Virus record (IMG/VR): IMGVR_UViG_3300009285_011519 | Span: 1 to 32,058 of that record | Strand: one strand, 5' to 3' | Source: a virus | Length of the DNA: 32,058 nucleotides | The notes under the pieces: generated by a model | The model's input: the letters and a program-made list of their open reading frames with translations, nothing else | Database searches by the model: none | Told to the model about the DNA's origin: nothing | In this document: piece after piece, positions 1-32,058 of the stretch | How positions within the stretch are numbered: the stretch's first letter is position 1 | Layout of the letters: each line of letters opens with the position of its first letter | Made by a program: the position numbers and the translations under genes

Positions 1-2
1 AT

Positions 3-149
3 TTTACAAACCTTGATCGTGTCACACATCACCCAAAGAAAATGGAGGAAGGAAACAACATTCCAAAGAAGGAGATGGAAATGGGGTCGCAAAGAATCGC
101 GCAAGTAGCAACCAACGCTTCAAACTGCCTGAAAGAGCTTGAAGGTTGA
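3..149 (+). CDS. 3' end of a gene cut by the window edge, unknown product
   Basis: An open frame enters from the left edge in frame 3 and runs 48 codons to TGA at 147-149. The C-terminal stretch is soluble, rich in Glu, Lys and Asn, and ends in CLKELEG. No signal, membrane segment or known motif is visible and I do not recognise the family. The DNA here is clearly richer in G+C than the A-rich genes that start around position 300, so this may belong to a different module from the one that follows. Reading-frame choice rests only on the long open run and ordinary amino-acid composition. Confidence 0.4.
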   Translation, partial: FTNLDRVTHHPKKMEEGNNIPKKEMEMGSQRIAQVATNASNCLKELEG

Positions 150-218
150 ATCAACCAACGCTGATCAATTCGCATTTCCCCTTGCGTGGGATGCTCTCCC
201 TTCCCCTCGCCGCCGCTG

Positions 219-464
219 ATGACGGGAATGGAAGCGTATTCCGCAGCAAAAGAGAGGGAGTTGGGCTGGGAGAAAACAGAGATTGAGAAAAAAGCATCTA
301 ATACTCGAACAGCCAACGAATTAAGAAACAAAGTTAACTACTTCATTAAAAACCATGAAAAAAACTACAAAAACTTCCTCAAAGAAAAAATTAAATTAAA
401 TAAAAAACATGAGAAATCTAACCTCAAAACAAAAAAAATTATTAAAAAATTGGTTCAAAGATAA
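219..464 (+). CDS. Possible small coiled-coil protein, uncertain
   Basis: An open frame of 81 codons from ATG 219 (an upstream ATG at 186 would add an unlikely proline-rich N-terminus). The first 30 residues are helical and charged (AAKERELGWEKTEIEKK); the remainder is Lys/Asn-rich. The last 56 bases overlap the better-supported gene at 409-597. The frame also runs through an AATTAAATTAAATAA stretch that serves as an untranslated leader elsewhere in this genome, so the 3' part may not be translated. Base composition switches from mixed to very A-rich in the middle of this frame, near position 300. Confidence 0.3.
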   Translation: MTGMEAYSAAKERELGWEKTEIEKKASNTRTANELRNKVNYFIKNHEKNYKNFLKEKIKLNKKHEKSNLKTKKIIKKLVQR

Positions 465-597
465 TTACAATGGAGGATGCATGTTTAATCTAGCAGATAA
501 AATAGACCATGAAACATACAAAAAAATAGAACAAATACATCCAACAGAAATACATTACCAAAATGTCAATAATTATCTAGAAGAATTAGCTAATTAA
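409..597 (+). CDS. Small conserved-type phage protein, unknown function
   Basis: A 62-residue protein starting MRNLTSKQKKLLKNWF and ending in a helical IHYQNVNNYLEELAN segment. The start follows an AT-only leader typical of this genome (AAATTAAATAAAAAAC) with no Shine-Dalgarno site. The composition is that of a soluble, mostly alpha-helical protein. No catalytic motif is visible and I give no function. Its stop overlaps the last 8 bases of the convergent endonuclease gene at 590-1003. Confidence 0.65.
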   Translation: MRNLTSKQKKLLKNWFKDNYNGGCMFNLADKIDHETYKKIEQIHPTEIHYQNVNNYLEELAN

Positions 598-1003
598 ATA
601 CATGCTTATCTGTCTTAAAAGACTTTAATTGTAATTTAGAAATAATATAATCATTATTATGTTGTTTCCTAAATCTTCTACAATCAAAAGAATTGGGATA
701 TTTATCAAAAAAATCAATAACAACTTTTGCTTGAGATCCCTTAAGCTTCAAATAAGGAAAAATAGCTTTAAGAAATAAATGTAATTCCCTTTTTGAACAC
801 AAAATCCACTTCCAAGCAATATTATGATTAGGATTTTTTGGGACATGTTGATCATTAACATTACCACCAAAAGTACTCTTAAACCAAAATAAAATATCCC
901 TATCTGTACTCGAAATAGTAAGTCTAAAATTAGAAGTAGCAGTAGTAATACAGCCTTCACCATCAATAAAACCAGCAGCATAAATTAAATCATTAACCTT
1001 CAT
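590..1003 (-). CDS. LAGLIDADG homing endonuclease, single-motif, free-standing
   Basis: A 137-residue protein whose N-terminus carries AAGFIDGEGCI (residues 9-19), a LAGLIDADG motif with the metal-binding Asp/Glu pair DGEG. It is followed by the usual beta-strand saddle (FRLTISSTDRDILFWFKSTFGG). There is one motif only, so it should act as a homodimer cutting a pseudopalindromic DNA site. It is not inside an intron that I can recognise. It sits alone on the minus strand between plus-strand genes, as free-standing homing endonucleases often do. The start follows an AT-only TTTAATTTATATG leader. Confidence 0.8.
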   Translation of the reverse strand: MKVNDLIYAAGFIDGEGCITTATSNFRLTISSTDRDILFWFKSTFGGNVNDQHVPKNPNHNIAWKWILCSKRELHLFLKAIFPYLKLKGSQAKVVIDFFDKYPNSFDCRRFRKQHNNDYIISKLQLKSFKTDKHVFN

Positions 1004-1063
1004 ATAAATTAAATTAAATAATTAATAAATTAATATTATCACACATTAGGCATATAGTCAAAT

Positions 1064-1552
1064 ATGAATAATGTTAGATACAACAAAAATATCCCGAATT
1101 GGTGCACCAATACACTAAAAGTCAAAGGAGAAGAAAAAATCCTACAAAAATTCAAGAAAAAAGCTCAAAACAAAAAAAACAAACTATCTTTAACTAAATT
1201 CTTACCATTACCAAAAGGACTAGAAGGAACTCAATCACCTCCAGACAAAAAGAAAAAAATTCAAAATTTAGCCTTAAAACTAAAATATGGAACAGACAAT
1301 TGGTATGATTGGGCGATAAAAAACTGGGGAATAAAATGGGATATAAAATGTGAATTCATGGATAACAATGAAGATGAATTAATCTATGAATTCGACTCAC
1401 CTTGGGGACCGCCATTAGAAGGATTCAGACAAATATCCAAAAAATATCCAAAACTAGTTTTCTTTCTAGATTATGACGAACCAGGAATGGCATTTAAAGG
1501 CATAAGCAAAATGCAAAAAGGTAAACTAGAAGACCATTGTATTAATTATTAA
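1064..1552 (+). CDS. Api92/YubB-like ferredoxin-fold phage protein (DUF1281-like)
   Basis: A 162-residue protein with the signature PNWCTNTLKVKG (residues 11-22) and a later WAIKNWGIKWDI segment. These match the conserved PNWCxNxLxxxG start and WGxKWD block of the DUF1281/Api92-like ferredoxin-fold family of phages and conjugative plasmids. The molecular role of that family is not established. The coding strand is extremely A-rich, like its two downstream neighbours, and the three genes read as one short operon ending at the terminator at 2358. Confidence 0.7.
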   Translation: MNNVRYNKNIPNWCTNTLKVKGEEKILQKFKKKAQNKKNKLSLTKFLPLPKGLEGTQSPPDKKKKIQNLALKLKYGTDNWYDWAIKNWGIKWDIKCEFMDNNEDELIYEFDSPWGPPLEGFRQISKKYPKLVFFLDYDEPGMAFKGISKMQKGKLEDHCINY

Positions 1553-1561
1553 CCAAAATAT

Positions 1562-1762
1562 ATGGACAAAGAAACTTATAAAGCATTAAAAACTATTACA
1601 AAAGCATTAAAAGATAGAATTTATTATGAATGGGGATTTTGGAATAAAAACAGCGAATATTGGGATGAAATAAAACAAATCGAAAATTGGATTGATAAAA
1701 TAGAAAAAGAAGAAGAAATTAAAGACAATGTAGAGACATATAAAAATATGCCCAAAATGTAA
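1562..1762 (+). CDS. Small acidic/aromatic protein, unknown
   Basis: A 66-residue protein (MDKETYKALKTITKALKDRIYYEWGFWN...) made of two probable amphipathic helices with many Trp, Tyr, Glu and Lys. No motif is recognised. It lies 9 bases after the Api92-like gene and 25 bases before the next gene, all on the same strand and with the same A-rich composition, so co-transcription is likely. It has no Shine-Dalgarno site; the leader is AACCAAAATAT. Confidence 0.6.
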   Translation: MDKETYKALKTITKALKDRIYYEWGFWNKNSEYWDEIKQIENWIDKIEKEEEIKDNVETYKNMPKM

Positions 1763-1787
1763 TATTAATAATTAATAAATAAACTAT

Positions 1788-2339
1788 ATGGGACTAGATC
1801 AATACTTAACCAAAAAAACTTACGTAAAAAACTGGAATTTTGAAAAACCAGAGGAAAAAAAAGAAGTAATAATAAAAATAGGAGGAAAAGAAGCAAAAAA
1901 CATTAAAAAAGAAAGAATATCAGAAATAACAGAAGATATGGGACAATGGCGAAAAGCCAATGCCATCCATAAATGGTTTGTAAAAAATATCCAAAAAGGA
2001 AATGATAACTGTAAAGAATATTATGTTTCAAAAGAAAACCTAGAAGACTTGCTCAAACTATGTGAAACAGTATTAAAATCATCAATATTAATTAAAGGAA
2101 AAATTAAAAACGGAGAACGCTACGAAAATGGGAAAATGGAACCGATTATGGAAGACGGAAAATACATCAAAAATCCTTTAATTGCCAAGAAATTACTACC
2201 AACAGAATCAGGATGTTTCTTCGGTAACACAGAATACGACCAATATTACATCCAAGACATAGAAAATACAATTAAAATAATAAAAGAAGCTTTAAAAGAT
2301 GCAAATAATGGAGACTTTTATTATTCATCCAGTTGGTAA
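1788..2339 (+). CDS. Conserved phage protein with WRKANAIHKWF block, function unknown
   Basis: A 183-residue protein starting MGLDQYLTKKTYVKNW. It has the blocks WRKANAIHKWFVKNIQ (about residues 46-61), CKEYYVS (about 67-73) and a C-terminal LLPTESGCFFGNTEYDQYY plus GDFYYSSSW tail. I recognise this pattern as a widespread phage hypothetical protein of constant layout, but know no assigned biochemical role. A family-typical full length suggests the gene is intact. It is the last gene before the terminator at 2358-2389. Confidence 0.7.
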   Translation: MGLDQYLTKKTYVKNWNFEKPEEKKEVIIKIGGKEAKNIKKERISEITEDMGQWRKANAIHKWFVKNIQKGNDNCKEYYVSKENLEDLLKLCETVLKSSILIKGKIKNGERYENGKMEPIMEDGKYIKNPLIAKKLLPTESGCFFGNTEYDQYYIQDIENTIKIIKEALKDANNGDFYYSSSW

Positions 2340-2357
2340 AATAAAAACAAAAGAATT

Positions 2358-2389
2358 AAGCCTCGCCCGACCAGCGAGGCTTTTTTTTT
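2358..2389 (+). terminator. Rho-independent terminator
   Basis: GCCTCGC (2360-2366) pairs with GCGAGGC (2374-2380) around a 7-base loop, followed by nine T (2381-2389). It lies 19 bases after the stop of the 1788-2339 gene and closes that operon. Confidence 0.92.
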
Positions 2390-2489
2390 AAAAATATAAA
2401 TAACAACTAATGAAATTGAAAAATTTACTTTTTTTTAAAATTTTAAATAATAACTAAGGAATTTGAAAATTCCCAAAATTTCCAAATCA

Positions 2490-2521
2490 AAAACCCGCCT
2501 TAAAAAAGCGGGATTTTTTTT
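2490..2521. terminator. Bidirectional terminator
   Basis: CCCGC (2494-2498) pairs with GCGGG (2508-2512). T-rich tracts follow on the plus strand (2514-2521), and A-rich flanks on the other side give a T tract for minus-strand transcripts. It is the likely end of the leftward replication transcript and a second stop for the rightward operon. Confidence 0.8.
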
Positions 2522-2539
2522 GACAATAACTAACCAGAT

Positions 2540-2750
2540 AACGAATAATTCACCCGGTGGAAAAAAAGCAGTTCGGGCTACTCCCTAAAAATTGAACGGT
2601 TTCGCCCGAAATTGGCATTGAAGCCAGCCTTATCCTAAATACGCATATCCCAGAGTCCTAATATTTCAAGTTAACCAGGATACCGATATGCTTGGTAAAA
2701 TTAATTTTATTCAGATGCTGTATATTATTCAACCGGAGCATACTTATCTG
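2540..2750 (-). ncRNA. Intergenic region with inverted repeats, possible structured 3' RNA of the replication transcript
   Basis: About 210 bases lie between tRNA-Thr and the bidirectional terminator, with no convincing gene. Inverted repeats are visible: TTCGGGC/GCCCGAA (around 2572-2611), GCATATC/GATATGC (around 2642-2691) enclosing TCCT/AGGA, and CAGAT/ATCTG next to the tRNA. On the minus strand this would be the 3' untranslated end of the replication operon. It could be a processed RNA or a degenerate tRNA cluster; I could not fold a second complete cloverleaf. Confidence 0.35.
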
Positions 2751-2821
2751 AGCCTAGCCGAGGAATTGGACCCCGAATTGATGCTTACAAAGCAACTGTT
2801 ATACCATTTAACTAGCAAGGC
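2751..2821 (-). tRNA. tRNA-Thr (anticodon UGU)
   Basis: Read on the minus strand from 2821, a full cloverleaf of 71 bases can be drawn. Acceptor GCCTTGC/GCTAGGC has six of seven pairs; the D arm is GTTA-AATGGTA-TAAC. The anticodon arm GTTGC-TTTGTAA-GCATC (one mismatch) has TGT as the anticodon. There is a 4-base variable loop and a T arm CGGGG-TCCAATT-CCTCG. CCA is not encoded. The first base is the complement of the last base of the helicase stop codon, so the tRNA must be cut from the helicase mRNA. Confidence 0.8.
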
Positions 2822-4557
2822 TATTTTACCCAATCATCATACGCTTTTAATGCAGCTACCGCATCAGAATTTTGACTAGATTCGGATTTTTTATCACTAT
2901 CGGCGTCATAGTAAAATCTTCCAAAGGCAAAGTCGAATACTGCACTTGTTGAAACTCCTGTTTTGCGGTTTTTAATTAGCCAAATTTTAGATTGATTAGT
3001 TGAAAGTCCAAAATCATCTTTTTCTCGTCCGATAAAAAATACTGTATCCGCTTCTTGAGCAATACCTAAACTACTTCTTATATCATTTAAATCAGGAATC
3101 TTGGCATTGGTTTTGCGCACATGAACCGGAAGTAGAATAATCAATCCTCGTTTAATTGCCAATCGTTTTAAAGCACGAACTGTCTCCGTAATTGCATCCG
3201 CTGCATTAGAATAATTCCCCTTAGGTGCTCGTAAAAACCCCAAATGATCTATGCAAACAACCTTGATTCCCCATTTTACTATAGCTTTTTCTATAACGTC
3301 AACAACCCATTCTGTATCCCCGGATTCATTGAACCGTGGCATGTATATTGGCGTGTTTATATCCGCCCCCATAATCTGGAATTTTTGCCATAATGGCCTA
3401 GCTAAAACTTCATAAGAAAACCAAAGGCTTGGTAATTTTTCTCGTTTTGTTTGCCCTCCAGAAGACAATGTCACTGACCAATCTTGCATAATTGTGGTTT
3501 TTCCGCAACCCGTCTGTCCAGCCACAATCACCACATCGCCTAGGGAAAAACCACCTAATAAAACATCATCAAAGGGCTTCATATCTAGGGGAAAAAAATT
3601 TTCTGAATCAATAATCTGAAGGTCGGCAACTTCCGATGCGTGCAGTGATTCTTTGGGATCTGATTCAGCCGGAGCATTATTTGATTCAGAATGGGAATCA
3701 TCTAACTGCTTCTCCCCTTTTTCTCCTTCTGGTGCTGGCCCCCAAGTCTTATTCCCTGAAACACTTTGTGAATAATCTCTGCCGTAGGGATTAGCCCGAA
3801 CTTCTTTTTGGCCAATGGAATTCCAAATTGTGCGCACCTCATATGAAGATAATGAAGGACTATTTTTTGAATTAGCCGCTTCAAACATTTGCCAGCCGAT
3901 AGTTGCCCATAAACTGGGATGCAATTTTGCGTGGATAGAGCCTGCGAACTTTGTCATCGCATCATTACGACCACCTTCCCCGCTTCCCTGATAATCCAAA
4001 CCACTTTCAGACATTTTGGGGTAAGGAGATTGTCCAGAGGTTGCGTACCACGGTAAAACATTCCTTGACGCCTTGAGAGCCTCTAGGAAGAGTTTTTTAG
4101 TGTTTTTCGACATCTTGGCTACAGGTAGGTCATTTATCACTGTGTAGGCGCCTTTTGTAGAAGTTGAGCCTGCGGCGACAACGTAGCCCCCCTCCCCACG
4201 TTGATCGATATGAGGAAAAACTCTTACGGAGTTTTTAAATTCTGGCTCGTAGGTCAGATACCAATGTTTTCCGCCACCTCCTGTTTTTACTGTATATGTT
4301 TCATCTTTAATAAAATCCAAGTCACCATCAGCTTCAGCATCGATGACAACTAGGTTTGATATGCGCCCAGTGACTATTCCAATCTGGGCTTCAGGATATT
4401 GGTCCCACCACATCAAAAATTCCTCAGGAGTAGCCCTTTGCGTTTGAAATTTTTTCCATGTAACTAGTGGAATTTTGTTATTCCCCACAGGAATAATAGA
4501 CCACCCACGAGAAAGGTAAATAAGCGCCAATTGAATCATTTTATCCTTATTTTCCAT
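2821..4557 (-). CDS. Prim-pol/DnaB-type primase-helicase
   Basis: A 578-residue replication protein. Residues about 8-170 resemble the bifunctional primase/polymerase fold: RGWSIIPVGNNKIPLVTWK, VVIDAEAD with the metal-binding D-x-E at 73-75, and a glycine-rich KTGGGGKHWYLT. A middle linker is acidic and disordered (about 278-305). The C-terminal RecA-like motor has Walker A AGQTGCGKT (346-354), Walker B VVCIDHLG and a late HVRKT/DIRSSLGIAQEADTV region as in DnaB. It should prime and unwind the phage fork. The ATG at 4557 overlaps the HNH stop by 11 bases; the frame stays open to 4593, so a 12-residue longer form is possible. tRNA-Thr begins at its stop codon. Confidence 0.88.
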   Translation of the reverse strand: MENKDKMIQLALIYLSRGWSIIPVGNNKIPLVTWKKFQTQRATPEEFLMWWDQYPEAQIGIVTGRISNLVVIDAEADGDLDFIKDETYTVKTGGGGKHWYLTYEPEFKNSVRVFPHIDQRGEGGYVVAAGSTSTKGAYTVINDLPVAKMSKNTKKLFLEALKASRNVLPWYATSGQSPYPKMSESGLDYQGSGEGGRNDAMTKFAGSIHAKLHPSLWATIGWQMFEAANSKNSPSLSSYEVRTIWNSIGQKEVRANPYGRDYSQSVSGNKTWGPAPEGEKGEKQLDDSHSESNNAPAESDPKESLHASEVADLQIIDSENFFPLDMKPFDDVLLGGFSLGDVVIVAGQTGCGKTTIMQDWSVTLSSGGQTKREKLPSLWFSYEVLARPLWQKFQIMGADINTPIYMPRFNESGDTEWVVDVIEKAIVKWGIKVVCIDHLGFLRAPKGNYSNAADAITETVRALKRLAIKRGLIILLPVHVRKTNAKIPDLNDIRSSLGIAQEADTVFFIGREKDDFGLSTNQSKIWLIKNRKTGVSTSAVFDFAFGRFYYDADSDKKSESSQNSDAVAALKAYDDWVK

Positions 4558-5305
4558 AATAATCCGTTTTATTACTTTTTCTAATATTTTCATCCCACCA
4601 CATCGGTTGTAGGTTTGTATAATGGCAAGCTATTAAAAATTGTTCCCTACTAGTTAAATCAAAATTAGCTAAAGCTAATTTATGATCAATATGCCATCCA
4701 CGATAAGCCCAATTATCCCAACTCATTCCTGGTTGAAATTTATTCTCAATCCATATTTTTAATTCATCTATCGTACAACCTAAATCCCTCACAGCAGACC
4801 CTGCCTTATAACCCCTCTTTATTGCGTTATATAAACGATTTCTCAGCGCATCAGCTAATTTAAACTGAATATTTGTTTTTAATTTTAATTTTTTATACTT
4901 ATAGCTTTCTAATAAAAGATTTTCTTTATTTTTTACATAATATTCTTTATGATATGATAAAACTTTTTCCCTGTTGTTTACATAATATTCTTTTTGTTTT
5001 AATAAAATAGTTATCTTATTTTTTCTACAATATTCCCTACCATTTAATGAAATTCTTGCTCTATTTCTTATACACCATTTTTTATATCTTAATAAAATAT
5101 TTTCCTTATTTTTTATATAATATTCTTTATTATATAGTAAAGCGCTTGCCTTATTTTTCATACGGTATTCTCCTTGATATAATGAAATACTTTTCTCATT
5201 TTTTATTTGATACTCTTTTTGTTTTAACGAAATACTTTTCTTATTTTTTTTATAGTATTCTCTAAAATATTCCTTTTTAGATATTTTTTCAGTTAAATTA
5301 TTCAT
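4547..5305 (-). CDS. HNH endonuclease with eight 15-residue N-terminal repeats
   Basis: A 252-residue protein. Residues about 10-140 are a tandem array with period 15 (units such as KEYQIKNEKSISLYQ and KEYYIKNKENILLRY). The C-terminal domain has GWHIDHKLALANFDL and CHYTNLQPMW, an HNH-type nuclease core with the catalytic His in HIDHK. A paralog with a near-identical C-terminus lies at 24464-25090. The gene is wedged between the helicase loader (4-base gap) and the helicase (11-base overlap), which fits insertion of a free-standing homing endonuclease beside a conserved replication gene. I start at ATG 5305 rather than an earlier in-frame ATG inside the upstream gene. Confidence 0.85.
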   Translation of the reverse strand: MNNLTEKISKKEYFREYYKKNKKSISLKQKEYQIKNEKSISLYQGEYRMKNKASALLYNKEYYIKNKENILLRYKKWCIRNRARISLNGREYCRKNKITILLKQKEYYVNNREKVLSYHKEYYVKNKENLLLESYKYKKLKLKTNIQFKLADALRNRLYNAIKRGYKAGSAVRDLGCTIDELKIWIENKFQPGMSWDNWAYRGWHIDHKLALANFDLTSREQFLIACHYTNLQPMWWDENIRKSNKTDYYGK

Positions 5306-5309
5306 ATTT

Positions 5310-6008
5310 TTAATCAACACTTAATCTCTTATCCCGATCTAAAAATTCCACTATTGTGCAATACCCAAACAATCTCGATGCCAATCTTTCTCCAAAGACT
5401 GACTTAAAATTTTCTTGCTTTACATTTGTGGTTAAAATAAAAGGTAAAAATGAGTTGAAGCGCCGCTCTAGAAACATCATTAGTTTATCCAACTCAAATT
5501 CAGTAAGAGCCTTAGATGAAATATCATCAATAAAAAGAATCCCATTAAACATTCCAGAGGTGTTATTTAATTTGCTCCAAACGGAATTTAAATCATCATA
5601 GGATCCATTAAAAAATTCATTTTTGATGGTAGAAAAAGCTTCAGAATAAGTGGTCATATAAGCCACCATTTCAGGATTTTGTTTAATCAACTCATGAATC
5701 ACAGCATAGGCCGCATGGGTTTTGCCACTACCAGCCGGGCCGCAGAAAATAGTCCCAACTTTGTCATTTTCTTCAGGAGGTTTAAGCATCTCTGAAATTG
5801 CTCGATTAACAGCCACGGAATTATAACCAAGGTCTTTTATTGAAGCATTTTTAAATCGTTCTGGTATTTTAGATTCAATTAGGCTTCTCTTTTTATCAAA
5901 CATAGAATCCACGACCACAGTACAAAGCTCGATAGCCTTTCCGGGGTTATCTTTTTGCATGCGCTCGATCCTTTCATCCCTATTTTCAAAACTATAAATT
6001 GATGCCAT
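5310..6008 (-). CDS. DnaC/IstB-like AAA+ helicase loader
   Basis: A 232-residue ATPase with Walker A CGPAGSGKTHAAYA, Walker B GILFIDDIS (DD pair), sensor segment PFILTTNVKQENF and a C-terminal arginine-containing ERLASRLFGYCTIVEF. These are the hallmarks of DnaC/DnaI-type loaders that place the replicative helicase at the origin. I choose ATG 6008 because it follows the initiator stop by 4 bases with the genome-typical AAATAAATATATG leader. An upstream ATG at 6071 would overlap the initiator gene by 59 bases. The loader and helicase genes are now separated by the inserted HNH gene. Confidence 0.88.
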   Translation of the reverse strand: MASIYSFENRDERIERMQKDNPGKAIELCTVVVDSMFDKKRSLIESKIPERFKNASIKDLGYNSVAVNRAISEMLKPPEENDKVGTIFCGPAGSGKTHAAYAVIHELIKQNPEMVAYMTTYSEAFSTIKNEFFNGSYDDLNSVWSKLNNTSGMFNGILFIDDISSKALTEFELDKLMMFLERRFNSFLPFILTTNVKQENFKSVFGERLASRLFGYCTIVEFLDRDKRLSVD

Positions 6009-6012
6009 ATAT

Positions 6013-7023
6013 TTATTTTGAATGAGTCCTTTCCCACTCCTCTTTGTCTTTTCGCTGTTGTTCTCTATCAACCTCTATCCTTTTTTTTATTAATTCATCA
6101 CTATCAGCTCGTTGTTCCGGAGTACTTATTGACCGTTGAGCCCAGAGGCCATTATTTTTATTCAAATATGTCTCTATTGCATCTACTTTAGAACAAAAAG
6201 CAAAAATATTTGATGCCTGGGGTATAAACTTTTCCTCCCTTTTTTCCAAATATTTATTTATCAACTCCTTTAATTCCCCCATAGTATAAACAAGTAGGGT
6301 CATTTTTATTATGTCTCTAGTGGTAGGAATGGCAAATGGTTTTTGCTTTCCAACAAATTTTGATGGAAAGAGTGGAAGAAAGGAGGCAATAGCTTCATTC
6401 ACCATATCGTAGGTAATTTTCTTTTCTCCAGTTTCATATTTACTTACTTTTTCTTGAAAGCTAATTGGTAAATTTTTATCACCATTTAAATCGTTTTGCG
6501 CCGAAGGCGCAAGTATCTTTTTGCTATTGTCTTCTGTATTGTCTACTGCTATTGTCTTAATTACATGTGTCATATCTGGGTGTGAGATGTGTCGTTTCTG
6601 GGTGTGAGATGTGTCATTTATGGACACTGATGCGTCATTCTTGACACATCCAGATGTTTCATTTTTGACACTTGTAATTAGATGTGTCATTTTTGAATCA
6701 TCTATAGGAACACTTTTATTAAAACGCTTCTTTGCTTTTAATACAACAATACACTTTCCATAAGGAGTGCGCAAGGTGGTTATATAGCCATTATCCTCCA
6801 ACACATCCATCCATCGGCCATAAGTTGACCTAGAAATGCCCAAATCAGTCTTAATATCTTCGTATCTTATTGGTTTATTACCAAGAACTTTGCCTTTTTC
6901 CTGGGCGGTAATGACTGTTATTTTATCGATTAGCCACATGAATAACCAAACAGCCTCTCCGAGTTGCTTGCAGTGCTGTGGATCGAGTAGATTATTGGAT
7001 ACTTCGATGAAAAATCCTTTCAT
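6013..7023 (-). CDS. Replication initiator with winged helix, embedded origin
   Basis: A 336-residue protein. Residues about 1-100 form a helix-turn-helix/winged-helix DNA-binding region (WLFMWLIDKIT, YEDIKTDLGISRSTYGRWMDVLEDNGYI). The middle (about 105-160) is low-complexity Ser/Thr/Asn/His-rich and is encoded by a DNA iteron array. The C-terminus (about 200-330) is helical, like DnaD-type or O-protein regions that contact helicase or loader. Position at the head of an initiator-loader-helicase operon and the internal repeats match the lambda O type of arrangement. Expression starts from the promoter at 7171-7199 through a leader with a terminator-like hairpin. Confidence 0.8.
   Translation of the reverse strand: MKGFFIEVSNNLLDPQHCKQLGEAVWLFMWLIDKITVITAQEKGKVLGNKPIRYEDIKTDLGISRSTYGRWMDVLEDNGYITTLRTPYGKCIVVLKAKKRFNKSVPIDDSKMTHLITSVKNETSGCVKNDASVSINDTSHTQKRHISHPDMTHVIKTIAVDNTEDNSKKILAPSAQNDLNGDKNLPISFQEKVSKYETGEKKITYDMVNEAIASFLPLFPSKFVGKQKPFAIPTTRDIIKMTLLVYTMGELKELINKYLEKREEKFIPQASNIFAFCSKVDAIETYLNKNNGLWAQRSISTPEQRADSDELIKKRIEVDREQQRKDKEEWERTHSK
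6564..6694. repeat. Iteron array, probable replication origin inside the initiator gene
   Basis: Six direct copies of GATGTGTCATTT-like sequence start at 6564, 6586, 6608, 6629, 6653 and 6681. The first three are spaced exactly 22 bases apart; the second and third share CTGGGTGTGAGATGTGTC. One inverted copy (TTGACACATC) lies at 6641-6650. Spacing of about two helical turns and placement inside the initiator coding sequence are those of a phage theta origin. The protein segment it encodes is low-complexity, as expected when DNA function constrains the sequence. Confidence 0.82.
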
Positions 7024-7034
7024 AATAGTTTAAA

Positions 7035-7154
7035 TTATAATTCCAAACAAAAAAAGTTAGAGGATGACCCAGGCCTACGACAGCCCAAAAACCCTCTAAC
7101 TTTTGTTGCCAACAATTTTTTATTATTCGTAGTTTGGATCATATTATTTTTCAT
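7035..7154 (-). CDS. Possible 39-codon leader ORF over the attenuator hairpin
   Basis: ATG at 7154 lies about 10 bases from the predicted start of the 7171-7199 promoter, and the frame (MKNNMIQTTNNKKLLATK...) ends at TAA 7037-7035. It crosses the whole terminator-like hairpin at 7049-7104 and stops 11 bases before the initiator ATG. It could be a leader peptide whose translation decides whether the hairpin forms, or chance. The N-terminal half is ordinary; the C-terminal half merely translates the hairpin. Confidence 0.3.
   Translation of the reverse strand: MKNNMIQTTNNKKLLATKVRGFLGCRRPGSSSNFFCLEL
7049..7104 (-). promoter_or_regulatory. Terminator-like attenuator in the replication leader
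   Basis: On the minus strand AAAAGTTAGAGG (7104-7093) pairs with CCTCTAACTTTT (7063-7052), and the T run continues to 7049. The loop holds a smaller GGC/GCC stem. It lies between the promoter at 7171-7199 and the initiator start at 7023, so it would stop replication transcripts early unless overridden, or define a discrete short RNA of about 115 bases. A perfect 13-base palindrome TTGTTGCCAACAA (7103-7115) abuts it and may be a protein site. Confidence 0.65.
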
Positions 7155-7170
7155 TTTTAAAAGCGTTTTA

Positions 7171-7199
7171 AATATATAGTCTTTTTCACCTTTTGTCAA
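7171..7199 (-). promoter_or_regulatory. Sigma70-type promoter of the replication operon
   Basis: TTGACA (7199-7194), 17-base spacer starting AAAGGTGAA, then TATATT (7176-7171). It predicts a start near 7164. It matches the other repeated phage promoters in the TTGACAAAA core. Confidence 0.88.
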
Positions 7200-7219
7200 G
7201 GGTTGAAATATGTGTAAGT

Positions 7220-7375
7220 TTAGCCGTTTTTATGTTCCTTCATTTTTAGCCAATATAATTTAACACTTCTATGGGCCCTCCTACTCCAAGAATTAAGAAA
7301 TATTCTAATGTTACCCTTCTTCTTTTCTTTAATTTTTCTTCTTTTGAAATTCATGATTTTAGCCGTTTTTTGCAT
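7220..7375 (-). CDS. Small strongly basic protein, unknown
   Basis: A 51-residue protein (MQKTAKIMNFKRRKIKEKKKGNIRIFL...) with about one third Lys/Arg and no Cys. It is likely nucleic-acid-binding by charge, though no family is recognised. A short hairpin CGGC/GCCG lies just upstream of the ATG (about 7379-7393) and could affect its translation. It follows tRNA-His in the same orientation and precedes the replication promoter. Confidence 0.6.
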   Translation of the reverse strand: MQKTAKIMNFKRRKIKEKKKGNIRIFLNSWSRRAHRSVKLYWLKMKEHKNG

Positions 7376-7419
7376 GGTACGGCGAAACCTGCCGAAAAAA
7401 TAGACTAATTTATTGGTTA

Positions 7420-7500
7420 AATAATTATAAAACTATTGCCATTGAAGCTAGTCAGGCTTTCAGACTATGGGCTTCTGTAAGATAGATCGTCATCTTACCT
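7420..7500 (-). ncRNA. Hairpin-rich spacer downstream of tRNA-His
   Basis: On the minus strand two stems follow the tRNA: GTAAGAT/ATCTTAC (7500-7479) and GAAGC...AGTC/GACT...GCTTC (7476-7445). No reading frame is supported here. The stems could direct tRNA 3' processing or be part of a small RNA. No T run follows, so they are not a clear terminator. Confidence 0.35.
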
Positions 7501-7508
7501 TTACATTG

Positions 7509-7581
7509 GGTGATGGGTGAGAATTAAACTCACGACCGTCTGGTCCACAACCAGACGCTCTACCACTGAGCTACCAACACC
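7509..7581 (-). tRNA. tRNA-His (anticodon GUG)
   Basis: On the minus strand from G-1 at 7581: acceptor GTGTTGG/CCATCAC (one mismatch), D arm GCTC-AGTGGTA-GAGC and anticodon arm GTCTGG-TTGTGGA-CCAGAC with anticodon GTG. The T arm is GTGAG-TTTAATT-CTCAC. The extra G-1 paired with C73 is the identity element specific to tRNA-His. CCA is not encoded. The predicted start of the promoter at 7591-7619 falls about 3 bases upstream, so the 5' leader is nearly absent. Confidence 0.95.
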
Positions 7582-7590
7582 ATATCATTA

Positions 7591-7619
7591 AATATAGGGT
7601 GATATTTGTATTTTGTCAA
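7591..7619 (-). promoter_or_regulatory. Promoter of tRNA-His and downstream minus-strand genes
   Basis: TTGACA (7619-7614), 17-base spacer, TATATT (7596-7591), with a predicted start near 7584, directly before the tRNA. Confidence 0.88.
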
Positions 7620-7678
7620 GGGTTAAAATATCAAGCATTGGAACTAATTCTGGAATTACCGGAATTGGCTTAAATAAG

Positions 7679-7990
7679 CTAATTTTTAGTGCTTTGATTA
7701 AAATCACTCATTGGATTGTTTTGTATATTGACCACTTCCGCCTTAAGCGATTGCAGATTGTTTATATATGTTCGGGGTTCTACCATTATCATGCCCTGAT
7801 TGTATTGGCTACGGGCATTGTGGAGCTCTACAGTATCCGCAAACTTGAAATAGCCTATCCCCTTGGGCTTAATTCCCTCTAGTTGGAAATCCAGGCCTAT
7901 CATGGGGAATTTTAAAGTTACAAGTGTGGCTGCCAAATAAAGGTCTCTGGTGGAAAATACTCTTTCTTCTGGTTTTTCTTCTTTTGCCAT
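7679..7990 (-). CDS. DUF5659-like small protein
   Basis: A 103-residue protein with RVFSTRDLYLAATLVTLKF near the N-terminus, then LEGIKPKGIGYFKFADTVEL and a MIMVEPRTYINNLQSLKAEVVNI segment. This order (DLYLA, an F-x-F-x-D-T block, then a V-(D/E)-P-x-x-(Y/F) helix) matches the small DUF5659-type proteins found in phages and bacteria, whose role is unknown. It reads divergently from the RNA/rtcB transcription unit. A TATAAT-like box at 8026-8021 could serve it, without a good -35. Confidence 0.7.
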   Translation of the reverse strand: MAKEEKPEERVFSTRDLYLAATLVTLKFPMIGLDFQLEGIKPKGIGYFKFADTVELHNARSQYNQGMIMVEPRTYINNLQSLKAEVVNIQNNPMSDFNQSTKN

Positions 7991-8065
7991 ATATTTTTTT
8001 TAATATAATTTAATATCCTTATTATAGCTTAGTCCCTTTAAAAAATTAAGTCAAAAGATTGCCAC

Positions 8066-8094
8066 TTGACAAAAAGTAAATAAGGGTATATATT
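8066..8094 (+). promoter_or_regulatory. Phage promoter P1 (TTGACAAAAAGTAAATAAGGG type)
   Basis: TTGACA (8066-8071), 17-base spacer AAAAGTAAATAAGGGTA, TATATT (8089-8094). The predicted start at 8101-8103 coincides with the first base of the closing stem of the RNA at 8102-8275. The spacer is almost identical to those at 10400, 19128 and 27091. Confidence 0.92.
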
Positions 8095-8101
8095 TATTTA
8101 T

Positions 8102-8275
8102 AGAGATGGGGTAATTGAAAAAAGGTAAACAAATCTTAATGCTTTGCTAAAGATGGTCGTGACCTATCAAAGTAAAATGCGTCACATAAAAGTGCCACTG
8201 TAGGGTGACTGATTATACCGTCTGAGATGCAACCTCATAAAATAGCTTGGCGGTCAAATCCCTATCCCCATCTCC
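8102..8275 (+). ncRNA. Structured RNA at the promoter start, about 175 bases
   Basis: GAGATGGGG (8103-8111) pairs perfectly with CCCCATCTC (8266-8274), closing a region with no supported gene. Internal stems include ATCTT/AAAGAT (about 8133-8153) and GTGAC/GTCAC (about 8159-8184). The RNA begins at the predicted start of promoter P1. I considered tmRNA, 6S, RNase P and group I intron and saw none of their conserved cores. No T-run terminator follows, so it is either a 5' leader element of the rtcB operon or processed out of it. Confidence 0.65.
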
Positions 8276-8303
8276 TCATGAGAATATTAATAATTTATAT
8301 AAA

Positions 8304-8462
8304 ATGTCAAATATATTCAAAAAACAATATACCGCCTACCAGCGCCATATACTAAAGGAGATTCTCCCCGAAAGATGTTTGCTTGTTTTGGATTTGATTT
8401 ATAATAGATGCAAGATTAAGCGTATAGAAAAGAAGATTAAGAAAATTAGAAAAATAATATGA
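8304..8462 (+). CDS. Small basic protein, unknown
   Basis: A 52-residue protein (MSNIFKKQYTAYQ...) ending in a run of Lys/Ile helices (IEKKIKKIRKII). I start at ATG 8304, after an AT-only leader, not at 8247, because the longer form would begin inside the closing stem of the upstream RNA. The stop codon overlaps the next start as ATATGA, so the two are translationally coupled. No family recognised. Confidence 0.6.
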   Translation: MSNIFKKQYTAYQRHILKEILPERCLLVLDLIYNRCKIKRIEKKIKKIRKII

Positions 8463-8638
8463 TAATATCTGTTAAAAAATTTGGAAGAGAATATAGGGTG
8501 GTGATAAAACAAGACCATCAATCATTTATACTCGATTATACTACAAATACTAAGGATAAATGCCTATGGCTGGCAAAGATGTTTCGGATAGCGTTAAAAA
8601 GACATAATGAAAAATTATTAAAGAATTTGTCTAAATGA
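8459..8638 (+). CDS. Small protein, unknown
   Basis: A 59-residue protein (MIISVKKFGREYRVVIKQDHQSFILDYTTNTKDK...) with a probable beta-hairpin N-terminus and a Lys-rich helix at the C-terminus. ATG overlaps the previous stop by 4 bases and its own TGA overlaps the next ATG by 4 bases, so it is the middle of a tightly coupled chain. No motif recognised. Confidence 0.6.
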   Translation: MIISVKKFGREYRVVIKQDHQSFILDYTTNTKDKCLWLAKMFRIALKRHNEKLLKNLSK

Positions 8639-8940
8639 AAACCATAACATTCAACATTAGAAAACCCCTCTACGGATCCTACGTCTATCTAAGAGGTTCA
8701 TTAGTGGAAAAAGCCATTAGAACTAAGGCCATGCTTGACATTACCATTCCGGCCGGGCGAGTGTTGGTTGACCCTAATGACTGGAAAGCGACTGGAAAGA
8801 TGATGAAGAAAGAATTTAAGTTTAAAAATAACCCCATGATTTTGTACGGAAATTTTGTGAATGTAGAACTAAAATCTAAGGGAGAAATAATTACTCCGGA
8901 AAAAAAGAAAAAATCAGAATTACAATTAACTTTATTTTAA
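8635..8940 (+). CDS. Hypothetical protein, 101 residues
   Basis: Beta-rich N-terminus (MKTITFNIRKPLYGSYVYLRGSLVEKAIRTKAMLDITIP) followed by GRVLVDPNDWKATGKMMKKEFKF and a Lys-rich C-terminal tail ending LQLTLF. Such LxLTLF-like ends resemble clamp- or partner-binding tails, but I cannot assign one. Coupled to the previous gene by ATGA. Family not recognised. Confidence 0.65.
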   Translation: MKTITFNIRKPLYGSYVYLRGSLVEKAIRTKAMLDITIPAGRVLVDPNDWKATGKMMKKEFKFKNNPMILYGNFVNVELKSKGEIITPEKKKKSELQLTLF

Positions 8941-8948
8941 TAAAATAT

Positions 8949-9221
8949 ATGAAAAAAATAGCAAAGTTCGATCTTAATACGGTAAAAACAGAGGATATAA
9001 TTTTTACCCATACATCATCAAGGGATTATGAAATGAGCAGGGTATATGTAATAGAAAAATTAGATAGTTTTATCGTTTTAGAAGGTAGCCATTGTTCTTG
9101 TTATGGTTTTGAAGACACAACTTGGGAGGCAATTGAATATACTGAGAAGGAAATAGAAAAATTAGCCATGCATGATGACGAAAAGTGGAAGATATTTTTA
9201 AAAGAATATTTAAATATATGA
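8949..9221 (+). CDS. Conserved small protein with SHCSCYGFEDTxWE motif
   Basis: A 90-residue protein. The block FIVLEGSHCSCYGFEDTTWEAIEYTEKEIEKL (from about residue 45) contains Cys-Ser-Cys and paired acidic/aromatic residues that recur in phage hypothetical proteins of this size. Metal binding is possible but unproven. Its TGA overlaps the RtcB ATG as ATGA, so it is translated with the ligase. Confidence 0.65.
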   Translation: MKKIAKFDLNTVKTEDIIFTHTSSRDYEMSRVYVIEKLDSFIVLEGSHCSCYGFEDTTWEAIEYTEKEIEKLAMHDDEKWKIFLKEYLNI

Positions 9222-10393
9222 AAATAATAACAACTGAAAAAATACCCATAAAAATGTGGTTAAAAGATATTGAAGACGGAGCAGTGGAACAAGCAAAACA
9301 TCTTGCTAACTTACCATCTGTGTTTAACCATATTGCAATTATGCCAGATAGCCATGTTGGCTATGGCTCCCCGATAGGTGCTGTGGTTGCGACTAGGGGT
9401 ATTATAGTCCCAAATATTGTGGGCGTGGACATCGGCTGTGGAATGTGTGCTGTAAAAACATCCTTGACAGACATTGATAAAGAAGCGCTTAAAAAAATAT
9501 TGGGAGAAATTAGGAAACAAATTCCGGTTGGGTTTGGTCATCACAAGGAGGCTCAAAATGAATTATTAATATCTCCTGAAACTGATTATGGAATGAAATT
9601 AAAAGAATATCCCATTTGCTCAGAACAATATACTTCTGCATTAAAGCAAATAGGTACTCTCGGTGGAGGCAATCATTTTATCGAAATCCAAAAAGGTTCT
9701 GATGGACATATCTGGATCATGATTCATTCTGGGTCAAGAAATTTAGGTAAACAAGTGGCCGATCATTACAATAAAATAGCTAAAGAATTAAACGCAAAAT
9801 GGTTTTCAAGAATTCCCGGAGAGTGGGATTTGGCTTTTTTACCGATAGATTCGGAGGAGGGACAATCATATATTCGAGAGATGAATTATTGCGTGGAGTT
9901 TGCTTTGTCCAATAGAAAGTTAATGATGGAACGAATATTAAATATTTTTTCACTTCATACCGATATTCAATATTTTGACCCAATAATTAATATCGCCCAC
10001 AACTACGCTAGACTTGAAAACCATATGGGTCAGAATGTAATGGTCCATAGAAAAGGAGCAACTTTGGCAGATGAAAATACCATTGGAATAGTGCCGGGCA
10101 GTCAGGGTACGAAATCGTATATCGTAAAAGGAAAAGGAAATATTGAAAGTTTTAAATCATGCTCTCATGGAGCTGGAAGAAAGATGGGAAGGAAAGATGC
10201 TGAAAGACGGCTCAATCTCGAAGAAGAAATTAAAAAGTTAGATGATCAAGGGATTCTTCATGGAATTAGAGGCAAACATGATTTGGATGAGGCTCCGGGT
10301 GCATACAAAGACGTCCAAGAAGTTATGAAAAATCAAGAAGATTTGGTCGAAATATTAGTAGAATTAAGTCCACTGGCCGTGGTAAAGGGCTAG
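9218..10393 (+). CDS. rtcB: RtcB RNA ligase (3'-phosphate/2',3'-cyclic phosphate to 5'-OH)
   Basis: A 391-residue protein covering the whole RtcB family. PDSHVGYG has H46; GVDIGCGM has the Mn-binding Cys74; GGGNHF has H153. IHSGSR has H170, HNYARLE has H261, and CSHGAGR has H317, the histidine that accepts GMP. The C-terminus is HDLDEAPGAYKDV. All catalytic residues are present. RtcB joins RNA ends made by tRNA-splicing or toxin-type cleavage; in phages it is thought to repair tRNAs cut by host anticodon nucleases. I start at 9218 because this ATG overlaps the upstream stop (ATGA); the earlier ATG at 9185 lies within the previous gene. Structured RNAs lie both upstream and just downstream. 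Confidence 0.96.
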   Translation: MKIITTEKIPIKMWLKDIEDGAVEQAKHLANLPSVFNHIAIMPDSHVGYGSPIGAVVATRGIIVPNIVGVDIGCGMCAVKTSLTDIDKEALKKILGEIRKQIPVGFGHHKEAQNELLISPETDYGMKLKEYPICSEQYTSALKQIGTLGGGNHFIEIQKGSDGHIWIMIHSGSRNLGKQVADHYNKIAKELNAKWFSRIPGEWDLAFLPIDSEEGQSYIREMNYCVEFALSNRKLMMERILNIFSLHTDIQYFDPIINIAHNYARLENHMGQNVMVHRKGATLADENTIGIVPGSQGTKSYIVKGKGNIESFKSCSHGAGRKMGRKDAERRLNLEEEIKKLDDQGILHGIRGKHDLDEAPGAYKDVQEVMKNQEDLVEILVELSPLAVVKG

Positions 10394-10399
10394 TGCCCC

Positions 10400-10428
10400 T
10401 TGACAAAAAGTAAGAATGGGTATATCTT
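10400..10428 (+). promoter_or_regulatory. Phage promoter P2
   Basis: TTGACA (10400-10405), 17-base spacer with the shared AAAAGTAAGAATGGGTA, TATCTT (10423-10428). Predicted start near 10435, just before the closing stem of the RNA at 10436-10776. It begins 7 bases after the rtcB stop. Confidence 0.88.
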
Positions 10429-10435
10429 GGTTATA

Positions 10436-10776
10436 TAACTAGAAAATTATGTTCCTTAAAAGAGACAGGGAGTGACAGAATTATACTGCTACGCACGGTA
10501 AATGTATTCTTCTTTATCGAGAACCCGAGAGGGTGATTAGGACCATGAGAGGCAATCGCTGACATGGGTGAAGAAGTTGCGTGACCATAATTGACTCAAA
10601 TCAATTGAAAAATGATTATGTTCATTATTAGTGCAGAGGTCACATATCTTAGGAAATAAATTGGGGTGTTTGCTAGACTTTGCCAGAGGGTTTGGAGGAA
10701 ACTTTGAACCATGCAACTTAGAAAGGCGGTATCTCAATGGGTTTCTTCTCCTTGTTTCTACTAAGGAACATAATAA
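10436..10776 (+). ncRNA. Large structured RNA, about 340 bases, directly after rtcB
   Basis: ATTATGTTCCTTA (10446-10458) pairs perfectly over 13 bases with TAAGGAACATAAT (10762-10774), and the helix continues inward imperfectly (AGAGACAGGGAG with CTCCTTGTTTCT). Inside, AAGTTGCGTG (10575-10584) can pair with CATGCAACTT (10710-10719), and GTGACC (10581-10586) with GGTCAC (10638-10643). Local hairpins are AATTGA/TCAATT and AATGA/TCATT. No open frame is supported. It starts at the P2 promoter. No signature of RNase P, tmRNA or group I/II introns was found. Size and layout recall the large ornate phage RNAs such as GOLLD or ROOL, but I see no sequence match. Confidence 0.72.
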
Positions 10777-10789
10777 TTAACCAAAATAT

Positions 10790-11002
10790 ATGAAAGTAAG
10801 AGCAGAAGAGGTTGAAAAAGCGTACAATAAATTAAAAACGCTTTTGACCGAAAGGGAGGCTGACGTCATAAAACGATTCTACGGCATCGATAAAAAGGTC
10901 CGCCATACCTTGGTTGAAATAGCCGAAAAATATAAAGTCACCAGAGAGCGCATCAGACAAATTAAGGTCATCGCTCTTGATAAATTAAAAGTCAAAAAAT
11001 AA
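10790..11002 (+). CDS. Sigma-70 region 4-like DNA-binding protein
   Basis: A 70-residue protein. LLTEREADVIKRFYGIDKKVRHTLVEIAEKYKVTRERIRQIKVIALDKLKV is a textbook sigma-70 region 4: the LTxRE(x)xVIxxRFG helix, then a helix-turn-helix ending RxRxRQI. Region 2 is absent, so it cannot itself melt a promoter. It may act as a -35-binding regulator or redirect host RNA polymerase, for example at the repeated TTGACAAAAAGTAA promoters. It is the first gene after the large RNA, within the P2 transcription unit. Confidence 0.88.
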   Translation: MKVRAEEVEKAYNKLKTLLTEREADVIKRFYGIDKKVRHTLVEIAEKYKVTRERIRQIKVIALDKLKVKK

Positions 11003-11032
11003 GAAAATATAAATTAAATTAAATTAAATAAT

Positions 11033-11821
11033 ATGCCTCAATATCCTACGACAAAATTAAAGACTATTAAATATAATAGTCCATCTGGAACCATAAACAT
11101 AAATAAGTGGATACCTCCTTTTGAGAAGGTAAAAGGTGGTTTTGGATTTACGGGAGTTTTAGCAGAAGATTCAAAAACAGGGCAATTGCAATGTCATGTG
11201 TGTGGTGGCTGGTATGAATTGTTGACTACTCATATTTTCGCCAAACATAATTTAACTTCACTGGAGTATTGCGAAAGATTTGGATTGCTTAGAAGTACCG
11301 CTTTGAAATCAATGCGGATCCGAAAACTTCAGTCCAAGGTTATGTTAGATATGAGAAAAAGAAATATTAAACATAGAATGAAATTTAAGAAGGGAAATTT
11401 ATGTTCGGCTAATCGGAGGGGAAAGCCCAAGGCGGTTGAAGCGCAAAATAGATATGGGTTATGTAATCTTCAGGTGGTGGATAAAATAACCGCTTTAAAA
11501 AATAAATTAGGTAAAACCCCGGCCCTAACAGAAGTTATTGATGAATATGGAGCAAGTATGGCTTCCTTAATGCATACTCGCTATGCCGGATATCTGAAGT
11601 TTATTAAAGAACAAGGTTGGACACCAGTAGTTTCTAGTCGTAATCCAAAATATTCTAAGGAATATTTCATTCAATTGGGAGTTAGGGCGTTAAAGTCTGG
11701 CAAAAAATTAATTGGTAAGAGGTTAATGACAGTTAGTGAGTCAAGAAATATTTATAATTATTTTGCATCACAGGGCAGTTGGAGAAAGGCTGTTTTAAAA
11801 ACTGCCAATAAATTAAATTAA
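11033..11821 (+). CDS. Ros/MucR-like zinc finger protein with homing-endonuclease-associated repeats
   Basis: A 262-residue protein. CHVCGGWYELLTTHIFAKHNLTSLEYCERFGL (about residues 55-86) matches the Ros/MucR zinc finger: Cys-x2-Cys, His-x4-His, then the helix ending in Y-x-x-x-(F/Y)-G-L. The KITALKNKLGKTPALTEVIDEYG segment (about 153-175) resembles the HNH-associated DNA-binding repeat (GKTPTxxE), and a weaker copy follows. No nuclease core is seen, so it is probably a DNA-binding regulator or a homing endonuclease that has lost its catalytic domain. The leader is a repeated AAATT unit. Confidence 0.75.
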   Translation: MPQYPTTKLKTIKYNSPSGTININKWIPPFEKVKGGFGFTGVLAEDSKTGQLQCHVCGGWYELLTTHIFAKHNLTSLEYCERFGLLRSTALKSMRIRKLQSKVMLDMRKRNIKHRMKFKKGNLCSANRRGKPKAVEAQNRYGLCNLQVVDKITALKNKLGKTPALTEVIDEYGASMASLMHTRYAGYLKFIKEQGWTPVVSSRNPKYSKEYFIQLGVRALKSGKKLIGKRLMTVSESRNIYNYFASQGSWRKAVLKTANKLN

Positions 11822-11825
11822 AAAA

Positions 11826-12038
11826 ATGAAAAAAGGATTTACTTTAATAGAATTGCTGATTGCTATTGCCGTTATTGGGATTTTAGTTTCTGTAATCATG
11901 TTTTTTGGTGATAAACAAAAAACAAATGAAAAAAAATCAGATTATGAATTATGCCAAGATTATAAATTTTTTAAGATTGAAAATCAGCCTGCGATATGTT
12001 TAAAGTTTTATTTAGATGAGGCTAAAAATTTAAAATAA
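11826..12038 (+). CDS. Type IV pilin-like prepilin, 70 residues
   Basis: The N-terminus MKKGFTLIELLIAIAVIGILVSVIMFF is a class III (type IV pilin) signal: short basic leader, cleavage after Gly4, Phe1 then Glu5 of the mature protein, and a 20-residue hydrophobic helix. The C-terminal globule is short (about 40 residues) with two Cys (in ELCQDY and PAICLK) that could form the usual disulfide loop. It should be processed by a host prepilin peptidase and could enter or cap host pili. Unusually small for a major pilin, it is more like a minor pilin or decoy. Confidence 0.82.
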   Translation: MKKGFTLIELLIAIAVIGILVSVIMFFGDKQKTNEKKSDYELCQDYKFFKIENQPAICLKFYLDEAKNLK

Positions 12039-12043
12039 AAAAT

Positions 12044-12214
12044 ATGAACAAAGAAACTGAAGAAACAATATCTATATTGAATAATAGTATAAAATTCCTT
12101 ACGGAGATTGTTAAAACACAAAACGAAAGGATTAAAAGATTGGAAGAAAAAAATGACATAGAGAGAGAACTGGATGAAAAAAGGTGTGAAAGTATAAGGG
12201 GATTAAAAATATGA
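12044..12214 (+). CDS. Small coiled-coil protein
   Basis: A 56-residue protein (MNKETEETISILNNSIKFLTEIVKTQNERIKRLEEKND...) with a heptad pattern over nearly its full length. It starts 5 bases after the pilin stop. Its TGA overlaps the next ATG by 4 bases. No family recognised; a scaffold or oligomerisation role is possible only by shape. Confidence 0.55.
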   Translation: MNKETEETISILNNSIKFLTEIVKTQNERIKRLEEKNDIERELDEKRCESIRGLKI

Positions 12215-12357
12215 ACTATAAAAAAATTGAGAAAAAAGTATTTAATGAGGTGACGGAACATTGTGGGGCATTTGGAAGAGACTTTCAAATAATAAGACAC
12301 ATGTCAGATGAAATAATTAAAGTTATTAAAAAAGAAATTAAAGATTCAAAAAAATAA
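12211..12357 (+). CDS. Small protein, unknown
   Basis: A 48-residue helical, charged protein (MNYKKIEKKVFNEVTEHCGAFGRDFQIIRH...) coupled to the upstream coiled-coil gene by an ATGA overlap. The next gene follows after one base. No motif recognised. Confidence 0.55.
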   Translation: MNYKKIEKKVFNEVTEHCGAFGRDFQIIRHMSDEIIKVIKKEIKDSKK

Positions 12358-12358
12358 T

Positions 12359-12913
12359 ATGCACGACATAGACCTAAGCCCATACCTAAGAAAAAAAATG
12401 AAAACCCGCCCTCGTGTTAGGGGACGGTATAACTCATCGGAGTTGTATGCCATTACGCACGGCTGGGTCACGCCAGAGCAATGGATCAACCCGGCCGATA
12501 AAACAATGAGTGAATTATTGGTTATGTGGAATGGTATTGGTACTCACAGCCAGTTGGAGGATTTACTTGGTACGGAACATTCGGAAAAGAAGAAAGAATA
12601 CGTTTATAAAGATATTGTTTTAGTGGGCAAAGTTGATTATATGCCCCCTGAATTTCCAGATGATATTTGGGAATTTAAGTCTTCAGAAAAGACCATGGAT
12701 AAAATGAAACCCTGGGCAGAATTTCAGATTAAATTATACTGTTCTATGTTTGAGAAAAAACGGGGACATGTTTTCCAGCCAGTCAAGGATGCTAATGGTA
12801 TTTATCTTAAATGCCTGGGTACGGTTGAGAGAAATGACGAATGGTTTAAAGGAGAGTTGGAAAAATTATATGCGTTTCATACTCTTGTGGAAATTTTATG
12901 GAAAAATAAATAA
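12359..12913 (+). CDS. PD-(D/E)XK nuclease, Cas4/RecB-like
   Basis: A 184-residue protein with the fold's ordered motifs: GTHSQLEDLLG (about 57-67, helix with the conserved Glu), VGKVDYMP (Asp about 92), IWEFKSS (E-x-K, about 103-107) and AEFQIKLYCSMF (Q-x-x-x-Y, about 120-128). This is the RecB/Cas4/YqaJ type of metal-dependent nuclease. It is likely used in phage recombination or DNA degradation. No four-Cys iron-sulfur cluster as in Cas4 is evident (only two Cys). It lies in the P2 unit with small genes and close to the pilin. Confidence 0.78.
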   Translation: MHDIDLSPYLRKKMKTRPRVRGRYNSSELYAITHGWVTPEQWINPADKTMSELLVMWNGIGTHSQLEDLLGTEHSEKKKEYVYKDIVLVGKVDYMPPEFPDDIWEFKSSEKTMDKMKPWAEFQIKLYCSMFEKKRGHVFQPVKDANGIYLKCLGTVERNDEWFKGELEKLYAFHTLVEILWKNK

Positions 12914-12927
12914 TTAAATTAAAAAAT

Positions 12928-13020
12928 ATGACATCTATGACACCTGAGGTAATTGAACTTATAAAGTGGACATTAGAGGGAATTTTTATCTTAGCTGTAT
13001 CGTGGATACTTTTTAAATAA
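12928..13020 (+). CDS. Tiny single-span membrane peptide
   Basis: A 30-residue peptide (MTSMTPEVIELIKWTLEGIFILAVSWILFK) with one hydrophobic segment at the C-terminus. The start follows the AT-only leader AATTAAATTAAAAAAT. Similar one-span micropeptides recur through this genome (13606, 19178, 29626, 31568). Function unknown. Confidence 0.5.
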   Translation: MTSMTPEVIELIKWTLEGIFILAVSWILFK

Positions 13021-13027
13021 AAAATAT

Positions 13028-13183
13028 ATGCAACATAAAGAAAAAGTAAAAATGGCTCGTAAGATGAGTAAAACTAAGAAAGAATGTTTAAAGAAAGAAT
13101 CTATTTTCACTACTGATGAATGGGAAAGGCGCAGGGAAGCTAAATTAAATAAGCAACTTAATCAGGGAAAAAAGAAAAAATAA
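13028..13183 (+). CDS. Small Lys-rich protein
   Basis: A 51-residue, very basic protein (MQHKEKVKMARKMSKTKKECLKKESIF...) ending in GKKKK. The start follows AAAAAATAT. No motif recognised; the charge suggests nucleic-acid or surface contact. One base separates it from the next ATG. Confidence 0.5.
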   Translation: MQHKEKVKMARKMSKTKKECLKKESIFTTDEWERRREAKLNKQLNQGKKKK

Positions 13184-13184
13184 T

Positions 13185-13352
13185 ATGGGCAAGCCACGAA
13201 CTCCGGCTCAAGCCGCCAAGCAAACGGCTCGGACAGCCAGGAATAAAGTTAAAAAGTACCAAAAATTAATTACCGAGCGACCAAATGATGTTCATCGGAC
13301 ATTATGGGAGTTAGAAGCAAATACGGACATTGAAAGAAAGATGACAATATAA
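13185..13352 (+). CDS. Small basic helical protein
   Basis: A 55-residue protein (MGKPRTPAQAAKQTARTARNKVKKYQKLITERPND...). It is alanine/arginine-rich at the N-terminus, like a short DNA- or RNA-binding tail, and its codon use is more G+C-rich than its neighbours'. The stop lies in the first bases of the 30-base repeat that starts at 13351. No family recognised. Confidence 0.55.
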   Translation: MGKPRTPAQAAKQTARTARNKVKKYQKLITERPNDVHRTLWELEANTDIERKMTI

Positions 13353-13380
13353 TCCTTGCCAATTATTAAAGGAACTAGAG
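13351..13380 (+). repeat. Direct repeat, copy 1
   Basis: 30 bases that recur at 14020-14049 with one mismatch (AGGAAC versus AGGAAA). The last 11 bases (AGGAACTAGAG) recur again at 13546-13556. It may also pair with the inverted arm at 13726-13745. Confidence 0.85.
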
Positions 13381-13545
13381 AGTGTAATTTGTTTCTTAAA
13401 ACCGTGGGTTCTAACAAGGGTCGCAGACTATTAGAACATCTGGCCTCGCTTCCAACGGCTGAAGAGCTTTAAGCGAAACACACAAGTGTCCCGTGGAGTC
13501 TCCCCAGCGAGGGAATAACTGGAGACCTAGGCGACCCACGATTTT
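13381..13545 (+). ncRNA. Compact structured RNA, apparently inserted between short direct repeats
   Basis: CGTGGGT (about 13403-13409) pairs with ACCCACG (13534-13540) to close the element. Inside are GTTCTAA/TTAGAAC (13408-13437), a CTCGCTT/AAGCG stem (13444-13477), ACAC/GTGT and GTCTCC/GGAGAC (13498-13526). It is clearly richer in G+C than surrounding DNA and has no open frame. It is bordered by AGGAACTAGAG and AGGAAATAGAG. The joined flanks rebuild the uninterrupted copy at 14020-14056, so it looks like an insertion. Confidence 0.65.
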
Positions 13546-13605
13546 AGGAAATAGAGTTTATAATTAAGAATATGGGAGCTAAGATAACTTTAATCCTTAT
13601 AATAT

Positions 13606-13713
13606 ATGGAGAAAGAAAACATTGGTATATCTATATTTCTGTTAGTTGTTGCGGTATGTTTATTGATAATTTCAGTGTTCAATGGTTATTTTAGCAGTAT
13701 AAAATGCGGTTAA
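13606..13713 (+). CDS. Tiny single-span membrane peptide
   Basis: A 35-residue peptide (MEKENIGISIFLLVVAVCLLIISVFNGYF...) with one strong transmembrane helix and a short polar tail containing Cys. The leader TTATAATAT-ATG has no Shine-Dalgarno site. It lies between two structured RNAs. Confidence 0.55.
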   Translation: MEKENIGISIFLLVVAVCLLIISVFNGYFSSIKCG

Positions 13714-13725
13714 ATTATAAGTTCT

Positions 13726-14044
13726 TTTCCTTTAATAATTGTGGCGGAATAGTCGTTAGCATATACGCCAAGAGGGGAATACTCGGATAGTTCAAACACC
13801 TATTGCTTCCGAAGGTCAACCTTTTTTGGCTGTTAAGAGATGGTGTTTCCACAATGTATGCCAAAAAGTAGACGCTGAAAAAGGAGTAAACAATTTAGCA
13901 ATAGCGTGATTGTAGGATTCTGCCGAATATTCTGGAATAAGGCAGGACATTCAAAAAATGCCTATTTCAATCCATATAATCAGAGATGCTAATAGAGACT
14001 TATGCAAGGTGAAAACGGAAATCCTTGCCAATTATTAAAGGAAA
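13726..14044 (+). ncRNA. Large structured RNA, about 320 bases, with 18-bp closing stem
   Basis: The arm 13726-13745 (TTTCCTTTAATAATTG-T-GGC) pairs with 14027-14044 over 18 bases with one bulge; outside it TTATAA/TTATAA extends the helix. Internal stems include GGCG/CGCC (about 13743-13770), AACACC/GGTGTT (about 13796-13849), AAGGT/ACCTT, and CTGCC/GGCAG (about 13919-13945). No open frame covers it. Its 3' arm is the copy-2 direct repeat. No known RNA class recognised. Confidence 0.65.
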
Positions 14045-14049
14045 TAGAG
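14020..14049 (+). repeat. Direct repeat, copy 2
   Basis: Matches copy 1 at 13351-13380 in 29 of 30 bases. It continues as TTTATAA identically to the third partial copy at 13546-13563. It forms the 3' arm of the closing stem of the RNA at 13726-14044. Confidence 0.85.
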
Positions 14050-14067
14050 TTTATAAAAATTATATTT

Positions 14068-14556
14068 ATGGATAAAAAGATATTAGATGTATGTTGTGGA
14101 AGCAGAATGTTTTGGTTTGATAAGGGTGATAAAAGAGTTTTATTCACAGACATTAGAAAAGAAAAACATACCTTATGCGACGGGAGAAAACTTGAAATAA
14201 CCCCTGATATAATAATGGATTTCAGAGATTTAGATTTCAAAGATAAGACGTTCAAATTAGTAGTTTTTGACCCACCCCATTTGATTAAATTAGGGAAAAA
14301 TAGTTGGATGGCCAAGAAATATGGATTACTAGGAAAAGATTGGAAAGGAGATTTAAGGAAAGGATTTAGTGAATGTTTCAGAATTTTAGAAGATTATGGG
14401 GTTTTGATTTTCAAGTGGAATGAGCGAGATATAAAAGTTTCAGAGGTATTGAAATTATCAGAGCAAAAACCACTATTCGGTCATACTACTGGAAGAAGCG
14501 GAAATACTAAATGGATATGTTTTATTAAAGGAAATAGAGAGTTAGTAATTAATTAA
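14068..14556 (+). CDS. Phage class I SAM-dependent methyltransferase
   Basis: A 162-residue protein. KILDVCCGSRMFWFD (residues 4-18) is the SAM-binding motif I, here in the unusual CCG form. TDIRKEKHTLCDGR follows, and VVFDPPHLIK carries the DPP(H/Y/F) catalytic motif of N-methyltransferases. GVLIFKWNE and the final GNTKWICFI complete the domain. I recognise the family as small phage methyltransferases whose substrate is not settled; the DPPH motif suggests an exocyclic amine of a base. I start at ATG 14068 rather than an upstream ATG, which lies inside the RNA. Confidence 0.8.
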   Translation: MDKKILDVCCGSRMFWFDKGDKRVLFTDIRKEKHTLCDGRKLEITPDIIMDFRDLDFKDKTFKLVVFDPPHLIKLGKNSWMAKKYGLLGKDWKGDLRKGFSECFRILEDYGVLIFKWNERDIKVSEVLKLSEQKPLFGHTTGRSGNTKWICFIKGNRELVIN

Positions 14557-14623
14557 GATAAAGGAGTGAATGTATTTATTTTCAACCTATGGTTAAAACT
14601 TAAAAACTGGTTAAGAATCTTAA

Positions 14624-14716
14624 ATGATTAAAATTATACCCAAAGAATCTGAAATCCAGGCGATGGTGTGTGATTATCTAGCAATTCTCTTTAATATTTT
14701 TGATTCATATGATTAG
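14624..14716 (+). pseudogene. N-terminal remnant of a VRR-NUC-type nuclease
   Basis: A 30-residue frame (MIKIIPKESEIQAMVCDYLAILFNIFDSYD). The segment ESEIQ-x2-VCDYLA is the typical N-terminus of stand-alone phage VRR-NUC Holliday-junction-type nucleases. Those are about 90-110 residues long, with later catalytic G-x-D and E-x-K motifs that are missing here. The frame ends at TAG and the next gene starts inside its tail, so the gene appears to have lost its catalytic part through a deletion. Confidence 0.6.
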
Positions 14717-15044
14717 CATTAAAGAAAAAGTTTGTGAAATTATAGATCTCTGGAAATTGGGAGAATACGGTTTAGCTCGTAGTTTGCTGATGATATATAA
14801 ACCCTCTTTTCCATTGAATATCTATTTTTATCTTTATAAAAAAATGGGTATTGTGGAAAAAGAGGTTATCCCCCCAGAACTCCTTGAGGCGCAAAAGATC
14901 ATGGGTGGTAAGATTTTCAACCAATATGGAGATGAAATTGGCGAAAAAGAAAGACTAAAAGAGGAAAATAGAATAAAGTTTGGGGATTATGTTCCAGTAA
15001 TTAAAAAAGTTAAGGTTAAAAAAAATGAAAAAAAGAAATTATGA
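14709..15044 (+). CDS. Hypothetical protein, 111 residues
   Basis: MISIKEKVCEIIDLWKLGEYGLARSLLMIYKPSFPLNIYFYLYKKMG begins with helices of a tetratricopeptide-like look. The C-terminus is very basic (KKVKVKKNEKKKL). It starts within the last 8 bases of the VRR-NUC remnant, in another frame, and overlaps the next gene by 20 bases. No family recognised. Confidence 0.55.
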   Translation: MISIKEKVCEIIDLWKLGEYGLARSLLMIYKPSFPLNIYFYLYKKMGIVEKEVIPPELLEAQKIMGGKIFNQYGDEIGEKERLKEENRIKFGDYVPVIKKVKVKKNEKKKL

Positions 15045-15228
15045 TCAAAAAGAATTTATTTGTGATTGCCCTGGTGGTAAGAAGTGCGATAGGTTGACCA
15101 TCCAAGCCATGGGAGATAGAGATGCAAACATAGATATTTGGACTGGTAAAAAACTTAGGGGAGGGGTTTATTTGAAACCCGGGTCATTAAAAGAGCTTAT
15201 TAAATTTTTAATTAAATTAAACAAATGA
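15025..15228 (+). CDS. Small protein with Cys cluster, possible zinc binding
   Basis: A 67-residue protein (MKKRNYDQKEFICDCPGGKKCDRLTIQAMGD...) with C-x-C-x5-C near residue 13, then beta strands and a helical LKELIKFLIKLNK tail. A metal site is possible but incomplete as seen. It overlaps the previous gene by 20 bases and its stop overlaps the next ATG by 4 bases. Confidence 0.55.
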   Translation: MKKRNYDQKEFICDCPGGKKCDRLTIQAMGDRDANIDIWTGKKLRGGVYLKPGSLKELIKFLIKLNK

Positions 15229-15401
15229 AATATCTAGCAAAACTAGACACAACTTATTTAAGCAGGACTCAAAAAGCGCTATTGAACAACACGGATCCGT
15301 TTGTAAAAAAAAGTAAGTGGGGAACTTTTTTCAAATTTGTCTGGTTGATGTTAACAGCAGCAGCAGTTTTTGTTACTTATCTGCTACTTGACAAAAGGTA
15401 A
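15225..15401 (+). CDS. Small membrane protein carrying the next promoter in its 3' end
   Basis: A 58-residue protein with a basic N-terminal half and one transmembrane helix (FFKFVWLMLTAAAVFVTYLLLDKR). The last codons (Leu-Asp-Lys-Arg-stop) are formed by the TTGACAAAAGGTAA of the promoter at 15388. It is holin-like in size but has only one span; function unknown. Confidence 0.55.
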   Translation: MKYLAKLDTTYLSRTQKALLNNTDPFVKKSKWGTFFKFVWLMLTAAAVFVTYLLLDKR

Positions 15402-15416
15402 ATTGTCCTATATAAT
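15388..15416 (+). promoter_or_regulatory. Phage promoter P3, gives a leaderless SNF2 mRNA
   Basis: TTGACA (15388-15393), 17-base spacer, perfect TATAAT (15411-15416). Only six bases separate the -10 box from the ATG at 15423, so the start site coincides with the start codon. Confidence 0.93.
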
Positions 15417-15422
15417 TTAGAC

Positions 15423-17120
15423 ATGAAAATAATACTTGAACAAAGTAAATATCATCGTTTTGCCTTATATTATGACTATGATCAAAACAAGGTCAACTTT
15501 TGCCGTGACCTAAAGGATGGTTTTGGCTGGGACCGCTTCTCATTTGATTCACAGGGGACACTAAAAAGATGGGTTTTTTCGGATTCTTTGTTTATTCCTG
15601 TAATTGTCGAACGTTTTCCGGAAGTGGAAATTGAACCTAGGGTGGCAGAAATTGTAGCTTATGAGCAAAAATGGGCAAAAAATCAATTAGAGAAGGACAA
15701 GGAGATAGATGAAATTAAAATAAAAACAGACACAGAATTTTCTATCAAAGGACTAAAAAAAGAATTATATAATTATCAAAAAATAGACGTAGAATTTTTA
15801 GTGGCCTCTGGAGGAAGGGCCTTGATAGCATCGGAAATGGGCACAGGAAAAACGGCCATAACACTATCTTATATAAAATATATGGGATATAAGCGTTCTT
15901 TAGTAGTATGCCCTGCTTCTGTGAAATTTGTTTGGGAGGGTGAGGTAAAGAAGTGGGCTAACTTAAAAAGCGTGGTTATTAACAGTAAAACCAACCTTGC
16001 TAATATTGATCCTACGGTTCAAATTTGGATAATAAATTATGATATACTTCGTAAACATTTTTCTCAATTATCTAAGATTCGATTCAATGCCATTGTGGGA
16101 GATGAGGCAATTTATATAAAAAATTCACAAAGTATAAGATGTAAAGCTTTCCGCACTTTATCTCGTGACATACCATCAGTTGTTCTTCTTTCTGGCGCAC
16201 CCTTGTTAAATCGTCCCGCCGAACTCTTTTCTCTTTTAAATGTCATAGATCAGAAAACTTGGAATAATTGGTATGATTTTGCTCGAAAATTCTGTAATAT
16301 GCATCAGACGAGATGGGGCGTAGATACATCCGGCGCATCAAATATTGAAGAATTGCACGCTCGCATAAAACGATATTTTATTAGAAGATTAAAAAAAGAT
16401 GTTTTATCAGAATTACCACCAAAGATTTTTATTCCCATACCAATTCAGCTCAAGGCGTCTGTAGCCAAAGAATATAATATAGCAGCTAATAATTTAGCGA
16501 TTTATCTACGTCAATATTCCGGTAAACAACCACCCGCCATTGCTAAATCTATGACAGCAGAAAAGTTAATTCAACTAAATATTCTTAGACAGGTTACTGC
16601 CATGGGGAAGGTTGATACAGCTATAGAATTGATTGATAGTATTATAGACAGTGGGGAAAAAGTATTAATATATTGTTCGTTTGTAGGCCCTCTGGAATGT
16701 CTTAAGGAGCATTATAGAGACAAGGCTGTTATTATAACTGGCAAAACCCCAGTTAAAGATAGAAGGGATATTGTAGATGCTTTTCAAAACAACTCCAAGA
16801 TTCAGATTTTTTTGGGCGGTTATAAGTCGGCAGGTACGGGGGTGACCCTAACAGCAGCTAGCAATTTTATCGGTTTGGACTTCCCTTGGTCGAACGCTGA
16901 TCTTTTTCAGGCGATCGATAGACTCCATCGCCCGGGGCAAAAAGCCAATTCGGTTAATATTTATCAAATTTCAGCCAAGGATACGATCGATGAAGACATG
17001 AAAGATATGTTAGATCATAAGCAAAATATATTTGATACCGTAATAGACGGTAAAGTGAAAAAAGAAAAAACGATTAGTGCAATGGAAAAGGCCACTGAAC
17101 GAATTTTAAAAAATTATTAA
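15423..17120 (+). CDS. SNF2-family DNA-dependent ATPase/helicase
   Basis: A 565-residue protein. After about 110 residues of its own N-terminal domain come Q-like YNYQKIDVEFL, Walker A EMGTGKT (138-144), VVCPASVKFVWEGEVKKW (Ia), Walker B GDEAIYIKN (DEAI at 227-230) and LLSGAPLLNRPAELFSLL (III). The second RecA domain has VLIYCSFVGPLECL (IV), GYKSAGTGVTLTAAS (V) and QAIDRLHRPGQ (VI). These are SNF2/SWI2 motor motifs, so it should be a DNA translocase that remodels protein-DNA complexes or aids repair and replication. All motifs are intact. It is the first gene of the P3 unit and appears leaderless. Confidence 0.93.
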   Translation: MKIILEQSKYHRFALYYDYDQNKVNFCRDLKDGFGWDRFSFDSQGTLKRWVFSDSLFIPVIVERFPEVEIEPRVAEIVAYEQKWAKNQLEKDKEIDEIKIKTDTEFSIKGLKKELYNYQKIDVEFLVASGGRALIASEMGTGKTAITLSYIKYMGYKRSLVVCPASVKFVWEGEVKKWANLKSVVINSKTNLANIDPTVQIWIINYDILRKHFSQLSKIRFNAIVGDEAIYIKNSQSIRCKAFRTLSRDIPSVVLLSGAPLLNRPAELFSLLNVIDQKTWNNWYDFARKFCNMHQTRWGVDTSGASNIEELHARIKRYFIRRLKKDVLSELPPKIFIPIPIQLKASVAKEYNIAANNLAIYLRQYSGKQPPAIAKSMTAEKLIQLNILRQVTAMGKVDTAIELIDSIIDSGEKVLIYCSFVGPLECLKEHYRDKAVIITGKTPVKDRRDIVDAFQNNSKIQIFLGGYKSAGTGVTLTAASNFIGLDFPWSNADLFQAIDRLHRPGQKANSVNIYQISAKDTIDEDMKDMLDHKQNIFDTVIDGKVKKEKTISAMEKATERILKNY

Positions 17121-17126
17121 AATAAA

Positions 17127-18050
17127 ATGGAAAATGAAGAAAAAATAGCAGATGAATATGTAAAAAAAGATAGAAAAAACGTAAAAAAACAAGTAGAAGC
17201 ATTGTATTCTGATGTTTTAGATTTAAATAAAACTGAATGCACACAACATGCAGTAAGGTTATTAGGAAATAGTGATGAGGTGATAGAAAAACGTAATATT
17301 ATTTTTCAAAAACTATATAGGTTGGGTGAGGGTGTAAGAAAGATATCTGAAATAACAACATGGTCTGTTATGGTGGTATTTGATGCGGTAAGAGAGGATA
17401 TAAATAGATTAAAGTTTCTTTCTCTTAGGTTGAGATTTTGTGTTGTTTGTAAGAAAGAATTTATGCCAATAAAAGTAACACATATATTTTGTTGCAGAAA
17501 ATGTTTTAAAAAGGCATATTACAGAGAACATTTAAATGATAATAGAATAGGTTATTCAACAAATATGAAAATACCTCATATAACAAACACAAACTTGGAA
17601 AATAAGATAAAAGATAAGTCTATTAAAATTAAGGTTAAGGATATTCGAGTATGTTTGGAGTGTGAAAGGGAATTTGAAACATTTTACTATCGTCAAGTAT
17701 TTTGCAGTCATAATTGTTGTTCTAAAAATAATGGAAAAAGGGTTAATAAAAAACAAAAAAATGGAAGGTATAAGAGGGCGGTTTGGATTTTAAATATAAT
17801 AAAATGTAAGGGATGTGGAAAGGAAATTAAGACTTATGATTCTAACAGAAAATATTGTAGTCATAGGTGTTCTACTAACGATAAGTGGAATATTAATAGG
17901 TGGAAAAAAATTGATAAAATAAAGAGATGTCGATATTGCAATAAAGAAATTAACAGTGATATTTTTGGCCAAAGAAGATTTTGTAATAGTATTTGCAAGA
18001 GTGCTTATTGGAGAGCAAGAGCTTATGACAAATATCATAATAAATCATAA
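17127..18050 (+). CDS. Protein with four tandem Cys4 zinc fingers
   Basis: A 307-residue protein. The N-terminal 100 residues are helical. Four Cys4 units follow with the layout C-x2-C...F/Y-C-x3-C: FCVVCKKEF...IFCCRKC, VCLECEREF...VFCSHNC, KCKGCGKEI...KYCSHRC, RCRYCNKEI...RFCNSIC (roughly residues 108, 171, 227 and 270 onward). Single units of this kind occur in phage and bacterial DNA- or RNA-binding proteins; four in series in one chain is unusual. It ends in a basic, aromatic tail. Immediately downstream of the SNF2 helicase, it may give that motor DNA or RNA specificity (inference). Confidence 0.75.
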   Translation: MENEEKIADEYVKKDRKNVKKQVEALYSDVLDLNKTECTQHAVRLLGNSDEVIEKRNIIFQKLYRLGEGVRKISEITTWSVMVVFDAVREDINRLKFLSLRLRFCVVCKKEFMPIKVTHIFCCRKCFKKAYYREHLNDNRIGYSTNMKIPHITNTNLENKIKDKSIKIKVKDIRVCLECEREFETFYYRQVFCSHNCCSKNNGKRVNKKQKNGRYKRAVWILNIIKCKGCGKEIKTYDSNRKYCSHRCSTNDKWNINRWKKIDKIKRCRYCNKEINSDIFGQRRFCNSICKSAYWRARAYDKYHNKS

Positions 18051-18056
18051 AAAAAC

Positions 18057-18302
18057 ATGAACAACCTAAAATCAGCGGTTAAGGCGCTGGAAAAAATCAA
18101 ATCAAAACCAAAGACCAATCTTGTGATGGCAAGGGAGGCTTTAATTAATTTAAAGAAAAATCAAAAAATAGTTATAGATGATAATGGTTATGATGTTCAT
18201 TTTGACGATAAAACTCAAACTTGGTCTATAAAAAATATAAAAAATGATGGTACCCTAATTGTTGATCATCGAAGATATTATGGTACCCATGAAGTTTTTT
18301 AA
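18057..18302 (+). CDS. Hypothetical protein, 81 residues
   Basis: N-terminal helices (MNNLKSAVKALEKIKSKPKTNLVMAREALINLKK) are followed by a small beta region (VIDDNGYDVHFDDKTQTWSIKNI...). It lies 6 bases after the zinc-finger gene and 6 bases before the protease gene. No family recognised. Confidence 0.6.
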   Translation: MNNLKSAVKALEKIKSKPKTNLVMAREALINLKKNQKIVIDDNGYDVHFDDKTQTWSIKNIKNDGTLIVDHRRYYGTHEVF

Positions 18303-18308
18303 AATTAT

Positions 18309-19124
18309 ATGAAGAATAAACTCTTACAATATACTCTCATTATAATCGGAATCATCTTCTTGGTTTTTTGCGTCATTGCCATTTCTGATTATTTTTCCAA
18401 ACAAGAATCTCAAAGAAAACTGGAAAATAAAATTCTGACTGAAAAATTAAATGAAACCACAAAAAGATTAGAAACGATAGAAACTGAAAAAGCCAAGAAA
18501 GAATTAACCACAGCCGAAATAGCTAAGGAGTGGTCACCTCAAGTTCCCAAGATAGTTTGTTATTGGTTTTATTCAGATGGCGAATTATCTGCCACTATGT
18601 CTGGTTCGGGATTTCTAACTGACCTTACGGATATGGAAATTTCCGTCATGACCAATAAACACATTATTCTTGATAGTGAGGGATTTGTGGCAGAATTTTG
18701 TATGATATTTTTTTTAGATGATGAAAATTATACCATATATGAATCAAATGAGGACTTTTATTATTCACCATCCAAAGACAAGGCTCTCTTGGTTCTTAGT
18801 GGTATAAGTCAGAAAACCAGAGATCTTGTTAAAATTAGAAGAGGTTATTACTGTACTAAACGACCAGATATTGGGGAAAAGATTGTAGTTTTGGGTTATC
18901 CTGGCATTGGTTCGGGTGAGGGAATTACAGCTACAGAAGGTATAATTTCCGGTTATGACGGTGATTATTATATTGTTTCAGCTAAAATGGATGTAGGGAA
19001 TTCTGGAGGCATAGCCGTTAGTGTTAAAGACAATTGTATCATAGGTATGCCTAGTGCTTCTAGGGGAGGGGGATTGGAAAGCTTGGGTCGGATACTTTCT
19101 TCTAGGGTCTTGATCGGAGAATGA
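18309..19124 (+). CDS. Membrane-anchored trypsin-like serine protease
   Basis: A 271-residue protein. Residues 8-26 form an N-terminal transmembrane or signal-anchor helix, 30-70 a coiled coil, and from about 80 a chymotrypsin fold. The catalytic triad is visible: H118 in TNKHII, D157 in SKDKAL and S232 in VGNSGG. GSGF at 99-102 is the typical strand before the His. It lacks a PDZ domain, unlike DegP. It should act outside the cytoplasmic membrane, perhaps on host envelope or superinfecting-phage proteins; this target is a guess. It is the last gene before promoter P4. Confidence 0.85.
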   Translation: MKNKLLQYTLIIIGIIFLVFCVIAISDYFSKQESQRKLENKILTEKLNETTKRLETIETEKAKKELTTAEIAKEWSPQVPKIVCYWFYSDGELSATMSGSGFLTDLTDMEISVMTNKHIILDSEGFVAEFCMIFFLDDENYTIYESNEDFYYSPSKDKALLVLSGISQKTRDLVKIRRGYYCTKRPDIGEKIVVLGYPGIGSGEGITATEGIISGYDGDYYIVSAKMDVGNSGGIAVSVKDNCIIGMPSASRGGGLESLGRILSSRVLIGE

Positions 19125-19127
19125 CAT

Positions 19128-19156
19128 TTGACAAAAAGTAAGAAAGGGTATAGAGT
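19128..19156 (+). promoter_or_regulatory. Phage promoter P4
   Basis: TTGACA (19128-19133), 17-base spacer AAAAGTAAGAAAGGGTA, TAGAGT (19151-19156). Predicted start near 19163. It starts 4 bases after the protease stop. Confidence 0.82.
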
Positions 19157-19177
19157 TAATTTATATGAAAATAAAAT

Positions 19178-19306
19178 ATGAATAAGGATATAGAGGAAAT
19201 GTTACTAGAAATTTTGAATAATTTAATAGGAGTCATAATCATAGCAATTTGTGTGGTCGTTATTGCTATTTTTTATTACCTATTTGCGCAATTAATAATT
19301 AAATAA
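19178..19306 (+). CDS. Small single-span membrane protein
   Basis: A 42-residue protein (MNKDIEEMLLEILNNLIGVIIIAICVVVIAIFYYLFAQLIIK) with an acidic N-terminal helix and one long hydrophobic helix. It is the first gene after P4, with a leader of about 15 bases and no Shine-Dalgarno site. Function unknown; size fits a holin-associated or inhibitor micropeptide but nothing proves it. Confidence 0.55.
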   Translation: MNKDIEEMLLEILNNLIGVIIIAICVVVIAIFYYLFAQLIIK

Positions 19307-19311
19307 AAAAT

Positions 19312-19545
19312 ATGTGGGAAGAAGCAAAAATATGGATTCAGGATAATCTTAGAATAATAATTTCTATTCTTATTGTGATCGCTATAGGAGGCGGGATATA
19401 TTCTTATAGCAAGCAAAATCCATCTAAAAAACAAAAACCAACAAACAACAGTGCATTTGAAGATAAATCATCTTCATTTGAAGACTCGTCTAGCAAATTG
19501 TCTGAAACAGAATTGGATGAAGTTAGAAAGATTTTATGTAAATAA
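19312..19545 (+). CDS. Membrane protein of Patescibacteria type, 77 residues
   Basis: A short amphipathic start (MWEEAKIWIQDNL) leads into one transmembrane helix (RIIISILIVIAIGGGIYSYSK). A Ser/Lys/Asp-rich linker and a short C-terminal helix follow. N-in, C-out topology is likely. The NLRIIISILIVIAIGGGIYSYSK pattern is, from memory, common in Parcubacteria/Patescibacteria proteins, where it often precedes a peptidoglycan-binding domain; here that domain is missing. This is one clue to the host. Confidence 0.6.
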   Translation: MWEEAKIWIQDNLRIIISILIVIAIGGGIYSYSKQNPSKKQKPTNNSAFEDKSSSFEDSSSKLSETELDEVRKILCK

Positions 19546-19563
19546 TAATTAAATTAAAAAAAT

Positions 19564-19821
19564 ATGGAAGAGCTACAAAGTCAAAGTCCGACAGCCCCGG
19601 TAATTAAGGAGGCTGAGGTGGAACAACTAATGAACTTTCCCGATGCTATTAGAGAAATAACTAACGGAAAGAAAGTCACCAAGGTCGAGTGGCGCAGTAA
19701 GGAGTTTTGGGGAGAATTAAAAGACAATATTCTCAAACTGCATAAAGATGATGGTAGATATTATAACTGGATTGTCAATGAAGGAGATATGACCGGAGAA
19801 GATTTCTTTGTAATTAATTAA
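19564..19821 (+). CDS. DUF2829/Tad2-like candidate anti-Thoeris protein
   Basis: An 85-residue protein. From residue 23 the pattern MNFPDAIREITNGKKVTKVEW, a beta segment KDNILKLH, then YYNWIVNEGDMTGEDFFVI follows the DUF2829 layout (F-x-x-A-L-x-x-L-x-x-G-K-x-V-x-R-x-x-W ... W-x-P-x-x-x-D-x-x-A-x-D-W). Tad2, a DUF2829 protein, sequesters the Thoeris signal molecule. The usual A-D-W near the end is replaced by GEDFFVI, and the Arg before the central Trp is changed to Glu. The assignment is therefore at family level only, and signal binding is an inference. Confidence 0.55.
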   Translation: MEELQSQSPTAPVIKEAEVEQLMNFPDAIREITNGKKVTKVEWRSKEFWGELKDNILKLHKDDGRYYNWIVNEGDMTGEDFFVIN

Positions 19822-19829
19822 AAAAATAT

Positions 19830-20057
19830 ATGTACGATGAATCGGTGGCAAGTAAGCCAGTTAAAGAAAGTGAATTATTTTCAGCCTTAAATAGGATCGA
19901 TAAAAAAATAGAAACATTAAGAGGGATACTTAATGTAGTAATTTGCGATGTGCCAAATGTGGATTCAAAAGAAACAGTCTCTACAACCGAATTGAATGGG
20001 CGCATAGGAAGCATTGAAGGAAAAATTTCAAGATTGATTGATACAATACAGTTATAA
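19830..20057 (+). CDS. Small coiled-coil protein, unknown
   Basis: A 75-residue protein with an N-terminal heptad region (ELFSALNRIDKKIETLRGIL), a short middle with one Cys, and a second heptad segment (LNGRIGSIEGKISRLIDTIQL). It probably forms an oligomer. Positioned between the Tad2-like and SPFH genes in the P4 unit. No family recognised. Confidence 0.6.
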   Translation: MYDESVASKPVKESELFSALNRIDKKIETLRGILNVVICDVPNVDSKETVSTTELNGRIGSIEGKISRLIDTIQL

Positions 20058-20075
20058 TAAATTAAATTAAATTAA

Positions 20076-20978
20076 ATGTTTAAAAGAGAAGATTGGGTCA
20101 CCACCATGCCCAAAGATAGTTATGGTGACAATGTCTATAAGTTTAAAACCGGAAAAGCCATCGGTTATTCTATTGTGTTGTTAGTTTTGTTAACTTTTAT
20201 TTTCGGTTCATTTGGTATTGTTAGTCCAGGAGAACGAGGTGTGCGAGTCAGATTGGGAGTCATTAAGAAAATTGTTGAGCCGGGATTTTATGTCAAAATG
20301 CCAATCATTGAAGCAGTACATATTATGGAAGTTAAAACCCGCACCATAAATTATGATAAAAGTGGAGATGTGGGTGATGAAAAAAATTCTGTAGATAATT
20401 TATTTGGAGCTTCTAGGGATCTGCAGGATGTGGCTATTGGAGTGGTGGTCAACTACCATATCAGTCCAAGTAAGGTGGATGCAATTTATGCTCAATACAA
20501 CTCAGTTGCCAATTATGAAAGCAACGTCATCGAACCGGTCATCAGAGAAATTGTGAAGTCTACTTCAGCACAATACACGGCCGAAGAACTTGTGACTAAG
20601 CGAGCAGAGTTTGGAGACAAGGTCAATCAAACTCTCATAGAACGCTTCGCTTCCAAAGATGCCATTCTGGAAAGATTCAGCGTGACTAATTTTGAATTCT
20701 CCAAAGCCTTTAGTCAATCAATTGAAAACAAGGTTACGAATATCCAAAATGCAGAGGCTGCACGAAATAAGTTAGAACAAATTAAGTTTGAGGCACAACA
20801 AACCATCGAATCAGCCAAGGCTCAGGCAGAAGCGATTAGTATTCAGGCAACCGCCATTTCAAGTCAAGGGGGAGCAGACTACGTAAGTTTACAGGGAATT
20901 TTGCGGTGGGATGGAAAGTTGCCCACAACCATGGTCCCTGGATCTTCTGTCCCTTTTATAAATTTAAGTCCGAAATAA
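20076..20978 (+). CDS. SPFH/prohibitin (band 7) family membrane protein
   Basis: A 300-residue protein. A transmembrane helix at about 28-48 is followed by the SPFH start GIVSPGERGVRVRLGVIKKIVEPGFYVKMPIIEAVHIMEV (about 49-88). The band 7 core (DLQDVAIGVVVNYHI, VIEPVIREIVKS) comes next, then an Ala/Glu-rich coiled coil (about 220-265). This is the layout of prohibitins and HflK/HflC, which form ring assemblies in the cytoplasmic membrane and restrain FtsH. A phage copy could alter host membrane domains or FtsH action. The gene is G+C-richer than its neighbours. Confidence 0.9.
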   Translation: MFKREDWVTTMPKDSYGDNVYKFKTGKAIGYSIVLLVLLTFIFGSFGIVSPGERGVRVRLGVIKKIVEPGFYVKMPIIEAVHIMEVKTRTINYDKSGDVGDEKNSVDNLFGASRDLQDVAIGVVVNYHISPSKVDAIYAQYNSVANYESNVIEPVIREIVKSTSAQYTAEELVTKRAEFGDKVNQTLIERFASKDAILERFSVTNFEFSKAFSQSIENKVTNIQNAEAARNKLEQIKFEAQQTIESAKAQAEAISIQATAISSQGGADYVSLQGILRWDGKLPTTMVPGSSVPFINLSPK

Positions 20979-20981
20979 AAT

Positions 20982-21659
20982 ATGAATATGACAGAGGCTG
21001 GGAGGCAAAAAACCAGAGAAAGAATGTTGAAGGATAATCCAATGAAGAAAGAATCTGTCAGACTTAAAAGTGCAAGAAATCATCTTGGTCAAATTGCTTG
21101 GAATAAAGGAATAAACTCAGAGGAATATAAAAAACATTATCCAGGTGGCATTAAAGGTGGTAGGCCACCTGGATATAAACATACTATAGCGTCTAAGAAA
21201 AAAATGTCAGAAATACGAATCCGTATGTTGGCTACCGGAGAAACCAAGTTGGGTCGAATGGGTCTTGAAGATTTAGAAAAAAATCGTGAAAGGATGAGAA
21301 AAAATAGAAAAAATCTGGATTTTAATCAAAAAATGTCAGCATCCTTTTTAACAAAAGTAACTAAACCCCATCTCAAAATTCAAGAAATACTAAAAGATGA
21401 AGGAATAAAAACAGAAACAAATATGGCATTTTTATTTGGAAGTAGATATGGGAGTATTGATGAAGTGGATTCTAATAAAAAGATAGCCATTTATATAGAT
21501 GGAAATTATTGGCATAAATATCCTGAGGGTCGTCGTTGGGATAGATATTGCACAAAAGTTCTTGAAAACCTAGGTTGGAAGGTAATCCGGTTATGGGAAT
21601 CAGAAATAAATGAAGATATTGAAAAATGCAGACAAAAGATAAAAAAATACTTTGAATAG
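20982..21659 (+). CDS. Vsr-like (EDxHD) homing endonuclease with NUMOD3-like DNA-binding region
   Basis: A 225-residue protein. The N-terminal half is basic with NUMOD3-like turns (TRERMLKDNPMKKE, GRPPGYKHTIASKKKMSE). The C-terminal domain has IDEVDSNKKIAIYIDGNYWHKYPEGR, then WDRYCTKVLENLGWKVIRLWESEI, as in very-short-patch-repair-like nucleases and the I-Bth0305I group. Free-standing, it sits between the SPFH gene (4-base gap) and a terminator, as a mobile endonuclease would. Confidence 0.8.
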   Translation: MNMTEAGRQKTRERMLKDNPMKKESVRLKSARNHLGQIAWNKGINSEEYKKHYPGGIKGGRPPGYKHTIASKKKMSEIRIRMLATGETKLGRMGLEDLEKNRERMRKNRKNLDFNQKMSASFLTKVTKPHLKIQEILKDEGIKTETNMAFLFGSRYGSIDEVDSNKKIAIYIDGNYWHKYPEGRRWDRYCTKVLENLGWKVIRLWESEINEDIEKCRQKIKKYFE

Positions 21660-21667
21660 CCCCAAAA

Positions 21668-21695
21668 GCCCTACCCTCTCAGGTGGGGCCTTTTT
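21668..21695 (+). terminator. Rho-independent terminator
   Basis: GCCCTACC (21668-21675) pairs with GGTGGGGC (21682-21689) around CTCTCA, followed by CTTTTT. It lies 9 bases after the endonuclease stop and ends the P4 unit. Confidence 0.85.
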
Positions 21696-21747
21696 CTGGG
21701 ACTTTGTTAGTATGAATAAAGATAATAAATACTAATTATAGAAACCG

Positions 21748-22212
21748 ATGAAAAAATCACAGGAAGCCCTAAGTTGTGCCGCCAATAATGCCGTTAAGAC
21801 CATTGCTGACGCTGCGGCCGAGGCTGTAAAGGCAATTGCAAGCGCATCAGCCGAAGCGGCGAAAGTAGTGGCTAGTACAGCAGCGGCAGCTGCCAAAGTC
21901 GTTGAAACTAAAAACTCAGGAGATCATGATCTATTAGTAGAACTTAAAACCAAAATGGATGATCTCAAGGAAGATATTGCTGAATTAAAAGATGGAACGT
22001 CTGAGCGTATAAATTCTCTAGAAAATGAAAAATTAAACACCAAGGATTCATATCCCGTATTATATCGGGCTGCGGTAGAAGCGACACTAAAAGACCATGA
22101 GGACAGGATTAGGATTAATACTGTAAAAATTGTGCAAATTATGACATGGGGCTCGGCTGCGATTTTAGCGATTGGGGTAGCGGAATTTTTATTAAATCGA
22201 TTTATGAAATAG
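21748..22212 (+). CDS. Ala-rich amphipathic repeat plus coiled coil with C-terminal membrane anchor
   Basis: A 154-residue protein. Residues about 10-50 consist of near-perfect repeats of AEAVKAIASAS/AEAAKVVASTA type, period 11, as in apolipoprotein- or LEA-like helices that lie on membranes. A coiled coil follows (about 58-90: LLVELKTKMDDLKEDIAELKDG) and then a C-terminal transmembrane helix (IMTWGSAAILAIGVAEFLL). The C-terminal half resembles phage haemolysin XhlA-type or tail-anchored proteins. It may act at lysis or at the membrane; not certain. Confidence 0.65.
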   Translation: MKKSQEALSCAANNAVKTIADAAAEAVKAIASASAEAAKVVASTAAAAAKVVETKNSGDHDLLVELKTKMDDLKEDIAELKDGTSERINSLENEKLNTKDSYPVLYRAAVEATLKDHEDRIRINTVKIVQIMTWGSAAILAIGVAEFLLNRFMK

Positions 22213-22282
22213 TCTATAATATAATTATACACAATGCACGGAAACAATAATTTTTTGACAATTAAATAATGGAGGTGGAAAA

Positions 22283-22489
22283 ATGAAACTGTGGATTCTG
22301 GCGGTGATTTTACTGGGGAGATTGACTTTAGCGGAATGGGCAAACCTTCCGCAAGCCAAATTTCTGCAACGAGTCGCTCAAGAATTTTGCTTTCAGACAG
22401 ACTGCAAGAAAGCACGAGTTGGAGCGATAGTGGTTGGTGAAGAAGTTTTTATCTTTGCTGAATGCTTACCAGATGAATTGGAGGTATGA
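22283..22489 (+). CDS. Small secreted protein, first gene of the Shine-Dalgarno cassette
   Basis: A 68-residue protein with an N-terminal signal peptide (MKLWILAVILLGRLTLAEWA, likely cut after LA or AEWA) and two Cys in FCFQTDCKK. GGAGGT lies before the ATG with normal spacing, in contrast to the AT-only leaders elsewhere. No family recognised. Confidence 0.6.
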   Translation: MKLWILAVILLGRLTLAEWANLPQAKFLQRVAQEFCFQTDCKKARVGAIVVGEEVFIFAECLPDELEV

Positions 22490-22490
22490 A

Positions 22491-22634
22491 ATGGAAGAAA
22501 TTAAAAAGTTTCTGCGGTTGATGTCGAAGGAAGCACTTATCGAGCTTTGTGCTTCAATGCTCTTTCAAAACTTGGTTGATATGGTTGACCTTAATAAAGC
22601 CCTCTCAAGATTGGAGGGAAAAAAGGAAGGTTGA
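22491..22634 (+). CDS. Small helical protein of the Shine-Dalgarno cassette
   Basis: A 47-residue protein (MEEIKKFLRLMSKEALIELCASMLFQNLVDMVDLNKALSRLEGKKEG), entirely helical by pattern. I start at 22491 because GGAGGT stands 6-10 bases upstream; the longer frame to 22434 has no such site. One base separates it from the previous stop. Confidence 0.6.
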   Translation: MEEIKKFLRLMSKEALIELCASMLFQNLVDMVDLNKALSRLEGKKEG

Positions 22635-22635
22635 G

Positions 22636-22803
22636 ATGGGTTATCAATGCCGTATTTGTATTTGTAATTTCTTCGAGGGTCATCGAGTTGAAATAACCCT
22701 TGGAGACGGTTCAATCCTCATCACTTATGTGTGCGAGGATTGCTACGAGAAATATTCTGAAGGAGAACTTTATACTAAAATCCTACGGAAAGTCTTCAAT
22801 TGA
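22636..22803 (+). CDS. Small Cys-rich protein, probable zinc binding
   Basis: A 55-residue protein with C-R-I-C near the N-terminus (MGYQCRICICNFFEG) and CEDCYEKY later, giving a four-Cys site. Beta strands lie between. GGAAGGT lies upstream of ATG 22636. Unknown family; could be a small transcription-factor-like zinc knuckle. Confidence 0.6.
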   Translation: MGYQCRICICNFFEGHRVEITLGDGSILITYVCEDCYEKYSEGELYTKILRKVFN

Positions 22804-22813
22804 GGAGGTGGAA

Positions 22814-22966
22814 ATGATTTGCCCAAAATGTGGAACATTTATTTCGTCCGAAGATATGGAAATTTGTTCACAGTGTAATGAAGTTGTAAAGGAGGTGCAA
22901 ATTGAAAACATTATTCAAAATTCTGTTCTTCTGGATTTGGGGCTTATCGTGGTTGATGAATCTTAA
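22814..22966 (+). CDS. Small zinc-ribbon protein
   Basis: A 50-residue protein MICPKCGTFISSEDMEICSQCNEVVKE... with two C-x2-C pairs, the standard zinc-ribbon spacing, then an acidic helix. AGGAGGT lies 5 bases before ATG 22814. The downstream gene starts inside its 3' end in another frame. Confidence 0.65.
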   Translation: MICPKCGTFISSEDMEICSQCNEVVKEVQIENIIQNSVLLDLGLIVVDES

Positions 22967-23003
22967 GCCGCTGTGGAACGAGGTGCCAGATGAAGTCTCT
23001 TGA
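22902..23003 (+). CDS. Tiny membrane peptide with a TTG start
   Basis: A 33-codon frame beginning TTG at 22902, five bases after a perfect GGAGGT (22891-22896). It reads KTLFKILFFWIWGLSWLMNLKPLWNEVPDEVS after the start: a signal-like hydrophobic helix rich in Trp and Phe. It overlaps the zinc-ribbon gene by 65 bases and the next gene by 14 bases. The strong ribosome site decides both the frame and the TTG start. Confidence 0.55.
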   Translation: MKTLFKILFFWIWGLSWLMNLKPLWNEVPDEVS

Positions 23004-23166
23004 AGAGGCGATTCAAAGGTTCAATGAAACTTGTGAACGCTGTCAAAAGAAATTAACAGTCCACGCTTTCAGACAGAAATCTCACCTCAAGAAGGAAGCA
23101 GTGTATTGCCATTGCATAGACAAGACTTGTGCAAAATATCAGGCAGAAATTTGTTTCCTTAAATAG
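22990..23166 (+). CDS. Small zinc-binding-type protein, last gene of the cassette
   Basis: A 58-residue protein (MKSLEEAIQRFNETCERCQKKLTVHAF...) with CERC, then YCHCIDKTC, giving a possible four-Cys/His site. Starts at ATG 22990 after CGAGGTG. Ends just before a terminator-like hairpin. Unknown family. Confidence 0.6.
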   Translation: MKSLEEAIQRFNETCERCQKKLTVHAFRQKSHLKKEAVYCHCIDKTCAKYQAEICFLK

Positions 23167-23170
23167 CCGA

Positions 23171-23199
23171 GGGGGGGTTAGAACTTTAACTCTCCCTTT
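23171..23199 (+). terminator. Terminator-like hairpin closing the Shine-Dalgarno cassette
   Basis: GGGGGGGTTA (23171-23180) pairs with TAACTCTCCC (23187-23196, two G-U pairs) around GAACTT, followed by TTTAAAA. The T run is short, so efficiency is uncertain. Confidence 0.55.
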
Positions 23200-23210
23200 A
23201 AAATTGCCAC

Positions 23211-23238
23211 TTGACAAAAAGAAAATAACTGTTAAACT
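23211..23238 (+). promoter_or_regulatory. Phage promoter P5, gives a leaderless mRNA
   Basis: TTGACA (23211-23216), 16-base spacer AAAAGAAAATAACTGT, TAAACT (23233-23238). The ATG at 23245 lies six bases after the -10 box, as at P3. Confidence 0.78.
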
Positions 23239-23244
23239 GGAAGT

Positions 23245-23445
23245 ATGAAATATTTATCCATATCTAGACGCAATGATAAAAATGATTATTGGAAATATCC
23301 TTTCTGTATTTCAGTATGCATTCCTGGAAAAAGGATATTTAAGTCAAATATTAGAGATATAGGAACTTTTTGGATTTTTTTCTGTTTATTTGGGCATGAG
23401 TGGAGAATACGCATACGTTATAAAAATTTTGAAGAAAGTAATTAA
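23245..23445 (+). CDS. Small basic/aromatic protein, leaderless
   Basis: A 66-residue protein (MKYLSISRRNDKNDYWKYPFCISVCIPGKRIFKS...) with a hydrophobic FWIFFCLFGHEW segment and a basic C-terminus. It begins at the predicted transcription start of P5. No family recognised; may be membrane-associated. Confidence 0.6.
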   Translation: MKYLSISRRNDKNDYWKYPFCISVCIPGKRIFKSNIRDIGTFWIFFCLFGHEWRIRIRYKNFEESN

Positions 23446-23459
23446 TTAATTTTAAAAAC

Positions 23460-23795
23460 ATGAAATTAGAATCAACCTCGCCATCAAAGACAATAAAAAA
23501 AGAAGAACCAGTTATAGATACAAATATTGTTCCAGTTACCCATCTACCTCAAGATGTGGTGTGTAATGTAGAAGTACCCAAACTTTTGTCAGAAAAGACC
23601 ATGGATTGGACATTTTTTAAGTCAAATGCGTTTTATGCCGGTATAATTGGTTCAGCTGGTATTGTGCTAGTAGATCCAAATTTTGCAACAAATAAGTGGT
23701 ATTTTAATTTAGGAAAATTTCTAGGTTTAGTAACAGCAGCTTTTTGGTCAACCAGGACCATAGATAGAGTTACCGACAAATTAACTAAAAAATAA
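23460..23795 (+). CDS. Putative small membrane protein, holin-like
   Basis: A 111-residue protein. An extended N-terminal 50 residues (Pro, Glu, Val-rich) are followed by two hydrophobic segments (FYAGIIGSAGIVLV and FLGLVTAAFW) separated by a polar turn, and a basic tail DRVTDKLTKK. Two spans plus a basic tail are compatible with a phage holin, but there is no family match and the endolysin is 6.7 kb away. Confidence 0.5.
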   Translation: MKLESTSPSKTIKKEEPVIDTNIVPVTHLPQDVVCNVEVPKLLSEKTMDWTFFKSNAFYAGIIGSAGIVLVDPNFATNKWYFNLGKFLGLVTAAFWSTRTIDRVTDKLTKK

Positions 23796-23806
23796 GCATT
23801 AAAACT

Positions 23807-24226
23807 ATGTGGAAATATTTTAGCAAAATATTTAAAAGAGAATCAAAAGATAAAATTATCCGTGATGAAGCTGTAAGGGCACTTTATCCACTTATCAGGG
23901 ATTACTCAAAATGGTATGATGAATATGGAGTTTATCTACCGCCTGATTATAAAAATGATCCAACCGCATGGACCGAGGCATTGCATAAAATGGAAAGAGC
24001 CTTTCGCATCTTGCATGAAAACTTAAATGAAGAAGGTGAGCTGTGGTCAGCCGAAAATAGATGGAAAGAGTTTGGGGAAAGGGATGCTGACGCTGTCAGG
24101 GAGATTGAAAGAGATATTGCCAAGGGGTTAGCACTTTTTGGCTCTCAATTAGTTTATATGATTGATCCTAGGTGGACAAAGTTTCAAGACGGGAAATATT
24201 CTAAAGAAGAAGAAAAAGATGAATAA
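23807..24226 (+). CDS. Conserved-type phage protein, 139 residues
   Basis: Helical protein with YDEYGVYLPPDYKNDPTAWTEALHKMERAFRILHE in the middle and an IAKGLALFGSQLVYMIDPRW end. The T-x-W-x-x-x-L-x-K-M-x-x-A-F block recurs in phage hypothetical proteins. Function unknown. It overlaps the next gene by 8 bases. Confidence 0.6.
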   Translation: MWKYFSKIFKRESKDKIIRDEAVRALYPLIRDYSKWYDEYGVYLPPDYKNDPTAWTEALHKMERAFRILHENLNEEGELWSAENRWKEFGERDADAVREIERDIAKGLALFGSQLVYMIDPRWTKFQDGKYSKEEEKDE

Positions 24227-24458
24227 AGATTCGGCGCAACAAATAGAAATGGAAAATACCTTACGGGCGATTGACGGAGTTTCCTCGGAGGCTATTGATG
24301 AAATAATGAACTTATTCTTGGATAAAGAAAAAGTTTCATTGCGGCCGATTGTTAAAGATAAATCTGAGGATATAATAAAATTAAAACTAATGGATGAGTC
24401 CGATTGGCGCAAAAGAGCACAATTGGCGGCTCAATTGATAAGTAATGGATTGGAGTAA
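24219..24458 (+). CDS. Hypothetical protein, 79 residues
   Basis: Acidic helical protein (MNKDSAQQIEMENTLRAIDGVSSEAIDEIMNLFLDKEKVSLRP...). I start at ATG 24219, overlapping the previous stop, instead of an upstream ATG that would add an unlikely Lys-run. No motif recognised. Confidence 0.6.
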   Translation: MNKDSAQQIEMENTLRAIDGVSSEAIDEIMNLFLDKEKVSLRPIVKDKSEDIIKLKLMDESDWRKRAQLAAQLISNGLE

Positions 24459-24463
24459 AATAT

Positions 24464-25090
24464 ATGAGCACACAAAAAGAGGGAAGTAGAAAGCATTATT
24501 TAAAAAATAAAGAAAAGATGTGTGAACGATCGAGATTATGGTATAAAGAAAATCCTGAAAAAAGAAAAGTCACTAAGAGAAAGTATTATATTTTGCATAA
24601 AGATGAAATTTTAAAAAGAGAAAAATTATGGAGGCTGAAAAATCCAGAACAAAATAGATTATTGAAAAATAAGTGGGCCGCAAAAAATAGAAAATACTTA
24701 TGTTTAAAGAGTAAAAAACGACATAAGGAATATCCGGAATATTTTAGAAATTGGAATAGAATGCAACGAATAAATAACATAAACTTTAAGATTCGTTCGA
24801 ACTTAAGAAACCGCCTATATATGGCCATAAAAGTCGGCTGTAGGGCTGGTTCTGCGGTACATGATCTTGGGTGTTCTATAGAAGAATTAAAAATTTATTT
24901 AGAAAAACAATTCCAGTTAGGAATGACATGGAATAACTGGTCTCGGGTAGGTTGGCATATTGATCATAAAATGGCTTTAGCTAATTTTGATTTAACAAAC
25001 AGAGAACAATTCTTAATAGCATGTCATTACACAAATCTTCAGCCAATGTGGGCTATAAATAATCTTAAAAAGGGTAATAAAATCATATGA
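24464..25090 (+). CDS. HNH endonuclease, paralog of the one at 4547-5305
   Basis: A 208-residue protein. The N-terminal half has degenerate KNKEK/RLWYKENPEKR repeats. The C-terminal domain RNRLYMAIKVGCRAGSAVHDLGCSIEEL, then WHIDHKMALANFDLTNREQFLIACHYTNLQPMW, is almost the same as in the minus-strand paralog. The catalytic His is in HIDHK. It ends in an ATGA overlap with recA, so it sits next to a conserved DNA-metabolism gene, as the paralog does beside the helicase. Confidence 0.87.
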   Translation: MSTQKEGSRKHYLKNKEKMCERSRLWYKENPEKRKVTKRKYYILHKDEILKREKLWRLKNPEQNRLLKNKWAAKNRKYLCLKSKKRHKEYPEYFRNWNRMQRINNINFKIRSNLRNRLYMAIKVGCRAGSAVHDLGCSIEELKIYLEKQFQLGMTWNNWSRVGWHIDHKMALANFDLTNREQFLIACHYTNLQPMWAINNLKKGNKII

Positions 25091-26088
25091 AAAAAGAAAA
25101 AGAACCTAAGGAGGCAACACATCAAGCCATTTTAGATTTACGCAAAAAGTATGGTGAAAATGTCATCACCATAGCCAATGATGGTTATCCGCCCGTAGAA
25201 GCCATCTCAACCGGATGTTTTGCTATCGATAGAGTTATCGGCGTAGGGGGATTACCCCGTGGGAGGATTTTGGAGCTATATGGTGAACCAAGTTCCGGGA
25301 AAACAGCTACTTGTCTCTACTTTGTCTCTGAAGTCCAAAAGCAAGGGGGTACCTGTGCCTTTTTGGATTCCGAGTACAGCTTCAATGGAGAATTTGCATC
25401 CTCAATTGGTGTTGATACTAAAAAATTATTTGTTTCGCAGCCTACCACACTGGAAGAGGGCGCTGACACTATTCGAGCTCTTGTGGCGACCAATCAAATA
25501 GATCTTATTGTGATTGATTCTGTAGCAGCATTGGTTCCCAAAAGAGAAGTTGAGGGAGAAGAAATGTTGGCTAATTCAATGGCAGTGCAATCTCAATTAA
25601 TGTCAAAAATGCTTCGTATTTTAACTGGAGAGGTTGCTAGATCTAAAACATGTGTTGTATTTATAAATCATTTAAAAGAAAAATTAGGTGTGTATTGGGG
25701 GGATAAGACCTATACGCCAGGTGGGAAAAGTTTAAAGTTTTTTTCCTCAGTTCGCTTAGCTGTTTCTAAAGGAGAAAAAATAAAAGGTAAAAACGATGAA
25801 CAAATTGGCAGTATTATAAAAATTGTAGCCCAGAAAAATAAAGTTGCCCCACCCTGGAGAAAGGGAGAATTCACATTATTTTATGCCACTGGAGTGGATC
25901 ATGAAGCCGATTGCCTAGACACGGCCGAGGAATTAAAAGTCATAAAAAAAGAAGGCAACACCTATATGTTTGGTGAAGAAAAATTAGGAGTAGGTCGAGA
26001 TAGGGCCATAGAATCATTAAAATTAAATAAAGAACTATATGAAAAAATATATAAAGCCACCCAAGAAGCAGTTAAAAAAGAAGGTTAA
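25087..26088 (+). CDS. recA: RecA-family recombinase
   Basis: A 333-residue protein with GEPSSGKT (Walker A, 66-73), LDSEYSF with the catalytic Glu96, LIVIDSVAAL (Walker B, 140-149), the L1/L2 region QSQLMSKMLRILTGEVARSKTCVVFINHLKEKLG, and YTPGGKSLKFFSSVRL. It catalyses strand exchange on single-stranded DNA. The C-terminal domain is shorter than in E. coli RecA. Phage-encoded RecA would support recombination-dependent replication with the helicase and the SbcD-like phosphoesterase. Confidence 0.93.
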   Translation: MKKEKEPKEATHQAILDLRKKYGENVITIANDGYPPVEAISTGCFAIDRVIGVGGLPRGRILELYGEPSSGKTATCLYFVSEVQKQGGTCAFLDSEYSFNGEFASSIGVDTKKLFVSQPTTLEEGADTIRALVATNQIDLIVIDSVAALVPKREVEGEEMLANSMAVQSQLMSKMLRILTGEVARSKTCVVFINHLKEKLGVYWGDKTYTPGGKSLKFFSSVRLAVSKGEKIKGKNDEQIGSIIKIVAQKNKVAPPWRKGEFTLFYATGVDHEADCLDTAEELKVIKKEGNTYMFGEEKLGVGRDRAIESLKLNKELYEKIYKATQEAVKKEG

Positions 26089-26533
26089 AGTACAAAAAGA
26101 AATAAGTTATGTCCCCAATGAACTTAGGGAAATGATAGCCGATGATGTGAAAAAATACATGTATATTCTTGGCATGAATAATTATGAGTCTAAGATATTC
26201 TATCTTAAAAAAGAATTTGCTTCCGGAAATTATGAAATGACTCCGGAAGGAGCTGTTAAAACCGCCTCAACTCAAGTTGATATGCGATACCTAACTGTAA
26301 ATTTTCAAATTTATCCATTCTTAATAGACCAGTGGAGGGGAAAAAATATGACAAATGAGGATGTCCATGATGTTATTGCACATGAAGTAGCCCATGTCGC
26401 CACCAACCACTTGTATCGGATGGCGACAAGCACATATAAAGATTCTGGAGAAATGCTAGATTCATGGGAAGCCCTAACTACGATAGTTGGAAGATTATTA
26501 AGTGCTGTAGAAAACTTACAAAGAAAAAAATGA
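26039..26533 (+). CDS. Zincin-type metallopeptidase (HExxH)
   Basis: A 164-residue protein with HDVIAHEVAHVATNHLY (about 109-125), where HEVAH is the zinc-binding HExxH, and a later SWEALT whose Glu (about 147) can be the third ligand. Such small zincins occur in phages as SprT-like or virion-processing peptidases; the substrate is unknown. The ATG at 26039 overlaps recA by 50 bases and gives a Lys-rich start. A later internal start is possible, but no good ATG lies between 26088 and the first conserved region. Confidence 0.72.
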   Translation: MKKYIKPPKKQLKKKVKVQKEISYVPNELREMIADDVKKYMYILGMNNYESKIFYLKKEFASGNYEMTPEGAVKTASTQVDMRYLTVNFQIYPFLIDQWRGKNMTNEDVHDVIAHEVAHVATNHLYRMATSTYKDSGEMLDSWEALTTIVGRLLSAVENLQRKK

Positions 26534-27084
26534 CCATCATATCTCTGCAACAATTAGCTTTGTTTTTAAACAAACATAAGTTGTCGGGCAATGTCGCTGA
26601 TTATGGCGGTACCGATGTGATTGGCAGCCATATTATTAAAAAGATGTTGGCGCTTAATAAAATCAGAATTGAAGAGGGTGAACCTGGAGAGGACATTAAC
26701 ATCAATATCGTAGGGATTGAAAAGAAAAAGTTTCCTAAATATTTCTGCCTAGATTTTGATAACGGAATTGATCTACGCAAGCCAATTAAAGGCAGAAAAT
26801 TTGATGCCGGAATTTGCATGGACCTCCTGGAACACTGCTCCAACCCATTCGTAGTGGCGGAAAATATCAGAAATTCATTAAAAAAAGGAGCCCTATTGTT
26901 TGTTACTGTGCCCTGGATATGGGGATTGCACTACTATCCCAAGGATTATTGGCGGTTTGCCCCCCAAGGGCTGGAAGAGTTATTCTCTAAAATGAAAAGG
27001 GTTTCAATAGAAATGGTCAAGGATGGGGCTACGGGAGAAGAAATTCCCCAGATCCGATTAGTGGCGGTATTTAAGAAGAAATAA
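26530..27084 (+). CDS. Class I SAM-dependent methyltransferase-like protein
   Basis: A 184-residue protein. GNVADYGGTDVIGSHII is motif I in degenerate form, FDAGICMDLLEHCSNPFVVAENIRNSLKKGALLFVTVPWIWG is the standard motif II/III (D-L-L-E-H, then L-K-K-G-G-x-L-x-x-x-x-P), and HYYPKDYWRFAPQGLEELFS follows. This is the UbiE/glycosyl-cluster type of small-molecule or sugar methyltransferase. ATG 26530 overlaps the stop of the peptidase gene. The gene ends at promoter P6. Confidence 0.72.
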   Translation: MTIISLQQLALFLNKHKLSGNVADYGGTDVIGSHIIKKMLALNKIRIEEGEPGEDININIVGIEKKKFPKYFCLDFDNGIDLRKPIKGRKFDAGICMDLLEHCSNPFVVAENIRNSLKKGALLFVTVPWIWGLHYYPKDYWRFAPQGLEELFSKMKRVSIEMVKDGATGEEIPQIRLVAVFKKK

Positions 27085-27090
27085 TGACAC

Positions 27091-27119
27091 TTGACAAAAA
27101 GTAAATAAGGGTATAGAAT
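27091..27119 (+). promoter_or_regulatory. Phage promoter P6
   Basis: TTGACA (27091-27096), the same 17-base spacer as P1 (AAAAGTAAATAAGGGTA), TAGAAT (27114-27119). Start near 27126. The 68-base leader begins near a short hairpin AAGATAA/TTATCTT (27121-27149). Confidence 0.9.
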
Positions 27120-27193
27120 TAAGATAATAGATAATGGTCGATTTATCTTTCATAATATAATAAAGTAATAAATTAATAACTTAATAAAATCAT

Positions 27194-27919
27194 ATGGATA
27201 AAATTAATATTTTCGACGAAGTAAAACAAGGCGAGTTCTTTAGTTTTAAGAACATAGGCGATTCTATTCAAGGAACCTACATAGATGCACGGTATAACCA
27301 GATTGATTCATTCCAGAATCAACAGAATATTTATGTCATTCAAGATGCTGAAGGCAAAATTTGGAACATTGGGTTTAAACTGACCAACAGGGCGGGGAAT
27401 GAAAGAATGAAACAAATCCGCTTTGGACAAATTGTCGGATTTAGATTTGATAGGGAGCAAGAGAGCAAACAACCTGGCAGAAATAAGGCAAAAATAATCC
27501 TTATTTATGCAGATCCAAAGTTTATCAATGAGGATTGGTTATCTCGCCAAAAAGAACTAAAGTCAATCTACGCAGATTCAAATTCTGGACCAGAACTTAA
27601 GGGACACTCAGAACCAGAGGCAGTATTAGAAGATAATGATTCAGAGAATGATAATTTAGATGAGTCTACGATGGATAAGATGTTTAAAGCGCCAGCAGAT
27701 GCTACCGCAGTTTCCGGTGCTATGCCAACAGCAGAAGTTAAGCCGAGAAATGAAGCTTTAGATGCCATCCGCAATTTAGCCAAGACAAAGGGTCTGACTA
27801 ATGAGTCTATGGGTGAAACTGAAGCCGATGCTGTCATTGAGAAGTACACTGGGTTAAAAATGGTAGAAGAAAATTTGACCAAGGTGATTATAGCTTTAAC
27901 TGGGTACACTAAAAAATAG
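27194..27919 (+). CDS. Possible OB-fold/single-strand-binding-like protein
   Basis: A 241-residue protein. The first 110 residues form alternating strands (FFSFKNIGDSIQGTYIDARYNQ...NIYVIQDAEGKIWNIGFKL...QIVGFRFDRE) compatible with an OB fold. An acidic linker follows (about 135-165: EDNDSENDNLDES) and then a helical C-terminal domain. Basic, aromatic beta barrel plus acidic linker recalls phage SSBs, but the acidic part is not terminal. Abundant promoter P6 and its place beside recA-type genes fit a DNA-binding role. Function inferred from shape only. Confidence 0.45.
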   Translation: MDKINIFDEVKQGEFFSFKNIGDSIQGTYIDARYNQIDSFQNQQNIYVIQDAEGKIWNIGFKLTNRAGNERMKQIRFGQIVGFRFDREQESKQPGRNKAKIILIYADPKFINEDWLSRQKELKSIYADSNSGPELKGHSEPEAVLEDNDSENDNLDESTMDKMFKAPADATAVSGAMPTAEVKPRNEALDAIRNLAKTKGLTNESMGETEADAVIEKYTGLKMVEENLTKVIIALTGYTKK

Positions 27920-27920
27920 T

Positions 27921-28490
27921 ATGGATACCAATACCCAACAACAGGACAACGAGGAATGGAGATCTGTTGTTGGGTATGAGGGTTCGTATGAAGTTAGTAG
28001 TCTTGGCAGGGTGAGGAGCTTAGATCATATGTCTACCAATAAGACTCCTAGTAGGAGAATCCGAAAGGGAATAATTAAAGGAAAAATATCAATTCCCAGA
28101 GTTCATACCGGCGGATATTTAAGGTATTCACTAAAACCACACGGTAAGGATGTCTACGCTCATCGATTAGTCGCCTTAGCATTTTTATCTCAGAGGAATA
28201 AGAGTCATAATCAAGTGAATCATAAGGATGGGGATAAAAAAAATAATAATGTATCTAATCTCGAGTGGGTCAGCTTAAAGGATAATCATCGCCATTCATG
28301 GATGATTGGTCTTTCAAAAGCTACTCCACGGAATACCCGTATGCCAAAACTTAAACCTAAAGATATATTAGAGATAAGATCGTTATACGCAACAATGCAA
28401 CCCTCTTATAAAAAAATCGCCAAAATATATAAGGTTTCAGGCAATACAATAATGAGGGTTGTTAAAAGTATAACATGGAAAAATATATGA
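27921..28490 (+). CDS. NUMOD4-HNH homing endonuclease
   Basis: A 189-residue protein with NUMOD4 start EEWRSVVGYEGSYEVSSLGRVRSL (about 11-34), an HNH core YAHRLVALAFL...NQVNHKDGDKKNNNVSNLEWVS (about 75-118) and a C-terminal helix-turn-helix PSYKKIAKIYKVSGNTIMRVV. The His in NHKDG is catalytic. A free-standing insertion between the P6 gene and the phosphoesterase; ATATGA couples it to the next gene. Confidence 0.92.
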   Translation: MDTNTQQQDNEEWRSVVGYEGSYEVSSLGRVRSLDHMSTNKTPSRRIRKGIIKGKISIPRVHTGGYLRYSLKPHGKDVYAHRLVALAFLSQRNKSHNQVNHKDGDKKNNNVSNLEWVSLKDNHRHSWMIGLSKATPRNTRMPKLKPKDILEIRSLYATMQPSYKKIAKIYKVSGNTIMRVVKSITWKNI

Positions 28491-29488
28491 AAATACTTTG
28501 TGTGGGTGATTTGCATATGAAATTTGAAATATCATATTCTTCCACTATAAAAGACGGTAGAAAAAAAGAATGGGAGGATGTTAAAAGGATGATTCATGAG
28601 ACAGCAAAAAAATGCGATAGTATTATTCTTTTGGGGGATCAACTAAATTCAAGGCATAATCACAGTAGTGTTCTTCGTGAATTTATTGACTTTTTAAATG
28701 TTTTTGGTGATAAGGATATTCATATTCTGGTCGGGAATCATGAAAGATACTCTACTTCCACCGCCCTAGACTTCCTTAAAAGCCTAAATAAACCAAATTG
28801 GCACATCTATACCGAGCCAACTTTGGCTAAGATATGCGGTAAAACCGCCATGATGATACCTTTTCAGAACTCTGGTATACTGGGGGTAGAAACTAAAGAA
28901 GAGGGCGAAAAAGCCCTTATGAAGAAACTTGTCAAGGCTGATTTAGCGTTTATTCATCATGCGATTACTGGAGCCAAGAGTGTTGAATTTTTCAATGAAA
29001 TAGTGTTGGATAAAGACAAAATAAGTAAGATGTTTGGCATGGTCTTCTCTAGTCACCTGCATCAGGCTGAAAAATTAGGTAAAAACATTCAGATAGTAGG
29101 ATCGATATTCACTCAGGAAGTTGGAGAACACAGCAAAAGCATTTTTATCTGGGATACTGTAGCCAAGACTACTAAGGAAATTTCATTGCCATGTAGAGGG
29201 ATTTTTAAGATAGTTTGGGAAGAATGGGATAGGCATAAGAATATCATACCAAATCATTCTATTATTAAGTGTTATGTAACTAATAAAGAAACCGACTTAG
29301 AGTACGTCAAAGATCATTTAAAGAGTTTCGACGCCTCCGTCCTCATAGAACAATATCCCAGTGAAAGAAGTAAAGTTCATTTTGAAGACGGTTTTGATCT
29401 TTCCATAGACTCACTGCTTAAATTATATTCAGATGCAAAAAAGATGAAATATTCAGATTTAAAGGATGGTTTTGAATTAATTAAGTAA
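28487..29488 (+). CDS. SbcD/Mre11-like metallophosphoesterase
   Basis: A 333-residue protein with the calcineurin-like motifs ILCVGDLHMK (GDxH), LLGDQLNS (GDxx), LVGNHERYS (GNHE), FIHHAI and VFSSHLHQAE (GHxH-like, here SHLH). These give the two-metal site of DNA-end nucleases. SbcC/Rad50 is not visible in the window. I start at 28487 by the ATGA overlap with the endonuclease stop, not at 28475. Likely helps process ends for recombination. Confidence 0.85.
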   Translation: MKILCVGDLHMKFEISYSSTIKDGRKKEWEDVKRMIHETAKKCDSIILLGDQLNSRHNHSSVLREFIDFLNVFGDKDIHILVGNHERYSTSTALDFLKSLNKPNWHIYTEPTLAKICGKTAMMIPFQNSGILGVETKEEGEKALMKKLVKADLAFIHHAITGAKSVEFFNEIVLDKDKISKMFGMVFSSHLHQAEKLGKNIQIVGSIFTQEVGEHSKSIFIWDTVAKTTKEISLPCRGIFKIVWEEWDRHKNIIPNHSIIKCYVTNKETDLEYVKDHLKSFDASVLIEQYPSERSKVHFEDGFDLSIDSLLKLYSDAKKMKYSDLKDGFELIK

Positions 29489-29498
29489 TTTTAATAAA

Positions 29499-29633
29499 AT
29501 GGGTAAATTTACAAAAAAGGAAAGAAAAAAATTTGCTCCCCTACAGAAATACGAAGATAGAATGAGGGCTCTTTGGATAGCCGTTGGTGGCGGGATTGCT
29601 GTAATTGGTTTTTTAATCGGCAGATATGCGTAA
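29499..29633 (+). CDS. Small single-span membrane protein
   Basis: A 44-residue protein: basic N-terminal half (MGKFTKKERKKFAPLQKYEDRM) then a transmembrane helix (LWIAVGGGIAVIGFLIG). It is not covered by a longer frame. Its stop overlaps the next ATG region by 8 bases. Function unknown. Confidence 0.55.
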   Translation: MGKFTKKERKKFAPLQKYEDRMRALWIAVGGGIAVIGFLIGRYA

Positions 29634-29721
29634 ATTAGATTTATTATTATTGTTTAAGTGTTCAGTTATAATTGCGTGCATCGGTTGGATTATTTTGATT
29701 TTAAGAAGTTTTGTTTTTTGA
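29626..29721 (+). CDS. Tiny single-span membrane peptide
   Basis: A 31-residue peptide (MRKLDLLLLFKCSVIIACIGWIILILRSFVF), nearly all hydrophobic with one central Gly. It overlaps the neighbour on each side (8 bases with the gene before, 11 with the one after). Could be a holin-type micropeptide; unproven. Confidence 0.5.
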   Translation: MRKLDLLLLFKCSVIIACIGWIILILRSFVF

Positions 29722-30091
29722 AAATTTTATTCAGTGTCTAGTTGAGTCAAATAAAGTTATGTTATATGGTCAAAGTCCGTTGTTTAAGTTAAGAAATATC
29801 CTTATTGAAGCAATGCATGATGATAAAACCTATCTTTTGGGTAAGGTCCTCACCTTCATTGATGCTTCGATTCAAGACAAGGAGCAAAGAAAAGCATTAA
29901 AAGACGTTATTCAACAATCATTTTGGAATGATTCTGGAAGGATTTGGATAATTAGGCAAGCGTTATTCCAATTTGTAAGCAAATATTGTAAAGATCAATT
30001 ACCAAAAAATAAAGAAGAAGAATGTGTTTTTCTGGGAAAAGAAATCGAAGGGGGATTACGCCCTCAAGATGAAAACTTTTTTCCGGAATAA
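29711..30091 (+). CDS. Hypothetical protein, TTG start likely, 126 residues
   Basis: The frame opens at TTG 29711 within the end of the previous gene; the first in-frame ATG is at 29759 (MLYGQSPLFK...). Soluble helical protein with blocks FENFIQCLVESNK, ILIEAMHDDKTYLLGKVLTFIDASIQDKEQRKALKD and WIIRQALFQFVSKYC. No catalytic motif recognised. The start is uncertain between TTG and ATG. Confidence 0.55.
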   Translation: MFFENFIQCLVESNKVMLYGQSPLFKLRNILIEAMHDDKTYLLGKVLTFIDASIQDKEQRKALKDVIQQSFWNDSGRIWIIRQALFQFVSKYCKDQLPKNKEEECVFLGKEIEGGLRPQDENFFPE

Positions 30092-30138
30092 TAAGAATTA
30101 ATTAAAACCCCCTGGACACTGAATTAAGTTTTGAAAAT

Positions 30139-30224
30139 TAGTTTTTCTTCACCGGACCCTGCGTGGGGAATCGCACCTAATCATGTCTTCCGTGCGGGGG
30201 ACGGGATTGGGTGAAGGAAAATTA
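30139..30224 (+). ncRNA. Compact junction RNA, about 86 bases
   Basis: Bases 30139-30153 pair with 30210-30224 over 15 bases (core CTTCACC/GGTGAAG, two G-U pairs). Inside, TGCG/CGCA closes a hairpin (30160-30175) and GTCTTCC/GGGGGAC another (about 30185-30202, loop GTGC). The GC-rich interior contrasts with the AT-rich context. Riboswitch-like in size and multibranch shape, but no known consensus recognised. A further hairpin CTCCTC/GAGGAG (30255-30297) follows. It lies about 100 bases before the 45-codon ORF and 240 before the endolysin. Confidence 0.6.
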
Positions 30225-30254
30225 CAATTGTTCTTTTTAAATCTTATAAAAAGT

Positions 30255-30297
30255 CTCCTCTGCGAAATGCGATTGGATCGTCTTTCATCTGGAGGAG
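30255..30297 (+). ncRNA. Second stem next to the junction RNA
   Basis: CTCCTC (30255-30260) pairs with GAGGAG (30292-30297), and inside GCGAT/ATCGT forms a small hairpin (about 30270-30282). It may be part of the same RNA as 30139-30224 or an independent regulatory hairpin upstream of the lysis genes. Confidence 0.4.
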
Positions 30298-30320
30298 CGA
30301 ATAATCATTAAGTTAAACAT

Positions 30321-30458
30321 ATCAGTAAATTTAAAATTTGGATTGAGCTTGCAATTTTTTTAGCAATAGCAACCTTGATAATTATAAGTATCAGCCACGC
30401 TGTTGCCAGCGTAGAACGCAGACCTAGTACTATCCAAAAATATAATACCTGTAGATAA
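30321..30458 (+). CDS. 45-codon membrane/secreted peptide without a standard start codon
   Basis: An open frame reading SKFKIWIELAIFLAIATLII... from codon 2, then ISISHAVASVERRPSTIQKYNTCR and TAA. It has the exact shape of a signal peptide or tail-anchored protein. No ATG, GTG or TTG lies before the hydrophobic part. The likely start is ATC at 30321, in a TTAAACATATC context where other genes have ATATG. Either a rare AUC start, a start-codon mutation (pseudogene) or a sequencing error. It is 4 bases before the endolysin ATG. Confidence 0.5.
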   Translation: MSKFKIWIELAIFLAIATLIIISISHAVASVERRPSTIQKYNTCR

Positions 30459-30462
30459 CTTT

Positions 30463-31563
30463 ATGAAAATATTAAATCAAAGGAACCCAATTTGGGGGAA
30501 TATAAAAATAGGAAAATCTCAAAGAACCGTCGCCAGTGACGGATGTTTGATTACCGACGAATCAGCCATTACTAATGAAATCGGCAATTATCATGACCCG
30601 GGATGGATGGCGCAGAATCTAGATTTTACTCTTGATGGCCTATTTATCTGGGCATCGATTATAAAAGTAAAACTAGACTTTGTTTACCGGTTTTACACCC
30701 AAGATGATAAAAAGATTAAGAAAGCCTTCGCAGATCCAGACCAATACGTTGTACTGCAAGTTGATAAAAAACATTGGGTCTGGCTAGTGGGTGTCAGGGG
30801 TGGATATCGGGTCATGGACCCCTATTATGGAGATGTGATTCCTATTACCAAAAGATATAAGAAAATTACCGGGTTTGCCGTATTAGAGAAGCAGGATGAG
30901 GATGAATGGACTACTGGAGATGCGGTCAATGAAGAAGAACCTGGAATGTCTGGGACCAGCCCTGATTTTCTGTCATTACCAATTGGTTCCAGATTTATTG
31001 ATATTTCCCACTGGAACGATATTGTCGATTTAGCTAAGACCAAAAGTGCTGGGTATAAAGGGGCAATCCATAAGTGTACTCAGGGACTTAGTAATAAAGA
31101 CAGTGCTTATATTATCAATAAGAAAAGAATTAAAGAAATAAATTGGGCATTTGGAGCGTATCACTACGCCGATGCCGGAGATTGGGCCAAGGAGGCTGAT
31201 TGGTATATGCGGAATTTGGGAGAAATAAGCAGCGGAGATGTTTTGGTGCTGGATTATGAGACCTATGCCAGAGAAGATGCGGATGATTGGTGCCTCAAGT
31301 GGATGAATTTTGTGAAAGATAAAACTGGAAAATCACCCCTCCTCTACACTTATCATGGATTATTAAACAAATACCGATTCCCCAAGGTGGCTGGAGCGGG
31401 ATATAAACTCTGGGCCGCCCGGTATGGATTGCAGGAGCAAAATCCGAATCCAAAATATAAACCTGCCACAGGAGCGTTTAAAAAAACCTTGGCTTGGCAA
31501 TTTTGTTCAAGCGGAAATGTCCCAGGTATAAATAAGCGGGTAGATCTAAATATTGTAACTTAA
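30463..31563 (+). CDS. Endolysin: C39-like peptidase fused to GH25 muramidase
   Basis: A 366-residue protein. Residues 1-140 look like a C39-type papain-fold peptidase: QRNPIWGNIKIGKS, then VASDGCLIT with candidate nucleophile Cys28, DKKHWVWLVGV with His104 and VMDPYYGD with Asp119. An acidic linker (about 143-168) leads to a GH25 lysozyme: FIDISHWN (Asp180), GAIHKCTQG, GAYHYA, VLVLDYET (Asp264, Glu266) and SPLLYTYHGL. It would cut peptidoglycan in both peptide and glycan parts at lysis. No signal peptide, so export needs a holin; candidates nearby are the tiny membrane peptides. Confidence 0.9.
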   Translation: MKILNQRNPIWGNIKIGKSQRTVASDGCLITDESAITNEIGNYHDPGWMAQNLDFTLDGLFIWASIIKVKLDFVYRFYTQDDKKIKKAFADPDQYVVLQVDKKHWVWLVGVRGGYRVMDPYYGDVIPITKRYKKITGFAVLEKQDEDEWTTGDAVNEEEPGMSGTSPDFLSLPIGSRFIDISHWNDIVDLAKTKSAGYKGAIHKCTQGLSNKDSAYIINKKRIKEINWAFGAYHYADAGDWAKEADWYMRNLGEISSGDVLVLDYETYAREDADDWCLKWMNFVKDKTGKSPLLYTYHGLLNKYRFPKVAGAGYKLWAARYGLQEQNPNPKYKPATGAFKKTLAWQFCSSGNVPGINKRVDLNIVT

Positions 31564-31567
31564 AAAA

Positions 31568-31633
31568 ATGGAAAATGTTATCGCACTTTCGATAGTAGTA
31601 GTCTCTTTGGGCTTGCTATATATATTAAAATAA
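31568..31633 (+). CDS. Membrane micropeptide, 21 residues
   Basis: MENVIALSIVVVSLGLLYILK is a single hydrophobic span starting 4 bases after the endolysin stop and ending 3 bases before the next ATG. Position suggests a lysis role, but 21 residues is very short and coding status is uncertain. Confidence 0.4.
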   Translation: MENVIALSIVVVSLGLLYILK

Positions 31634-31636
31634 AAA

Positions 31637-32058
31637 ATGAAAAGATTAGAGATAAAAATAGGAGAAAAATTCGGTAGATTAACTATAATAAAAGAAGTTG
31701 ATCCATATTTTGATCCAAAAACTAACCACTCTTTCCGCATGGTTGAGTGTCTTTGTGTTTGCGGTAATAGAAAAAAAATAAGATTAGGAAATATTAGAAA
31801 TAGAGAAGCTAAGTCGTGTGGTTGTTATAAAGATGAGATCCAAAGTAAGCGACTCACTACGCATGGTGAATCTAGTAAATTGAACAAAACTCCTGAATTC
31901 AATACTTGGTTAATGATGAGGCGACGTTGCTACCACCCCTATGGTTCTGATAAAAAACTCTATCAAGATAGAGGCATAATAGTTTGTGATAAATGGCTTA
32001 AAAAGGGTTTAGTTAATATAGCTGATGTGTTTAGCCAAGCAGGGGGAAGTAGTGGCTT
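31637..32058 (+). CDS. Phage protein with FGRLTII start and Cys-rich block, AP2/HNH-associated type, truncated by window
   Basis: At least 140 residues to the window end. GEKFGRLTIIKEVDP is followed by CLCVCGNRKKIRLGNIRNREAKSCGCYKDE, and then by THGESSKLNKTPEFNTWLMMRRRCYHPYGSDKKLYQDRGIIVCDKWL. This order is shared by a large phage family often linked to AP2 DNA-binding or HNH-type homing endonucleases (G-R-L-T, C-x-C-G, S-C-G-C, W-x-x-M-x-x-R-C, R-G-I-x-V-C-x-x-W). The Cys residues probably bind zinc. The C-terminal part is outside the window. Confidence 0.75.
   Translation, partial: MKRLEIKIGEKFGRLTIIKEVDPYFDPKTNHSFRMVECLCVCGNRKKIRLGNIRNREAKSCGCYKDEIQSKRLTTHGESSKLNKTPEFNTWLMMRRRCYHPYGSDKKLYQDRGIIVCDKWLKKGLVNIADVFSQAGGSSG

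Follow-up and report, generated by a model that had tools for sequence, protein, structure and literature searches.

The window, by which we mean the whole 32,058-nucleotide stretch analysed (record IMGVR_UViG_3300009285_011519), is a phage record with genes for a DnaB-like helicase, an RtcB-type RNA ligase (9185-10393), RecA/UvsX and an endolysin. It also carries a homing-endonuclease-like gene (20982-21659, PHROG match), four ORFs of HNH- or LAGLIDADG-like appearance, judged by eye (590-1003, 4547-5320, 24464-25090 and 27921-28490) and dispersed, mutually matching repeats of 25-48 bp (8060-8094, 10394-10428, 19118-19165, 23200-23228 and 27088-27121), possibly promoter-like intergenic repeats. 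Inside a run of plus-strand genes, with no adjoining -10 box or tRNA, lies a 165-nt block with a G+C content of 49%, as compared to 35% for the window. The first-pass annotation had described this block as a structured RNA lacking its own protein, inserted between 11-base repeats. As set out below, the discrete, protein-less structured RNA is borne out, while the insertion is not.

Architecture of the RNA and its family

The block is a member of a family of small phage RNAs with two interlocking pseudoknots, a family that is widespread and apparently undescribed. The 95-nt core consists of two similar halves, each made up of NCGUGG, a hairpin, a conserved linker and a tail, and the loop of each half pairs with the tail of the other (pseudoknots alpha and beta). 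In most members a hammerhead ribozyme motif is located exactly between the two halves. In order to describe the fold we used alignment A1, which comprises 45 non-redundant hammerhead-bearing members and in which 33 pairs in eight helices were scored. The parts of the window's RNA, all on the plus strand, are the following:

13388-13555 (+): whole RNA including the closing helix P1, from the family alignment and P1 statistics
13388-13401 (+): P1 5' strand UUUGUUUCUUAAAA, pairing with 13542-13555 through 11 Watson-Crick and 3 G-U pairs; also in the minimum free energy (MFE) fold
13402-13408 (+): start of half 1, N1CGUGGG (here CCGUGGG); CGUGGG invariant in 45/45, in a search that was itself anchored on GUGGG
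13408-13437 (+): hairpin A (stem 13408-13414/13431-13437); 99.6% of cells paired, two-sided changes in 4 of 5 counted pairs
13418-13424 (+): alpha strand GGGUCGC in loop A, pairing with 13531-13537; 7 of 7 pairs covary
13436-13443 (+): conserved linker ACAUCUGG, near-invariant
13444-13449 (+): beta strand CCUCGC, pairing with 13507-13512 in loop B; 98% paired, two-sided changes in 4 pairs, also found by RNAalifold
13455-13494 (+): type I hammerhead ribozyme, predicted cut 13490^13491; core conserved in relatives, stems covary, sub-threshold match to Rfam RF02275. Layout: stem I ACGG/CCGU, CUGAAGA, stem II GCU/AGC, GAAA, stem III ACAC/GUGU, C17
13491-13499 (+): start of half 2, N2CGUGGAGU, the expected 5'-OH end after cleavage; from alignment A1, with GGAGU part of the search pattern
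13499-13525 (+): hairpin B, with conserved GGGAAUAACUG at 13511-13521; 100% paired, two-sided changes in 3 of 5 pairs
13531-13537 (+): alpha' strand GCGACCC, from the alpha pairing statistics and covariation
13542-13555 (+): P1 3' strand UUUUAGGAAAUAGA, from the P1 statistics; it overlaps the right-hand 11-base repeat

Distant blastn matched the block in phages of Arthrobacter, Mycobacterium, Enterobacter and Pectobacterium. Relatives were gathered with a pattern derived from the conserved hairpin B (GGAGT-N-GGGAATAACTG-N-ACC), so that the conservation of the hairpin B letters is partly by construction; alpha, beta, stem A and the hammerhead stems were no part of the pattern. It is found in at least 119 stretches of viral contigs, and the rest of the structure is present in about 120 of the 126 pattern matches listed, in phage and prophage DNA from hosts of many phyla. 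Among prokaryotic genomes, taken as one per species, 13 of the 14 pattern matches are genuine, coming from Burkholderia, Pseudomonas, Rhizobiales, Clostridia, Bacilli, Gemmatimonadales and an archaeal bin; among the carriers are E. coli prophages and two laboratory phages, Karkharias of Arthrobacter and Gaia of Mycobacterium. Plasmids gave no match for the RNA. The core matches no Rfam family at gathering or permissive thresholds and is absent from Rfam 15. A literature search, with subscription journals and bioRxiv outside its scope, retrieved no description of the family, which argues only weakly for its novelty. The hammerheads of PaP3 and Bcep176 had been tested previously; both lack the core and were rejected as members.

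The evidence for the structure is comparative. In A1, 93.4% of the cells are paired and the covariation score is 0.657, as compared to 0.168 for shuffled and at most 0.13 for slid alignments, and RNAalifold, supplied with no structure, recovered stem A, beta and hammerhead stems I-III. Independently of A1, alpha can form with at least 6 Watson-Crick pairs in 83 of 87 elements (5% in the null), comprising 75 distinct helices, and beta in 80 of 87 (20% in the null). P1, just outside the core, reaches at least 7 Watson-Crick pairs in 53% of the relatives, the window included, versus 6% in the null. Folding energy is not what supports the structure: by MFE alone the block is unexceptional (z -0.1, and z -1.5 with flanks).

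The family is variable in its composition. Of 81 non-redundant standard members, 13 are compact (94-97 nt) and have no hammerhead, as is also the case for L092, so that about 17% of the standard copies are ribozyme-less; L041 and L049 carry variant or decayed hammerheads. Cleavage is therefore not needed for the action of the core. Another 13 non-redundant members are circularly permuted, with the hammerhead and half 2 coming first and half 1 following a P1-equivalent hairpin. On one phage contig two ribozyme-less core copies stand in tandem (L025:200-443).

The hammerhead and the shared 5' ends of the two halves

The first-pass annotation had allowed for a catalytic RNA, proposing a test for self-splicing, and a hammerhead core is indeed located within the block. 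Read by eye, the window contains all core nucleotides (ACGG-CUGAAGA-GCUUUAAGC-GAAA-CACACAAGUGU-C^CCGU), including the type I residues C3 U4 G5 A6 N7 G8 A9, G12 A13 A14, the A15.1-U16.1 pair and H17. A hammerhead consensus search gave one match in the window and none in 100 shuffles. A permissive Rfam scan placed a weak Hammerhead_HH9 match at 13455-13494 (17.3 bits, E 0.59, against a gathering threshold of 52 bits), and Rfam hammerhead models give sub-threshold matches at the same spot in the window, L010, L094, L106 and L131. In A1, UGA, A9, GAAA and U16.1 are present in 45/45 members. C3 together with G8 occurs in 43/45; the remaining 2/45 carry U3/A8, a compensatory change reported to be active (PMC3088659). 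Position 17 is C in 27, A in 14, U in 4 and G in none. Stems I, II and III are present, with stem I open, and all three covary, stem II being short with 71.9% of cells paired over its two counted pairs. The core pattern thus behaves as expected of a working ribozyme, and cleavage is predicted from this core. Tandem hammerheads of the retrozyme or circular RNA type were not seen, the window and the copies inspected each having a single one.

The base that precedes CGUGG is identical in both halves (N1 = N2) in 78 of 81 standard members, where shuffling predicts 33, and in 12 of 12 permuted copies. Three members depart from the rule: the locus edge truncates L052, L085 is apparently mis-assigned, and the third, L129, may be a remnant. 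Within A1, N1 is linked to no columns other than N2 and N2's mate in stem I, and a symmetric-partner scan of A1 for anything beyond these two yielded nothing. The coupling is one of identity, not of complementarity. Stem I could pair with the 5' end of either half, and with that of half 1 over all 4 positions in 53 of 62 cases.

One way to account for the N1 = N2 rule is an exchange of strands, in which the stem I strand, once cleavage has occurred, would re-pair with the N1CGUGG end of half 1 and ligate it, giving a circular RNA. The pairing potential just described, the rule itself in standard and permuted copies and the RtcB-type ligase encoded by the window's phage all speak for such a process, and the substrates of RtcB-type ligases match hammerhead cleavage ends. 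Against it, ribozyme-less copies follow the rule as well (17 of 19 by the script's count) and retrozyme-like tandem ribozymes are absent. RtcB is encoded by only 6 of 50 contigs with no link to the ribozyme, and it was rejected as an obligate partner. We consider circularization by strand exchange unlikely. A broader and still tentative proposal, which we would put at somewhat less than even odds, is that of a split phage RNA machine: a pseudo-twofold RNA whose two half-RNAs would be deliberately separated by the hammerhead and bear the same NCGUGG 5' ends, with N1 = N2 resulting either from strand exchange and ligation by the ribozyme or from a host partner that touches both ends.

Flanking repeats and the spread of the RNA

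The reading of the block as an inserted element was founded on its flanks. The left repeat AGGAACTAGAG (13370-13380) and the right repeat AGGAAATAGAG (13546-13556) are where the first-pass annotation placed them, with the letters it gave; flanking repeats are thus present, but they are inexact, matching at 10 of 11 positions. Joining 13351-13380 to 13557-13563 does rebuild the sequence at 14020-14056, with 36 of 37 positions matching. The insertion reading nevertheless fails, as the repeat on the right belongs to the closing helix of the RNA, of which it forms the 3' strand. In addition, AGGAAATAGAG with at most one mismatch occurs 8 times in the window (1.3 expected), four exact occurrences lying within 1.2 kb, and is therefore a recurrent local motif rather than a pair unique to the block. 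The 32-kb record holds a single copy of the block, and no such repeats occur in other family members, in which P1, adjoining tRNAs or apparent sigma70 promoters mark the boundaries. Empty sites were sought among related phages: L042 is the same phage as the window (99.985% identity), and the element is missing from relatives of the next gene, which have too little synteny to serve. Insertion with target-site duplication is, in our estimation, very improbable. As to self-insertion by splicing, the catalytic motif appears to be of the self-cleaving hammerhead type rather than that of a splicing intron. Group I and group II introns were rejected, with no Rfam intron model matching in the window.

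There is support elsewhere for mobility in a looser sense, as permuted copies appear to be exchanged among enterobacterial prophages. Copies that share 94-98% identity with that of the Enterobacter phage over 195 bp are present in 15 E. coli chromosomes, in differing flanking sequence. In sister phages and other prophages the enterobacterial frame AACAGGTAAGAGC...GCTCTTTCCGTTG encloses unrelated inserts in place of the permuted element, or tRNAs occupy the same site, and in viral contigs this frame holds 68 different inserts of 37-55 nt in 38 clusters. Hypervariable frame loci were recorded in L181-L300 (viral contigs), L154 and L176-L180; in E. coli prophages they lie at the Q-holin site, where one prophage has tRNA-Asn and tRNA-Thr (L177:366-521) at the spot that holds the hammerhead RNA in others. 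For the permuted enterobacterial type, this pattern supports homologous exchange of an RNA cassette and not transposition with target-site duplication.

The window contains a second structured stretch at 13714-14056 (361-nt fold, z = -4.0), closed by a near-perfect 28-bp inverted repeat, for which no relative was found outside the same phage. Its 3' end is common with that of the hammerhead RNA, and the frame sequence AGGAAATAGAGTTTATAA shared by the two fits cassette exchange without proving it. A general model in which homologous recombination within shared frame sequences replaces one structured RNA by another can draw on this sharing and on the constant enterobacterial frame with its alternative contents; as the exchange is seen only for the permuted enterobacterial type, and as it would account for spread and not for function, we regard it as possible but doubtful.

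Genomic context, proposed role and known systems

A tRNA lies within 150 nt of 28 of 120 elements, compared with 5% of positions drawn at random from these loci, and the 40 tRNAs within 1 kb of elements all share the strand of the element. Five members have the 3' end of a tRNA 2-3 nt upstream of CGUGGG, and several more show a T-arm there by eye. Streptomyces phage phiSASD1 has a truncated copy with hairpin A of half 1 only, right after an apparent tRNA 3' end (L161:901-938). A strong, correctly spaced -10 box is present in 8 of the 33 members that lack both a tRNA and P1, as opposed to 1 of 47 in the other classes. The neighbouring genes differ between phages, and no fixed neighbour was seen. 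The tRNA and promoter contexts, together with these varying neighbours, lead us to infer that the RNA is a unit of its own that acts in trans.

On this basis we favour, at a probability of roughly 0.7, a noncoding phage RNA that stands alone and cleaves itself, the two resulting pieces remaining associated through the pseudoknots. The RNA would be made as its own unit, from its own promoter, within a tRNA array or as a P1-flanked transcript. The hammerhead would then cut after C13490. Half 1 plus the ribozyme would end in a 2',3'-cyclic phosphate, and half 2 would begin with the 5'-OH end CCGUGGAGU, so that the 5' ends of the two halves would be equivalent. The pseudoknots and P1 would keep the pieces together as a nicked two-piece RNA, which would act in trans during infection.

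A role in cis, with the hammerhead splitting a polycistronic phage mRNA and the structured halves capping and protecting the new 3' and 5' ends, is the kind of function that Perreault et al. proposed for prophage hammerheads (PMC3088659). It would suit the position of the RNA in the lambdoid prophages of E. coli, where the late operon begins with it between the Q and holin genes. Two pseudoknots that keep the halves joined, the existence of ribozyme-less copies, the many copies in tRNA arrays or beside their own promoter and the lack of a fixed neighbouring gene all argue the other way, and we judge such processing rather unlikely. A role in packaging, like that of phi29 pRNA, was suggested by several copies adjoining terminase or portal genes, which were frequent in an initial sample of large ORFs nearby. 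Once distance was controlled for, genes for head packaging were no commoner near the RNA (2/20) than far from it (4/20), which makes this reading extremely remote.

The purpose of phage-borne hammerheads has been open since their discovery in prophages. Here the ribozyme is part of a conserved RNA whose architecture can be defined, whose ends are clear and which occurs naturally in ribozyme-less and permuted forms, and this makes the question testable. Provided that the structure is correct, the known phage RNAs gain an abundant family that spans phages of several bacterial phyla and has no entry in Rfam 15.

Among known systems, GOLLD and ROOL are likewise structured phage RNAs with pseudoknots, often near tRNA genes and without an assigned function; a recent structural paper still describes them, near phage tRNA islands, as having no known function (PMC12286853). 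They are, however, hundreds of nucleotides long, whereas the family described here measures about 95-170 nt, there is no sequence match, and they are not known to contain a hammerhead. Membership in either was rejected, as their Rfam models match neither the window nor its relatives. Theta ribozymes are a self-cleaving class that is also associated with phage tRNAs (PMC10879173), but their fold is HDV-like instead of a hammerhead, and no HDV-type Rfam model matches in the window or its relatives. Non-circularly permuted hammerheads and HRIMA motifs (PMC10085705) equally combine hammerheads with pseudoknots; there the ribozyme itself is rearranged, while here the type I core is ordinary and the surrounding RNA is circularly permuted. 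The closest resemblance in core, three stems, H17, topology and phage setting is to the type I hammerheads (RF00163, RF02275), including those of prophages (Perreault et al., 2011, PMC3088659), from which the present ones differ in their setting: they occupy a fixed junction within a conserved RNA with two pseudoknots, and this RNA also occurs without the ribozyme.
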